Shown here: piece after piece, positions 1 to 64,000 of the stretch | Numbering within the stretch: position 1 is the stretch's first letter | Layout of the letters: each line of letters starts with the position of its first letter | DNA from: Deltaproteobacteria bacterium | Lineage (GTDB): Bacteria; Desulfobacterota; GWC2-55-46 | Length of the DNA stretch: 64,000 nt | Assembly: GCA_016218105.1 (NCBI GenBank) | Contig: JACRET010000005.1 | Location: 124,001 to 188,000 of the forward strand | Reading direction: 5' to 3' | The notes under the pieces: model-generated | What the model was told of the DNA's origin: nothing | Database searches by the model: none | What the model saw: only the letters and a program-made list of their open reading frames with translations | Position numbers and translations under genes: made by a program

Positions 1-8
1 CCCTTATC

Positions 9-914
9 TTGAAGAAAGTTTGGATATCTCTCTTTTTAGCCATCCTTTTGCCCGCAGCCGCGCTCGGAGCGGCGGAGAGAAAACATGACCCCAGGCAGGA
101 CATGATCCTGGTAAAAGGCGGCTGCTTTGAGATGGGAGACCCCTATACGCAGGCCACCAGGCTTGACGGCGACCCCGATGAGAAGCCTACCCACACAGTT
201 TGCCTCAGCGATTACCATATCGGCAAATATGAGGTTACGCGCGGCGAGTACGAAAGATTCGTAGATGATACCGGATACAAGACCGAGGCCGAAAGGGGGC
301 AGGGCTGTTTCATCATCTACGGCGGCAGGGTCTGGTTGAACCAGAAGGACCTTTACTGGGAGCGGCTTAAGCAAGACGACGATCATCCGGTGGCGTGCGT
401 ATCCTGGAACGACGCCGATGAGTTTATAAAGTGGAAAAATAAAAAGACCGGCCTAAAGTTCCGCCTTCCCACAGAGGCCGAATGGGAATTCGCGGCGAGG
501 TCGCGGGGCAAGGTTTACAAGTACAGCTGGGGTGACGGGGGGCCGGAAGCAAACGTCGCCGATGAGGCGGCAAGGAAGGAACTGCCGGAAGTCTTCCCCG
601 AGTCAACCTATTGGAAAGGCTACGACGACGGATATGTATTCTCGTCGCCGGTTGGCAAATTCAAACCGAACGGGCTTGGCATCTATGACATGTCGGGAAA
701 TGTCTGGGAGTGGACAAACGACCTCTATGACGTGGATTATTACAAGAAGAGCCCGCGCGATAATCCCAGGGGGAATATGACCGACGGGTCCCGCGTAAGG
801 AAAGGCGGCTCCTGGGCCGATGACCGGAGGCACCAGAGGGTAGCCAACCGCAGCCGCTCGTTCCAGTTCCGCGCAAGGTTCGACCTTGGGTTCAGGCTCG
901 TGATGGAACCATAG
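9..914 (+). CDS. SUMF1/formylglycine-generating-enzyme-family protein, secreted (TTG start)
   Basis: Signal-peptide-like N-terminus; motifs GGCFEMGD, RLPTEAEWEFAAR, SGNVWEWTNDLYD, RKGGSWADD, NRSR, LGFRLV typical of the FGE-sulfatase domain. Confidence 0.9.
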   Translation: MKKVWISLFLAILLPAAALGAAERKHDPRQDMILVKGGCFEMGDPYTQATRLDGDPDEKPTHTVCLSDYHIGKYEVTRGEYERFVDDTGYKTEAERGQGCFIIYGGRVWLNQKDLYWERLKQDDDHPVACVSWNDADEFIKWKNKKTGLKFRLPTEAEWEFAARSRGKVYKYSWGDGGPEANVADEAARKELPEVFPESTYWKGYDDGYVFSSPVGKFKPNGLGIYDMSGNVWEWTNDLYDVDYYKKSPRDNPRGNMTDGSRVRKGGSWADDRRHQRVANRSRSFQFRARFDLGFRLVMEP

Positions 915-979
915 TTTTCAGAACCTGTTTTTCGGCTCGACCTGATATCCAAGGAATCTCCGATTAATTTATTGATTTG

Positions 980-1340
980 TCATTACGAGCGTAACGAAGC
1001 AATCTCTTTCTCTATTAAAATCCCCTCCCTCGATGGGAGGGGATTAAGGGGAGGATGAAGTAGGGCCCCCTCGAAGAACGGGCCGAGATGTGAATTTCAT
1101 TCCAGCCTGATAAAGCCTTTTTGCGCGCTACCGCGCGCTTTCGGGGTATTGGCTCTGCTCGCTGTCGGCTCTCTCCCTCCGATAGAACTAAAGCCCGGCC
1201 GTTCGCCTCCTTTATGCTCGCTACGCAATACCCCTGGTATTTTTTGAAGAACAAAGGCCTTTCCCCACCCAGCCTCTCCCCTAATGGGGAGAAGGGCTTC
1301 TTTATGTAGGGCCCGTTCCCCGAACGGGCCGGGAAAACTA
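980..1340. repeat. Composite intergenic repeat (family A)
   Basis: cccctccctcgatgggagggg, gggcccgttccccgaacgggcc; core ggggtattg...caatacccc at 1143-1234. Confidence 0.85.
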
Positions 1341-1368
1341 TAGGCAGATGAACTTTTTCAGCAGCCTG

Positions 1369-1409
1369 CCAAAAAAAAGGCTTGGGAGTCATCTCCCAAG
1401 CCTTTGAAT
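1369..1409 (-). terminator. Intrinsic terminator downstream of tRNA-Ala
   Basis: Perfect stem aaaggcttgggag/ctcccaagccttt followed on the minus strand by a T-run (aaaaaaaa on +). Confidence 0.8.
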
Positions 1410-1414
1410 TTTAC

Positions 1415-1490
1415 TGGTGGAGGGTACCGGGATCGAACCGGTGGCCTGCTGATTGCGAACCAGCCGCTCTCCCATCTGAGCTAACCCCCC
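1415..1490 (-). tRNA. tRNA-Ala, anticodon CGC
   Basis: Reverse complement GGGGGGT-TA-GCTCAGATGGGAGAGC-G-GCTGG-TTCGCAA-TCAGC-AGGCC-ACCGG-TTCGATC-CCGGT-ACCCTCC-A-CCA folds as a cloverleaf; the G3:U70 alanine identity pair is present; CCA is encoded. Confidence 0.95.
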
Positions 1491-1518
1491 TCGATTTTCA
1501 CTCAACTTCAAAATCAGA

Positions 1519-1545
1519 CCCCGCCTTTCGGGCGGGGTTCTTTAA
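1519..1545. terminator. Strong GC hairpin (ccccgcc/ggcgggg) followed by a T-rich stretch
   Basis: Inverted repeat visible at 1519-1537. Confidence 0.4.
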
Positions 1546-1631
1546 TTATTAACAAAAAAAAGAGAGAATCGCAAGCGTTAATTGAAAAATTATTCTGGAC
1601 TGGCCCGGATTTGCGGAAATTTTCATGCGGA

Positions 1632-2519
1632 TTATCGAAGGTACCCCTTCATCCCCTTCACAAACCCGGTGGGCTTTATACCGAACACCTTCCTCAAATT
1701 GTCCTCTGTGCTTACGTAATCACGCCTGAGCATCGTAACAAGGTCTCTCGTCAGCCTGGGCTTCGGCCTGAGGGCCTCGTAAAGCCAGCCGAGGAGATAC
1801 ATGACCGGGATCGGCACGGACGCCTTGTAGCGTCTCTTTCCGATCACCTCATCGATACTGTCCACCATCTCCTTGAAAGTCAGCACATCTGGTCCTGCAA
1901 GCTCATATGTCTTATGCCTGGTGTCATCCCTGTCTATCGACAGCGCTATGGCTCTTGCCAGGTCCCCTACATATATCGGCTGTATTTTATTATTGCCGCC
2001 GTCCGGAATGGGGATAAAGAGGTGTCTTTTCAATTCTTCGGCGAAGAGGTTGGTGAACCTGTCATTGGGGCCGAATATGACAGAGGGCCTGAAGATCGTG
2101 TACTCAAGCCCGGCCGCCTTTATCATTTCCTCGCATTCCCACTTTGACCTGTGGTTCGTGCTCGGGGCGTCCTTTGCCGCTCCAAGCACGCTCGTGAACA
2201 GAAACCTTTTTATCCTTTTTTCCCTGCAGGCGTCTACGATATTGCGCGTACCGTCCACATGGATGGATTTGAACTTGATTTTTTTTGTCTCCGTAAGGAC
2301 GCCGGCCAGATGAACGACCGTGTCTATTTCGCGATTTATCGCGTCAAATACCGACGCCCTCTCCGTAATGTCGCCGATGACCGTCTCGTTCCCGCTTCCT
2401 TCCAGCCCCTTGGCCTGTTCGAATGGCGCGATCATGGAACGCACGCTTTTCCCCTGTTTCGTAAGCTCCTTTACAAGATGCCTGCCGACAAAACCTGCCG
2501 CTCCGGTTACCAGTATCAT
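1632..2519 (-). CDS. NAD(P)-dependent epimerase/NDUFA9-like SDR (complex I-like)
   Basis: N-terminal MILVTGAAGFVGRHLVKEL Rossmann motif; extended/atypical SDR features. Confidence 0.85.
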   Translation of the reverse strand: MILVTGAAGFVGRHLVKELTKQGKSVRSMIAPFEQAKGLEGSGNETVIGDITERASVFDAINREIDTVVHLAGVLTETKKIKFKSIHVDGTRNIVDACREKRIKRFLFTSVLGAAKDAPSTNHRSKWECEEMIKAAGLEYTIFRPSVIFGPNDRFTNLFAEELKRHLFIPIPDGGNNKIQPIYVGDLARAIALSIDRDDTRHKTYELAGPDVLTFKEMVDSIDEVIGKRRYKASVPIPVMYLLGWLYEALRPKPRLTRDLVTMLRRDYVSTEDNLRKVFGIKPTGFVKGMKGYLR

Positions 2520-2783
2520 GATATACCCGTTCTTGATCCATCCTTGGGGTTTAATCGGGTGCCCGGCGGATTCCCGCCCTTTTAAGGGCGGGTCAAAGCC
2601 GGGCTATATAAAAGACAAGTACCTTGCCGACAATCCCTGCCATTTATGGCAGGGTAATTGAATCAGAATTGGGATTGTTCGCTTCGTAATGACATCTGTT
2701 TGAAGCAGCCTGTCAGGCCTTCGAACTCCGGATATTGCCGCGGGAGTTATTTATCTTTGGTTTGGGGATTGGGGCAGAGATTA

Positions 2784-2945
2784 TTTAACAGGCTGCTGAA
2801 AAACTCAAAATAACATTCAGGCTCTCAAAAAGTTCAAGATGCAAGGAGCTGAAAAATGAGGAATGAGGCGTACTTACCTTGTACGCCGCAATGACGAATT
2901 TTGAAGACGACGCCGCAGCTTGGGCTTTTTCAGCAGCCTGTTAAA
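2784..2945. repeat. MITE/REP-like element with ~20-bp terminal inverted repeats
   Basis: tttaacaggctgctgaaaaa at 2784-2803 and its reverse complement tttttcagcagcctgttaaa at 2926-2945. Confidence 0.8.
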
Positions 2946-2987
2946 CTATAGCCAAATTTCGAGGGCTGTCAACCGTGGGCATGCCGG

Positions 2988-3875
2988 CTAGTGGAGGTAT
3001 GTCTTCATGCCTTCCACAAAACCCGCCGGGGATATCCCGAATACCTTCGGAAGGGAGTTGTTGAAGGTGATATTGTCTTCTTCCAGCATTATGAGCGAAC
3101 CCCTGGTAAAAGGCGGGTTTGACATGAACCTTTCCATGAGGATGGCGTTTACGCGCATGAGAGGCATCGGCCCGTGGACTTTTATCCTTTTCTTTCCGAG
3201 GACCTCCGAGATCCTGTCTATGATCTCGTCGAACGTGAGAATGTCCGGCCCCGCCGCGTCGTATGTCTCGCCGATTGTATCGGGCCTTTTTATAGAGGCG
3301 GTCATCGCTCCTGCGAGGTCGGCCGCGAAGACCGGCTGCATCTTGTTCTTACCGTTTCCGGGGATTAAAATAACCGGGGAAAGCTTTATTAACGATGCGA
3401 ATGTGTTCGTGAACCTGTCTCCTTTGCCGAAAATGACCGAGGGCCTGAAGATAGTGTAATCAAGACTCGATGACCTGATCAGCTCCTCAGCCTCCCACTT
3501 CGTCTTGTGATAATCGCTCCTGGCGTTCTCCCGTGTGCCGAGCGCGCTGATATGGAGGTATCTCTTGACGCCTTTTTCCATGCAGGCCTCTACTACGTTC
3601 CTCGTCCCCTCGACGTGGGACTTCCTGTAAGTCTCGCCCCCAGCCTCAACGAGGATGCCTACAAGGTGCACGACCGCTTCCACGTCCGGGCCGATGGCGC
3701 CAAGGACGGATGCCTTGTCCGTAACGTCGCCCTTGACGAACTCCGAGCCCTCTTTAAGGATGGATACGGCCTTCGCGGGATCCCTTGAAAGGCATTTTAC
3801 CTTGTATGATTTTTTAAGAAGTTCTGCTATGAGATGCCTACCGACAAAGCCTGTGCCGCCGGTAATGAGGATCAT
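2988..3875 (-). CDS. NAD(P)-dependent epimerase/NDUFA9-like SDR (paralog of 1632..2519)
   Basis: MILITGGTGFVGRHLIAELLKK; same 295-aa length and collinear motifs with the neighbouring paralog (YTIFRPSVIFGxxDRFTN). Confidence 0.85.
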   Translation of the reverse strand: MILITGGTGFVGRHLIAELLKKSYKVKCLSRDPAKAVSILKEGSEFVKGDVTDKASVLGAIGPDVEAVVHLVGILVEAGGETYRKSHVEGTRNVVEACMEKGVKRYLHISALGTRENARSDYHKTKWEAEELIRSSSLDYTIFRPSVIFGKGDRFTNTFASLIKLSPVILIPGNGKNKMQPVFAADLAGAMTASIKRPDTIGETYDAAGPDILTFDEIIDRISEVLGKKRIKVHGPMPLMRVNAILMERFMSNPPFTRGSLIMLEEDNITFNNSLPKVFGISPAGFVEGMKTYLH

Positions 3876-4234
3876 TGTTTTTTTCCGAGAATGTCCCTGA
3901 TGGTTTGTTTAAGCTCGGTCAGGTCAGACGATTTTATGACGTAAGCGTCAGACGCCCAGGTGCCGAACTCGTGCTTGTAGTGCGGATATGCCGTACATAG
4001 TATTACCGGAAGGTCTTTCCACTTCTCTTTGACCCTCCTTAATACCTCAACGCCGTCCATGCCGGGCATCTTGATGTCAAGGAGAACCAGGTCTATAGTA
4101 TCGATCTCAAGTTTTTCAAGTGATTCCTCTCCGGAGGCGGCGAGTTCCACGTCCCAGCCCTCGTCCTCAAGCTCCTCCTTGTAAAGGAGCCTGAGCCCCT
4201 CTTCGTCGTCAACCACCAGAATCCTTTTTTTCAT
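3872..4234 (-). CDS. Response regulator, receiver domain only
   Basis: MKKRILVVDDEEGLR...DLVLLDIKMPGMDGVEVL; the ORF-track start (4276) is likely too early. Confidence 0.9.
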   Translation of the reverse strand: MKKRILVVDDEEGLRLLYKEELEDEGWDVELAASGEESLEKLEIDTIDLVLLDIKMPGMDGVEVLRRVKEKWKDLPVILCTAYPHYKHEFGTWASDAYVIKSSDLTELKQTIRDILGKKQ

Positions 4235-4297
4235 AAGGTCCCCTACAGAGTAACTTTTTTGCAAGGCCTCAAACAATTTGAGTAAGATTTTAAGCCG

Positions 4298-5497
4298 CTA
4301 GCCTTTTGTAAGCGGCAGGATAACCTTGAAAACGACCCCTATGCCGGGATTGTTGTCTACCTCGATAACGCCCCTGTGCCTCATAATTATGGAATTCGTT
4401 ATCGGCAATCCCAAACCGGTGCCATGCTCTTTTGTCGTAAAAAAAGGGTTGAAGATGCAACCCATGTTCCTGGGCTCTATGCCTCCGCCGGTATCAATGA
4501 ATTTTGCTATAGCGGAGTCGCCCTCACTGCATGTCGAAAGCTCTAATGTGCCGCCTTTTTCCATGGACTGTATCGCATTGACTATTAAATTGTCAAAAGC
4601 AATCTTGAGCTGTTCCCTGTCCGCCAATACCCTCAGACCTCCAGGGTGAAAATCCCTAATGACCCTTATACGATGAGATTGAAATTCGTCATCAAAGAAC
4701 CTGAGGGCGTCCGTGAATATATCATTTAAATCATCGCTTTTCAGGTCTACGGAGCTGTCTTTTATAAAACTTATCACACCGTCCATAAGCCGCTCGAGCC
4801 TGGCGGCCTCTTTTATCATCTGTTCGACATAGGCGTGGCTCGGTGAGTCCGCCCCTATATGCTTTTTAAGCCTTCCCGCGAACCCGCCGATGCTGATAAG
4901 CGGATTTTTTATCTCATGCGCGAGTGTCGCGGCCATGTCGCCCAGGGCCATCAGTTTCTCGGATTTCACGAGCAGCTCCTGCGCCTCTATAAGCTCTCTG
5001 TGCGCCTTTTCATTCCCCTGGATCAGCTCCGCGCCTCTATACAATACTGCTATTTGAAGCGCCGCTATACCCAGTACGCGCCTTTTGCCGGCCGGAATAT
5101 TGGGTTTCCTCCTCGATTTAAGGTAAAGCGCCCCTAAAAGCCGCTCCTTGTCTTTCAACGGGTATACAGCCGCATATCTGCAGCCCTGTATACCTTCGTC
5201 ATCCACGCCCTCCCATGATATGCCGGAGGCGTTCTTTTTACAGGCAAAAACCGGAGAGTTACTCCTCTTCGCCATGCCCGGAAGGCCTTCGCCCTCCCCG
5301 TACAGTTCGATTACCGGCCCTTCGCCTTCATGCGCCTTCTTTAAAAACGCCTTTTTCCCGTCATCCCAGGCATAGATAGCGCAGCCGTCAAAGGGAAAAT
5401 ACTCCAGAAACAGCTTCGCGGCACGCGCGAGCTTGATATCCAGCCTGGCGCCTGAAAAACAAAGCTCGGCTACTTGTTCTATTATATCATATTCCAT
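4298..5497 (-). CDS. GAF-domain sensor histidine kinase
   Basis: H-box LAHEIKNPLISIGGFAGRL, N-box FDNLIVNAIQSM, G-boxes DTGGGI / GTGLGLPI. Confidence 0.9.
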   Translation of the reverse strand: MEYDIIEQVAELCFSGARLDIKLARAAKLFLEYFPFDGCAIYAWDDGKKAFLKKAHEGEGPVIELYGEGEGLPGMAKRSNSPVFACKKNASGISWEGVDDEGIQGCRYAAVYPLKDKERLLGALYLKSRRKPNIPAGKRRVLGIAALQIAVLYRGAELIQGNEKAHRELIEAQELLVKSEKLMALGDMAATLAHEIKNPLISIGGFAGRLKKHIGADSPSHAYVEQMIKEAARLERLMDGVISFIKDSSVDLKSDDLNDIFTDALRFFDDEFQSHRIRVIRDFHPGGLRVLADREQLKIAFDNLIVNAIQSMEKGGTLELSTCSEGDSAIAKFIDTGGGIEPRNMGCIFNPFFTTKEHGTGLGLPITNSIIMRHRGVIEVDNNPGIGVVFKVILPLTKG

Positions 5498-5548
5498 GAC
5501 GGAACTCCGGAAGCGGAGCCGGAAACAAAAAGCGACATGGACGCGCCG

Positions 5549-6553
5549 TTATACCTTCGCGTCCCTCAGGAATTTTGCGGCCTCTTCGGGCGGCGTCGGA
5601 TTGATATAGAAACCCGAGCCCCATTCGAATCCCGCTACTTTAGTCAGCTTCGGTATCAGTTCAAAATGCCAGTGATAAAACTGCGTCGCCCCGTCCTTTA
5701 CCGGGGCCGCGTGCAGTATAAAATTATACGGGGGGTAATTGAGAACCTTGTCGATGCGTTTCAGCACGTCCGAGAAGATCGTAGAGAGGTTCTCGTAGTG
5801 GTGTTTCTGGCAGTTCTCGAAGTTCGATTCATGGACCTTGGGAAGTATCCATATCTCGAAAGGCGCTTTGGGCGCGTAAGGGGTCATCGCGATAAAATCG
5901 CGGTTCTCCGCCACCACCCTGACACCCTGCATTATTTCCTGCCTTATGATGTCGCAGAATACGCATCTTTCCTTGAAGTTATAATATTCGAGCGCCCCGT
6001 CAAGCTCCTCGGTGACCCTCTTGGGTATGATGGGGAGCGCGATGAGCTGCGAATGTGTATGTTCAAGAGAAGCCCCGGCGGCCTCGCCGTGGTTTTTGAA
6101 TATGAGTATGTAGCGTAGCCTAGAATCCTTTTTAAGGTCTATGATCCTGTCCCTGTAGGCCCAGAGGACTTCTTCGAACTGTCTGGCCGGTATCTTGGCC
6201 AAAGTATCCCTGTGGTCGGGTGATTCGATTATTACCTCATGCGCGCCCACGCCGTTCATCTTGTCATAGACGCCGTCGCCTTCCCTGTTCAACTCGCCTT
6301 CCACCTTAAGGGCCGGATACTTGTTTGGCACGACCCTTATATGCCAGCCGGCCGCGTTGGGCCCGGCTCCATTTTTTCTGTACGCCAGAACCTCCGGCGG
6401 TGTCTTCGCTTCGTTTCCAGGGCAGAAAGGGCAGAACCCCACCTTGGTGGCGGGCTGCGTAAACTCAAATTCGGATGGGCGCTTGCCGCGCTCGGTTGAT
6501 ATGATCACCCATCTTCCTACTATCGGGTCTTTTCTTAATTCAGGCATATTCAC
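5549..6553 (-). CDS. galT: Galactose-1-phosphate uridylyltransferase
   Basis: ELRKDPIVGRWVIISTERGKRPSEF; CPFCPGNE; HSQLIALPIIP; FHWHFE-like QFYHWHFELIPK. Confidence 0.9.
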   Translation of the reverse strand: MNMPELRKDPIVGRWVIISTERGKRPSEFEFTQPATKVGFCPFCPGNEAKTPPEVLAYRKNGAGPNAAGWHIRVVPNKYPALKVEGELNREGDGVYDKMNGVGAHEVIIESPDHRDTLAKIPARQFEEVLWAYRDRIIDLKKDSRLRYILIFKNHGEAAGASLEHTHSQLIALPIIPKRVTEELDGALEYYNFKERCVFCDIIRQEIMQGVRVVAENRDFIAMTPYAPKAPFEIWILPKVHESNFENCQKHHYENLSTIFSDVLKRIDKVLNYPPYNFILHAAPVKDGATQFYHWHFELIPKLTKVAGFEWGSGFYINPTPPEEAAKFLRDAKV

Positions 6554-6733
6554 CTTCTATCGTGATGGAATAATACAAACCCGGGTTTAACGGCATAAGC
6601 CGGACCGCTGCGTCCGGGTATTTGAATTGCTGGATTTTTCTCTCCTTGCATAGAGCGGACCCAGTTGGGTCTGCCTTCGAGCTTTCAAGCGGCTGTGTGA
6701 GATGGTCGGTGAAGTGATTTTTTGCGCGTTGGA

Positions 6734-7102
6734 CTAAGAGTTGGCCCTTCCTTTTTCCTGCTCTTCTTCTTCCTTTTTACATTCTATGCAGCAGGTGGTT
6801 ACTGGCCTTACCTCAAGTCTTTTTTCCGATATAGGTTCTCCGCATAGCTCGCAAATTCCGAAACTGCCGTCATCGATCCTCTTTAAAGCCTCGTTTACCT
6901 TCGTAATGAGTTTGCGTTCCCTGTCCTTGACCCGGAGGAGGAAATTCCTGTCCGTCTCATGGCTGGCCCTATCGGTCGGATCAGGGAAGTTTTCGTCCTT
7001 CGACTCGCTCATGCCGTTAACAACCCGCTCGGCCCCGCTAAGCAACTCTTCCAGTTTTCCGTTGAGTAAAATCCTAAAGTGCTCGAGTCTATCTTTGTCC
7101 AT
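6734..7102 (-). CDS. DksA/TraR-family zinc-finger transcriptional regulator
   Basis: C4 motif CELCGEPISEKRLEVRPVTTCCIECK plus coiled-coil N-terminus. Confidence 0.85.
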   Translation of the reverse strand: MDKDRLEHFRILLNGKLEELLSGAERVVNGMSESKDENFPDPTDRASHETDRNFLLRVKDRERKLITKVNEALKRIDDGSFGICELCGEPISEKRLEVRPVTTCCIECKKEEEEQEKGRANS

Positions 7103-7156
7103 AATCTCAAAGTATAACCGAAAAACATTATGCATGTAAATACTAAATTTTTCGGC

Positions 7157-7630
7157 CTACTCCCTGGTGAAAATACCGCTTTTTCCCCCGGTCTTTCTTA
7201 CCAGCATTATATCGGTCAGCACCATCCCCTTATCGGCGGCCTTGCACATATCATATATAGTAAGGGCCGCCACGGACGCGGCTGTAAGGGCCTCCATCTC
7301 AACGCCTGTCTTTGACGAGACCTTCGCGGTCGCGGTGATCTCTATGCCCGGGAGCTCCTCCCTGGGTTCGAATTCGACCTCCACGCTCGTGATATTCAAG
7401 GGATGGCAGAGCGGAATAAGCTCGCCTGTCTTTTTTGCGGCCATTATCCCGGCGACCCTCGCGACACCCAGGACATCGCCCTTCTTGACCTCGTTGGCGA
7501 GTATCAGCTCAAGGGTCTCTTTTTTCATAATCACCTTGCCCTTTGCGACCGCTTCCCTCTCCGTAACGTCTTTAGCCGTTACATCGACCATCTTCGCCTT
7601 GCCGCGCTCATCTATATGCGTAAGCCCCAT
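7157..7630 (-). CDS. moaC: Cyclic pyranopterin monophosphate synthase
   Basis: [55 protein letters not shown]. Confidence 0.95.
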
Positions 7631-7753
7631 ACCTTCCCCTTTTTAAAAATAATTAACAGATTGCTGAAAAATCCGGATTTTTAGAACTGCTTCCTTTGTC
7701 TGTGCGCCGCAAGTGACGATCTTTGATGCCAACGAAACAGACAGAATGTCAGA

Positions 7754-9307
7754 TCACTCCGCCTCGACTATCCTGCCGTCTTTTACCGTGAGGAGGAAGA
7801 GCTTCTTTACCGCCTCTCCCCTCAGATCAAATGAAAGGGAGCCTGTAGCCCCTTTAAATCCCCTTAAAGACCTGAGCCTGTTCTTCACAGATTCCCTGCT
7901 GAGCCCTTCTTTCTCTTCCCTGATCGCCTCGATTAGGATCATAGCCGCGTCAAAGGCCTGCGCCTCTATGACCCCCGGAGGCTTTCCATAAGCCTCCTGA
8001 AATCTCGACGTGAATTCCGCCGCCCCGGCCCTCGCGCTCCCGGCGAAGAATCCATCGACAAATACGGCTCCCTCGACGCTCTTTCCCGCAAGCTCGGCGA
8101 GCTTATCCGAGTGCCATCCGTTCGAGCCGAGGAGCTGGACGCCTTTTACATTGAAGTAGTCGAGATAAGGGGCTATAAGGCTTACGGCCTCATACGAATC
8201 CGGTATATATACGGCGTCTATCCTTACCGTGGGCTTGAATTCCTTTATCTTTCTCCTGCCGACGGAGGTCTCTTTTATCTGAATGCCGAAGACGCGCTTA
8301 AGGTCGTCGCTGAAGTCAGTCTGCCCCTGGGGATACTGCGCCTTCCTGGCTATCTCGCCTCCGCGCTTTTTCACTTCTATTTCAAAGAGCCTGGCCAGCT
8401 CCGTGCCGTAGTTATTATGCGGATAGACCACCGCGAACCTTTTATGCCCGAGTTTTATGGCGTACTCGGCTATGGCCTGCGCCTGCGCCGCCGGGGTCAG
8501 GAAATTCCTGAAGACGTATTCTCCGGCTTCAGTCACCCCATCTTTTTGCGACAGGGTAATGACCGGTATCTTTTTCCTCTGAGCGTGCTTCGCGGTCTCA
8601 AGGGCCGTGGAGCTCAAGAGCGGGCCTACGAGCCCACCGACCCTCTCGTTGGCCGAAAGCTCCTCTACCGTTCTCTCGACCGACTCAGGGTCTGACCCCA
8701 CATCCTTTACGTAGACCTCTACATTGCCGCCGCCCTTCTGCCCGAATACGGCCGCCGCCAGCAGCACCCCGTTTAAAGCGTCCTCCGCGAACTCGGTGTA
8801 GCCGCCCTTGAGCGGAAGGAGCACCCCTATGGCCGGGGATGGGCTTATGCCCAGATTAACCGGGTAATCTATTTCCTTAAGGAGCTTCGCGGCCTTTGCC
8901 CTCAGCTCCAAAGCGGCGTCTTCTCCGGCCGACACCGGCTCAAGGAGGGACCTGGCCTCTTTGACTCGCCCGGTATTATAGCGTACCGTACCGAGCTCAT
9001 AGAGCGCGTCGAATTTGAACTTTGTCTGCGGGAAATCCTGAAGGAGCTTCTGGTATATATCCGCGGCTTTGATGTATTCTTTCTTCTGGATGTATACGCG
9101 CGCAAGCCTCAAGAGCGCCTCGTCGAGCGCCGTAGCCCCGGGGTTCTCACCGATAAAACGCTCAAGCTCGTTTATTATCTTCTCTTCAGGGCCTTTTACC
9201 TCCAGCTCTTCAAAAATAACGGGCAAGTCCCTGCCAATGGCCTCTGGGGTGAACTGAAATAAAACCGCCGAAAGTAAAAAAGGATAGATCCATGCCTTGA
9301 ATTTCAT
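7754..9307 (-). CDS. ABC-type branched-chain amino-acid-binding-like / LpoA-like (penicillin-binding protein activator) lipoprotein-type protein with N-terminal TPR
   Basis: Leading hydrophobic segment, TPR-like ALLRLARVYIQKKEYIKAADIYQKLLQDFP, then a periplasmic-binding domain IGVLLPLKGGYTEFAEDALNGVLLA. Confidence 0.75.
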   Translation of the reverse strand: MKFKAWIYPFLLSAVLFQFTPEAIGRDLPVIFEELEVKGPEEKIINELERFIGENPGATALDEALLRLARVYIQKKEYIKAADIYQKLLQDFPQTKFKFDALYELGTVRYNTGRVKEARSLLEPVSAGEDAALELRAKAAKLLKEIDYPVNLGISPSPAIGVLLPLKGGYTEFAEDALNGVLLAAAVFGQKGGGNVEVYVKDVGSDPESVERTVEELSANERVGGLVGPLLSSTALETAKHAQRKKIPVITLSQKDGVTEAGEYVFRNFLTPAAQAQAIAEYAIKLGHKRFAVVYPHNNYGTELARLFEIEVKKRGGEIARKAQYPQGQTDFSDDLKRVFGIQIKETSVGRRKIKEFKPTVRIDAVYIPDSYEAVSLIAPYLDYFNVKGVQLLGSNGWHSDKLAELAGKSVEGAVFVDGFFAGSARAGAAEFTSRFQEAYGKPPGVIEAQAFDAAMILIEAIREEKEGLSRESVKNRLRSLRGFKGATGSLSFDLRGEAVKKLFLLTVKDGRIVEAE

Positions 9308-10410
9308 TCAAAGATTTCCTTGACCTTGGAGAAGAAATTTTTCCTTAAAGGGGTGGTATCCTCTCCGCTTATCTCCGCGAACTCCTCAAGAAGCTCTTTC
9401 TGCCTCTTGTTGAGCTTTGACGGCGTTTCCACCTTTAATATCACCTGGGCATCGCCGCGCCTTCCGGTATGGACGGATGCGATGCCCTTGTTTTTGAGCC
9501 TGAATACCTTGCCTGACTGGGTGCCTGGCGGTATCTTTAACTTAACCTGGCCTTCGAGCGTCGGCACCTCTATCTCAGCCCCAAGCGCAGCCTGAGGGAA
9601 GCTTATCGGCACTTCGCAGATAATATCGTCGTTCTCCCTCCTGAATATAGGGTGCGGGGAGACGGACATTACGATATAGAGGTCGCCGGGAATGCCTCCC
9701 CTTTCGCCGTACTCGCCTTCACCGGTAAGCCTTAACCTCGAACCCGTATCTACGCCGGGCGGCACTTTTACGGTAAGGGTGCTTACGGTACGCACCTTGC
9801 CCGCCCCCCGGCATTCCGTGCAAGGGTCTTTGATGACGGCGCCGGTGCCATGACATGTGGAGCAGGGCCTGGAGATGCTGAAGAACCCCTGCTGGAACCT
9901 CACCTGCCCGGTGCCCCTGCAGCCTGAGCAGACGGTCGGCTGCGTGCCGGGTTTTGCCCCTGAGCCGTTACAGGCCGAGCAGTTTACGGTCCTCGGTATA
10001 TTTATAGTCTTCTCGGCGCCGAACGCGGCCTCTTCGAAGCTTATGTCAAGGTCGTACCTGAGGTCAGCCCCTCTCTCAGGGCCGGGCCTTCTCCTTGCCC
10101 CGCCGAAAAAGTCGGAAAAGACCTCCCCGAATATATCCTGAAAATCAGCGCCGAAGCCAGCGTCCCTGTATCCCTGCTGCCCCTGTCCGCTGCCGACATA
10201 GCCGAAGCGGTCGTACTGCGCCCTCTTATCCGGGTCTTTCAGGTTCTCGTAGGCCTCGTTTATGAGCTTGAACTTCTCTTCCTTGTCTTTGTCGCCGCTA
10301 TGCTTGTCGGGATGGAATTCGTGAGCGAGCCTTCTGTACGCCTTCTTTATTTCCTCGTCCGAAGCGCCTCTTTCGACCCCGAGTATCTTGTAAAAATCTT
10401 TTTCTTCCAT
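9304..10410 (-). CDS. dnaJ: Chaperone protein DnaJ
   Basis: J-domain with HPD, G-rich region, four CxxCxGxG zinc-finger repeats. Confidence 0.97.
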   Translation of the reverse strand: MEEKDFYKILGVERGASDEEIKKAYRRLAHEFHPDKHSGDKDKEEKFKLINEAYENLKDPDKRAQYDRFGYVGSGQGQQGYRDAGFGADFQDIFGEVFSDFFGGARRRPGPERGADLRYDLDISFEEAAFGAEKTINIPRTVNCSACNGSGAKPGTQPTVCSGCRGTGQVRFQQGFFSISRPCSTCHGTGAVIKDPCTECRGAGKVRTVSTLTVKVPPGVDTGSRLRLTGEGEYGERGGIPGDLYIVMSVSPHPIFRRENDDIICEVPISFPQAALGAEIEVPTLEGQVKLKIPPGTQSGKVFRLKNKGIASVHTGRRGDAQVILKVETPSKLNKRQKELLEEFAEISGEDTTPLRKNFFSKVKEIFE

Positions 10411-10457
10411 AGAAATTTTCTAACCGCCTTCGGTTTTGTATAAATCATTGAGGCTTT

Positions 10458-10486
10458 AACGCCCCGAAGCTGCTTCGGGGCGTTTC
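10458..10486 (-). terminator. Hairpin between grpE and dnaJ
   Basis: 12-bp perfect stem aacgccccgaag/cttcggggcgtt. Confidence 0.5.
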
Positions 10487-10532
10487 GAGCATTGAGGCAT
10501 TCCATACCGCATATTCCGCGGGGAGTTTCGTT

Positions 10533-11102
10533 TTAGTGTCGGATCTCTGATTCAGCCCCTTTGGCGACCGCGACCATCGCGGGCCTGAGCAGCCTTCCCT
10601 TCAGGAAATATCCCCTCTGAAATTCTCTTACGACCGTACCCGGCTCCGCGTCCACGGAAGGCTCTTCGCTTATCGCGTGGTGGATCGATGGGTCGAACCT
10701 TTCACCTACGGCCTTTACCTCCTGGAGCCCGAGCTTCTTCAAGACCGCGTACATCTGGTCTATCGTAAGCTTTACCCCCTGCCTGAGCGAATCCAGGCTG
10801 CCCTCCCCGTTGGCGTGCGAAAGCGCGCGCTCAAAGTTGTCTATGGCCGGGAGTATCTCGGAGATGAAGTTTTCGTTGGCGTAATTGGCGAGGTCGGCCC
10901 TCTCCTTTTCGGCCCTCTTCCTGTAATTATCGAGATCGGCCAACGCGCGGAGGAATTTTCCATAATTATCCTCCGCATCCCTGGTCTTCGCTTCAAGCTC
11001 GGACTTGAGGCGGCCTATCTCCTCCTCGGGGGTCTCCTGAATCTGCGCCGACTCCTCAACGGTATCTTCCCCTTTAAAAAAATCCTCGTTCTCTTTCATC
11101 AT
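10533..11102 (-). CDS. grpE: Nucleotide exchange factor GrpE
   Basis: KFLRALADLDNYRKRAEKE, LPAIDNFERAL, VVREFQRGYFLKGRLLRPAMVAVAK. Confidence 0.95.
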   Translation of the reverse strand: MMKENEDFFKGEDTVEESAQIQETPEEEIGRLKSELEAKTRDAEDNYGKFLRALADLDNYRKRAEKERADLANYANENFISEILPAIDNFERALSHANGEGSLDSLRQGVKLTIDQMYAVLKKLGLQEVKAVGERFDPSIHHAISEEPSVDAEPGTVVREFQRGYFLKGRLLRPAMVAVAKGAESEIRH

Positions 11103-11188
11103 ACTCCCCTGAAATTTTATTCGCCCGTCACCGGGCGTAAAGCTATCCATTATTCCATGGCTGACAAATCGACAGAAGGAAGGCAGGA

Positions 11189-12211
11189 CTAAAACACCTT
11201 GCTTAAAAGCCCGGCTGTATAGTCTACCAGCGGGATTATCCTGGAGTAGTTCATCCTCACCGGCCCGATGACCCCCAGTGTCCCGAGTATCTCGCCGTCC
11301 CTCATGTACGGGGCGGTCACAAAGCTCAGCCCTTCGAATTCCCTGACCATCGACTCAGAGCCCAGGTATATGTGAATACCGCTCTCCTCCATCGACTTGT
11401 CGAGTATCTTTATGAGCAGGCTCTTCTCCTCAAAAGCAGAGAAGAGGTTTTTCATCCTCTCGAAATCGTCCCTGAACTCCGGCTGGTCGAATATGTTGAC
11501 CTTGCCCTCGACATAAAGCTCGTTCTCGGCCATGCCGTCTTCAACCATTATCACGCCGAGCTTGAGCGCGCCTGCGAGAAGCTCGTCATAGAGGTTCTTC
11601 ACCTTTTGCATCTCCTCTACGATTTTTGCCCTCAATTCGCGTATAGTCAAGCCTTCGGCTATGGAATTCAAATAATTGGAGATAGACTCCAGGTTAAGCT
11701 TACCGGCCTCAGTGCCCAGTCTTATGATACGGGTCTGGACCATCCCCAGGCTCGATACGATAACGACCATAAGGCTCGTTTTGTCCATCGGGAGGAAGCT
11801 TATGTGCTTTATCACGAAGCTCTCCTTCCTGGGTATGAACATCAGCCCGGCGCAGCTTGTGATAGTGGAGAGCGATTTGGCGGTATCGAGGAGTATGCCT
11901 TCGATATTTACCTTCTCGCAGCTCTTCCTTAAGAGGTCTTTGTCACCCTCGAGAGGCTCCTCAAGCTCGCTCAGGCTATTGACATAAAACCTGAAGCTCT
12001 TGTCCGTAGGTATCCTTCCGGCCGAGGTATGCGGCTGCATAAGATAACCGTCGTTCTCCAACTCAGCCATAATATTGCGGATCGTCGCGGAACTTAAACC
12101 GAAGGCGTACTTCGTGGCTATAGCCTTCGAGCTTACCGGCTCCGCCGTGTGTATATAGTCCTGCACGATGGCGTTTAATATTTTTTTTGCGCGGTCCCCG
12201 CTTATCGTCAT
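11189..12211 (-). CDS. hrcA: Heat-inducible transcriptional repressor HrcA
   Basis: ILNAIVQDYIHTAEPVSSKAIA, SSATIRNIMAELENDGYLMQPHTSAGRIPTDKSFRFYV. Confidence 0.97.
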   Translation of the reverse strand: MTISGDRAKKILNAIVQDYIHTAEPVSSKAIATKYAFGLSSATIRNIMAELENDGYLMQPHTSAGRIPTDKSFRFYVNSLSELEEPLEGDKDLLRKSCEKVNIEGILLDTAKSLSTITSCAGLMFIPRKESFVIKHISFLPMDKTSLMVVIVSSLGMVQTRIIRLGTEAGKLNLESISNYLNSIAEGLTIRELRAKIVEEMQKVKNLYDELLAGALKLGVIMVEDGMAENELYVEGKVNIFDQPEFRDDFERMKNLFSAFEEKSLLIKILDKSMEESGIHIYLGSESMVREFEGLSFVTAPYMRDGEILGTLGVIGPVRMNYSRIIPLVDYTAGLLSKVF

Positions 12212-12338
12212 ATAATCGCCCGTTTTTGCTCTCTTTTATACACAGTTCATAAATAATCACGCACAAAAGCCCACACTAAAAGATACCAACGGCATAAACC
12301 GTTGTCAAGGAGAGAAAATCACCGGATTCCCTTTACTT

Positions 12339-13520
12339 TCAGGCGTATTCGGCCGCCATCCTCGCAAAGACCTCATCCGACACAAGCACCCCTTTACCGG
12401 TAAGGTGCATATCCTCGCCGTCTATTTTCAGCAGCCCCTCTTCCTTAAGCAAGCGCCACCCCTTGAAAGCCTCTTTTATTGAAATACCGAATCTTTTCTT
12501 GAAGCCGTCGCCCCTTAAACCCCTCTTAAGCATCCTTAAACCGAGAAACATGGCCTCCGTAAGCGCTTCTTCCCTCGTAAGGGCCTCGGCTCCGGCCACG
12601 GCGGCCCCCCCCGCCTGCACGCCGTCCATGTAAGCGGAAATCGCCACCTCGTTCCACCACCTCCTGCCCCATCCCGGGTAAGACAGGAACGAATGGGCGC
12701 TTACGCCAAGCCCTATATAATCTCCGCCAAGCCAGTACCGCTGGTTGTGGATGCTCTGCTTTCCCGGCCTGGCCCAGTTCGATATCTCGTAATGGACGTA
12801 CCCGCTTTCCTTTAAAACCTCCGTCGCCTTTCCGTACATGAGGGCATAATCATCTTCCGAAGGCAACACGGAGCTATCTTTATACTTCTTGCAAAACGGC
12901 GTCCCTTCCTCAAGCGTAAGCCCGTAAAGGGATATATGCTCCGGCGAGAGCCTTACCGCCTGCATCAGGCTCTCTTCCCAATCGGCAACGGTCTGCCCGG
13001 GCACGGCGAAGATAAGGTCTACCCCGATGTTGTCGAAACAAGCCTCCCTCGCGTCCATGAACGCGTCAACGGCCCTCTTTGCCGAATGCGTACGCCCCAG
13101 GGTCTTAAGTACCCCGTCATTTAGGGATTGGAAGCCGATGCTTATACGGTTGACCCCGGCCTCTTTATACCCCTCAAACTTCTCTCTATTTACGGTATCC
13201 GGGTTCACCTCTACGGTTATCTCAGGGGAAACATCGAGGTCAAAAGCGTCCTTGACCTCGCGGATAATCCTTCCCGCCGAAGCCGATGAAAAGAGCGACG
13301 GCGTGCCGCCGCCCAGATAGATGGACTCGATCTCCCTTGACCTCAATGCCCCTTCTTTCCCAAGCACGCGGTCAAGCTCCCTCAATAAGGAATCTATATA
13401 CTTCGACTCGTCAAGGCCCGAATCCACGACCGATTTGAAGTCGCAGTAAGGGCATTTGCTCACGCAGTAAGGTATGTGAACGTATATGCCTATCTTGTCT
13501 CTTTCTCTTTGTATTCCCAT
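12339..13520 (-). CDS. hemW: Radical SAM heme chaperone HemW (oxygen-independent coproporphyrinogen III oxidase-like)
   Basis: GIYVHIPYCVSKCPYCDFKS, SIYLGGGTPSLF, GVNRISIGFQSLND. Confidence 0.93.
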   Translation of the reverse strand: MGIQRERDKIGIYVHIPYCVSKCPYCDFKSVVDSGLDESKYIDSLLRELDRVLGKEGALRSREIESIYLGGGTPSLFSSASAGRIIREVKDAFDLDVSPEITVEVNPDTVNREKFEGYKEAGVNRISIGFQSLNDGVLKTLGRTHSAKRAVDAFMDAREACFDNIGVDLIFAVPGQTVADWEESLMQAVRLSPEHISLYGLTLEEGTPFCKKYKDSSVLPSEDDYALMYGKATEVLKESGYVHYEISNWARPGKQSIHNQRYWLGGDYIGLGVSAHSFLSYPGWGRRWWNEVAISAYMDGVQAGGAAVAGAEALTREEALTEAMFLGLRMLKRGLRGDGFKKRFGISIKEAFKGWRLLKEEGLLKIDGEDMHLTGKGVLVSDEVFARMAAEYA

Positions 13521-13933
13521 AACCTCTTTAAAAGGTCCCCCGGCGTTATCACGCCAAGAAGCCTCATGTTGTCATCCACGACGAGTATTATGCCCGCCTT
13601 ATCCCCGTCAAAGGCCGCCGCGATACCGGTTGCCGGTGTATCGGGACTGCAATGGGCGAAGGCCTTATCCATAAGGCCGGTTACCGGCTTTTTACCAAGC
13701 CCAGCCATATTCCTGACAATCTCCCTGGGCCCGCCCGGGGCGGGAAGATTTAAGACAAGCTCCTTAAGGAGCCTGTCCGCCGGGATGACCCCGATGGCCT
13801 TGTTTGCAGAGTCTATGACAGGGATCGCCTTTGAATCTTCACTGGTTAAGGCTTTAAGCAGATCGTTAAGAGTGCTGTCTTCCCTGAGGGTGAAAGGGGC
13901 CGCCCTCATTATGTTCGCGGCAACCATAGTCAT
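13490..13933 (-). CDS. CBS-domain pair protein
   Basis: Two CBS-like units (TLNDLLKALTSEDSKAIPVIDSANKAIGVIPADRLL / GIILVVDDNMRLLGVITPGDLLKRLWEYKE). Confidence 0.8.
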   Translation of the reverse strand: MTMVAANIMRAAPFTLREDSTLNDLLKALTSEDSKAIPVIDSANKAIGVIPADRLLKELVLNLPAPGGPREIVRNMAGLGKKPVTGLMDKAFAHCSPDTPATGIAAAFDGDKAGIILVVDDNMRLLGVITPGDLLKRLWEYKEKETR

Positions 13934-14078
13934 CTCCTTTTTCCATTATGATACCAAATAAGCATCCTTAAATTAACCTAATTCGAACATCCTGAACTGA
14001 CACGATGTCACAAACATCTGCAGGTACAGGCCGGAACAGAGGGGCGCCGCATCCATGCAAAGCATCTCTAAAAAAATC

Positions 14079-14107
14079 TTGACAAAAAAACCGCCTGCCA
14101 TTATTAT
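14079..14107 (+). promoter_or_regulatory. sigma70-type promoter, TTGACA - 17 bp - TATTAT
   Basis: -35 ttgaca 14079-14084, 17-bp spacer, -10 tattat 14102-14107, immediately upstream of the riboswitch-like leader. Confidence 0.8.
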
Positions 14108-14130
14108 AGGGTCCTCAACTTGAAAAATGA

Positions 14131-14262
14131 AACTCTTCCGTAACTGACGGAATTAAGATGGGTAACCATCGGGGAGCGGGAGGGGGATTGCATTAGTCGA
14201 CCGTCTGGGCAAATCAGCATGGCTTGAAGCCATGCCGGTATGCTTGGGCGGTCTTTTTTTAT
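14131..14262 (+). ncRNA. ZTP (pfl-motif)-like riboswitch with expression-platform terminator
   Basis: Leader contains CCGTAACTGACGG (cf. CGUGACUGGCG), GATGGGTAACCATCGGGGAGC (cf. GGUGGGAAACCACCGGGGAGC) and CCGTCTGGGCA (cf. CCGCCUGGGCA). The last element is one strand of a 13-bp terminator stem gaccgtctgggca/tgcttgggcggtc (14199-14211/14241-14253) followed by T7. Confidence 0.82.
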
Positions 14263-14369
14263 TTCGTGTTTTTTGCGGCTTTCACAAGCTGAAACGCTTG
14301 ACAAATCAAGGGGATCGGAAGAAAATCACTAATCCCCCCCTAAAAAAACGAGGACTGGAGATAACGGAC

Positions 14370-15776
14370 ATGTACTGGTTAAATCTGCTTCGCCAGCGGA
14401 AGGTCTTAAACTTTTTTCTATTCGGAATCGCCTTCGCGATAATATTCTCGCCTGCCGGGCTTTTCGCCAATGAGGCGGCGGCGGAAGGCGGAGCGCAGAG
14501 CGTAGGCATCCCGGTAATATTCCTCTGGATCGCCATAATGCTCATACTCGCCAAGATATCAAGCCTGATAGAGCGCGTGGGACAGCCGGCCGTCCTCGGA
14601 GAGCTGTTGATAGGCGTGGCGCTCGGAAGCTTGTATCTCTTTAACATAAATTTTTTCGAACAGATCAAATCTAATGAGATCATCCACTTCCTTGCCGAGC
14701 TCGGCGTCGTCATACTTCTTTTCCAGATAGGCATCGAATCAAGCGTCCAGACGATGATGAAGGTAGGGGTGCCTTCCTTCCTCGTAGCCTGCGTCGGTGT
14801 CATACTCCCCCAGACAGCGATCTACTTTTTAGGCCCCTGGCTGGCGCCAGGCCTCAGCACTACCGCATATCTCTTCCTCGGCGCAACGATGACCGCCACG
14901 TCGGTCGGCATCACCGCCAGGGTTCTGCAGGATATCGGGAAGGCAAATACGCCTGAGGCCAGGACTATTATAGGCGCCGCGGTCATAGACGACGTACTCG
15001 GCCTTATAATACTCGCGATCGTCTCCGCCATAGTCCTTCAGGGCTCCATCGCTATGGGGACGCTCATTATAATAATCCTTAAGGCCACCGTATTCCTCGG
15101 AGGCGGCATCATCCTGGGCGGCTGGCTCGCGCCAAGGATAAGCATGTTCTTCTCAAAGATACATACCGGCAGCGGCATGAAGTTCGCGGTAGTAATCGCA
15201 TTCGGACTGGTGTTCGCGTACCTTGCAGCGCTCGTCGGGCTCGCCCCGATAGTCGGCGCCTTCACGGCCGGACTGATACTCACCCCTGTTTACTTTGACC
15301 AGTACAGCGACCCGGGTTTTGTCGATGACCTGAAAGCGGCTGTCCAGGAAGAGCGGGTTGACGGGCCTTTAGCCGAGAAGCTCGACTCTATAATCAGCAA
15401 GCACTCCCACAGGCATATAGAGGAATTCGTGGCCCATCTCGGGCATTTTCTAGTGCCGATCTTCTTCGTCCTTACGGGCATGCAGGTAAAAGTGTCCGCG
15501 CTTATGGACACCAAGGTCCTCTTCATGGCCTTCATGATCCTTATAGTCGCGATCATTACAAAGGTCGCCGCGGGTTACGTGGCTGGCAAGGGCATGCACA
15601 AGCTCGCTATCGGCATCGGCATGGTGCCGCGCGGAGAGGTCGGCCTGATATTCGCCAATATGGGCAAGTCGATGGGCGTTATGGACGATGCGGTATTCTC
15701 GGCTATAGTCGTGGTAGTCATGGCTACAACCCTTATAACCCCGCCGATGCTCTCTGTGGTAATGAAAAAAGTATAG
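14370..15776 (+). CDS. Monovalent cation:proton antiporter (CPA2/KefB-type)
   Basis: Polytopic protein; GVALGSLYLF, LAELGVVILLFQIGIES, ARVLQDIGKANTPEARTIIGAAVIDDVLGLIILAIVSA, GMVPRGEVGLIFA. Start moved to the ATG at 14370 because the ORF-track start lies in the leader. Confidence 0.9.
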   Translation: MYWLNLLRQRKVLNFFLFGIAFAIIFSPAGLFANEAAAEGGAQSVGIPVIFLWIAIMLILAKISSLIERVGQPAVLGELLIGVALGSLYLFNINFFEQIKSNEIIHFLAELGVVILLFQIGIESSVQTMMKVGVPSFLVACVGVILPQTAIYFLGPWLAPGLSTTAYLFLGATMTATSVGITARVLQDIGKANTPEARTIIGAAVIDDVLGLIILAIVSAIVLQGSIAMGTLIIIILKATVFLGGGIILGGWLAPRISMFFSKIHTGSGMKFAVVIAFGLVFAYLAALVGLAPIVGAFTAGLILTPVYFDQYSDPGFVDDLKAAVQEERVDGPLAEKLDSIISKHSHRHIEEFVAHLGHFLVPIFFVLTGMQVKVSALMDTKVLFMAFMILIVAIITKVAAGYVAGKGMHKLAIGIGMVPRGEVGLIFANMGKSMGVMDDAVFSAIVVVVMATTLITPPMLSVVMKKV

Positions 15777-15801
15777 CTTTTTTCAACTCAATAACCGGAA
15801 A

Positions 15802-15828
15802 GGGGAGCCGAAGAGGCTCCCCTTTTTT
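15802..15828 (+). terminator. Intrinsic terminator after the antiporter gene
   Basis: ggggagcc-gaaga-ggctcccc then tttttt. Confidence 0.85.
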
Positions 15829-16696
15829 ATTCGCCTTTCACACTTGCCCTGTATTTCTTCACGAAGCCGGACGGCCTGTAGCTTAACTTCGATTGCCGGA
15901 GCCCCTCGTCCCCCAGATCCTGCTCCATGTTTACCGTAGTGTATTTTTCGGGCAACAGGGATGAGAAACTCTGGTTTACGAACTGAAGCAGCCCCTTGAA
16001 TGCCCCTCTCCCCTTTTCAAAATGGACAACGAAGGTGTCGGGCTTAAGCTCTTCCCCGAGGGTAAAGGCGGCAGGACTGCCTTCGACATAATAGATATAG
16101 CCGCAGAGCTGAAGCTCATAACAGTTAAGGAGAGCGTCTTTGGCGGCCTTGAAGTCCCCCGCTTCGCCGTGCTCTTTGCGCCACTCCTCATTTATGAAGA
16201 CGGCGTCTCCCATGTACTCCTCAAGGAGGGGCTCCGCCTCATACCTGTAGTTTCCGATAAAGGCGTTGACCAGGTTTTTTTTCCTGTGGAACTTCCTCCC
16301 CGAGAGGCGCGCAAGCTCATCGCGGTTGTAAAGGTAATCGAAATTATCCGTGTCCCCGGTAACTTCATAACCGGCCTCTTTAAGGATCAAAGCCTGCCCC
16401 TCCGATACCGCCTTCATCGAGATGTGGTCTTTAAACAAAGACCCGAGCGTATCTTTATCGGGTAGGCCGAACGGGAGCATGAAAAAAGGCGAGCCATTGT
16501 CGTTCCCGGTTATGACCAGCAACCCGTCGCTCAGCATGGATATCCTGTAATTATGAGTCTCGCGGAAAAGATATATATTCGCGAACGTAAACTCGGATAT
16601 CTCATGGCGCGCGCCTTTGAAAAGGGGGTGGAGCGTAGGGCGATGGCCCATTGTGATCTCAGATAATTCAGGATACTCCGGGATACCTCCAGGCAA
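15827..16696 (-). CDS. DUF2156 / phosphatidylglycerol lysyltransferase C-terminal-like (GNAT fold) protein
   Basis: FTFANIYLFR, DNFDYLYNRDELARLSGRKFHRKKNLVNAF, FVNQSF, NMEQDLGDEGLRQSKLSYRPSGFVKKY. Confidence 0.85.
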   Translation of the reverse strand: MPGGIPEYPELSEITMGHRPTLHPLFKGARHEISEFTFANIYLFRETHNYRISMLSDGLLVITGNDNGSPFFMLPFGLPDKDTLGSLFKDHISMKAVSEGQALILKEAGYEVTGDTDNFDYLYNRDELARLSGRKFHRKKNLVNAFIGNYRYEAEPLLEEYMGDAVFINEEWRKEHGEAGDFKAAKDALLNCYELQLCGYIYYVEGSPAAFTLGEELKPDTFVVHFEKGRGAFKGLLQFVNQSFSSLLPEKYTTVNMEQDLGDEGLRQSKLSYRPSGFVKKYRASVKGE

Positions 16697-16960
16697 AACT
16701 GGCCTCCTTTAAGGGTAGATACGGCCTTAATATTATATCAGCATTCGGAAGATCGGTGGAGGGTTGGGATAACCTGAAAAAAACCCTGTATTTTAAAAAA
16801 ATAATAAAAATAAAAACATTATCTATTACGGCATGTTATGTCAAAAAACTCGCAAAAACCGTGTGACCGAGGGAACTCTTGTAACTTTCGTCACTGTGGG
16901 TTTTCAGCTCCGGTGCTATAAACAGGCTGCGTCGAAAAATCCGCAAGCAGGAGGCGAGCC

Positions 16961-17392
16961 ATGAAACGAAGTCTGGTTATATTATCATCTCTGTTTATCT
17001 TTGCCGCCGTAAGCTCCGCTCAGGCCGAAATGACTACAATTTATGGCCCGGTATATGTAACCAAGACAAAGGGTTCCGAACATCATAAGGAAAAGACCAA
17101 ATTCACATTCAGCGCGCCCGTTGCGGGCAGCGGCGTATTGATCGTCAAGAACGGCGGAGACTCTGGTAAAAAGGCCCGTGTCAGCAGCGCCGAAATAGAG
17201 CTTAACGGCGAAGAAGTTGCCGATGAGAACAACTTCAACAAAAACGTCGAGAAGCTTCAGTTTAATGTTCAGCTCCTTGCGGACAACGAGATTGAAGTAG
17301 AAATAAAATCCTGCAAATCGTGCGAGCTTGAAATATCAGTAATGGGCGAGCAGGCGGCCGTAAAAACGCCGCCGGCAAGACCGGTCTATTAA
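16961..17392 (+). CDS. Small secreted protein of unknown function
   Basis: Signal peptide MKRSLVILSSLFIFAAVSSAQAE; RBS-like aggaggcgagcc upstream; no recognisable family. Confidence 0.7.
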   Translation: MKRSLVILSSLFIFAAVSSAQAEMTTIYGPVYVTKTKGSEHHKEKTKFTFSAPVAGSGVLIVKNGGDSGKKARVSSAEIELNGEEVADENNFNKNVEKLQFNVQLLADNEIEVEIKSCKSCELEISVMGEQAAVKTPPARPVY

Positions 17393-17478
17393 CCTTTCCG
17401 ATTGTATCCCTCGATTCCCGCTTTTTAGCCGGGGCTCTGAGCCCCGGCTCCCCGAACTTGTTACGCTGGCCCGCCGCT

Positions 17479-17512
17479 CAGGTCTTGCATCGGTAAGTGG
17501 ATGCAAGACCTG
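17479..17512. repeat. Perfect 12-bp inverted repeat caggtcttgcat/atgcaagacctg
   Basis: Directly visible. Confidence 0.7.
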
Positions 17513-17599
17513 ACCTCCCTTTAAGACCAGAGCAAACCGAAGCGCTACCGTCTCGAAGGGCGGCAGTTCAAAAAATTGTTGTAAAGTTCCCTTACAAGT

Positions 17600-17985
17600 T
17601 TCCCGGCCCGTTCTTCGAGCGGGCCCTACATGAAAAGCCCCTCTCCCCATTTGGGGAGAGGCTGGGTGAGGGGGTTTAAATACGAGATTGCTTCGCTCTG
17701 CTCCCAATGGCTCTCATTTTTAGATTTTGTTCTTCAAAAAATACCGGGGTATTGCGGAGCGGAGCATAAAGGAGGCGAACGACCGGGCCTCAGTTCTATC
17801 GGAGGGAGAGAGCCGACAGCGAGCGGAGCCAATACCCCAGGAGCGCGCGGCAGCGCGCAAATAGGCCTTTTACCAAGAGGCTGGAATTTCACCCTCCCCT
17901 CAGTCCCCTCCCGTCAAGGGAGGGGACGTTTTGCTTGCCGCAGGGTTCCCTTATAGCTCACGGCCCGTTCTTCGAGCGGGCCCTC
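17600..17985. repeat. Composite intergenic repeat (family A, inverse orientation)
   Basis: cggcccgttcttcgagcgggccct flanks; core ggggtattg...caatacccc at 17746-17837; shares long identity with 980-1340, 25387-25700 and 41905-42222. Confidence 0.85.
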
Positions 17986-18009
17986 ACTGTATGCAAGCGC
18001 TATAAGACA

Positions 18010-18037
18010 GAAAACAAAACCCCCGCTAAAGCGGGGG
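18010..18037 (-). terminator. Intrinsic terminator for the TPR gene
   Basis: cccccgc-taaa-gcggggg with TTTTGTTTTC following on the minus strand. Confidence 0.75.
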
Positions 18038-18079
18038 CTCTTTGGAGTAAATTAATTTCTTGGATCTGTTGGCTTATAA

Positions 18080-18529
18080 TTATAAAACTATCTTTCCGGT
18101 TATAATCATCCCAAGGTACTTATTGACTACATTCTGCCTGGGAAGGAAGGTCAGAACAGGTCTGCGCCTGACTCCGAGGTTTCTCATCTCATGCAGGAGC
18201 GAGTGGTTGGAATTGTCGAATTTAAGCCCCTTCCTGAAGGCCCTCACAGCCACCGACTTCTGCCCGTTAAGGAGGAATATCCTCCCCAGATTCAGATATA
18301 TCTCAGGATTGTAGAACTCCTTTTCCGCGGCCATCAGGCACAGGGATATGGCCTTGTCGTAATTGCCTTCCACATTCGCGAGGGACAAGGCGTAATATGA
18401 CATGGCTGTCGGGTGCTGCGTAAAGCAGAGGTCTTCGTCAAACACCCTCAAGGCCTCCGCATAGTCCCCTGCCCGGGCGAAGCCCATCCCTTTCTCTATC
18501 ACGTCGTTTGTTTCCATAACCATAAACAT
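18080..18529 (-). CDS. TPR-repeat protein
   Basis: GDYAEALRVFDEDLCFTQHPTAMSYYALSLANVEGNYDKAISLCLMAAEKEFYNPEIYLNLGRIFLLNGQKSVAVRAFRKGLKFD. Confidence 0.85.
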   Translation of the reverse strand: MFMVMETNDVIEKGMGFARAGDYAEALRVFDEDLCFTQHPTAMSYYALSLANVEGNYDKAISLCLMAAEKEFYNPEIYLNLGRIFLLNGQKSVAVRAFRKGLKFDNSNHSLLHEMRNLGVRRRPVLTFLPRQNVVNKYLGMIITGKIVL

Positions 18530-18678
18530 GCACCTCCTGCCATGAATTTTTACGAGAGCCTGCTAATTGACAAGGGACTGCTGCAACTGTAACGCGGTTC
18601 GAAATGTGCTAAAGAGGTGTTTCAGTGATACGGAAAGAACGTTATAGAAAGAGTATATACAACGGCTGGGATTTTTAA

Positions 18679-18694
18679 TGTGACCTGTGTCACT
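18679..18694. promoter_or_regulatory. CRP/FNR-family-like operator TGTGA-N6-TCACT
   Basis: tgtgacctgtgtcact, ~150 bp upstream of the TPR gene. Confidence 0.35.
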
Positions 18695-18724
18695 GACCTT
18701 AAGAAATGGATGGGTTTTGGCGGG

Positions 18725-21382
18725 TTATTGAAGCCTGATTTCGGTCTCCAGCACCTTATTGTCCGGGCCGTAGATGACGCTTAAAATACCTGATTCATTT
18801 ACGCAAATAGTCACTTCACCGGGCGCTTCCACCGGCTCTTTATAGGTCAGGGTAACGGTCTTCAAACCATTAAGGGTTAAATTATTATGCTCCTTAAGCT
18901 CCTGTTTCAGAAACTCTATACCCCCCTCCATGACCCACCTCCTCGCGATGAGCCCCTCGGGGACTTCGAACAGTTCCAGCGTTATCTCGTTTTGCACCCC
19001 CAGCTTCCGGGCGGGTTTCATGCTGAAGGTCTTTTCAAGCGGGAGCGTCTCTCCTTTTTCAAGGACGATGCTGAATGAATGGGTGGTCTCTTTCTCATTG
19101 GGAGCGTAACGTATAGCGTAAGCCATTCCGAGGTGCCTGTCCGTAATGTCTTTGGTGGCGTAGAGCGCCGCGCCGATGCCGACCGCTGAAAGCGGGCTGT
19201 GGTCGTAAATAAGGTTCTGCTTGCGAAGGTTTGGAAAGATATGCCCTATCTTTTCCTTGAAAGACGGTATCTGGGAAGAGCCTCCGGTAAGGAGCACCAC
19301 CTCTATTTTGTCTTTTTTGATGCCGACCTTGTCGGCTCTGCGAAGGACGTACGAGACGGTACGGTCTATAAACTTGTAGAAGTCGTTCTTGTCCAGTATC
19401 TTCTCGAACTCCTCCCTTGTGACCCTGCAGACCTCCCTGCCCTCCCATTCAAACGGCACATCGTCCCTCTTTGAGAGCTCTATCTTTATGTGCTCGGCTT
19501 TGTGTATAAGCCTGTACGGCAGGTTTTCCTCTGACAGGCCCACCTTGGACGCGAGGTGTTTGGCCAGCCAGATATCTATGTCATGGCCCCCGAGGAGCTG
19601 CGCCCTTTCGGGTTTTGATACAATGTGCACTTCTTTTATATTGAGCCTCAAAACCATCGTATTCAAGGTGCTGCCGCCAAAATCGATAAGCATCAGTACC
19701 TTATCCCTGTCCTCTATGACCTGATACCCGACAGCGGCCGCGAGCGGCTCTTCTATGAATTCGATCTTCGTCCCTTTTACGTTCCTCTCCGCTATCTCTT
19801 TCATATGCGTCTTATAGTCCTGAAAGCCGACCGGGACGGTTATATATACCGTGTCCGTTATGGCCTTGGGGCCGAACGACAGCCACCCGCCGCCTGAGGA
19901 TGTCGCTTTTTTAAGGTGCTGGTAAAGGATTCGGAAGAACCTTTCCATGTGCTCCCTGCCCTTGGGATTACCCTCAAGGAGCAGCTGCTTGATATTGGCT
20001 ATGGGGCTCTCATCCGTGACCTCCGCCCCTATATTGTTCGTCTCGGGGCTTATCACGGTGGGGATCACGAACGCCCCTTCATACTGCTTTGAGATCATCG
20101 GGAGCGGCAGAAAATCCGGCCCTCCGCCGGTCTTCCTTCTCATTATTACGGTATTGGTCGCTCCGAGGTCGATAGCGATGCACTCCGTATCCTTATCCTC
20201 TTTTTTATGTATCAGGTGCCCGTTGCTGGTGGGATTATATTCTTTTACGAAGACAGGCCTTTCAATTTCCCTTCCATGATAGGTCTTTTCAAGGGATTGC
20301 AGGTGGTCTACTATCTTTTTTACGGAATCACGCAGGTTCTTGGGCTGCACCCATACATGGGTATACGGCTTGAGCACCTCAAGGAACCTGGTGTCGTTAA
20401 GCTGCATGCCGAATTTTTCCAGCTCGTTTGCCAGCGTAGCGGCGTATTTCGCGCGCGAGAACCTTTTTTGTTTGGACTCTTTTATACCCAGCTCTTCGGC
20501 GGAAAGGATGAAGTCCACCACGTCAAGGGGGTCGATATCGCCTATCCAGTTCTTTACCGTAAAGAAGGCCAGCGACTTTTCAAGCGCGTCCTGAATGAGC
20601 GGGAAAAACGGCGGGGTTTTGGGGAGTCCCTGGATCATCTCTATTATCGCGTACTGGCGGGCAAAAGGGTCTTTCAGGTCGGTGGCGGCCTTATAGGCCT
20701 CTGTCACCGTTTCGATATAAAGGTCCATGCACCCTTCAACGCCCTGTATCTCGTTGGTTATATGGAGGATGGCGTACTTCTTGTAATAAGGCTCCTGGAG
20801 AAGCTCGACCCCCTGCATGGCAAGCCTTATGCCTTCCCTGTATACCTCCAGGAAAGGGCCTTCTTTGGGCATATCCTTTATCATGCCAAGGAGCGTATAG
20901 CCCCTGTAAAAGGTTTCGTCGATGCTCTTTGGAAGCTCCCTGACTATTTTCTGCATATCAGGCTTCGCGAAGCGGGGCCTGTCCGGCAGGCCGAGAGCGA
21001 GCCTCCACGCGCGTATCTTATTCGGAACAAGTTCTTTCGCGCCGGGCAGATCTTTGGCGATCTTTAAAAGCTCCGTAAGCCTCTGCGCCCGCTCATCGAG
21101 CGCGTCAGCGGCGGTTACGGCCTCGTCTATGGCGATTGAGTAGAAAGGAAGGAAAAGGTCTCCCCTGGGGAGCTCTTTTACGTAGTCCAGGGTCGCGAGC
21201 CTTCTCTCGGTAGGATCTGATATTTTACTTAACAGCTCGAAGCCAAGCCTGAAGAGCGCCAACGATTCCGGCGTCTTGGGAAGCTCCCTCGCTATTTTTA
21301 AAAGAGAGCCCCTTACCGTGGAGCTATCCTCTTTGTCCCTTATTTCGAAAAGCGCCTGCCTTAGTCTTTCCAAGTTCGTCAT
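18725..21382 (-). CDS. Atypical Hsp70/DnaK-like ATPase with ~350-aa N-terminal helical-repeat domain
   Basis: C-terminal Hsp70 motifs CIAIDLGATNTVIMRR, VPVGFQDYKTHMKEIAERNV, FIEEPLAAAVGY, LIDFGGSTLNTMVLR, EVVLLTGGSSQIPSFKEKI. The N-terminal half has degenerate repeats with recurring elements such as ELPK, DMPK and GLPK. Confidence 0.88.
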   Translation of the reverse strand: MTNLERLRQALFEIRDKEDSSTVRGSLLKIARELPKTPESLALFRLGFELLSKISDPTERRLATLDYVKELPRGDLFLPFYSIAIDEAVTAADALDERAQRLTELLKIAKDLPGAKELVPNKIRAWRLALGLPDRPRFAKPDMQKIVRELPKSIDETFYRGYTLLGMIKDMPKEGPFLEVYREGIRLAMQGVELLQEPYYKKYAILHITNEIQGVEGCMDLYIETVTEAYKAATDLKDPFARQYAIIEMIQGLPKTPPFFPLIQDALEKSLAFFTVKNWIGDIDPLDVVDFILSAEELGIKESKQKRFSRAKYAATLANELEKFGMQLNDTRFLEVLKPYTHVWVQPKNLRDSVKKIVDHLQSLEKTYHGREIERPVFVKEYNPTSNGHLIHKKEDKDTECIAIDLGATNTVIMRRKTGGGPDFLPLPMISKQYEGAFVIPTVISPETNNIGAEVTDESPIANIKQLLLEGNPKGREHMERFFRILYQHLKKATSSGGGWLSFGPKAITDTVYITVPVGFQDYKTHMKEIAERNVKGTKIEFIEEPLAAAVGYQVIEDRDKVLMLIDFGGSTLNTMVLRLNIKEVHIVSKPERAQLLGGHDIDIWLAKHLASKVGLSEENLPYRLIHKAEHIKIELSKRDDVPFEWEGREVCRVTREEFEKILDKNDFYKFIDRTVSYVLRRADKVGIKKDKIEVVLLTGGSSQIPSFKEKIGHIFPNLRKQNLIYDHSPLSAVGIGAALYATKDITDRHLGMAYAIRYAPNEKETTHSFSIVLEKGETLPLEKTFSMKPARKLGVQNEITLELFEVPEGLIARRWVMEGGIEFLKQELKEHNNLTLNGLKTVTLTYKEPVEAPGEVTICVNESGILSVIYGPDNKVLETEIRLQ

Positions 21383-21960
21383 CTTTCATTATTCGTCCTG
21401 AATTTGATCCTGCTGAAACCTGTCCCGGTAACCAGGCCGTCTTTGCCGATCGTGACCTCGGCCTTGCCGGGCATAATGAAATCAGCCTCGGTATACCTCT
21501 GTGTCAGAAAATGGAACCGCTGATTCCTGGAGCCTCTGGCAAGAAGGGTGGTCTCCTTCTCCTCTTCCATGTAGCCGCCGTCTATCAGAACGTCAATAAA
21601 CGCGAGGAGGCTTGCCGTAATCTCGTCCTTCCCGATCTCCTCTATGGTAAAACCTGTATATACTACGGTTGAAAGCCCCTTCATCCTTGCTGATTTGAGC
21701 AGTTCCTTAAGACCGAGCGGCTGCAGGAACGGCTCCCCACCGCTCACAGTAATGCCTTCCGCGCCCGCTTCGGGCAGACATCCGATTATTTCCTCAACGC
21801 TTAAAAGCCTCTCATCTCCCGTAGGATGCGTCTCCGGGTTAAAGCACCCCGGACACCCTCTGAGGCACCCCTGAAAAAACACGACCATCCTGCCCCCCGG
21901 GCCGTTTACCCTTGATAAGGGCAGGATCGCGTGAATATTGATAAGGTCGTGGTTCGGCAT
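21379..21960 (-). CDS. Radical SAM protein, NrdG-like activating-enzyme family
   Basis: VVFFQGCLRGCPGCFNPETH (CxxxCxxC), GITVSGGEPFLQP, YTGFTIEEI. Confidence 0.88.
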   Translation of the reverse strand: MPNHDLINIHAILPLSRVNGPGGRMVVFFQGCLRGCPGCFNPETHPTGDERLLSVEEIIGCLPEAGAEGITVSGGEPFLQPLGLKELLKSARMKGLSTVVYTGFTIEEIGKDEITASLLAFIDVLIDGGYMEEEKETTLLARGSRNQRFHFLTQRYTEADFIMPGKAEVTIGKDGLVTGTGFSRIKFRTNNER

Positions 21961-22001
21961 GGTTATACGATTTTAAAGGCTCTCAAGAGGCGATAGCGGG
22001 G

Positions 22002-22184
22002 CTATTCCGAATCCAGCTTAAGTTTAATCTCTCTCTCGAGGAACTCGTCTTTCTCGCTGAAGCTCTCTACCTTGCCGAGGATCTTCGCAAGATGGTCGGC
22101 GACGTCCTTGCAGTCCTTGTAGATGGTAGAGTCTATCTCGACCCTGCCGTCGGTGGTGATCCTTATCTTAATCTGTCTATCCAT
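22002..22184 (-). CDS. DUF2997-like small protein
   Basis: 60 aa: MDRQIKIRITTDGRVEIDSTIYKDCKDVADHLAKILGKVES. Pattern resembles DUF2997; position between the DUF1257-like and radical SAM genes. Confidence 0.7.
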   Translation of the reverse strand: MDRQIKIRITTDGRVEIDSTIYKDCKDVADHLAKILGKVESFSEKDEFLEREIKLKLDSE

Positions 22185-22213
22185 CAGCCGCCCTCCCGGT
22201 AATAAAGGCTCTT

Positions 22214-22552
22214 TTAACCCTTAAGGAGTATCTGTATCTCTCCGGCGTTCTCGGTCTCTTTAGAGATCTCGAAATCAAGCGGGAGGTTGTCTTTTATGGA
22301 TTCATAGGCGTAGAACTGTTTAAGCCGGTCGGAAAACCTGTTGACGACGCGGTTATCGCCCCCTACCTCGAAATTTCCGGTCTTTTCCTGGGCAATGTTA
22401 ATGATATCCCCGTCCCTGTCGACCTCGATAGTCTCTTTCCGGTCGTTCTTCACGAAACTGGTTATCTCACCCCTTTTTTTAAGTTCCTCAAGGGCGCAGA
22501 TTATGTATTTTTTATTCGAAAGCTGTGTCTTGATAACGGTATAAAAGGACAT
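22214..22552 (-). CDS. DUF1257 (Ycf35)-like protein
   Basis: MSFYTVIKTQLSNKKYIICALEELKKRG...NRFSDRLKQFYAYESIKDNLP. Confidence 0.75.
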   Translation of the reverse strand: MSFYTVIKTQLSNKKYIICALEELKKRGEITSFVKNDRKETIEVDRDGDIINIAQEKTGNFEVGGDNRVVNRFSDRLKQFYAYESIKDNLPLDFEISKETENAGEIQILLKG

Positions 22553-22561
22553 GGCGCCTCC

Positions 22562-24706
22562 TCATTCCAAAGGATTTTCCTTGAAGAACTTGTTTATAGC
22601 GTCGCCGTTCATGAGAACTTCCTTAAGGAGCCTTTCCACAAGGCTTGAGTGCACCTCTTTGTTCCTGGCTATTATGGCGGAGGTGACTTCCTTGGCGGAA
22701 TCGAGTATCTTCTGGATATCGTCGAGTATCTCGCTTCCTGAGGTAAGGGCATAATCCTGGAGGACTATGAGGCTTTTATTCCTCATTATATCGCCGAAGC
22801 CGTACTCCACGACCATGCGCCTGGCGATGCCTGTAGCCTGTATAAGGTCATGGGACGCGCCGACCGTCTTTGAATCGCTCCCGATGATCTCGTCCTCGGC
22901 TACCATGCCTCCGAGTATAACGCCGATCTCCTTTTCCAGGTCCTTCTTCGTGAAGGTCGTCCGTATCGCCTCGTCTACAGGGATATAGGCGCTGTAGTTC
23001 TTGTAGTTATCCACGCTCACGAAGGCGGGCGTCTTGTTGAAGTGGGTCTTCATAAGGATGCAGTGCCCTGCCTCGTGGATCGCGATGTTCTTCTTCTCGT
23101 ACTCGGTAAGCATCTCGGCCCTCTGGAGGAAGAGGGATTTGGACGCCGGCCTCGCCCTCTGATGGCTCCATGCCCTCAACTCCTCTATCTCTTCTTTCTT
23201 GAGTACCGAGAGGGGGGTAATGTGCCTTATTGAAAGGAGCAAGGTCTCCTGCGTCACGTCCAGCGCCAAGAGCCCGTCTATCATCTCCTCGACCTCTTTG
23301 GAGTTATCCCCGCCGTGGAGGTTGTTAAACGTAGTCACCACCGCGTCTTTTACGGCCTGCTCTATCTCCGCGCCGGTAAAGCCCTGGCAGTTCTGCGCAA
23401 GCTCCCTCAGATTAAGCCTGTTGAGGTTCTGCACCCTTCTCTCAAGATGGATCCTGTATATCTCTTCCCTTTCCTCCTGGCTCGGAAGATCTACGAAGAA
23501 GACCTCGTCGTACCTGCCTTTTCTCCAGAGCTCAGGCGGCAGGTTCTTTGGCTCGTTCGCGGTGGATATGACGAAGACAGGGTTCTCTTTTTCCTGAAGC
23601 CACGTTATGAACGTGCCGAATACCCTCATCTGAGTGCCGGAGTCGCCCTGGTACCCGCCGATGCCGCCGAATGCCTTGTCGATCTCGTCGATCCAGAGTA
23701 TGCACGGGCTTACCGCTTCGGCAAGCTGTATGCACCTTCTGATATTCTTCTCAGACTCTCCGACAGTGGAGCCGAACAGCCTCCCGACGTCGAGCCTTAA
23801 GAGCGGGAGATTCCATATGCCCGCGAGCGCCTTACAGCAAAGGCTTTTTCCTGAACCGGGGACGCCTATAAGGAGCAGCCCTTTCGGGACATCCAGCCCG
23901 AGGGTCTCTATCTTATCCTTGCTTAAGCGGAATACATGCTCTCTTTCAACGAACCACTTCTTTATCTCGCTTAAGCCGCCGATATTCTCGATGGTCTCTC
24001 TATGGGGATAATAGTCGAGTATCTTCTGTTTTCTGATTATCTGCTGTTTCTCATCCTGTATGTACGAGATGCAGTCCTCGTTTAAAAAACCGTTGTTCAG
24101 GCTTATCGCCTTCCTGATAACGCGCCTGATGTTATCCATTGAAAGGCCCTGGAGGGATTTATAAAGTATCGATCTGGTGGAGGCGTGCCACTTCTCGGGG
24201 ATGAGGTGGCCGTAGGTCTTGGTGACCATTTCCGCTATCTCGTCGAAGTCGGGGAGTGATAATTCGAGGACTATAATATCTTCTTCCAGCTCAGGAGGTA
24301 TTTCACCGAGCGTTGGAGAGAGTATGAATACCGTATTTATTGTATGGCGCTCTTCTATTATCGCGGGAAAATCACGAAACCTTCTCAGGAACTCATGCGA
24401 GCCGAAATAACCGGCTATATCCTTAAGCAGAAAGACATTATTGGTATTCTCGCCCTTAAGGATCTTCTCCTCGATTGTGGTGAGGATCTTCTCCTTGCCC
24501 ATCTGTTCCCGTTTCTTTTTCTCGCCGCCGTAAAGGCCGCGGGATACGGACCAGGACCAGAAATTGAACTTCATTGAATCGCAAAGAGCCTCAAGTATCC
24601 GCTCGACCCTGCGCTCTTCGAAAGATACAAGCCAGATGATAGGATATCTGGCCTCAACATGGATTCGTATTTCGTTCTCGAAGTCCTTGGTTTTCATCGT
24701 GAGCAC
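22562..24706 (-). CDS. AAA+ ATPase with Ycf46-like N-terminus and C-terminal FtsH/M41-type metallopeptidase domain, no evident TM segment
   Basis: Walker A GVPGSGKS, Walker B CILWIDEIDKAFGG, arginine-finger region WRKGRYDEVFFVDLPSQEERE, HEAGH zinc motif plus GGMVAEDEIIGSDSKTVGASHDLIQATGIARRMVVEYG. Confidence 0.88.
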   Translation of the reverse strand: MLTMKTKDFENEIRIHVEARYPIIWLVSFEERRVERILEALCDSMKFNFWSWSVSRGLYGGEKKKREQMGKEKILTTIEEKILKGENTNNVFLLKDIAGYFGSHEFLRRFRDFPAIIEERHTINTVFILSPTLGEIPPELEEDIIVLELSLPDFDEIAEMVTKTYGHLIPEKWHASTRSILYKSLQGLSMDNIRRVIRKAISLNNGFLNEDCISYIQDEKQQIIRKQKILDYYPHRETIENIGGLSEIKKWFVEREHVFRLSKDKIETLGLDVPKGLLLIGVPGSGKSLCCKALAGIWNLPLLRLDVGRLFGSTVGESEKNIRRCIQLAEAVSPCILWIDEIDKAFGGIGGYQGDSGTQMRVFGTFITWLQEKENPVFVISTANEPKNLPPELWRKGRYDEVFFVDLPSQEEREEIYRIHLERRVQNLNRLNLRELAQNCQGFTGAEIEQAVKDAVVTTFNNLHGGDNSKEVEEMIDGLLALDVTQETLLLSIRHITPLSVLKKEEIEELRAWSHQRARPASKSLFLQRAEMLTEYEKKNIAIHEAGHCILMKTHFNKTPAFVSVDNYKNYSAYIPVDEAIRTTFTKKDLEKEIGVILGGMVAEDEIIGSDSKTVGASHDLIQATGIARRMVVEYGFGDIMRNKSLIVLQDYALTSGSEILDDIQKILDSAKEVTSAIIARNKEVHSSLVERLLKEVLMNGDAINKFFKENPLE

Positions 24707-24840
24707 CTTTTACTTTGATTATATCATAACATACCGGACGAATTTTTAAACCTAAAAACCTTGATATTTAAGGCGAGGTTACGGCTTTGGCTTATTTGAG
24801 GGATACACGGATTTTAGCACAATTCGATTGAATTCCATAA

Positions 24841-24923
24841 AAAAAAGAGGTGACGGCACATTAACCGTACCTCTTTTTAAAAAAGCCGGTATAACCGGCT
24901 TACTTTGGGCTGGAAAACCCAAA
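24841..24923. terminator. Three tandem hairpins in the AAA+/DUF1328 intergenic region
   Basis: aaaaagaggt...acctcttttt; aagccggt-ata-accggctt; tttggg-N8-cccaaa. Confidence 0.55.
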
Positions 24924-25048
24924 TTTACTCAGGCTGCCAAAAAAGCTCACGCAAGGCCGCAAGGAGTGAGAACTGCTGCATAGTTACCTTTATGCCGCAG
25001 TTCCTGTCAACGCAGCAGAATGACTTCCTGAGCAACAGGCCTTATGGG

Positions 25049-25216
25049 TTAAACAGCAGGTTTTCCACGGCCAACGACAAGGGAAACGATGAAAAGTATC
25101 ACAAACACCACAAACAGAAGTTTCGCTATCCACGCCGCGGTTCCGGCTATTCCGCCAAACCCCAAGACCGCCGCGATAATCGCTATGATTAAAAAAGTTA
25201 CGGCCCATGAAAGCAT
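25049..25216 (-). CDS. DUF1328/YtjA-like small membrane protein (55 aa; absent from ORF track because <60 aa)
   Basis: [55 protein letters not shown]; upstream RBS aaagaggtgatgat. Confidence 0.9.
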
Positions 25217-25386
25217 ATCATCACCTCTTTACCTGTCTAAAGACTCCTCTAACAGGAGCCACTCTCTTTTTCGATCTCCTATTTTTAGTATACAACCGCT
25301 TTGGGGGGTGTCAAATCTACTTACCTCTTGATATTACTGAGGAAAATGCCTTCCCCCCCTTAGCGCACTTACCCTTGTATATTAAA

Positions 25387-25700
25387 GTAGGGCCCGTTCC
25401 CCGAACGGGCCGGGAAGCTAAAAGGGAATCAATACCAGGCTGGTAAAAGCCTTTTTGCGCGCTGCCGCGCGCCTTCGGGGTATTGTCGGCTCTCTCCCTC
25501 CGATAGAACTGAAGCCCGTCGTTAGCCTCCTTAATGCTCGCCACGCAATACCCCTGGTATTTTTTGAAGAACAAAACCTAAAAATGAGAGTCATTGCGAG
25601 TGGAGCGAAGGAGTCTCGTTCTCTACTTAAAATCCCCTCCCTCGATGGGAGGGGACTAAGGGGGAGGGTGCGTAGGGCCCGTTCCCCGAACGGGCCGGAA
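25387..25700. repeat. Composite intergenic repeat (family A)
   Basis: Flanked by gggcccgttccccgaacgggcc copies; core ggggtattg...caatacccc at 25477-25554. Confidence 0.85.
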
Positions 25701-25973
25701 AACCAAGTGGGAACACCGCACCGATTAGCGAGGAATGAGGCGTACTTTGTCTGTACGGAGAGTGACGTGCTTTAATGACAACGAACCAGACGGACCTTTG
25801 CAGCCTGCTGATCCAAAGCAATTGCATTGACTATGGGAGGTAGATAACTTATATTGTTGAGCTGTGAATTGACCACCCTGCGCGGTCTGCGTGTGTCTAA
25901 AGGACGCTGGCAAACTCTTTGTATCTTATATTGCGAAGAGAGCCTGGAGTAATAAAAAAGCTGAAGGGAAGAT

Positions 25974-26624
25974 ATGGAATACCTGAAAGAATTCATAGAA
26001 ATATTCCTCCACCTCGACAAACACCTTAACCTGATCATCCAGGGCTACGGCACATGGACTTATCTGATACTTTTTCTAATAATATTTTGTGAGACAGGGC
26101 TGGTCGTGACGCCGATACTGCCGGGCGATTCGCTCCTTTTCGCCATAGGCAACTTCGCGGCAATGGGCTCATTAAGGATAGAATACCTTATAATTGGCTT
26201 AAGCGTCGCCGCGATACTCGGTGATACCCTAAACTACGGCATAGGGCACTTCATGGGGCCAAAGGTCTTTCAGAAGGCGAACAGCCGCATCTTCAAAAAA
26301 GAGTATCTCGACAAGACTCACAAGTTTTATGAAAAGTATGGGGGCAAGACCATCATATTCGCGAGGTTCGTTCCTATAGTCCGCACATTCGCGCCTTTTG
26401 TCGCCGGTATCGGCGCCATGAACTACGGCAAGTTCCTCCTGTATAACATCGCGGGCGGCATAGCGTGGATATCCCTTTTTGTTCTGGCCGGGTACTTCTT
26501 CGGGGGCCTGCCTGTAGTAAAAAACAATTTCACTATCGTGATCTTCGCGATAATAATCGTCTCGATACTCCCAGGCCTGATAGAGTTTCTCAGGCACAAG
26601 AGGGCGAATAGTAGGTTGGGCTGA
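25974..26624 (+). CDS. DedA-family membrane protein
   Basis: [48 protein letters not shown]. Confidence 0.93.
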
Positions 26625-26802
26625 GTTTAATGGGCGGGCTCAGCCCGCTTATACACACTTTAAGCTAACTCTAAAAATTAGGAATTTTTTCTGAGGTCAA
26701 GGAAGTGCGGAAATAAAAAGCGGAGCATATAATGGTAATATGTGAGCATTTTTATTTTCGTCCTGACGCAGAGATCAGGAAAAATAGCAGTTTTTGTAGC
26801 CT

Positions 26803-27426
26803 CTATTTTATCACCTCAAACCTGTTCGTATTCGGGACATAGGCGTACATGTTCCCTGTCCCGATGTCATAATACCAGCCATGAAGAAAAAGCGAACCGT
26901 CCTTTAACGCCTGCTCGACAAAGGGATAGCTCTCTATGTTCTCTATCTGGTCAAGGACGTTTTCTTTTTCCGTGTAGGTCTGGATCACGTCCTGGGCGCT
27001 GCCGGGAAATGTTTTGCAGACCGTTTCCTTTACAGGCATCGCCAGCTTCAGCCAATCCCTCAGATGCGCCGTGGCATCCAGCTCCCGTTCGTCCTTAAAA
27101 AGCGATTTTATAGCCCCGCAATTGGAATGCCCACAGACGATAATGTCGGTCACCTTAAGTACAAGCACCGCATACTCTATAGCGGCCGCTGTGCTGTTCT
27201 TATCCTTCAAGGCATCGTAAGGAGGGATGATATTGCCAACGTTTCGAAGTATGAAAAGCTCTCCGGGCTTGCTCTGCGTCACCAGGGCCGGGTCTACGCG
27301 CGAATCGGCGCATGTAATGAAAAGGACTTCGGGGTCCTGATGTTTCGAAAGCCTTTTGAAAAAGTCCTCTTCTTTTTTGAAGAACAGTTCCTGGAACCTG
27401 AGAACGCCTTTATAAAGTTTTTCCAT
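26803..27426 (-). CDS. Beta-carbonic anhydrase
   Basis: LFITCADSRVDPALVTQSKPGELFILRNVGN, IIVCGHSNCGAIKSL. Confidence 0.95.
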   Translation of the reverse strand: MEKLYKGVLRFQELFFKKEEDFFKRLSKHQDPEVLFITCADSRVDPALVTQSKPGELFILRNVGNIIPPYDALKDKNSTAAAIEYAVLVLKVTDIIVCGHSNCGAIKSLFKDERELDATAHLRDWLKLAMPVKETVCKTFPGSAQDVIQTYTEKENVLDQIENIESYPFVEQALKDGSLFLHGWYYDIGTGNMYAYVPNTNRFEVIK

Positions 27427-27470
27427 TTATATCCTTTAAAACCACAATATTTATTTTGCCTTATACTAAA

Positions 27471-27501
27471 CAAGCCAAGTCATTCACAATGACTTGGCTT
27501 G
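27471..27501 (-). terminator. Perfect 14-bp palindromic terminator after hppA
   Basis: caagccaagtcatt-cac-aatgacttggcttg. Confidence 0.75.
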
Positions 27502-27529
27502 TTTATGATCAATGCCGGTATATACCGCT

Positions 27530-29575
27530 CTACGAGAAGAGAAGCACGCCGAAGAGCACCGCCACAAGGTTTATAACCTTGATCATCGGGTTTATGCCGG
27601 GGCCAGCCGTGTCCTTGTAAGGGTCGCCTACGGTGTCGCCTGTAACGGCGGCCTGATGGGCGGGCTTGTGCTTGCCGCCGTGCTTGCCTTCCTCTATATA
27701 TTTTTTGGCGTTATCCCATGCGGCCCCGCCTGAGGTCATCTTTATAGCTACGAAAAGGCCTGTTATGATGGAGCCGACGAGGACGCCGCCGAGCGCCTTG
27801 GGCCCCAGCACGAGGCCTACTATAATCGGGGCTACGACCGGTATAAGGGACGGGACGATCATCTTCCGTATGGCGGCGGTCGTTACTATGTCGACGCATT
27901 TGCCGTACTCAGGCTGTCCGCTGCCGTCCATGATCCCCTTTATTTCCCTGAACTGCCTTCTCACCTCTTCAACGATAGCCCCTGCCGCGTCGCCTACCGC
28001 CTTCATCAGAAACGAAGCGAAGAGGAAGGGCAGCATGCCGCCTATGAAGAGGCCCACGAGGACAAGGGGGTCTGAGAGGTCGAATACCATCCGCACGCCG
28101 CCTACTGATACCGACCTTGTGTATTCCGAGAAAAGCACTATGGCCGCGAGTCCCGCGGAGCCTATGGCGTAACCCTTGGTTACGGCCTTTGTGGTATTGC
28201 CGACCGCGTCGAGCGGGTCTGTCACGCCGCGCACTGAGCTGCCCATGTTGGCCATCTCGGCTATGCCGCCGGCGTTGTCCGTTATGGGGCCGAACGAATC
28301 TATCGCGACTACGATACCCGCCATCGTGAGCATGGCTTCAGCGGCTATCGCGACCCCGAACAGCCCGGCGAGCGAGTAGCTGCCGAGTATCGCCGCGGAT
28401 ATAACGAGCACCGGGGGGGCCGTGGACTGCTTGCCTACGGCCAGACCGGCGATGATGTTTGTGGCGTGGCCTGATACCGACGCCTCGGCTATCTCACGCA
28501 CAGGGCTGTAATGCTTCGCCGTGTAGTAGTCCGTTATCGCCACGAGCGTGATCGTTACGGCAAGCCCTATAAGCGCGGTCATATAATAGTTGAACGCAGG
28601 GATCCCGCCTATGCCGTCCATCAGGTAATAGGTTATGGGATAGAAGGAAATGGCTGAGAGGACGCCTGTCGCTATGAAGCCCTTGTAAAGGGCCGGCATT
28701 ATGCCGCCGCCCGGGCCGAGCCTCACAAACCAGCTTCCGATGATGGTCATTATTATAGCGGCTCCGCCGAGCACCAGAGGGAAGAGCATCGCAAGCTTTG
28801 ACTCAGGATACAATAGATGCGCCAGCGCCATTGTGGCTACTGTCGTGACCGCGTACGTCTCAAAGAGGTCGGCGGCCATTCCGGCGCAATCGCCTACGTT
28901 GTCGCCTACGTTATCAGCGATGACAGCCGGGTTACGCGGATCGTCTTCGGGGATACCGGCTTCGACCTTGCCTACGAGATCGGCCCCCACGTCAGCGGCC
29001 TTTGTGTATATGCCGCCGCCAACCCTGGCGAAGAGGGAGATGAGGCTCCCGCCAAGTCCGAGTGAAAGGAGCGAGGCCACGGCCTTGCCTTCCGACGCTA
29101 CGTTTATCGCTATCGCGTAAAAACCCGTTACCGCCAAAAGCCCGAGGCTTATAAGGAGGAGCCCGGTTACAGCGCCCCCGCGGAATGCCACCTGAAGGGC
29201 GGCGTTTAGCCCTTTGTGGGCGGCCTGCGCGGTCTTGGCGTTGGCCCTTACCGCTACCATCATCCCTACATAGCCTGATATCGCCGAGGCTACGCCGCCC
29301 ACCACGAATCCACAGGCTGTAAGTATGCCGAAGTGCTCCGACCACTGGCCTGCCCCCCACAGGAGTATGAATATTACTGCGCCGACTATGGCGACTGTCT
29401 TATACTGACGGGCCATGTAGGCTGAAGCGCCTTCGTGTATCGCTGCCTGTATTTTTTTCATCTCTGGGGTGCCGCCGTCTAACCCCCGTACCCATAACGC
29501 AAGATATGCGGCGTAGATGATGCCCACCCCGGCCGAACCCAAAGCAAACAGAATTGTAAGCGTCGAGATATCCAT
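27530..29575 (-). CDS. hppA: Membrane-bound proton-translocating pyrophosphatase (K+-independent type by motif)
   Basis: [71 protein letters not shown] (K and T at the residues that distinguish K+-independent enzymes). Confidence 0.96.
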
Positions 29576-29797
29576 TACTGCGTTCTTCTCCTTTTCCGAA
29601 ATATTCAGCTATTTAGAAACAGGACAAGGCCTCGCCATGAGTTGGGTAACCCTAAAGGCTTGCCCGTGGTACATGTGATGATATTTCAAGTGTTTTCAAG
29701 GTGCAGGCTGGAAAGTGTAACCTTATAGATTGAGACAGGATAGTGTAACTTTTGGAAGGTAAGAAGTCAATTTATCTGAAGGGCAATTCCGAAGCGC

Positions 29798-29844
29798 AAA
29801 AGACCTATTATTTTGGGTTTAATAGGTCTAAAGACCTATTATTT
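29798..29844. repeat. Direct/inverted repeat cluster aaagacctattattt ... aataggtct aaagacctattattt
   Basis: Directly visible; can form alternative hairpins downstream of the NarL-type regulator. Confidence 0.6.
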
Positions 29845-30528
29845 GACCCCGGGCTCGATAAGCCCCTTCTTAAAGGCGTATATGGCCGCCTGGGTGCGGT
29901 CAAAGACGTTGAGTTTCTTAAAGATATTCCTCACATGGTTTTTGACGGTCTTTTCGCTTAAATCGAGGGTATTTGCTATTTCCTTGTTGGACTTGCCCTC
30001 GGCTATGGATTTGAGGACGGTTAGTTCACGGGCTGACAAGCCCTCGGCAGTGCGAATCTTGCGCCCTTTGGCCTCTTTGCTTGAGAGATGGGAGAACTCG
30101 TTCAGTATCTTCCGGGCTACGGCCGGGTGGATCATCGATTCCCCTCTCGCCACGACGCGAACGGCGTTTATGACCTCCTCCGATCCGACATTCTTAAGCA
30201 GGTACCCTGCCGCCCCTGCCCTGACCATCTCAAAGATATAATCCTCCCTGTCATACATGGTCACCACAAGGATGCCCACGTCAGGGTTTTCTCTTTTTAT
30301 GATCCTCGCCGCCTCCGGCCCTTCCATCCGCGGCATGATTATGTCCATGAGAATAACGTCTGGATCAAGCATGCGAGCCTTGCCCACGGCATCCATGCCG
30401 TCTTCCGCAACCCCGACCACTTCTATATCGGGGCTCCCCTTAAGCATGGAAGAGAGCCCTTCCCGTATGATCTGAAGGTCGTCTGCGATCAGTACCCTTA
30501 TCTTCCTGTTGTTGCAGGGCCTTGTCAT
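29839..30528 (-). CDS. NarL/FixJ-family response regulator
   Basis: IRVLIADDLQIIREGLSSML...VILMDIIMPRMEG...LSARELTVLKSIAEGKSNKEIANTLDLSEKTVKNHVRNIFKKL. Confidence 0.93.
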   Translation of the reverse strand: MTRPCNNRKIRVLIADDLQIIREGLSSMLKGSPDIEVVGVAEDGMDAVGKARMLDPDVILMDIIMPRMEGPEAARIIKRENPDVGILVVTMYDREDYIFEMVRAGAAGYLLKNVGSEEVINAVRVVARGESMIHPAVARKILNEFSHLSSKEAKGRKIRTAEGLSARELTVLKSIAEGKSNKEIANTLDLSEKTVKNHVRNIFKKLNVFDRTQAAIYAFKKGLIEPGVK

Positions 30529-30885
30529 GGATAGCCTTTTAAGCGGAGCAAAGCAATCTCTTTTAAAAACCCACACTGCCTCCCCCCAATGGGGAGAGGG
30601 GCTTCTTCTGTGGGCCCGTTCCTCACTTACGCGTTATCCACCCTTGTATATCGAAGCCAGCTGGATTTTATGCGCACTATAATGGAAAAGAGAGTCTTTG
30701 TCATTCCCGCGTAATCGGGAATCCATCGTCCTTGTTTTTTCCTCTGGATTCCCGATTAAGGCGTTCGGGAATGACGGCTTTAAGTAGGGCCTGCTCCCCG
30801 AACGGGCCGGGACCGACGAGAAACCTAAGCCTGTCAGGCTTATTTTATTAAAAAGGGGTGGAACAATCAATTTAAATCCATGCGC

Positions 30886-31557
30886 TTACAGAGCGTTCCT
30901 GTTGTCTTTCTCCCAGGCGCAGGCCCTTGAATAATCCTTAAACAGCTTCTCCTGCGTCCTGAACTCTTTCGAATGGATAGAGATTCTTGCCCCGTTTTCC
31001 TTGACACCCAGATGGGCATGGAGCATTTCGTGGTATACGATAAATGAAACAAAATAATCCGGTACCTCTTTTTTATCCAGTATTCCGTTTATCCTGATAA
31101 GCCCGGTCAAGTAATTGTAGCTCCCGAGGGTCCTCTTCCGAACCCTCCTCTGCCCTCCCCTTCCCCATGTGATCAGCGCATCTACCGTGCCTCCGAAGTA
31201 TTCTTCATTGATCGAGAGGTACAACCTTGAAAGGTCGTGATATCTGCCAACGGCCTGCCGCTTTACCTTACGGGGGCTCTTGATAACGGCCCGCCTCTCC
31301 CTTAAAAACCTCCTGATGGCCGGTATCGGGCTTTTCCTCCGCCTTATAAACCCGGCTATCTCTTCCACAACCGCATCGTCAGCCTCCAGGAATATCCAGT
31401 TAAGCCTCAGCTCATAGGATTCAGCCTTCTTTCTGACCGAAAGCATCCTGCTTATATTATCCGTAAATGTTACAGATACAGCCGTGCCCGCGGCCTTTTC
31501 AAAAAAAGCCTTCAGGCAGGCGCTCCTATCTGAAAAATTCAAGTTCAGTTGTTCCAA
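30886..31557 (-). CDS. SprT-like zinc metallopeptidase-fold protein
   Basis: HEMLHAHLG motif; YHDLSRLYLSINEEYFGGTVDALITWGRG; RIHSKEF-like ISIHSKEF. Confidence 0.75.
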   Translation of the reverse strand: MEQLNLNFSDRSACLKAFFEKAAGTAVSVTFTDNISRMLSVRKKAESYELRLNWIFLEADDAVVEEIAGFIRRRKSPIPAIRRFLRERRAVIKSPRKVKRQAVGRYHDLSRLYLSINEEYFGGTVDALITWGRGGQRRVRKRTLGSYNYLTGLIRINGILDKKEVPDYFVSFIVYHEMLHAHLGVKENGARISIHSKEFRTQEKLFKDYSRACAWEKDNRNAL

Positions 31558-31672
31558 CGGCGCCCCCGCTCAATCCTTTTACATGGAGGCATTCTAAAGG
31601 GATACGGCTGGATTTGCAATGTGGATTTTTTGGAAGGTTAAAAATTGAAGCACCCCGCGAGGAATGCGCCCG

Positions 31673-34309
31673 CTATAGCCTATTCAGGTACGGCGACGGC
31701 TGCCCGATATGGTATCCCTGCGCGTAATCAACGCCGTAATCCTTAAGCAGTTCCACTATGGGCTGATGCTCGACAAACTCGGCTACGGTCTTGATGCCCA
31801 TGCCTTTTGCGACGTCGGTTATGGCTTTCACGAAGAGTTGGTCGTTCAGGTTTTTATCAAGGCCCTTTATGAAAGAGCCGGCTATCTTGATATAATCGAC
31901 ATGGAATTCCTTAAGGTACAGGAAAGAGGTAAACCCGATCCCGAAGTCGTCCAAAGAGATGCGGCATCCAAGAGCCCGGAGCGTCCTGACGAACTTCAAC
32001 GCGGAATCGAGGTCCGTTATCGAGGCGGTCTCGGTTATTTCAAAGATGATCCTTGCGGGGTCAGCCCCTGTCTCGTGCATCTTCGACTGCAGGAAATACA
32101 GAAACTCCCTGTCCCCAAGCTCCTTTCCGGAAATGTTAACGCAGAATGCCAGCGGCTTCCCCTTGGAATCAAGATCCGCCTGAAGCCGCATGGCCTTCTC
32201 TATGATCACCCTGGATATCTCGCCAACAAGGCCGAACCTCTCGGCTATGTCTATAAACGGGCCGGGGAGTATTATGCCTCCGTCCTTATCCCGCATCCTG
32301 GCGAGCACTTCGTAGTGTTTTATCTGCTCATCATTAAGGTCGAGGATCGGCTGATACCATGCCTCGAAACGGTCTTCCCTTATGGCGTCAAGGATGTTCT
32401 CCTTCCATTTTAGCCTGGAATGCATCTGCTCGATGTCGCGCTCTTCGGGGGTATAGAAATGGACGCGATTCCTGCCAAGGTCTTTTGCCCTGTACATCGC
32501 CGCATCCGCCTTTGTCAAAAGTTCAGTCGTAGTTCTGCCGTGCTCAGGGAAGAGCGACACGCCTACGCTTACGGTTAGATGGCAAGGGACGTCGGATTGA
32601 TAAAAGCTCTCAAGCCCTTTTCTGAGCTGCTCGGCTACGGCAACGGACTCGGCCCTGCCCACGCGCGGCAGAAAGAGGGCGAATTCATCGCCGCTAAGCC
32701 TGCAAAGGTAGCTTTCCCTGGCCGGGTCATTAAAATACCTCGTGTTTATATACCGTAAGGTGATCTGGAGGAGCTTCGCCACGCGCCTCAGAAACTCGTC
32801 GCCCATGCCGTGGCCGTATGCGTCGCTTATGAATTTGAACTGATCGATATCAAGGAGGAAGAGCGCTCCCGTGGGATGATTGCTTTTGTCCTCGATCCAG
32901 CCGCTGATGATCTCTATAAACCTTGAACGGTTCGTAAGCCCCGTCAGACCGTCATAATGCGCGAGGAATTGTATCTGCTCCCTCGACACCTTCTGCTCGG
33001 TTATGTCATCATGTACCGCTAGAAAGTGCGTTATTTTGCCTTCCTCATCGGTTACGGGAGAGATTACCGCGCTGACCCAGAAAAACTCCCCGTTTTTCCC
33101 CTTGTTCTTAAAGGTCCCTCTCCAGGTGTTGCCTGATAAAAGCGTGTCCCAAAGGTCTTGATATACCTCTTTGGAGGTCGCCCCGGAAGCGAGTATCCGG
33201 GGGTTTTCACCCAATGCCTCGTCCTTTGACCATCCGGTTATACGCTCGAACGTCGGATTTACATATTCTATAACACCGTTTACGTCCGTTATGCAGACCA
33301 GGTTCGCGCTCTGCTCTATGGCCTTCGTAAGCTTTCTTAAATCCTGCTCGACCTTCTTGCGGCTGGCTATCTCTTCCTTAAGGCAGCTGTTTGCCTCTTC
33401 AAGCTCCAGAGTCCTCTTCTTGACTATATCTTCCAATCTGTTCTTATAGATATTGAGCTCGTCTTCAGCCCTTCTAAGCTCTGTCACATCATCGCCTGAG
33501 CTTAAAATCGCGCATATCCTGCCTTCCGCATCCCTGAGCGCGGTATTCTTCCACAATATTTTCTTTTCGCTTCCGGTCTTTGAAAGGATTACGCTTTCAG
33601 AGCATTCAGGAAGGCCGTCTAAACCGGAAAATATTTTATGGAAACACTCGTTTGACGATTTTTTGAATCTTTCGGGTATGAAATTCTCAAACCAGTTCCT
33701 GCCTATTATCTCCCCCTCGCCGTACCCAAGCACCTCACAGCCCTTCCTGTTTATAAGGGTAACTTTCTGGCCGGCGTCCAGGGCGACGAAGATCACATTT
33801 GCCACATCCAGGTATTTTTGCGCCCTGTCCCTCTCGGCCCTGAGCCTTTCCTCGGCGCGCTTACGCTCGTTTATGTCTCGTCCGATCCCGATAACCCCGG
33901 CGATGGCGCCGCTTTTATCTCTCAGCGGGACATTCCTGTACTCGCAATGATACCCGGTATCCTTGAAGACAAGTTCGAACCTGGGGCATTCTCCACCAAG
34001 TGTCTCGTAGTAGACATCGGTAGCTATTTTAAGGTTTTCTTCGTCAAGCAGGGGGGCAAAGGGTTTGCCTATAAGCTCTTCCGGCTTAAGGCCGACGTAT
34101 TTTTCACAGACATCATTTATGTAAATTATATTGCCTTTGTTGTCGCAGATATAAGCCAAATCGCTCATTCCGGAGAAAAGGGCCGTGTACTTGATAAGCG
34201 AGTCGACTGGATTAACGATATCCCTTGCCGCCTCAAGCTCTACTATCCTTTTACGGGCATTTTCGAGTTCGGTAAGGAGCTCTGCCTTATTCTTCCTGGC
34301 GTTTGTCAT
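31673..34309 (-). CDS. Multi-PAS diguanylate cyclase/phosphodiesterase (GGDEF-EAL)
   Basis: PAS domains, SGDEF active-site variant, EVLARMRD EAL motif, NISGKELGD, DDFGIGFTSFLYLKEFHVDYIKI. Confidence 0.95.
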   Translation of the reverse strand: MTNARKNKAELLTELENARKRIVELEAARDIVNPVDSLIKYTALFSGMSDLAYICDNKGNIIYINDVCEKYVGLKPEELIGKPFAPLLDEENLKIATDVYYETLGGECPRFELVFKDTGYHCEYRNVPLRDKSGAIAGVIGIGRDINERKRAEERLRAERDRAQKYLDVANVIFVALDAGQKVTLINRKGCEVLGYGEGEIIGRNWFENFIPERFKKSSNECFHKIFSGLDGLPECSESVILSKTGSEKKILWKNTALRDAEGRICAILSSGDDVTELRRAEDELNIYKNRLEDIVKKRTLELEEANSCLKEEIASRKKVEQDLRKLTKAIEQSANLVCITDVNGVIEYVNPTFERITGWSKDEALGENPRILASGATSKEVYQDLWDTLLSGNTWRGTFKNKGKNGEFFWVSAVISPVTDEEGKITHFLAVHDDITEQKVSREQIQFLAHYDGLTGLTNRSRFIEIISGWIEDKSNHPTGALFLLDIDQFKFISDAYGHGMGDEFLRRVAKLLQITLRYINTRYFNDPARESYLCRLSGDEFALFLPRVGRAESVAVAEQLRKGLESFYQSDVPCHLTVSVGVSLFPEHGRTTTELLTKADAAMYRAKDLGRNRVHFYTPEERDIEQMHSRLKWKENILDAIREDRFEAWYQPILDLNDEQIKHYEVLARMRDKDGGIILPGPFIDIAERFGLVGEISRVIIEKAMRLQADLDSKGKPLAFCVNISGKELGDREFLYFLQSKMHETGADPARIIFEITETASITDLDSALKFVRTLRALGCRISLDDFGIGFTSFLYLKEFHVDYIKIAGSFIKGLDKNLNDQLFVKAITDVAKGMGIKTVAEFVEHQPIVELLKDYGVDYAQGYHIGQPSPYLNRL

Positions 34310-34481
34310 GTTGGAAACCCGTGATTGACTTATTTTTTTCAACAAGTTACATGTCTGTTGCAAAAAAGATAAATCCTACGTCCACCTCAGAGTTTCTTAT
34401 CGCATTTTTAACGGAAAACTTAAACTTTTTATTTTTAATTTAAAAACACCATCCAATGCCTCGATCCATCCTTGAACTCAT

Positions 34482-34592
34482 ATTGAAGCTCCCCGCGGCG
34501 AGCCGCGGGTAATCTTCGATATGTAAGGAAACAATTTCTATTCGCTCGCTTGCCCCCGCAGCAACTGCGGGGAATGCACTCGCTATGCATAT
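34482..34592. repeat. Palindromic GC-rich intergenic repeat (attgaagctccccgcggcgagccgcggg...)
   Basis: Hairpins ccgcgg/ccgcgg and ccccgcagcaactgcgggg; a truncated relative (aattgaagcaccccgcgaggaatgcgcccgctata) at 31642-31676. Confidence 0.6.
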
Positions 34593-34820
34593 TCAAAAAT
34601 TGACATCCAAAAATACGGGTATAGACTTAAAAATAGCACTCACATCGGTTTTTCTTAAAAAACAAATTACCGTAATTCCACGGACAAGGGAGTATACGGC
34701 TCATGAACTCTGGGCCTTATTCTTAACCACGGGATAACGGTTTTTTTTTATAAAGTTTGAACGTCCGCCCGTGGCTTAAGCCAGGGCTTTCCAACCGGCT
34801 TTATAAAGGCAGACCGCGTC

Positions 34821-36656
34821 ATGAGAATCGGAGCGAACTATCTCGGAAACGGGCTCTGTGAATTTATGGTATGGGCCCCTTTCCTTAATAAATTGTCGGT
34901 AGATATCATCGGCCCGGGCAAAAAGAGAAGACCCGCCGTTGATCTCGAACAGATAGAATTCGGCTACTGGAAAGGGGTGGCTAATGATTCGCCACCCGGA
35001 TCGCTCTATTCATTGGCCCTTGACGGAGCGCTCAAACGTTCTGATCCAGCCTCCCACTTCCAGCCTTTCGGGGTAAACGGCCCTTCGGAGCTTGTAGACC
35101 ATGAATATCCCTGGGACGACGCCCTCTGGAGGGGTTTAGGGCTCGCGGAGATGATAATCTATGAGATACATGCCGGCGCGTTCACGCCCGAGGGCACATT
35201 CGAAGCGATCATCCCGAGACTTGAGGAGCTTAAGGATATCGGCGTAAACGCGATAGAGCTTATGCCCGTAGCCCAGTTTCCGGGAGACAGGAACTGGGGC
35301 TATGACGGGGTATTCCCGTTTTCCGTGCAGAACAGCTACGGCGGGCCGATGGGGCTTAAAAGGCTCGTCAACGAGTGCCACGGACGCGGGATCGCCGTGA
35401 TACTGGATACCGTATACAACCACCTCGGGCCGGAAGGGAATTACCTCCACGATTTCGGCCCTTATTTCACGGATACCTATAAGACGCCGTGGGGCCGGGC
35501 GATGAACTTTGACGGCCCTTACAGCGACGAGGTCAGGAACTACTTTATCGAGAACGCCATACACTGGTTCCGGAACTACCACATAGACGCCCTCAGGCTC
35601 GACGCGATACACGCCATCTTCGATTTCAGCGCCATACCTTTCCTGAAAATCCTGAAGGAACGGGTCGCGAACTTCGGAAGGGCAAGCGGGAGGGATTTTT
35701 ACCTGATAGCCGAAAGCGATCTAAACGACCCCAAGGTACTGAAAGACCCCGGGGCAGGCGGCTACGGACTGGACGCCGGGTGGTGCGACGACTTCCATCA
35801 CTCGGTCCACGCCCTGATCACGGGAGAGCGGGAGGGCTATTACGCGGATTTCGGGGATACGCGCCATCTCGTCAAATCCTTGAGGGAGGGGTTCGTATAT
35901 TCGGGCCAGTATTCCGGGTACAGGAAGAAAAGCTTCGGAAGCCCCTCGGCCTCTATACCCGGCGGCCGCTTCATAGTATTTTCTCAGAACCACGACCAGA
36001 CCGGCAACAGGATGATGGGGGAACGGCTCTCCCAACTGGTGTCTTTCGATGCCTTGAAACTTGCTTGCGGGATCATGCTGCTGTCCCCCTACATTCCGCT
36101 CCTCTTCATGGGAGAGGAATACGGGGAAGACGCTCCGTTTCTTTATTTCACGAGCCATTCGGGGGAAGGGCTTATCGAGGCTGCGGCTAAAGGAAGGCTG
36201 GAGGAATTCAGAGAATTCAAATGGAGGGGAACTCCACCTGCCCCGAACAGCCCGGAGACCTTTCTTAAGTCCAAAATAAACTGGGGCCGCCGCTCATCCA
36301 GCGGCAATAAAGTCCTCCTCGAATTCCACAAGGCGCTCATAAATCTCAGGAAGACCACGCCCGCGCTCTCCAATCCGGACAGGGGCTGTCTTGAGGCCTC
36401 GGGCGACCATGAGAGGCGGATCGTGTTCCTGAAGAGGTGGAACGGGGTAAGCACCGTATTTTGCGTATTTAATGTCAGCAGCGCCGCCAACGACATCTCC
36501 CTGCAGATGCCGGAGGGCAGATGGAAGAAGGCGTTTGACTCGTGCGCCCTTAAGTGGAACGGAGCCGGCGAGACCATGCCGTCCGTGGTCAATATGCGCG
36601 CCGACTGCCGATTAAGCGGCTTCGGCTTCGCCCTTTACATAAAGGAGGTCGCCTGA
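34821..36656 (+). CDS. treZ: Malto-oligosyltrehalose trehalohydrolase
   Basis: MIIYEIHAGAFTPEGTFEAIIPRLEELKDIGVNAIELMPVAQFPGDRNWGYDGV; QNHDQTGNRMMGERLS. Confidence 0.95.
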   Translation: MRIGANYLGNGLCEFMVWAPFLNKLSVDIIGPGKKRRPAVDLEQIEFGYWKGVANDSPPGSLYSLALDGALKRSDPASHFQPFGVNGPSELVDHEYPWDDALWRGLGLAEMIIYEIHAGAFTPEGTFEAIIPRLEELKDIGVNAIELMPVAQFPGDRNWGYDGVFPFSVQNSYGGPMGLKRLVNECHGRGIAVILDTVYNHLGPEGNYLHDFGPYFTDTYKTPWGRAMNFDGPYSDEVRNYFIENAIHWFRNYHIDALRLDAIHAIFDFSAIPFLKILKERVANFGRASGRDFYLIAESDLNDPKVLKDPGAGGYGLDAGWCDDFHHSVHALITGEREGYYADFGDTRHLVKSLREGFVYSGQYSGYRKKSFGSPSASIPGGRFIVFSQNHDQTGNRMMGERLSQLVSFDALKLACGIMLLSPYIPLLFMGEEYGEDAPFLYFTSHSGEGLIEAAAKGRLEEFREFKWRGTPPAPNSPETFLKSKINWGRRSSSGNKVLLEFHKALINLRKTTPALSNPDRGCLEASGDHERRIVFLKRWNGVSTVFCVFNVSSAANDISLQMPEGRWKKAFDSCALKWNGAGETMPSVVNMRADCRLSGFGFALYIKEVA

Positions 36657-39070
36657 TGGAGGAGAAGTACGTCTGCATACATGGCCACTTCTACCAGCCC
36701 CCGCGCGAAAACCCCTGGCTGGAGGAGATAGAGCTCCAGGATTCGGCGTATCCATATCATGACTGGAACGAGCGGATTACCGCGGAGTGCTATCAGCCAA
36801 ACGCCTCGGCGAGGATACTCGGCCCGGACTCAAAGATAATAGACATAGTCAACAACTATTCGAGGATAAGCTTTAACTTCGGCCCCACCCTCCTCCAGGA
36901 CCTGGAACGAAGGCGCCCTGATATACATAACGCGATAGTAGAGGCGGATAAGGCAAGCTGCATGAGGTTTTCAGGCCACGGCTCGGCTATAGCGCAGATC
37001 TACAACCATATGATCATGCCTCTTGCGAGCGTCCGGGACAAAAAAACAATGATCAGATGGGGCATACGCGATTTTCAGAAAAGGTTCGGAAGAGACCCCG
37101 AGGGGATGTGGCTGCCGGAGACGGCCGCAGATACGGAGACCCTCGACCTTATCGCCGAAGAAGGGATCAAATTCACGATACTCGCGCCAAGGCAGGCCAA
37201 ACGTGTCAAGAAGCTCGCAAAGGGCATGAGATGGAAGGATGTGGATGAAGGAGGGGTCGACCCGGGGGTGCCGTACACTATGAGCCTTCCTTCCGGAAGG
37301 ACTATCGCGATATTTTTCTATTTCGGCGACATCGCCCATGAGGTCAGCTTCGGAGGGCTTCTCTATAACGGCGAGGCCTTCGCGCGAAAACTATCCTCTC
37401 CGGCGTATCAGGACCAGGTATCCCTCATATCCATCGCAACGGACGGGGAGACCTTCGGCCATCATCACAAATACGGCGAGATGGCCCTGGCATACTGCCT
37501 TTATTTCATCGAATCACAAAACCTCGCGAAGCTTACGAATTTCGGCGAGTTCCTGAAAATGCACACGCCTGACCATCTTGTCGAGATACATGAGAATTCC
37601 TCGTGGAGCTGCGCGCACGGGGTAGAGCGCTGGAGGAGCGACTGCGGGTGCTCTACCGGCATGCACGGAGAGTGGCAGCAGGCGTGGCGAGCCCCGTTGA
37701 GAGAAGGGCTCGATTGGGTAAGGGACAGGCTCTCCGCGCTATACGAGGAAGAAGCCTCTAAATATCTGAAAGACCCGTGGAAGGCGAGGGATTCTTACAT
37801 AGACGTAATACTGGACAGGGGCAGGGAAAACGTGGATGAATTCCTGCTCTCCCACGCGTCGAAGGCGCTGGGGGCCGATGACAAGGTAGCCGTCCTTAAC
37901 CTCCTTGAGATGCAACGGAACGCGCTTCTTATGTACACAAGCTGCGGATGGTTTTTCGACGAGGTGTCCGGTATCGAGACCGTGCAGATATTGCAGTACG
38001 CGGCGCGCGCCATAGAACTCGCCGAGGCTGCCAGGGGGGTGCCTCTTGAGGCTGAGTTCCTTTCATATCTGGAAAAAGCGCCGTCCAACGTGCACGGCAG
38101 CGGGAGAAAGGCCTATGAAATGTTCGTAAAGCCAGCAAGCATCGACCTTGAACGCGTCGGCATGCATTTCGCCATCTCCTCGCTTTTCCGCGACTACCAA
38201 AAAAGCACCCCGGTATATTGCTACTCGGTGGACAGCCTGATATACGAAAAATTCGAGGCGGGGAAACTCAGGCTCGCCATAGGCATGAGCGACGTGAGCT
38301 CGAACATCACCCGGGAGGAGGCGAAACTCTTCTTCGCCGCGATCCATCTCGGCGAGAACAACATCAACGGCGGCATAAGCGCGTACCCGGGGAAAAGCTC
38401 GTACAACCTGATGAGAGAGAAAATGCTGCTCGCCTTTGAAAGGAGAGACATACCCGAGATCATAAGGCTTATGGATAAATACTTCGGCATCAACAACTAC
38501 TCCCTGTGGCACCTCTTCAGGGACGAGCAACGGAAGGTCATAAATCAGATCCTCCTCCCCACCTATGAGGGCATAGAATCCTCCTACAGGCATATCTTCG
38601 ATGACAACTTCAATATGATGGATTTTCTCCGGCGCCTTAATATCCCGCTGCCGAGGCCGCTGGAGGCCACGGCGGAGTTCACCATAAATACCGATCTGTG
38701 CAGGAATCTCCAGGGCGAGGTTGACGTCGATGAGCTGGAGGCCCTGATAAAAAAGGCCGGAAGCCTTTCGATAAGGATCGATACGGATACGATCGGCTTT
38801 ATAGCGGCCGCGTGGCTGAACTCATCCATGAAGACCTTGAATGAGCGGCCGGAAGATACTGCCCTCATGGAAAAAGTAAAGAACGTCCTGCGCCTTCTAA
38901 GCGTCTTCCATCCGCAGATGAACCTTCTGATCGCTCAGAACGCGTACTTCACCATAGGAAGGGCTCTCCTGGGCAACATGAAAATAAGGGCCGAGACAGG
39001 CGATGCGGCGGCCGGCAGGTGGCTGGCGATATTCTACGAACTCGGCGATTATTTCCATGCCAGGATATAG
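36656..39070 (+). CDS. GH57-family glycoside hydrolase (DUF3536-type)
   Basis: VCIHGHFYQPPRENPWLEEIE; MWLPETAADTETLDLIAEEGIKF; start ATG overlaps the treZ stop (TGATG). Confidence 0.88.
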   Translation: MEEKYVCIHGHFYQPPRENPWLEEIELQDSAYPYHDWNERITAECYQPNASARILGPDSKIIDIVNNYSRISFNFGPTLLQDLERRRPDIHNAIVEADKASCMRFSGHGSAIAQIYNHMIMPLASVRDKKTMIRWGIRDFQKRFGRDPEGMWLPETAADTETLDLIAEEGIKFTILAPRQAKRVKKLAKGMRWKDVDEGGVDPGVPYTMSLPSGRTIAIFFYFGDIAHEVSFGGLLYNGEAFARKLSSPAYQDQVSLISIATDGETFGHHHKYGEMALAYCLYFIESQNLAKLTNFGEFLKMHTPDHLVEIHENSSWSCAHGVERWRSDCGCSTGMHGEWQQAWRAPLREGLDWVRDRLSALYEEEASKYLKDPWKARDSYIDVILDRGRENVDEFLLSHASKALGADDKVAVLNLLEMQRNALLMYTSCGWFFDEVSGIETVQILQYAARAIELAEAARGVPLEAEFLSYLEKAPSNVHGSGRKAYEMFVKPASIDLERVGMHFAISSLFRDYQKSTPVYCYSVDSLIYEKFEAGKLRLAIGMSDVSSNITREEAKLFFAAIHLGENNINGGISAYPGKSSYNLMREKMLLAFERRDIPEIIRLMDKYFGINNYSLWHLFRDEQRKVINQILLPTYEGIESSYRHIFDDNFNMMDFLRRLNIPLPRPLEATAEFTINTDLCRNLQGEVDVDELEALIKKAGSLSIRIDTDTIGFIAAAWLNSSMKTLNERPEDTALMEKVKNVLRLLSVFHPQMNLLIAQNAYFTIGRALLGNMKIRAETGDAAAGRWLAIFYELGDYFHARI

Positions 39071-39072
39071 AC

Positions 39073-41868
39073 ATGAAGATACCCTCATCCACATACAGGC
39101 TCCAGTTCAATTTTCTCTTCGGCTTCAAGGACGCGAAGGAGACGATCGGGTACTTGAACGAGCTTGGCATAACGGACATTTACGCCTCGCCGGTATTAAA
39201 GGCCCGTAAAGGTTCGATGCACGGCTATGACACGGTCGACCACGGCGTCTTGAATCCGGAGCTGGGGACTGACGATGATTTCAAATCCCTTTTATACGAG
39301 GTTAAAAAGCACAGGATGGGATGGGTTCAAGACATCGTGTCAAACCATATGGCTTACGACGGCGCCAACCATATGCTCATGGACGTGCTGGAGAAGGGGC
39401 GCGAATCAAGGTATATCGGTTTTTTCGATATCGAGTGGGATCATCCCTACGAAGGGATCAAGGGGCGGGTGCTGGCGCCCTTTCTGGGAAAGATCTACGG
39501 TGAGGCCCTTGAGAGCGGCGAGATAAAGCTCTCCTATGATGAGGACTCCGGCATATCCGTAAATTATTTCGGGTTCTCATTCCCGCTCAAGATAGAGTCT
39601 TACGCCACGATATTGACCCATGAGCTTAAGCGGCTTAAAAAAAAACTCGGCAAAGAGGACCCGGATTTCATAAAGCTGATCGGCATCATCTATGTGCTGA
39701 AAAACCTGCCTGCCGCAAGCGAGTTCAGCGAGCTTCAGGATCAGGTGATCTTTGTAAAGAGGATGCTAAAGGACTTGTACGCCGGGAACCGCGAGATAAA
39801 GGCGTTCATGGACGAGAACATCTCCATCCTTAACGGCAGGGCAGGCGACCCTGAAAGCTTTAACATGATGGACAGGCTTCTTTCCGAGCAATCCTTCAAA
39901 TTCTCTTTCTGGAAGGTCGCGGCGGAGGAGATAAACTACAGAAGGTTTTTTAACATTAACGAGCTCATCACCCTTAAGATAGAGGACGAGGCCGTTTTCA
40001 ACCACGTCCATTCGCTGATTTTAAAGCTCGTGGAAGCGGGCGTGACGGGCTTAAGGATAGACCACATAGACGGGTTTTATGACCCGTTTAAATATTTAAA
40101 GAGGATCAGGGAAAAAACCGGAGACATCTATCTTGTCGTGGAAAAAATACTCGCGCAGGATGAACTGCTCCCGTCCTTCTGGCCGGTCGAAGGGACGACC
40201 GGCTATGATTTTTTAAATAAGCTTAACGGTATTTACTGCGATACGGCCAGGGAGGCGCGCTTCACCAGGACCTATATAATCTTCGCGGGCCTGAAGGACT
40301 CTTACACGGATATTTATTACGAAAAAAAGAAACTCATAACCGAGATGGACATGACCAGCGATGTCGCCAATCTCGCGCAGCTCCTTAAGATAACCCTCAG
40401 CAAGGACAGGTACGGAAGCGATATAACGCTGTCGGGGCTTAAAAAGGCGCTTATAGAGGTGATGGCCAACTTTCCGGTATACAGGACGTACATCAACCAT
40501 GTGTCTTTCACCGGTGCCGACCGCGCTTCGGTAAAAGAGGCCGTCGGCAAGGCTGTCAGCAGGACGCCCGCCCTCTTGAATGAGCTTGGATTCATAGAAA
40601 AAGTGCTCTGCCTGGAGTACAGGGATTATCTTACTGATGAGGAAAAAAAAGAATGGCTCCACTTCGTGATGAAGTTCCAGCAGTTCACGGGCCCGTTGAT
40701 GGCCAAGGGCTTCGAGGATACCTTCCTTTATGTCTACGGGAGGCTACTTTCGTTGAACGAGGTCGGAGGGGATCCCGGCCGGTTCGGCATCTCAAGGGAT
40801 GCGCTCCATAATTTCAATAAAAACAGGGCATCCGCGACACCCCATTCAATGAACGCCACATCCACCCACGACACCAAGCGCGGAGAAGACCTGAGGGCGC
40901 GGTTGAACGTGTTATCCGAGTTCCCTCAGGAGTGGGAGGAGGGGCTGAGGAGATGGTCTGTAATAAACAAGAAGGACAAAAGGTTTGTGGGCGGCAGATA
41001 TGTGCCGGACAGGAACGACGAGTACTTTCTTTACCAGACACTGATAGGGGCGATCCCCTTCGCAGAGGATATCGGCGGGACTTTCATAGAGAGGATAAAG
41101 CAGTATATGGTCAAGGCCGTCAGGGAAGCGAAGATACACACCGCATGGCTTAAGCCCGACGCCGAGTACGAAGATTCTTTCCTCGCGTTTATTGAAAGCA
41201 TACTGAAAGGATCTCCCCAGAACGGCTTTTTGCAGGATTTCCTCCCGTTCCAGCGGAAAATCGCCTGGTACGGCATTTTCAATTCGCTTTCACAGCTCGT
41301 AATAAAACTTACCTCTCCGGGCCTCCCTGATTTTTATCAGGGAACCGAGCTCTGGGACCTGAACCTCGTTGACCCTGACAACAGGAGGCCGGTGGATTTC
41401 ATAAAAAGAAAAAAAATCCTGAGGGAGATAAAGGAGAAAGAAAACAGAGGGCTTAAATCGTTGGCGGCCGGACTTTTAAAAGAGGCGGAGGACGGGAAGG
41501 TGAAGCTCTTTACCATCTACATGGCCCTCAAGGCGAGAAGGGACAGGGCCGAGCTTTTCGATTACGGCTCCTACATCCCTCTTGAAACCAAGGGGGCTTT
41601 TCAAAAAAATATCTTCTCTTTCGCAAGGGAGAGGAATGGCGCCAGAATGGTCACGGCTGCGCCGCGCTTTTTATCGATGCTCGCGAAGGAAGACGTACTC
41701 CCTGTAGGGGACGTCTGGGGGGATACGGAGATACTGCTACCTAACAGCCTATCAGGCGCGCCGTGGAGGGACGCGTTTACCGGAAACGAAATAACGGGCA
41801 GGTCTTTGAAGGCTGGAGAGGTGTTTTCAGATTTCCCGGTGGCGCTTCTCCTGAACGGGAATGGATAA
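39073..41868 (+). CDS. treY: Malto-oligosyltrehalose synthase
   Basis: STYRLQFNFLFGFKDAKETIGYLNELGITDIYASPVLKARKGSMHGYDTVDH; MNATSTHDTKRGEDLRARLNVLSE. Confidence 0.95.
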   Translation: MKIPSSTYRLQFNFLFGFKDAKETIGYLNELGITDIYASPVLKARKGSMHGYDTVDHGVLNPELGTDDDFKSLLYEVKKHRMGWVQDIVSNHMAYDGANHMLMDVLEKGRESRYIGFFDIEWDHPYEGIKGRVLAPFLGKIYGEALESGEIKLSYDEDSGISVNYFGFSFPLKIESYATILTHELKRLKKKLGKEDPDFIKLIGIIYVLKNLPAASEFSELQDQVIFVKRMLKDLYAGNREIKAFMDENISILNGRAGDPESFNMMDRLLSEQSFKFSFWKVAAEEINYRRFFNINELITLKIEDEAVFNHVHSLILKLVEAGVTGLRIDHIDGFYDPFKYLKRIREKTGDIYLVVEKILAQDELLPSFWPVEGTTGYDFLNKLNGIYCDTAREARFTRTYIIFAGLKDSYTDIYYEKKKLITEMDMTSDVANLAQLLKITLSKDRYGSDITLSGLKKALIEVMANFPVYRTYINHVSFTGADRASVKEAVGKAVSRTPALLNELGFIEKVLCLEYRDYLTDEEKKEWLHFVMKFQQFTGPLMAKGFEDTFLYVYGRLLSLNEVGGDPGRFGISRDALHNFNKNRASATPHSMNATSTHDTKRGEDLRARLNVLSEFPQEWEEGLRRWSVINKKDKRFVGGRYVPDRNDEYFLYQTLIGAIPFAEDIGGTFIERIKQYMVKAVREAKIHTAWLKPDAEYEDSFLAFIESILKGSPQNGFLQDFLPFQRKIAWYGIFNSLSQLVIKLTSPGLPDFYQGTELWDLNLVDPDNRRPVDFIKRKKILREIKEKENRGLKSLAAGLLKEAEDGKVKLFTIYMALKARRDRAELFDYGSYIPLETKGAFQKNIFSFARERNGARMVTAAPRFLSMLAKEDVLPVGDVWGDTEILLPNSLSGAPWRDAFTGNEITGRSLKAGEVFSDFPVALLLNGNG

Positions 41869-41904
41869 ACGACACAGCAGAGTTGAGCAAAGCGCTGCCT
41901 CAGT

Positions 41905-42222
41905 CCCGGCCCGTTCGGGGAACGGACTCTACATGACAACCCCTCTCCCCATTTGGGGAGAGGCTGGGTGAGGGGTTTTTAAAAGAGGTTGCTTCGCTCC
42001 ACTCGCAATGACAGCTGCTTTTTTAGATTTTGTTCTTCAAAAAATACGGGTATTGCGTAGCGAGCATAAAGTAGGCGAACGACCGGGCTTCAGTTCCATT
42101 GGAGGGAGAGAGCCGACAGCGAGCCGAGCAATACCCGAAAGCGCGTGGCAACGCGCAAAAAGGCCTTTACCAGACTGAAATTATTTTTCACATACCGGCC
42201 CGTTCGGGGAACGGGCCCTACA
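41905..42222. repeat. Composite intergenic repeat (family A, inverse orientation)
   Basis: cggcccgttcggggaacgg flanks; core gggtattg...caataccc at 42048-42136. Confidence 0.85.
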
Positions 42223-42291
42223 GCAACCTGATAGAACCGGACCCCGGTCGCTGCCCGGTGGTATAGCTTAAGAGATAAAAACTGGCGGCAG

Positions 42292-43161
42292 CTATTTAAG
42301 CAGTTTTTCAGAGGATACGATATGGCGGGATAGACCCAGCTCCCCGGCGTTCATTCCAAGCGCCATGCCGACAAGCTGCGAGAGATGGAATATTGGCATG
42401 GTTATCTTCTGGCCAACCCTCTTCTCCGCGAGGCCCTGATAATTATCGAGGTTTATGTGGCAAAACGGGCATGGCGTAACAAAACAGTTCGCGCCCTTGC
42501 CCTTCCCATCCAGCAATCTCGTGCCTGTCATCCTCTCGGCGGTCTCCTCAGCGACAAGATCGACCTGAAATCCGCAGCACTTGGTCTTCCCCTTATACTC
42601 GATCACCTCCGCGCCAAGCGCCTCTATCGCGGCCTCAAGAGACCACGGCTTTTGAGGGTCGTCAAAACCCAACGCGTCGGAAGGCCTCAGGCTGTGGCAC
42701 CCATAGAAGGGCGCGACCTTGAGCCAGTTCAGCGGCTTTACAATCTTCTTCTTTAATTTACCGAGCCCGTAGTCATCGGCAAGAACCCATAGGAGCTGTT
42801 TTACCTTGATATTGCCGCTGTAATGGAGCCCTGCCTTGGAAAGTATCTCATTTGTCCTATCAAGCAGCCTGGGGTCTTTTTGCAGGTCTCTATTGGCGGT
42901 GGACATGACCATAAGGCAGGTAGAACATATCGTCATGATGTCCATGCCCATAGCCTCTGCTTCCGCGAAGATGCGGGCGTTAAGCGCGATATAAAGCTCG
43001 TAATCGAAGTCGGTCAGGAGCCCAGCGCCGCAGCAATTGGCCTTGGGCATATCATGGAGCTCGATCCCCAGCCTTTCGGCAACGAGCCTTGTTGTCTGGT
43101 TTGCCTCTTTTGTCATTTCCTGAGAGGCACAACCAGGATAATATGCGTATTTAAGAGCCAC
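42292..43161 (-). CDS. HdrB-like CCG-domain subunit (SdhE/MfrE-type) of fumarate reductase/succinate dehydrogenase
   Basis: YYPGCASQEMTKEANQTT, NCCGAGLL, FYGCHSLRPSD, TKCCGFQVD, CPFCHINLD. Confidence 0.85.
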   Translation of the reverse strand: MALKYAYYPGCASQEMTKEANQTTRLVAERLGIELHDMPKANCCGAGLLTDFDYELYIALNARIFAEAEAMGMDIMTICSTCLMVMSTANRDLQKDPRLLDRTNEILSKAGLHYSGNIKVKQLLWVLADDYGLGKLKKKIVKPLNWLKVAPFYGCHSLRPSDALGFDDPQKPWSLEAAIEALGAEVIEYKGKTKCCGFQVDLVAEETAERMTGTRLLDGKGKGANCFVTPCPFCHINLDNYQGLAEKRVGQKITMPIFHLSQLVGMALGMNAGELGLSRHIVSSEKLLK

Positions 43162-43166
43162 TTTCG

Positions 43167-44153
43167 TTATCCTTTTTTCTCTTCCTTGTCTTTTCCTTCT
43201 TTTTCCGCGGCCCGCCTCTTCCCGATCTCCTCGTATATCTTTTTTACTTCATCTATATTTTCTATCTGCGGAAAGATATGCGGGTGCGGCATCTTGCCGT
43301 GCTTCTCCATCCTCAAGCCAAAAGGTATCATGCCCAGGGACTTCAGGAACCCGAGGGTCCTGAACGTCATCGCGGCCTCGTCGAGCCTGCCGAACTTTTC
43401 AACGGAATCCGCCATCGCCTCGACGTGCTTGGCGCCTGGATTGTCCAGGATATCCTCTTTTATAGCGGCGGAGCGGAGCATCTCTATCTGCTTTAGAGGC
43501 GCTACCTCCTTAGGGCAATACTGGGTGCAGTGGACGCATCTCACGCAGTCCCACATCCCGTGCTCTTCGCTCAATTTTTCAAGCCTCTTTCTGGCGTTTC
43601 CCTCCCTTACGTCCCCCACTATCCTCCAGGCCTTGGCGAGGGCGGCGGGCGCGATAAAGTGCTCGTCTATCTGCAGGGCATTGCACTCGGCGTTACAGCA
43701 TCCGCACATGATGCACCGCTGGCTTCTGTCGATCGACTCTTCGTCCTCGTTCGAGACAGGCTTCTCTTCCGCCCCCTCGTACGGGGTAAGAAAAGGATTC
43801 ACCTTATTCATCTTTTTCCAGAACGGGGTAAAATCGACTATGAGGTCCTTCAGGGGGACATGGTTAGCTATCGGCTCGATAAGCATCTCCCCCATTTTTT
43901 TGAATTCGGGTATTACCTGGGTATTGCAGGCAAGCCTGGAAAACCCGTTTATGGACACGGCGCATGATCCGCATATGGCGGAACGGCAGGATTTTCTGAA
44001 TGACAACGTCGGGTCTTGCTCGTCGGCTATCTTTAAAAGCGCCTCAAGGACGGTCATCCCCTCCGGCACATCGAGAATATATGCCTGAACGTACGGTTCA
44101 GCCGTCTCATGGTCAGCCGGGTTATATCTTTTTATCTTGAATTTTATCTTCAT
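43167..44153 (-). CDS. Succinate dehydrogenase/fumarate reductase iron-sulfur subunit
   Basis: FRKSCRSAICGSCAVSINGFSRLACNT [2Fe-2S] motif; RCIMCGCCNAEC and CVRCVHCTQYCPKEV. Confidence 0.93.
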   Translation of the reverse strand: MKIKFKIKRYNPADHETAEPYVQAYILDVPEGMTVLEALLKIADEQDPTLSFRKSCRSAICGSCAVSINGFSRLACNTQVIPEFKKMGEMLIEPIANHVPLKDLIVDFTPFWKKMNKVNPFLTPYEGAEEKPVSNEDEESIDRSQRCIMCGCCNAECNALQIDEHFIAPAALAKAWRIVGDVREGNARKRLEKLSEEHGMWDCVRCVHCTQYCPKEVAPLKQIEMLRSAAIKEDILDNPGAKHVEAMADSVEKFGRLDEAAMTFRTLGFLKSLGMIPFGLRMEKHGKMPHPHIFPQIENIDEVKKIYEEIGKRRAAEKEGKDKEEKKG

Positions 44154-44196
44154 AAAAATCTGCCGTTTATCTTTTTTAGATTTTCCTGTTAACCGA

Positions 44197-45867
44197 TTAG
44201 TACTTCCTCTCCTCGGGCTGGAATCTTGTGATCTTCACATCCTTATACTTGAGCTTCAGCTCGCCGTTTTCCCTGTAGGCAAGCGTGTGCCTGAGCCATT
44301 CCTTGTCGTTCCTCTTGGGGAAATCAGTCCTGAAGTGCGATCCCCTGCTTTCTTCCCTCTGAAGCGCGCCCATGAGAATCGCCTCAGAGATGGATAGCAT
44401 CTGCCCCAGCTCAAGGACAAATAATATCTCGTTATTATAATAATCGCTCTTATCGGTCAAGCCGAGCTTACCGTATCTCTCTTGAAGCCCCTTTATTTTA
44501 GCGAGCCCGCTGGTAAGCCTCTCCCTGTTCCTGAATATCCCGCAGAAATCCTCCATTACCTGCGCCATCTCATCCCTTATTACGGCCTGCGATTCGCCGC
44601 CGTCCCTTTTGACGATACAGGCTATATCCAGGGCGGCGTCCTTCAGGGCGCTGTCAGGGAATGGAAGTATGCCTGTGGAGCGGCAGAACTCGGCAGCTTT
44701 CGACCCGGCCCTCCTGCCGTAGACTATCGCTTCAAGCAATGAGTTGCCCCCTAGCCTGTTCGCGCCGTGAGTGCTTACGCAGGCGGACTCGCCAGCGGCG
44801 AAAAGCCCCGTTAGGCTCGTCTGCCCGTCCAGGTCTGTCATTATGCCGCCCATCGAATAATGGGCCCCGGGTTTCACGGGTATCGGCTCGATTATCGGAT
44901 CGACCCCGGCAAAACTCATCGCAAGACCCCTTATCTGGGAGAGCCTTTGATTTATCTTATCCGCCCCAAGGTGGCGCAGGTCCAGAAGGACGCCCCCCTC
45001 GACACCCCGGCCCTCTTCAATTTCAGTCTGCTCGGCGCGGCTTACGACATCGCGGCTGGCTAGCTCCAATACCTTCGGCGCGTACCTGGACATGAACCGC
45101 TCGCCCTTTGAATTGACCAGATAACCGCCCTCTCCCCTCGCGCCTTCGGTCATGAGTATGCCCGTTCTCTTAAGTACCGTAGGATGGAACTGGACGAATT
45201 CCATGTCCATCAGCTCGACCCCGGCATCGAGCGCGAGCCCCATCCCATCGCCGGTCGATGAGAGCGCGTTTGTGGTAGTCCTGTAGACCCTGCCGTACCC
45301 GCCCGTGGCAAGGAGCGTGGCCTTTGAATGCAGCCTGTGAAGCTTACCAGTGCCCAGCTCCAAAGCGATAACCCCTCTTACGGCCCTATCCTCAACAACG
45401 AGCCTAACCACATGCCATTCGTCATAGATAACCACGTCGTGCTTGACAAGCTGTTCGTACATGACATGGAGGAGGGCGTGGCCTGTCCTGTCGGCCAGGT
45501 AGCACGTCCTGGGGTACCCCGCGCCGCCAAACGGCCTCTGGGCGATCCTTCCCTCAGCGTCGCGGCTGAAGATCGCGCCCATCCGCTCAAGCTCCATGAT
45601 ATCGTTTGGAGCCTCCCGGCACAGCACCTCGATAGCGTCCTGGTCGCCCAGATAATCGCTCCCTTTTACGGTATCAAACATATGCGCTTCCCAGGAATCG
45701 GTCTCCTTGAGCGCGGCGTTTATACCGCCCTGAGCGGCGACGGAATGGCTCCTTACGGGATATATCTTCGACACGACGGCTACGCTCAGACCCGCGCGCG
45801 AAGCCTCGATAGCGGCCCTCATTCCGGCAAGCCCTGCGCCGACTATTACAAGATCGTGGATTACCAG
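44197..45867 (-). CDS. Succinate dehydrogenase/fumarate reductase flavoprotein subunit, probable CTG start
   Basis: [47 protein letters not shown]. In-frame extension [15 protein letters not shown] upstream of the track start restores the FAD-binding GxGxxG; AAGGAG RBS 7 nt before CTG. Confidence 0.9.
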
Positions 45868-46128
45868 ATGTAAACTCCTTTTTATGGATGGATAACGAAC
45901 TGCCCTGGTCTAAAGCCACCGGCTGATAGACTGTCCCCCCGGCCCTTCAATCTTCCCGGGCAATACTTTTGAGCTTATCAGTTTTCAAAGGGTACGTCAA
46001 ATGTGCGAGGGATCGGTAGAACGGGGATGAGCGTCCCCGATCGCGGTACGGAGTATCGAAGACCTGAATGCTTAGAAAAGCCAGCAAGTTTGTCTGGGGA
46101 ATTGCCCCTCTTAGAGGGGCTTAAGAAA

Positions 46129-46156
46129 AGAAAAAGCCGGCCCTTAAGGCCGGCTT
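46129..46156 (-). terminator. Intrinsic terminator downstream of korC
   Basis: aagccggcc-cttaa-ggccggctt with a T-run on the minus strand. Confidence 0.8.
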
Positions 46157-46165
46157 AAAGGAAAA

Positions 46166-46711
46166 CTATTTAAGGGTCTTTGCCTTATCAAACCCTATCT
46201 GAAGGGCCTTTTTATTAAGTTCGAGAAACGCCGGAGGGACCCTTGAGAGCACGGCCTTCTCGATAGCCTCATGCGTTACTATACCCGTAAGCTCGGTTAT
46301 CATCCCGAGAGAGATAATGTTCGCGACTATGGTCTTGCCGAGCTCTTCCCTGGCGGTACTCGTTATCGGAAAGCTTAAAAGCCTGAATTTGCCCTGTGGA
46401 ACAGTCTTTACTTCGTCCGTGTCTATAAGGAGTATGCCGCCTTCCTTCACGTCATAGTGGTACTTGGTGCACGCCTCCTGCGTCATGGCCAGCATGCAGT
46501 CTATCGAGGTAGCCTTGGGGTAATCTATAGGCTGATTGCTTATGATGACCTCGGCCTTTGAAGCCCCTCCCCTCGATTCAGGCCCGTAGGACTGGCTCTG
46601 TGCGGCGTTCTTGTCACCATATATACCGGCGGCCTCCGCCATGATGATACCGGCGAGTATCATACCCTGTCCGCCTGAGCCGCTGAAGCGTATTTCGTAT
46701 CTTTCGCTCAT
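46166..46711 (-). CDS. korC: 2-oxoacid:ferredoxin oxidoreductase gamma subunit
   Basis: YEIRFSGSGGQGMILAGIIMAEAAGIYGDKNAAQSQSYGPESRGGASKAEVIIS. Confidence 0.92.
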   Translation of the reverse strand: MSERYEIRFSGSGGQGMILAGIIMAEAAGIYGDKNAAQSQSYGPESRGGASKAEVIISNQPIDYPKATSIDCMLAMTQEACTKYHYDVKEGGILLIDTDEVKTVPQGKFRLLSFPITSTAREELGKTIVANIISLGMITELTGIVTHEAIEKAVLSRVPPAFLELNKKALQIGFDKAKTLK

Positions 46712-46841
46712 TTTAAAAAGCCTCCAAAAAATCGCGTTATCAGTTGTCGGTTATCGGTAAAGATCCCTTCCGGATATCTTTAAATAGTGCCTCGGTCAAA
46801 TACAGCTTGATCTTTTGCAGATAACCGTCCGGGGCAAGCCT

Positions 46842-47699
46842 CTATTTCGCCTTCGCCTTTTCCATTACAAGGTTCTCGTACTGCTCGCAGTACTCGGGCC
46901 TTTCAACCTTATGGAGCACGCCTCTGAGCATCTTGCCCTGGAGCTTCTCGGGCGGGAGCTTATCGGCCTGCTTTACGTTCACCGTCCCGTCCTTCTCTAT
47001 CACTTCCATCATCTGGGTAGCGCTCTTGAACTTGTTCGCACGGCCGAAATAAGTCGGGCACGCGTCGATTATATCCACGACCGAGGTGCCCTTGTGCATT
47101 ATGGCTTCCTGAACGATCTTCTCCAGTTCAAGGGTGTGATAGGCCGTGCCGCGGGCGACGAAAGTCGCGCCTGCGGCCTTTGCCATCTCGCAGGTGTCGA
47201 ACGGGGGCTCTATTGAGCCGTAACGGCTCGTAGTAGCCTGTGAGCCGATAGGCGTGGTCGGCGAATACTGGCCGCCCGTCATGCCGTATGTGGCGTTCGT
47301 AAACACAAGAACGGTAAGGTCTATATTCCTTCTGCAGGTATGTATGAAGTGGTTGCCGCCTATCGCGAGCGCGTCACCGTCGCCTGTCACGACTATGACC
47401 TTAAGGTCGGGCTTGGCGAACTTTACGCCGGTAGCGAACGACAAGGCCCTGCCGTGCAGCGTATGGAGCGTATTAAAGTCCACATATCCAGGCGTCCTCG
47501 ATGAGCAGCCTATGCCTGATATAACGCAAACCTTGTCTTTCGTGAGGCCTGCTTTATCGATGGCGCGAAGCATCGCCTTCAGGACTATGCCGTGGCCACA
47601 TCCCGGGCACCATATGTGCGGGAGCTTATTAGGCCTCAGGTATTTATTGTAATCGAAGGGTACGCTGACCTTCTCTTTTTTTTCGGCAGGCACCGACAT
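46842..47699 (-). CDS. korB: 2-oxoglutarate:ferredoxin oxidoreductase beta subunit
   Basis: IWCPGCGHGIVLKAM, GIGCSSRTPGYVDFNTLHTLHGRAL, VVTGDGDALAIGGNHFIHTCRRNIDLTVLVFTN. Confidence 0.94.
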   Translation of the reverse strand: MSVPAEKKEKVSVPFDYNKYLRPNKLPHIWCPGCGHGIVLKAMLRAIDKAGLTKDKVCVISGIGCSSRTPGYVDFNTLHTLHGRALSFATGVKFAKPDLKVIVVTGDGDALAIGGNHFIHTCRRNIDLTVLVFTNATYGMTGGQYSPTTPIGSQATTSRYGSIEPPFDTCEMAKAAGATFVARGTAYHTLELEKIVQEAIMHKGTSVVDIIDACPTYFGRANKFKSATQMMEVIEKDGTVNVKQADKLPPEKLQGKMLRGVLHKVERPEYCEQYENLVMEKAKAK

Positions 47700-47730
47700 A
47701 TTAGAAACCTCCGTAACCGGTATCGTATTT

Positions 47731-48861
47731 TTATTTGTACTTCTTTATAACGTCCAGAATCTCGGCCGGGGTGATCGGCTCTCCGTCCACCCTGTTGATG
47801 CCTACGACATCACAGCCTGACGAGCACCTCTCCACCTCAAGTATCATCTGCCCCAGGTTCAGCTCGGGGACGATGATCGCCTTTACCCTCTTTGAAAGCT
47901 CCCTTACCGCCTTGTCGGGGAACGGCCATATGTTAAGGGGCCTCAAGAGCCCGGCCTTGATGCCGGCCTTGCGCGCCTCGTTTACCGCGAAGCGCGCGGA
48001 ACGGGCCGTTGAGCCGATGGTAAATATGGCCACCTCGGCGTCTTCAAGGAAGAGCTCGTCGTTCTTCCATATTTCTTCCTTGTGGTTTTCGATCTTGCTC
48101 ATTATCCGCTCGTTGTTGGCGCGGATGACCTTCGAGTCGTTGGTAGGGAACCCGTCCTGCTTGTGGTTGAGGCCCGTCACGTGGAATCTGTATCCCTCCC
48201 CGAACGGCGCCAGCGGGGCTACCTCGAACCTGTCGTCATACGGGAAGTAATCCTCGGGCTTGCAGTCCGGCTTTGCCCTGTCGATGACCTCAAGCTCGCC
48301 TGGAGCGGGTATCGTTATCGGCTCCCTCATGTGGCCGACTATCTCGTCATAAAGGACGACTACAGGCGTCCTGAACCTCTCAGAGAGGTTAAACGCCCTT
48401 ACCGTCTCGGTGAGGATCTCCTGAACATAGGCGGGTGTCAATGAGATGGCCGGGTGGTCGCCATGCGTGCCCCACTTGGCCTGCATGATATCCGACTGCG
48501 AGGGCCCCGTGGGATATCCGGTCGAAGGGCCGCCCCTCATTACGTTTACGATAACGCATGGTATCTCGGCAAGGCACGCGTACCCGAGGGCCTCCTGCTT
48601 AAGCGAAAACCCCGGGCCTGAAGTGGCGGTCAGGGATTTAAGCCCGGCTAAAGACCCGCCAATCGTAGCGGCCATGCCGCCGATCTCGTCTTCCATCTGA
48701 ATGAATTTGCCGCCGATCTTCGGCAGCCTTACTGACATGCCTTCGGCTATTTCTGTTGAAGGGGTTATCGGGTAACCCGCGAAAAACTTGCAGCCGGCAT
48801 ATATCGCGCCCTCAACGCACGCTTCGTTGCCTTGAAGGAGCTTTTTCTTCTTCTCAGCCAT
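47731..48861 (-). CDS. korA: 2-oxoglutarate:ferredoxin oxidoreductase alpha subunit
   Basis: GNEACVEGAIYAGCKFFAGYPITPSTEIAE, SGPGFSLKQEALGYACLAEIPCVIVNVMRGGPSTGYPTGPSQSD. Confidence 0.95.
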   Translation of the reverse strand: MAEKKKKLLQGNEACVEGAIYAGCKFFAGYPITPSTEIAEGMSVRLPKIGGKFIQMEDEIGGMAATIGGSLAGLKSLTATSGPGFSLKQEALGYACLAEIPCVIVNVMRGGPSTGYPTGPSQSDIMQAKWGTHGDHPAISLTPAYVQEILTETVRAFNLSERFRTPVVVLYDEIVGHMREPITIPAPGELEVIDRAKPDCKPEDYFPYDDRFEVAPLAPFGEGYRFHVTGLNHKQDGFPTNDSKVIRANNERIMSKIENHKEEIWKNDELFLEDAEVAIFTIGSTARSARFAVNEARKAGIKAGLLRPLNIWPFPDKAVRELSKRVKAIIVPELNLGQMILEVERCSSGCDVVGINRVDGEPITPAEILDVIKKYK

Positions 48862-48906
48862 TTAAAGACCTCTTTGGTGGTTTGTCTTCGATAGATTTAG
48901 AGTCCG

Positions 48907-49143
48907 TTAATCAAATACCTGTATCGCGAAGTCCGGGCAGCGCAGATCGCAAAGCTGACACCTTGTGCAGGCCGCCAGGTCTTTTACCGCCACGCATGAC
49001 CCGCGCATCTCAAGGACGTTTGTGGGGCAGAAATCCACGCAGATGCTGCACCCTTTGCAAAACTTTTCATTTATGACTATATTCGGCAGCTTTTTTGCCG
49101 CGTCCGCCATATACCCTCCTGAATGCCTCTGTATCGAAATCAA
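48907..49143 (-). CDS. korD: 4Fe-4S ferredoxin (delta) subunit of KOR
   Basis: CKGCSICVDFCP / CTRCQLCDLRCP; adjacent to korA. Confidence 0.9.
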   Translation of the reverse strand: MISIQRHSGGYMADAAKKLPNIVINEKFCKGCSICVDFCPTNVLEMRGSCVAVKDLAACTRCQLCDLRCPDFAIQVFD

Positions 49144-49209
49144 AACCAGACCCGGAAAAAGGAAAAATCCCTTTTATCACAGGCCCGGAATGTAGTCAAT
49201 TAGTATATA

Positions 49210-50088
49210 TTAGCACACCTTTTCCAAAACTTCCAATACGGTTTTACCGATATCGGCCGTGGACTTGGTCACCCTTATTCCGGCGGCCTCCATCGCCTTC
49301 ATCTTCTCGTCGGCGGTTCCCTTGCCCCCTGATATGATGGCTCCGGCGTGTCCCATCCTCTTGCCCTTAGGGGCCGTGACGCCCGCGATGTATCCTACAA
49401 CGGGCTTTGTGACGTTCTTCTTTATGAAATCAGCCGCCTCTTCCTCGGCAGAGCCGCCTATCTCGCCTATCATCACTATGGCGCTTGTCTCCGGGTCCTG
49501 CTGAAAGAGGGATAGCACATCGATGAAGTTCGTCCCGTTTACCGGGTCTCCTCCGATGCCTACGCAGGTGGATTGGCCGAGCCCTATCCTCGTAAGCTGA
49601 TCGACCGCCTCATAGGTCAACGTCCCGCTCCTTGACACAACGCCTATCGAGCCCTGCTTGTGGATGTGTCCGGGCATGATGCCGATCTTGCACTCGCCCG
49701 GAGTGATAACCCCGGGGCAGTTCGGGCCGACAAGCCTTGAATTCCTGCCTTCCATGAACCTTCTTACTTTTACCATGTCTATGACCGGTATGCCTTCGGT
49801 TATGCAGATAACAAGCCCGATACCGGCGTCGACCGCCTCCATAATGGCGTCCGCGGCGAACGCGGCCGGTACATATATGACGGAGGCGTCAGCGCCCGTC
49901 TTTCTTACGGCTTCATCCACCGTATCAAAAACCGGGATATCGTCTACCTTTGCGCCGCCCTTGCCCGGCGTAACGCCGCCGACCATCCTGGTGCCGTAAG
50001 CCACCATCTGGCGGGAATGGAAAGTACCCTGCTCGCCTGTTATGCCCTGGCAGATTACCTTGGTATTTTTATTGACCAGTATGCTCAT
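49210..50088 (-). CDS. sucD: Succinyl-CoA synthetase alpha subunit
   Basis: [60 protein letters not shown]. Confidence 0.96.
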
Positions 50089-50119
50089 CCAAAAACCTCC
50101 GGAGGTTTTTCTATTTTGA

Positions 50120-51292
50120 TTATTTCTGCGACTTTACGACCTTTTCCGCGGCTTCGTCCATCTTCTCGGCGGTGATGATATTGAGGCCGGATTCGGCGAG
50201 GAGCTTTCTGCCCTGCTCGACATTCGTGCCCTGGAGCCTGACCACCAGCGGGACCTTTATGCCGACCTCTTTGGCGGCGGCGATAATGCCCTCGGCTATG
50301 ATATCGCACTTCATGATGCCGCCGAATATGTTTACGAGCACCGCCTTGACCTTCTCATCCGACATGATGAGCTTGAAGGCCGCCGTGACCTGCTCTTTAT
50401 TAGCTCCGCCGCCCACGTCAAGAAAGTTCGAGGGGAAACCGCCGGAGAGCTTTATCATGTCCATAGTAGCCATAGCAAGTCCGGCCCCGTTTACCATGCA
50501 GCCTATCGTGCCGTCGAGCGCGACGTAGTTGAGGTTGTAGCGGGAAGCGGCTACTTCCTTGGGGTCTTCCTCGTCGAGGTCCCTCATGCCCTCGATATCC
50601 TTATGCCTGAAAAGGCTATTGTCGTCAAACGACATCTTGGCGTCAAGGGCTATTATATCCCCGCCCTTTGTTATCACGAGCGGGTTTATCTCCGCCATCG
50701 AGCAGTCTGAAGATACGAACGCGTTATAAAGCGCGGTCATGAACTTTACGGCCTTGCCCACGAGCGATTTATCAAGGCCCAGGGCGAACGCGAGCTTGCG
50801 CGCCTGGAAGGCCTGAAGCCCTACCGCCGGGTCTATGAATTCCTTCAATATCTTTTCCGGGCTCCTGGCGGCCACCTCTTCTATCTCGACGCCGCCTTCG
50901 GACGATGCCATTATGGCTACCCTCTGCGTTGACCTGTCCACAACTACGCCGAGATAAAGCTCCTTATCTATGGCGCAGCCTTCTTCCACGTATATCTTTT
51001 TTACTTCCTTGCCCTGCTGACCCGTCTGATGGGTGACGAGCACCTTGCCTAAAAGTTCAGCTGCGATCTTGCCAACTTCCTCCCTTGACCTGGCGAGCTT
51101 TACTCCGCCTGCCTTTCCCCTGCCTCCGGCGTGTATCTGGGCCTTTACTACGCAGACGCCCTTTCCGTCTTCGCTCAAAAACTCCCTTGCCGCCTCTTCG
51201 GCTTCAGCGGGCGTGAAGGCGATCTTGCCGCGCGGCACCGTCACCCCGTACTTTCCAAGTATCTGCTTGGCCTGGTACTCATGGATATTCAT
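50120..51292 (-). CDS. sucC: Succinyl-CoA synthetase beta subunit
   Basis: [53 protein letters not shown]. Confidence 0.97.
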
Positions 51293-51536
51293 TGAAAGAC
51301 GCCTCCGGAAAAAATTTAGAAACCTGACATGCCCGAAAAAAATAACCGGCGGAAAAATCCGCCGCGAAAATCAACACCGGCTTAAAACGTGCCGTGATTT
51401 TAAAGCCTCTTGGCCCAGTTCCCGATTGATTGTCGCCGCATCCCTGGATCGTCCTAAAACAGGCTGGAATTTCAAGCCCCCCGCCGCCACTGCGTAAGCA
51501 TACATCCGCCGGGAAACCGGCCTCACGCTGAAAAAA

Positions 51537-51570
51537 CAAAAGGCGGAGGATACCCCCCCGCCCTTTTTCA
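51537..51570 (-). terminator. Probable terminator after the frdA-like gene
   Basis: ggcggagg...cccccccgcc stem followed on the minus strand by TTTTGTTTTTT. Confidence 0.5.
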
Positions 51571-51574
51571 AAAT

Positions 51575-53224
51575 CTAGCCGACCTGCCTCGACCTGACAT
51601 GGTCAGGCGCGTAGTTAGGCAGCAGTATTGGGCTCAACTCCCCGCCCTTTATGCCCGCCTTGTCTATCTCGTTGTTGAAATCATCGATATGCTGTAGAGT
51701 TATCTTGTCTGAGGCCTTGGCGGTCTTCGCGTACTCGGCAGCTTTTATGCCCGCCCTTCTCCCGAAGACCAGGACGTCCAGGAGCGAGTTGCCCATAAGA
51801 CGGTTCCTGCCATGCACTCCGCCAGCCACTTCTCCGGCGCTGAAGAGCCCGTCTATTCCTGTCCTTGACCACTCGTCTATCTTTATGCCGCCGTTCTGAT
51901 AATGGAGCGTCGGGTATATCAGCATCGGGACCTTGCTTATGTCTATATCGTAGCGCTTGAACTGTATGTACTTCGCCGGAAGCTCTTTCCTTACCGTTCC
52001 TTCGCCGTGGAGCATGTCTATCATCGGGGAGTCGAGCCATACGCCGAACCTGCCCGTGGGCGTTACAATACCTTTCCCTATGTCGAGGCATTCCCTGAGA
52101 ACGCATGCCGATTCAACGTCCCTCGGCTCAAGCGGGAAGCAGAACTGCTCTCCCTCGGCATTGAGGAGCTGCGCCCCAAGCCCCCTGACCTTCTCCGTTA
52201 TGAGGAGGCCTACGTTCTGCTCGGGGTATATGGCGCCCGTGGGGTGGTACTGGGTGGAATCGAGGTCCTGTATGCTGGCCCCGGCCCTGTACGCCATAAC
52301 GATACCGTCGGCGGTTGCGCCGTAGTGGTTTGTCGTCGGGAATCCCTGGATGTGAAGCCTTCCGAAGCCGCCTGTAGCCACAAGCACGGCCTTTGCCCTG
52401 ACTATATAGTATTCCTTTGTCTCAAGATTATATAATACCGCGCCGGCGGCCTTTCCATCCTTGTCCATAATAAGCTCGACCGCGGGGGAGAACTCGAGTA
52501 TCTTTATGTCATTGCTTCTATTGCGGGCCTCATCCCTTAAGACCCTCATTATCTCCGCGCCGGTCATGTCGCCCGCGGAGTGCATCCTTTTACGGGACGT
52601 GCCCCCGCCGTGCCTTACCTGCATCCTGCCGGAGGGGTACTTGTCGAACATCATCCCCAGGTCTTCAAGCCAGTTTATGATAAGCGGGGCGTCGTTAGTA
52701 AGCGCGGCTACCAGGGCCGGCTGGTTTGAGAAATGCCCGCCGCCTATGACGTCGAGGTAATGGAGGTACGGAGAGTCCGCTTCCTGTGTTGCGCCCTGTA
52801 TGCCGCCTTCGGCCATTACGGTATTTGAATCGCCGTGGCGAAGCTTTGTGGAAATCAGCACCTTAAGACCCGCTTCCTGAGCGGCCAACGCAGCGGCAGT
52901 TCCGGCGCCGCCGGCCCCGATAACGAGGAGGTCCGTTGAATAATCCGTTCTGGAGAGGTCGAGGGCCTTTGTGTCGAGCCTGGATTTGGACTCAAGGAGG
53001 GTTGCCACCTCTTCGGGGAGTTCCATCCCCTTATTCGGGCCTACAAGGAGCTTCCTTCTTCCGTCGTGCTTGTAGTCAGGGTGGTACTTCTTGAGCCACA
53101 CCTGCCTCTCTTCCATCGTGAGCGCCGGAAAGTGCTCTCCTTTTCTGGCCTTTTCGACCCTTGCGGGCCTGGTGGCCTCGGCCTTCTTGATCAGTTCCTT
53201 GAGAACTGTGGTATATCCGCTCAT
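51575..53224 (-). CDS. FrdA-like FAD-dependent fumarate reductase flavoprotein with ~85-aa N-terminal extension
   Basis: DLLVIGAGGAGTAAALAAQEAGLKV, VMAEGGIQGAT, HSAGDMTG, QYHPTGAIYPEQ, GGVHGRNRLMGNSLLDVLVFGRRAG. Confidence 0.87.
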   Translation of the reverse strand: MSGYTTVLKELIKKAEATRPARVEKARKGEHFPALTMEERQVWLKKYHPDYKHDGRRKLLVGPNKGMELPEEVATLLESKSRLDTKALDLSRTDYSTDLLVIGAGGAGTAAALAAQEAGLKVLISTKLRHGDSNTVMAEGGIQGATQEADSPYLHYLDVIGGGHFSNQPALVAALTNDAPLIINWLEDLGMMFDKYPSGRMQVRHGGGTSRKRMHSAGDMTGAEIMRVLRDEARNRSNDIKILEFSPAVELIMDKDGKAAGAVLYNLETKEYYIVRAKAVLVATGGFGRLHIQGFPTTNHYGATADGIVMAYRAGASIQDLDSTQYHPTGAIYPEQNVGLLITEKVRGLGAQLLNAEGEQFCFPLEPRDVESACVLRECLDIGKGIVTPTGRFGVWLDSPMIDMLHGEGTVRKELPAKYIQFKRYDIDISKVPMLIYPTLHYQNGGIKIDEWSRTGIDGLFSAGEVAGGVHGRNRLMGNSLLDVLVFGRRAGIKAAEYAKTAKASDKITLQHIDDFNNEIDKAGIKGGELSPILLPNYAPDHVRSRQVG

Positions 53225-53315
53225 CTTTCCTCCATCAACAAACAGTTATCGGTTGACGGTTACCGGTTACCGGCCTTTAGTTTTTTTCTGGCAACCGATA
53301 ACGGATAACTGAAAA

Positions 53316-54101
53316 CTACAGGTTTTTTGTATCTTTAGGCATCCACTTGCCTGATTCGGCGAGGTCTGGCTCGCGCTCCCTCTCTACGTAGAGCTTTTTG
53401 ACGTCTTCCTGCTTCATGGAGTTGAGCTCATCAAGCATCTTCTCGTACTTGCCGCTCCTTACTTCCTCAACCCTTTTCTTTACATGCTCCGCTTTGTGAA
53501 GGATGTATTTGCCGTAAACCCTCCGGACGAACATGGCGGCCATGTACTGGGAAATCTGGGCGGGACAGCGTGACGTGCAAAGTCCGCACATTACGCAGTC
53601 AAAGCTCTTTAAAGCGGCGCCTTTAAGGTCGCCCCTTTTCATAAGGGCTATATAGTCCATCACGTCTATATCCATCGGGCACGTCCTTGTGCAGGTGCCG
53701 CAGCCGACGCACTTGAATACCTCCGGATAAAGCCTTCTTAATTCCTCGTGCGGGGTGCCCTGGATGTTATCGAGGTCATAACCCGGCCTGTTGGCAGGGA
53801 AAAACGGAAGCTGCATTATTATCATGTTGGGCTCGGCCACAGTCTGGCAGGCAAGCCCTGAACGGAGCCTGTAGTCACCGATGAAACGGTAGAAAGTGCC
53901 GCAAGCGCCGCAGATACCGCCCCTGCAGCCGCATCCGCGGACGTATGAGTAGCCGGCGTATTCGACCGCTTTCATGATCGTCAGCGTCTCAGGCACCATA
54001 TACTCCCTGCCCATGATGTATATGGGTATCATCTTGGCGCCTTCGGGCGGGATGGTCCTGTCGCCGGTCGCTAGGGTCTTGAGTTTCTTGTCTTCTGCCA
54101 T
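53316..54101 (-). CDS. FrdB-like [2Fe-2S]/2x[4Fe-4S] protein
   Basis: YVRGCGCRGGICGACGTFYR; CVGCGTCTRTCPMD; CVMCGLCTSRCPAQ. Confidence 0.85.
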   Translation of the reverse strand: MAEDKKLKTLATGDRTIPPEGAKMIPIYIMGREYMVPETLTIMKAVEYAGYSYVRGCGCRGGICGACGTFYRFIGDYRLRSGLACQTVAEPNMIIMQLPFFPANRPGYDLDNIQGTPHEELRRLYPEVFKCVGCGTCTRTCPMDIDVMDYIALMKRGDLKGAALKSFDCVMCGLCTSRCPAQISQYMAAMFVRRVYGKYILHKAEHVKKRVEEVRSGKYEKMLDELNSMKQEDVKKLYVEREREPDLAESGKWMPKDTKNL

Positions 54102-54132
54102 GGCTATTCTCCCGGATTATACAATATCAGTA

Positions 54133-54972
54133 TTAGAAATCATTATACATCTTCTTGACTTCAGCGGCCGTATAGACGGGGCCTTCCTTGCAGACATATA
54201 CGTCCCCGACATTGCACCTTCCGCACTTGCCCACACCGCACTTCATCTTGTTCTCAAGGGTAGTGTAGACGTTTTCGTCGCTGAAGCCGAGTTTGGCAAG
54301 CGTGTTTATGACGAACTTGATCATTATAGGCGGGCCGCATGTGACGGCAACCGTGTTCTCAGCCGCGGGGGCGGTCTCCTCAAGGACTGTCGGAACAAAA
54401 CCCACTTTACCCTTCCAGTCAGGGGTCTGCCCGCCCGGGTCAACGGTCTGGACGAGCCTGACGTCGTTCCTGTCTTCCCAGTGCTGAAGCTCGTTCTTAT
54501 ATACCAGGTCGGCTACGGTCTTCGCGCCGTATACTATCGTTATCTTCCCGAACTCCTCTCTCCTGTCGAGGCAGTTCCAGATGACCGAGCGCACAGGCGG
54601 AAGCCCTATGCCTCCGGCGATAAATACAAGGTTCTTCCCTTTCCAATCATCTACCGGGAACCAGTTCCCATAAGGCCCGCGAAACCCCATCGTATCGCCT
54701 ATCGAAAGCTCGGAAAGCCCGCCGGTCACCCTCCCGGACCTCCTGAAGGTGCACTGTATGTAGCCCTTGCGCGTGGGGGCCGAGGCGATGCAGAAGGTAG
54801 ACTCCCCAAGCCCGAACGCGGAGTACAAGCCGAACTGGCCGGTCTTGAAGTCGAACGATTCACGCAAGGCCTTGTCCTTGAATACCAATCTGAAGCTCCT
54901 TACGTCAGGGGCCTCTTCGTATATATCCTCGATCGTGACTAAATTGGGTAGATAGATATTGTTCATAATCAT
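54133..54972 (-). CDS. FAD/NAD(P)-binding oxidoreductase subunit (AsrB/HyhG/FlxA-like)
   Basis: FRGPYGNWFPVDDWKGKNLVFIAGGIGLPPVRSVIWNCLDRREEFGKITIVYGAKT; C-terminal CGVGKCGRCNVGDVYVCKEGPVYT [2Fe-2S]. Confidence 0.87.
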   Translation of the reverse strand: MIMNNIYLPNLVTIEDIYEEAPDVRSFRLVFKDKALRESFDFKTGQFGLYSAFGLGESTFCIASAPTRKGYIQCTFRRSGRVTGGLSELSIGDTMGFRGPYGNWFPVDDWKGKNLVFIAGGIGLPPVRSVIWNCLDRREEFGKITIVYGAKTVADLVYKNELQHWEDRNDVRLVQTVDPGGQTPDWKGKVGFVPTVLEETAPAAENTVAVTCGPPIMIKFVINTLAKLGFSDENVYTTLENKMKCGVGKCGRCNVGDVYVCKEGPVYTAAEVKKMYNDF

Positions 54973-55123
54973 CTGGTTCCTTAACTTACTGATCTGAAAA
55001 TCCGTGTTTGCAGATGGCCGGCTGCTAGGAAGGGGGAGGGGTTGAACCGGAGCATACATTTTTAGTATGTGAGGATTCTAGCCCGAAGCCCTGACAACGC
55101 AGATGGCCGCTTAGAACACAAAT

Positions 55124-56134
55124 TTATTTCGAAAACTCCTCCATCACCTCGGTTATGTCAAGCCTCACCGGGCAGACCCTTATGCACCTGCCGCACCCTA
55201 CGCATCCTTTGGACGAGAACTTGTTTGGGTAAAAGTTGAACTTGCACATGAACCTGTTACGCCACCTCTGGTACTGATAGTGCCTGGGGTTATGTCCGCT
55301 TGCGTGCAGGGTGAAGGTATCGTACTGGCACGAGTCCCAGTTCTTCCTTCTCTCGCCCTCGAACGCCGTGCCCTCGTCAGTGATATCGAAACAGTGGCAG
55401 GTAGGGCATACGAATGTGCAGGCCCCGCATCCTATGCACTTCCTGGTAAGCCTTCCCCATACAGGGTCGTCGTAATGGTCTTTTTTGGAAAGCCTCCCGC
55501 TTATCTTTTCGAGATCTATCGTATTGATCCTTGGCGGCATGAAAAGGGTTTTGGCCTTTTCATCCCCGGCTTCCGAGAATACGGCCTTGTGCTTTTCAAC
55601 AAACGTCTTGCCCTTTTCAGAAACAGCCTCCGCGATAAAGTCCCCGGCCTCCGTCTCTTTCAGATAAAGGTCAGAGCCTGCCTTCGACTCGGGCGAAAGG
55701 TCAACGGTGGTGCAGAAACACGCCTCGTCGCCGCGCGTACACGCCACAGTAACAACGACCGTGTAGTCTTCCCTTTTGGTGTAGAACTCATCTACGAAGT
55801 CCCATGTGAATACGGCCCTTAAGGACGCCAGGCTCGCGGCCTCGCACGGCCTCGCGCCGAATATTACGGTCTCCCCGGCCTCGATGTCCGCCCCCTTGAG
55901 CCCAATCCCCTCTTTCCTTACGGTAAACTCCGCCACGACCTCTGTCTGGGGGAATACGTACTCCTTATAAGAGTTCCTTGGAAGTATGTAATCCGGCGCG
56001 ATATCCCCGGCCTTCCGTATGGACTTGAATACCACCTGTCTCGCCTCAAGCGAGGGCGCGATAAAACGGCCGCCTTTGGTTACCGACTCTATTAATCTTC
56101 CGAGGTCTTCTTTTTTTAATAATTTATTTGTCAT
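55124..56134 (-). CDS. 4Fe-4S dicluster protein (AsrA/HyhB/FlxB-like)
   Basis: RKCIGCGACTFVCPTCHCFDITDEG; SKGCVGCGRCIRVCPVRLD. Confidence 0.85.
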   Translation of the reverse strand: MTNKLLKKEDLGRLIESVTKGGRFIAPSLEARQVVFKSIRKAGDIAPDYILPRNSYKEYVFPQTEVVAEFTVRKEGIGLKGADIEAGETVIFGARPCEAASLASLRAVFTWDFVDEFYTKREDYTVVVTVACTRGDEACFCTTVDLSPESKAGSDLYLKETEAGDFIAEAVSEKGKTFVEKHKAVFSEAGDEKAKTLFMPPRINTIDLEKISGRLSKKDHYDDPVWGRLTRKCIGCGACTFVCPTCHCFDITDEGTAFEGERRKNWDSCQYDTFTLHASGHNPRHYQYQRWRNRFMCKFNFYPNKFSSKGCVGCGRCIRVCPVRLDITEVMEEFSK

Positions 56135-56224
56135 AAAAGTTATCTGTCTATCGATTTTTCAGTTCCCGGTTATCCTGTTTTTTCATATGCGCTCGCGCGG
56201 ATTATAAAACCCGGCAGCCGGCAA

Positions 56225-57118
56225 CTACTTTATGAAATTCTCCTTGTCATCCGGGCTGAAGACTATCATCGGCGGATGCGTCTTCTCGTCATATCCCGAG
56301 CGGAACTCAAACGCGTCTTTTACCACCTGTATCATCTTCTGATTTATGAGGTTCAAGGGGATATTTACCGGACACGCCCTCTCGCACTCGCCACAAAACG
56401 TACACCTTCCGACGAGGTGCATCGCCCTGGTAAGATTCCAGGAGAGGTTGCCTCTCGGATGCGCCGAGGTCTCTATCCACTGCGGCATATTCTTCTCGGT
56501 AATGCACCTTTCGCAGTAGCAGAGCGAGCATACCTGCCTGCAGGCGTAGCATTTTACGCACCTTGAGAACTCGTTTATCCAGAACGCCCACTTTTCGGAC
56601 TGGGGCGCGGCGTCCAGCGCCTTGATCTTGTCAAAGACCATGCCCGTGGGCGCTTCAGGCGAGGTAAACGCGGACTTTTCGCCGATCACGAAATCAGCCA
56701 CGTGCGGGTTTCTTACGTCGCAGTTGTGGCACTTGGTCGGCATTATCTCCGGCTTTAATCCACCCTGCCATAATTCCTGCCTGTATACGACTCCGTTGCA
56801 GGTCATGCCGATAATAAAGACGTCTTCCCTCTTGAACTGCGCTTCTGTTATGAGGACGACAATATTTTTTATATCGCAGCCCTTGGCTACGATCGCGGGC
56901 CTTCCTAGCGCCTGTATATCCTTGAACTTCCGTGTAAGGTAGACCGACAGGTTATTAACGCAGAGCGGGTTGAACACAAGATTGTCCGCTTCAGCCGGAT
57001 CGGTTATAAAAACAGGCGTCGTCTTTGTCCTGGCCCTGTTCCATCCATAGCCTATTACTACCTTGACCTCGCCGGAGGTTAGAAGCTCTTTTGCTTTTTC
57101 TCTTAATTTATTTTCCAT
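56225..57118 (-). CDS. 4Fe-4S dicluster/F420-hydrogenase-beta-like protein (FlxC-like)
   Basis: KCYACRQVCSLCYCERCI; CTFCGECERACPVNIPL; start reassigned to MENKLREKAKELL. Confidence 0.75.
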   Translation of the reverse strand: MENKLREKAKELLTSGEVKVVIGYGWNRARTKTTPVFITDPAEADNLVFNPLCVNNLSVYLTRKFKDIQALGRPAIVAKGCDIKNIVVLITEAQFKREDVFIIGMTCNGVVYRQELWQGGLKPEIMPTKCHNCDVRNPHVADFVIGEKSAFTSPEAPTGMVFDKIKALDAAPQSEKWAFWINEFSRCVKCYACRQVCSLCYCERCITEKNMPQWIETSAHPRGNLSWNLTRAMHLVGRCTFCGECERACPVNIPLNLINQKMIQVVKDAFEFRSGYDEKTHPPMIVFSPDDKENFIK

Positions 57119-57201
57119 CTTCCCTTGTCTTGTCTCTTCCAGGAACGAATGTGGCCAGGCGGCCTTCTTTAAAATCAGGCCAAAGCCCCTTTCGCGTTCC
57201 C

Positions 57202-57423
57202 TTAATCTATCGGCACCTTGAACTTCATGCACTTTACTGGGTTAAGCTGTATCTTGTCGGCCCCTATTTCTCTTATGCGCCTGATGACCGCGTCTTTCAG
57301 GTCTCTTATGGTGTCTTCAGAGTCCGTCCCCCTGACCTCGATCCCAACCTCCGGGCAGCTCGCCTTATATGTGCCGTCCTCCATCTCAACAAGAATCGCG
57401 CTGACAGAGACCTCGTTAGCCAT
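57202..57423 (-). CDS. Small protein of unknown function (73 aa, HicB-like fold possible)
   Basis: MANEVSVSAILVEMEDGTYKASCPEVGIEVRGTDSEDTIRDLKDAVIRRIREIG; conserved-looking ORF inside the hdr/flx operon. Confidence 0.6.
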   Translation of the reverse strand: MANEVSVSAILVEMEDGTYKASCPEVGIEVRGTDSEDTIRDLKDAVIRRIREIGADKIQLNPVKCMKFKVPID

Positions 57424-57447
57424 AAGCCCTTTTCTCCCCTATCTACC

Positions 57448-57915
57448 TTATTCTGCGGCCGTCTTTTCCTTTAACCCTTTATACTCCATGAACGGCCCGA
57501 GAATTTTCACCTCATCCGTGACCTTGTTTATGAGGTCTACCCATTTTATGGCCTCGGATGCCGAGACCCATGAAAAATGGAGCCTCCGCATATCGATGCC
57601 GGCAAACTCCATCAGGTGCTTGAAACCTATCCAGCGGCGTCTGGCGTGGTAATTGCCCGTCGTGTAGTGGCAGTCGCCTGGGTGGCAGCCTGACACCAGA
57701 ACCCCGTCCGCCCCATTCTCAAACGCCTTTATTATGAACAGCGGGTCTATCCTGCCCGTGCAGGGGAGCTTTATGATACGGACGTTAGGCCTGTACTCCA
57801 TCCTGCTCGTGCCCGCGAGGTCCGCCCCGGCGTAAGTGCACCAGTTGCAGACAAACGCCATTATCTTGGGTTCGAATGAGCCCTGATTTTCGTTATGTTC
57901 AACGTGTCCTGACAT
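57448..57915 (-). CDS. MvhD/FlxD-like hydrogenase iron-sulfur (delta) subunit
   Basis: IMAFVCNWCTYAGADLAGTSRMEYRPNVRIIKLPCTGRIDPLFIIKAFENGADGVLVSGCHPGDCHY. Confidence 0.93.
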   Translation of the reverse strand: MSGHVEHNENQGSFEPKIMAFVCNWCTYAGADLAGTSRMEYRPNVRIIKLPCTGRIDPLFIIKAFENGADGVLVSGCHPGDCHYTTGNYHARRRWIGFKHLMEFAGIDMRRLHFSWVSASEAIKWVDLINKVTDEVKILGPFMEYKGLKEKTAAE

Positions 57916-57934
57916 ATCTATCCCGTTTCCTGAT

Positions 57935-59908
57935 TTAGAACGAATTTATGGCCGCGAACACCTGCTCGTCGGTATACCCGCGAAGGTCTATCGATTTGCT
58001 CCTGCACGCCGCGACGCATACGCCGCAGCCCTGGCATACGCCCTCGTTTACCCTCGCCAGCCACCTTACGATGTTGCCCTGCCTGTCCTTTACGTGGTCC
58101 CTCTCTATCGCAGAGTACGGGCACGCCGTGACGCAGTCCCAGCAGGCGTTGCAGGTCGCCTTGTTTACGACCGAAGTAATCGGCTCTCTCGCCATTTCAT
58201 CGGCCGAAAAAAGGGCCAATACCTTGCTTGCCGCCGCGGAGCCCTGCGCGACCGACTCCGGTATATCCATAGGGCCCATGCAGGTCCCGGCGAGGAATAT
58301 GCCTGCCGTTACCGTTTCAACCGGGCGTAGCTTCGGGTGGTACTCGTTATAGAACTTGTACTTGTCGTATCCGATGCCGAGCTTCTGCGCGAGCGTGTCC
58401 GCGCCTTCCCTCGATACTATCGCCGTGGCGAGAACGACCATGTCCGCTTCTATCTCGACCTGGCTTCCGCTTAAAGTGTCCGCGCCCTGGACTATCACCT
58501 TGCCGTCTTTCTCATATACCCTTGAAACGCGGCCCCTCAGGTACATCGCGTCGTCGTGCTCTATCGCCTTCCTTACGAACTCCTCATACCTCTTGCCGCC
58601 CGAGCGGATGTCCATGTAGAACACATACGACTGTCCGTCGTGAACCTTATGCTTATAGAGCATCGTGTGCTTGGCGGTATACATGCAGCATACCTTCGAG
58701 CAGTAGGATACCCCCTTTTTCTCATCCCTTGAGCCTACGCACTGTATAAAGACGACGTTCTTCGGCACCTTGTTGTCGGAGGGCCTTCTTATCTCGCCGC
58801 CTGTGGGGCCTGATGACGAAGCGAGCCTCTCGAACTGCATGCCGCTTATTACGTCCTTGATCCTGCCGTAGCCGTACTCGCCGAACCTCTCGTTAGGCAT
58901 CAGCTGATAGCCCGTGGCCACGACTATCGCGCCGACCTCTTCGGTCACGATCTTGTCCTGCATCGTAAAGTCTATGCACTTCGGGCCGCAGACTACGGCG
59001 CAGGCGCCGCACTTGTCCTTCTGTATCTTATGGCAGTTCGGCGCGTCTATCACGGGGACGTTAGGCACGGACTGAGGGAAGGGCGTATAGATGACCTTCC
59101 TCTTGGCAAGGCCCAGCTCGAAGTGGCTTTCGGTCTTGAACGGGCACTTCTCTATGCACTCGCCGCAGCCCGTGCAGCGGTCTTCATCCACATACTTCGA
59201 CTTTCTTCTTATCTGAACGGTGAAGTTCCCGATATACCCGTCTACCTTCTCGACCTCCGAGTAGGTATAGAGCTTTATGTTCTCGTTCAGTTCGGCCTCG
59301 ACCATCTTCGGCGTCAAAATGCACTGCGAGCAGTCCATGGTCGGGAAGGTCTCGGAAAGGCGCGCCATGTTGCCGCCGATCGAAGGCTCCTTCTCCACAA
59401 GTATTACTTCCCTTCCGCCTTCCGCTATGTCAAGGGCGGCCTGTATGCCTGCGATGCCGCCGCCGATCACGAGCGCTTTTTTCTTTACGGGTATCTTTAT
59501 CTTCTTCAGAGGCTTGTTCTTCTTGAGCCTCTCTATGGTCATCCTTGTAAGGTCGATGGATTTAACCGTTCCAACTGCCTTCGTCTTGTCGTGATGTACC
59601 CAGGAGCACTGCTCCCTTATGTTCGTCACCTCGCACTGGTACGGATTCAGGCCCGCGGCCTCCGCGGCCTTCCTGAAGGTCTTCTCGTGCATGTGCGGAG
59701 AGCAGGCCGATACGATTATGCCGTCAAGCTTATTGTCCTTGATGGCCTGCTTGAGCATGTCCTGCCCCGGGGATGAGCACATGAACTTATAGTCGCAGGT
59801 AAAGACCACCCCAGGGAGCTTACTCATCTCCTCGGCCACCTTTTTGGTGTCTACGGTAGCCGCTATGTTATTTCCGCACTGGCAGACAAAAACGCCTATC
59901 CTCGGCAT
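57935..59908 (-). CDS. hdrA: Heterodisulfide reductase-like subunit A
   Basis: IGVFVCQCGNNIAATVD, VIGGGIAGIQAALDIAEGGREVILVEKEPSIGGNMARLSETFPTMDCSQCILTPKM, ferredoxin motifs. Confidence 0.94.
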   Translation of the reverse strand: MPRIGVFVCQCGNNIAATVDTKKVAEEMSKLPGVVFTCDYKFMCSSPGQDMLKQAIKDNKLDGIIVSACSPHMHEKTFRKAAEAAGLNPYQCEVTNIREQCSWVHHDKTKAVGTVKSIDLTRMTIERLKKNKPLKKIKIPVKKKALVIGGGIAGIQAALDIAEGGREVILVEKEPSIGGNMARLSETFPTMDCSQCILTPKMVEAELNENIKLYTYSEVEKVDGYIGNFTVQIRRKSKYVDEDRCTGCGECIEKCPFKTESHFELGLAKRKVIYTPFPQSVPNVPVIDAPNCHKIQKDKCGACAVVCGPKCIDFTMQDKIVTEEVGAIVVATGYQLMPNERFGEYGYGRIKDVISGMQFERLASSSGPTGGEIRRPSDNKVPKNVVFIQCVGSRDEKKGVSYCSKVCCMYTAKHTMLYKHKVHDGQSYVFYMDIRSGGKRYEEFVRKAIEHDDAMYLRGRVSRVYEKDGKVIVQGADTLSGSQVEIEADMVVLATAIVSREGADTLAQKLGIGYDKYKFYNEYHPKLRPVETVTAGIFLAGTCMGPMDIPESVAQGSAAASKVLALFSADEMAREPITSVVNKATCNACWDCVTACPYSAIERDHVKDRQGNIVRWLARVNEGVCQGCGVCVAACRSKSIDLRGYTDEQVFAAINSF

Positions 59909-59950
59909 AAAGACCTCTTGGTTACCTTAAACAAAAATCCTTTTTCACAT

Positions 59951-59971
59951 CCCCTCCCTTGACGGGAGGGG
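59951..59971. repeat. Palindrome cccctccc-ttgac-gggagggg abutting the DUF559 gene 3' end
   Basis: Directly visible; same unit as in family A repeats. Confidence 0.8.
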
Positions 59972-59972
59972 A

Positions 59973-60323
59973 TTAAGGGGAGGGTGAATCCCTTACGGCT
60001 TCCCTAATCATCAACAGAATACCTTCTAAATTTTCGAACACATCGTTATTCCAAAAGCGTAAGACCCTGAAGCCGTTTTTTATAAAATGTCCGTCTCTTT
60101 TATTGTCTTTATTCTTTTCGATAGCATGCTGACCGCCGTCTACTTCTATAATCAACCTTTTATCGAAACAGACAAAGTCAGCTATATAATTGTCTATTGG
60201 TGTCTGTCTTCTGAATTTAAGTCCTTCTACCTGTTTAAGCCTAAGATGTTTCCAGAGCAGTTTTTCCGCTTCCGTAGGCCTTTTTCTAAGGGCCTTTGCG
60301 ATGGAGGTGATCTTGGCAGCCAC
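59973..60323 (-). CDS. DUF559-family (Vsr-like PD-(D/E)XK) endonuclease
   Basis: LRKRPTEAEKLLWKHLRLKQVEGLKFRRQTPIDNYIADFVCFDKRLIIEVDGGQH...RDGHFIKNGFRVLRFWNNDV. Confidence 0.93.
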   Translation of the reverse strand: MAAKITSIAKALRKRPTEAEKLLWKHLRLKQVEGLKFRRQTPIDNYIADFVCFDKRLIIEVDGGQHAIEKNKDNKRDGHFIKNGFRVLRFWNNDVFENLEGILLMIREAVRDSPSP

Positions 60324-60340
60324 TTTTCACCCCCACCCTG

Positions 60341-60361
60341 CCTCCCCCGTCAAGGGGGAGG
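60341..60361. repeat. Palindrome cctccccc-gtcaa-gggggagg abutting the DUF559 gene 5' side
   Basis: Directly visible. Confidence 0.8.
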
Positions 60362-60397
60362 AGCTTTAATTCACCTTTACTAGCAAAACTCCTATTA

Positions 60398-60796
60398 TTA
60401 CAGATTAATCCTTTTCAATGCGGCAGTCTTTTTCCAAATCTCTTCAATTATTTTTCCCACTCTCTTAAAATCACAAAACTCAATCTTATCGCTTTTAGCA
60501 CAATTACAAAGACTACAGGCCTTGACACAATTATTCCGGCTATAGCCTTCTGCATTATTTTTTCTATCAACTTCTAATCGTTTTCCTCTTCTTCCTCCAT
60601 AAAACTCTCCCCAAATCGGTATAAATTTACCGCCCGGAATATGACAGTAAAAACATTCATTATCCGCCTCTGTATACCAAGCTACGAAATCATCACTATC
60701 CCAATTAAATCTTGCTCTCAATATTCCTTTCTTATATTGTCTATTTGCTCTGCTTTTCAGGGAATTCCAAGCTTTTTTTGCTTCGGTCCTATTCAT
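60398..60796 (-). CDS. HNH-type endonuclease-like protein
   Basis: CFYCHIPGG ... RLEVDRKNNAEGYSRNNCVKACSLCNCAKSDK (CxxC ... LEVDR-N ... CxxCN pattern). Confidence 0.85.
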   Translation of the reverse strand: MNRTEAKKAWNSLKSRANRQYKKGILRARFNWDSDDFVAWYTEADNECFYCHIPGGKFIPIWGEFYGGRRGKRLEVDRKNNAEGYSRNNCVKACSLCNCAKSDKIEFCDFKRVGKIIEEIWKKTAALKRINL

Positions 60797-61668
60797 CAAA
60801 CTATCCCCTTCTTTTTAAGAAGCGGCATTATATCCGTTACGTTCTTCTCGAAACCCAGTGTCTCTATGGGCTGGCCGAGCGCCAACCCGAGCGCTTGCGT
60901 AAAATACACGACCGGGACCCCTGAAAAACCGGAGTTCTGACCGGCTACCTTACCCTGGCTCTTCTCAAGGTTATACTGGCAGAGCGGACAGCTCGTGATG
61001 ATAAGCTCCGCACCAGAGCCTACCGCGGACGTCATCACATTGCCGGAGAGCTTTGTGACGACCTCTTCATTATTCATGGCGAGGTGCGCCCCGCAGCATT
61101 CGATCTTGTTCGGAAAATCCACCGGCTCTCCGCCGATCGCCTTTATGAGGTCTTCGAAGATCGTCGGCTTCTCGGCGTTGTCTACGCCCATGTCCTCGAA
61201 AGGACGAAGGAGCATGCAGCCGTAGTAAGCCCCGGCCTTGATGCCTTTAAGCGGCCTCTTTACAGCCTCTTTTACCCTGGCAAAGCCGATCTTATCTCTC
61301 AAAACCTCGAGGTAATGGATGACGTTCAGGCTTCCGTCGTATTCTTCCTCTATGAAGCCGTTGATGGTAGACCTCTTCTCCCTGCTGTCCCTTATGACTT
61401 TATTGGTTCTCTTAAGGACGTTGTAGCAGACGGAGCAGAGCGTGGTGAGCGTGTCGCCCTCTTTGCTGGCGTTGGACAAGACCTTTGCCGGGGCAGAGAG
61501 GGCTATCAGATTATCGGGAGACAAGGGGAAAGTAGCGCCGCAGCAATTCCACTGGGCGAGTTCCTTCATCTCGAAGCCGATTGTGGCGGCGGCGTCCCTT
61601 GCCGATGAGTCGAAGGCCTTCGCGACTGTATTTAAGGTGCAACCGGGATAATAAGGTATCTTCATCAC
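60796..61668 (-). CDS. hdrB: Heterodisulfide reductase-like subunit B
   Basis: YYPGCTLNTVAKAFDSSA, NCCGATF, YYGCMLLRPFEDMG, IECCGAHL, CPLCQYNLE. Confidence 0.92.
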   Translation of the reverse strand: MMKIPYYPGCTLNTVAKAFDSSARDAAATIGFEMKELAQWNCCGATFPLSPDNLIALSAPAKVLSNASKEGDTLTTLCSVCYNVLKRTNKVIRDSREKRSTINGFIEEEYDGSLNVIHYLEVLRDKIGFARVKEAVKRPLKGIKAGAYYGCMLLRPFEDMGVDNAEKPTIFEDLIKAIGGEPVDFPNKIECCGAHLAMNNEEVVTKLSGNVMTSAVGSGAELIITSCPLCQYNLEKSQGKVAGQNSGFSGVPVVYFTQALGLALGQPIETLGFEKNVTDIMPLLKKKGIV

Positions 61669-61721
61669 GCGAACCTGAAGTCAGAGTTAAAACAGCGATT
61701 AATAGACCAATCCGAAGTCCG

Positions 61722-62129
61722 TCAGCTTACGAACTTCCTGAAACCGCAAACAATCGCCTGCTGGGGCGCCTTCTGTAAAAACGGTATGGGTATTTCCTTT
61801 ATCTTTTCAAAATCCTCGCCTTTTCTAAGGGTCGTCTGCCTTAAGCCTTCGAGTATCGCGGCCACGCTGCAGCCCTTGGGGCAGCGCGAGTAGCACTGAA
61901 GGCATCCGACGCAGAGCCTCATCGAATTGGCTTTCATTACCTCTTCTATCCTGCCGAGCTGGAGAAATCTCATCACCTGGCTCGGCGCTATGTCCATCTC
62001 GAAGGAGACCGGGCACCCGCCTGAGCAGTTGCCACACTGATAGCACTTCTTTAAATCTTCTCCGCTGATCCTCTCAAGGTGCCGGATACGGACGCTATTT
62101 ATATCTTCTGAGGCGAGCTTTATCTTCAA
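61722..62129 (-). CDS. hdrC: Heterodisulfide reductase-like subunit C
   Basis: CYQCGNCSGGCPVSFEMDIAPSQVMRFLQLG; CVGCLQCYSRCPKG. Confidence 0.9.
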   Translation of the reverse strand: MKIKLASEDINSVRIRHLERISGEDLKKCYQCGNCSGGCPVSFEMDIAPSQVMRFLQLGRIEEVMKANSMRLCVGCLQCYSRCPKGCSVAAILEGLRQTTLRKGEDFEKIKEIPIPFLQKAPQQAIVCGFRKFVS

Positions 62130-62210
62130 TTCAAAGAGTCTCCCATATTTTAAACCACGATTGATCGGGATGGATCAAGGGTTAACAACCACAAAGCGCC
62201 CGATACGGGA

Positions 62211-62771
62211 TCAAAGGGCCTTCCTGTACTTCGCGACACCCTCCGCGAACAGGTCGCCGCCGAACGCGTCGTTGACCACTATAGCCGGAAAGTCAACCAC
62301 TTCAAGCCTGCGTATAGCCTCCGGCCCGAGGTCTTCATAGGCTATGATCTCCGCCTTTTTTATAGACCTGGCTATAAGGGCCGCGGCGCCTCCGACAGCC
62401 GCCATGTATACGGCCTTATGCTTCTTTATGGAATCAAGCACCTCTTTGCTTCTCGCGCCCTTTCCGACCATGCCCTTCAACCCAAGCTCGATAAGCCTCG
62501 GGGTGTAGGCGTCCATCCTGCCGCTCGTGGTCGGCCCTGCAGAGCCGATTACCGCGCCGGGCTTTGCCGGTGTCGGGCCGACGTAATAAATGAGCTGGCC
62601 TCTTACGTCGAAAGGGAGCGTGCCGCCTTTATCGAGGAGCTCTATGAGCCTTTTGTGCGCGGCGTCCCTTGCCGTATAAAGGACTCCGGTAATAAGGACC
62701 TTGTCCCCGGCCCGGAGCTTTTCAATGTCAGCGTCAACGAGAGGTGGAGAGATTTTAATCGGTTCAGTCAT
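62211..62771 (-). CDS. fumB: Class I fumarate hydratase beta subunit
   Basis: VLITGVLYTARDAAHKRLIELL, YYVGPTPAKPGAVIGSAGPTTSGRMDAYTP. Confidence 0.93.
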   Translation of the reverse strand: MTEPIKISPPLVDADIEKLRAGDKVLITGVLYTARDAAHKRLIELLDKGGTLPFDVRGQLIYYVGPTPAKPGAVIGSAGPTTSGRMDAYTPRLIELGLKGMVGKGARSKEVLDSIKKHKAVYMAAVGGAAALIARSIKKAEIIAYEDLGPEAIRRLEVVDFPAIVVNDAFGGDLFAEGVAKYRKAL

Positions 62772-62832
62772 CGGTTCCGTTCCAGTTTTTAATATTCAAC
62801 GTGTTCCCAGAGTTCGGGACACGGAGACAAGG

Positions 62833-63675
62833 CTAAATAACAGCTTCCTTATGCCTGTCGGCATGGCACTGGATATTTACGGCCACAGGCAAGCTCGCTA
62901 TATGGCACGGATAGGCCTCGATATGCACCGCCAGGGCGGTAGTAGTCCCGCCAAAGCCCATCGGCCCTATGCCGAGCGAGTTGATCGACCTTAAAAGCTC
63001 GCCTTCGAGCGCATCCAGGTCTTTGTCCGGGTTCGGGGTCCCTACAGGGCGGAGGAGCGCTTTTTTCGCGAGCAGCGCCGATTTGTCAAAACTTCCGCCA
63101 ACCCCTACGCCGACCACTATCGGAGGGCAGGGATTTCCGCCGCCGATAGAGACCGTCTCTATTACAAAACCCTTTATACCCTCGACCCCTTCGGCTGGCT
63201 TGAGCATCTTAAGCCTGCTCATGTTTTCGCTGCCCGCACCCTTGGGGGCTATCTTTATCTTTATCTTATCCCCTTCGGTGATGGCGATATGGACGATAGC
63301 CGGGGTATTGTCACCGGTATTTGTCCTTTTAAGGGGATGGCATACCGACTTTCTCAAATAACCTTCCTTATAGCCCTGCCGCACGCCCTCGTTGACGGCT
63401 TCTTCAAGCGAGGATTCGAGCTCCACTTCCCTGCCTATCTCTATAAAGAATACGGCTATGCCCGTATCCTGGCACATGGGCAGGGATTCCCTGCCCGCGA
63501 TCTCGAAATTATTTATGATCTGCTCGAGCACCTCTTTACCAAGGGGCGACTCCTCTTTCTTCGCCGCCGCCCTTATGGCGGCCGCTACGTCAGGCTCAAG
63601 GTCATAGGCCGCGGCTATGCAGAGGTCTCTGACCTTTTTCGTAATTTCCGCTGCTGAAACTTTCCTCAAAGTCAA
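62833..63675 (-). CDS. fumA: Class I fumarate hydratase alpha subunit
   Basis: LPMCQDTGIAVFFIEIG, GGGNPCPPIVVGVGVGGSFDKSALLAKKALLRPVG, IGPMGFGGTTTALAVHIEAYPCHIASLPVAVNIQCH. Confidence 0.95.
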   Translation of the reverse strand: MTLRKVSAAEITKKVRDLCIAAAYDLEPDVAAAIRAAAKKEESPLGKEVLEQIINNFEIAGRESLPMCQDTGIAVFFIEIGREVELESSLEEAVNEGVRQGYKEGYLRKSVCHPLKRTNTGDNTPAIVHIAITEGDKIKIKIAPKGAGSENMSRLKMLKPAEGVEGIKGFVIETVSIGGGNPCPPIVVGVGVGGSFDKSALLAKKALLRPVGTPNPDKDLDALEGELLRSINSLGIGPMGFGGTTTALAVHIEAYPCHIASLPVAVNIQCHADRHKEAVI

Positions 63676-63679
63676 ACCT

Positions 63680-64000
63680 CTACTTGCCTAAATTAAGCTC
63701 ATTTATAAGATTCTTGACGGCCGCCACAGACCCGTTAAAGGCCTCTTTCTCGGAGCTGTCGAGCTCTATCTCGATTATCCTCTCCACCCCGTTCGCCCCT
63801 ATCACGGCGGGCACCCCGATAAACATATCGCTCACCCCGTACTGGCCGCTGCAGTAGACAGCGCTGGGGATGACCCTCTTCTTATCTTTTATGATCGCCT
63901 CGCACATCTCGGACACAGCCCTGGAAGGCGCGTAGTAGGCGCTCCCTGTCTTAAGGAGGGCTACGATCTCACCGCCAGCCTTCTTTGTGCGGGCCATTAT
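63680..64000 (-). CDS. mdh: Malate dehydrogenase, C-terminal part (5' end outside window)
   Basis: [47 protein letters not shown]...[29 protein letters not shown]. Confidence 0.93.

Follow-up and report, generated by a model that had tools for sequence, protein, structure and literature searches.

A gene for a 116-amino-acid DUF559 nuclease, located between hdrB and hdrA in a Deltaproteobacteria bacterium (GTDB Desulfobacterota; GWC2-55-46), is bracketed by two inward-facing inverted palindromic repeats that were overlooked in the initial annotation. The gene and two repeats of the BoxC/triplex motif (TM) type probably constitute a REPtron-like mobile cassette of ~420 bp, in which a nuclease of the Vsr/I-Bth0305I type takes the place of the Y1 tyrosine transposase. 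It is very likely that the gene and its two TMs form one transmissible unit, and the nuclease is fairly likely to be what drives the spread of TMs. The nuclease family, the repeat family, and the REPtron layout were already known separately; the pairing of nuclease and TM, the range of bacteria that show it, and what it implies for two orphan repeat superfamilies did not turn up in the accessible literature. No link between DUF559 or GIY-YIG nucleases and palindromes or REPs was found in the accessible full-text literature, which mostly excludes subscription papers, and no mobility enzyme is credited to BoxC repeats in the accessible literature.

Insertions in the hdr operon

The window analyzed is a 64,000-nt stretch of contig JACRET010000005.1 (positions 124,001 to 188,000, forward strand) of assembly GCA_016218105.1, referred to here as G000. 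Six consecutive genes, hdrC, hdrB, HNH, DUF559, hdrA, and FlpD/MvhD, all lie on the minus strand, and the operon has the following features:

62130-62210, junction preceding hdrC, no nuclease gene present
61722-62129, minus strand, hdrC
60796-61668, minus strand, hdrB, upstream host gene, intact and present in relatives (PF02754, 1.1e-17)
60398-60796, minus strand, HNH gene, endonuclease VII-like (phrog_1035, 3.2e-13)
59973-60323, minus strand, DUF559 nuclease gene, 116 aa (PF04480, E 2.5e-38)
57935-59908, minus strand, hdrA, downstream host gene, intact
57916-57934, hdrA-FlpD junction, empty in the window
57448-57915, minus strand, FlpD/MvhD

The initial annotation had described two endonuclease genes, HNH and DUF559, within the hdr operon and in its orientation, with the HNH start codon directly after the hdrB stop. 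These readings hold: both genes lie between hdrB and hdrA, the HNH ATG and the hdrB stop share one base (TGATG), and the DUF559 call is certain, given the PF04480 match. The uninterrupted junction that it had proposed to look for in close relatives was found in the same-genus genomes G002, G003, and G004. The interruption is real, since the hdrB-hdrA junction measures 12 to 14 bp in these three congeners and 890 bp here, and an insertion common to all relatives, which would have spoken against it, is not what the empty congeneric junctions show. Its view of the two genes as mobile or homing-type cargo stands in part; the insertion, the empty sites, and the presence of two nucleases agree with it, but the genes are not one unit, and it is DUF559 that forms a repeat-bounded cassette. 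Classical allelic homing fits this cassette poorly because it does not predict dispersed repeat copies. No Rfam match was found at the locus.

HNH was acquired separately from the DUF559 cassette, to which it is unrelated, and is specific to this genome. It has no Pfam or NCBIfam match at 1e-3, matches a phage endonuclease VII family in PHROGs, was found in none of the 62 further genomes of its class (63 including its own), and shows no ends that belong to it. It may represent a second, unrelated insertion placed for translational coupling to hdrB. The homing endonuclease F-CphI is reported to employ an Endo VII catalytic motif (PMC6083498).

The DUF559 protein is a YcjD/Vsr-like nuclease of the PD-(D/E)XK-EDxHD type, with a PF04480 match of 130.7 bits against a curated cutoff of 20.6 and eight residues invariant in 93 homologues (E20, W24, D49, E60, D62, G63, H66, and R89). 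Its AlphaFold model (pLDDT 83) matched best in Foldseek to NGO0050 (3hrl) and the homing endonuclease I-Bth0305I (3r3p, E 3.3e-4), with a weaker match to Escherichia coli Vsr (1vsr). Among solved nucleases whose function is known, the nearest is I-Bth0305I, which shares the catalytic fold and was also matched by profile HMM (3.9e-5). However, I-Bth0305I is phage intron encoded and multidomain, and its target spans nearly 60 bp (PMC3943268), whereas the window protein consists of one 116-aa domain encoded between repeats. Vsr, E. coli YcjD, and Caulobacter VsrA share family or fold with the window protein, and the literature examined on them (e.g., PMC12907096) does not discuss mobility or flanking repeats, unlike what is seen for the cassette. 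The nuclease is under purifying selection, with dN/dS ratios of 0.07 to 0.40, the lowest of which rests on saturated dS. Selection and mobility thus coexist, since the gene is conserved in this way and yet occupies its sites patchily.

Terminal repeats and their association with DUF559 genes

The repeats at the two ends of the cassette, and a further region of the window carrying a copy of one of them, are as follows:

60330-60361, minus strand, left terminal repeat (TM), CCTCCCCC TTGAC GGGGGAGG CAG GGTGGGGG
59950-59984, plus strand, right terminal repeat (TM), inverted relative to the left TM, TCCCCTCCC TTGAC GGGAGGGGA TTA AGGGGAGGG
17601-17985, ~380-bp mosaic of several palindromes, including a right-TM copy (17905-17925)

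Each terminal TM combines a hairpin with a third strand of purines, which is placed inward of the hairpin and mirrors its purine arm; in the left TM this third strand points toward the DUF559 start. The left and right TMs scored 13 and 18, respectively, against a 99th percentile of 8 for random controls from the same locus. For the hairpin parts only, the computed folding energies were -9.4 kcal/mol on the left (as single-stranded DNA) and -11.2 kcal/mol on the right (z = -3.1). The C-terminal SPSP of the nuclease and its stop codon are encoded within the right TM, with the stop in its second loop. The order of pyrimidine arm, loop, purine arm, short loop, and mirror-image purine third strand is shared with the BoxC/PIT/TM repeats of E. 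coli (Holder et al. 2015, PMC4666352), for which triplex folding was demonstrated by CD and NMR (PMC4666352). Both are dispersed and multicopy; those of E. coli are intergenic, some in close inverted pairs of types A and B, and are known as orphan repeats, whereas in the window TMs mark the two ends of a nuclease gene.

The full motif of the right TM has about 43 matches in its own genome versus none for a reversed-pattern control. Many of these copies lie inside the ~380-bp mosaic repeat and are therefore not independent insertions. The right-end type is present in 110 copies in G002 (reversed control, 0 to 2), and no DUF559 gene with such ends was found in that genome, which indicates that TM copies can outlive, or be independent of, a present nuclease. 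Among the genomes compared, those with DUF559 more often carry window-type TMs (20/24 versus 15/35; Fisher p = 0.003, with phylogeny ignored). The mosaic repeat itself occurs at about 40 further places in G000 and is absent among the matches listed from four congeners. Another repeat of ~130 bp, at positions 26659 to 26795 of the window, has many copies of ~88 to 95% identity in four congeners, most of those listed being from G004.

In total, 103 DUF559 loci were scored for inward TMs (score of at least 12), comprising 27 from a family search of relatives plus the window's own genome and 76 from named genomes spanning Desulfobacterota-type bacteria, Nitrospirae, Nitrospinota, Actinomycetota, Omnitrophota, Chloroflexi, Proteobacteria, Verrucomicrobia, and others. 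Inward TMs were present upstream at 58 loci, downstream at 68, on both sides at 51, and on either side at 75, while outward TMs were found upstream at 2 and downstream at 11. None of 412 random positions had inward TMs, and 191 control ORFs of at least 200 aa in the same loci had TMs upstream in four cases, downstream in three, and on both sides in none. The 27 loci of the relatives-only set, which were not picked by similarity to the window protein, gave 11 upstream, 18 downstream, 10 on both sides, and 19 on either side. In a separate test, general upstream and downstream inverted repeats exceeded the control 99th percentile at 75 of the 103 loci. A recognizable TM is missing at about a quarter of the loci. 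The median element span is 416 bp, and the ORF enters the right TM at 56 of 68 loci and runs through it at 50. In addition, TM similarity tracks the identity of the nuclease proteins (Mantel r = 0.52, p < 0.0005; r = 0.49 after pairs above 85% identity were dropped).

Further DUF559 types were observed. A second type with CCTCCCCTTaacAAGGGGAGG-like ends is present at L002 (contig C96 of G000), L093 (G002), and L084 (G003), and at the last two it follows the same host gene sequence. A third copy (L003/L004) runs off the ends of G000 contigs C46 and C91 within the gene; one part has in-frame stops, and the copy may be a broken gene or an assembly fault.

Junction states in relatives and the manner of spread

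Among relatives whose hdrB locus also showed the hdrA start, the hdrB-hdrA junction is highly variable. A DUF559 cassette occupies it in G020. In G006, G010, G013, and G028 it contains GIY-YIG genes alongside GTCATTGCGAGG...GAAGCAATCTC palindromes, whereas G022 has a solo CCCTCCC repeat there and several other relatives have solo repeats of the CGTC type. The hdr operon is a recurrent acceptor, with two further junctions holding nuclease cassettes in relatives. At hdrA-FlpD, DUF559 cassettes with a CCCCCTTTtctaAAGGGGG-type end, a TM type unlike that of the window, occur in G002, G004, and G026, and solo TMs occur in G009, G013, and G020; upstream of hdrC, GIY-YIG genes occur in G002 and G003. 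Empty, solo-TM, and cassette states of the same junction were thus seen in sister lineages at two junctions. Operon-junction insertions may survive because so short a unit can be transcribed through. No clean case of target-site duplication was found at the E. coli or operon sites, where the empty sites are too diverged or rearranged. Other ORFs of unknown function, of 145 and 165 aa, occupy the hdrB-hdrA junction at L052 (G028) and L062 (G056), and the 3' end of the latter recurs as a remnant in G020 (L048).

The nuclease may spread TMs through DNA breakage at the repeats followed by host repair, a route put forward tentatively. The enzyme would recognize the structured TM, as a hairpin or triplex exposed in single-stranded DNA, and would nick or break DNA at TM copies, after which host recombination or replication repair could copy the cassette, or its ends alone, to new places. 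Solo TMs and close inverted TM pairs would then be non-autonomous derivatives of the cassette. Strand joining would not be expected of a nuclease of the DUF559 fold by itself.

A free-standing homing endonuclease that cuts solo TMs and is copied in by gene conversion, with TMs spreading by other means, is a less probable account. Occupied and empty alleles in close relatives recall homing endonuclease genes, and the fold is related to that of I-Bth0305I. Sister lineages have solo TMs of the same type at these junctions (G022 at hdrB-hdrA; G009, G013, and G020 at hdrA-FlpD), and in G026 the TM and the adjoining TTTCA are directly duplicated around the nuclease at hdrA-FlpD. However, homing in its classical form destroys its target, and the two full TMs kept by the cassettes speak against a disrupted TM target. 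Homing also leaves the spread of TMs unexplained, and TMs co-vary with the nuclease as the ends of an element should, though a target could co-vary too.

It is improbable that the TMs are simply recombinogenic and spread by replication slippage or foreign transposases, with DUF559 a Vsr-like repair nuclease lying between them, or that a repair nuclease gene uses them as regulatory or terminator hairpins. Such a repair role was proposed for Caulobacter VsrA, a DUF559-domain protein required for the SOS/DNA-damage response of scmA mutants (PMC12907096), TM sites in E. coli are rearranged more than controls (PMC4666352), and G002 is rich in TMs without a matching nuclease. Neither version would lead one to expect inward-only TMs on both sides, an ORF running into the right TM, or nuclease-TM co-variation, and other genes in the same loci are without brackets (0/191). 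A reading of HNH and DUF559 as unrelated cargo that lodged at a permissive junction, the repeats having gathered there by chance, accounts for the genome-specific HNH gene and accords with the many different inserts at hdrB-hdrA, but is very improbable for DUF559, for which it leaves the bracketing across phyla unexplained and is contradicted by the controls (0/412 positions; 0/191 ORFs on both sides).

The cassette reading is nearest to the REPtron, a RAYT transposase gene with GTAG REPs, in having one small gene between inverted palindromic repeats and many dispersed non-autonomous copies. Unlike a REPtron, the cassette has no GTAG tag, its enzyme fold is unrelated, and no Y1/HUH transposase was found in its genome (no PF01797 match, against positives in five control genomes).

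E. coli ycjD and two orphan repeat superfamilies

The E. coli gene ycjD is a DUF559 gene and belongs with the DUF559-TM cassettes. The entire fabI-ycjD-sapF stretch is present in 3363 of 5426 complete genomes, and in other lineages eefRABCD stands there instead (PMC12817139). In S1-CAM-04-C (NZ_CP145703), the ycjD ORF has an extra 12 nt and overlaps a full inward TM at its end; K-12 ycjD is without these 12 nt and hence without the TM third strand. The extra bases were considered as restoring the type B loop (CCG), which was rejected, since what is restored is a full inward TM with a second loop of TTG. No left TM was found at ycjD; a palindrome just upstream was rejected as the left terminus of the element, since strains lacking ycjD have a similar one after sapF.

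Five close inverted TM pairs are reported in K-12, each of type A plus type B (PMC4666352), and by the coordinates given there four of the five face inward, 16 to 27 bp apart. The gene at one DUF559 locus in Desulfobacterales (L165) is preceded by a type A TM and followed by a type B TM, so an A-plus-B pair is the expected leftover of a gene-deleted element. Three K-12 TM sites tested were all polymorphic among complete genomes, with no clean empty sites. The long alx-sstT junction, which differs by ~430 bp, was rejected as an E. coli cassette because its sequence is unrelated. No transposase or integrase remnants are reported around E. coli TMs (PMC4666352).

DUF559 is a first candidate enzyme for the spread of BoxC/TM repeats, which occur in more than 260 genomes (PMC4666352). 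The origin of TMs can be tested directly in E. coli K-12, which has ycjD and 23 TMs. If the cassette reading is true, the close inverted pairs in K-12 are always A plus B because they are the two ends of one element. The reading could also help to explain the instability of TM sites and would add a transposase-free route by which small genes enter operons.

A broader possibility, held with some reserve, is that two widespread bacterial palindromic-repeat superfamilies owe their mobility to single-domain nucleases of unrelated folds, DUF559 for BoxC/TM and GIY-YIG for CGTC repeats. These would make up a general class of nuclease-driven REPtrons in which repeats are copied through DNA breaks at structured ends, without transposase chemistry. 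Of 61 long-range structural variants in experimentally evolved Legionella, 44% linked two of the GIY-YIG and DUF559 hotspots (PMC12308824). CGTC-tagged REPs, present in many species and described as apparently without a dedicated transposase (Di Nocera et al. 2013, PMC3733652), occupy the same operon junctions in relatives and flank GIY-YIG genes there; both repeat and nuclease differ from those of the window cassette. The GIY-YIG nuclease is a candidate enzyme for these REPs. All 18 single-domain GIY-YIG genes tested (loci L198 to L214 and L219 in relatives; junction examples L043, L047, L050, and L052) have flanking inverted repeats that exceed the 99th percentile of controls, and many of these repeats are GTCATT tagged and of the CGTC type (GTCATTGCGAG..GAAGCAATCT, GTCATTCTGAG..GAAGAATCT, and CGTCATTCCCG..GGGAATCCAG).
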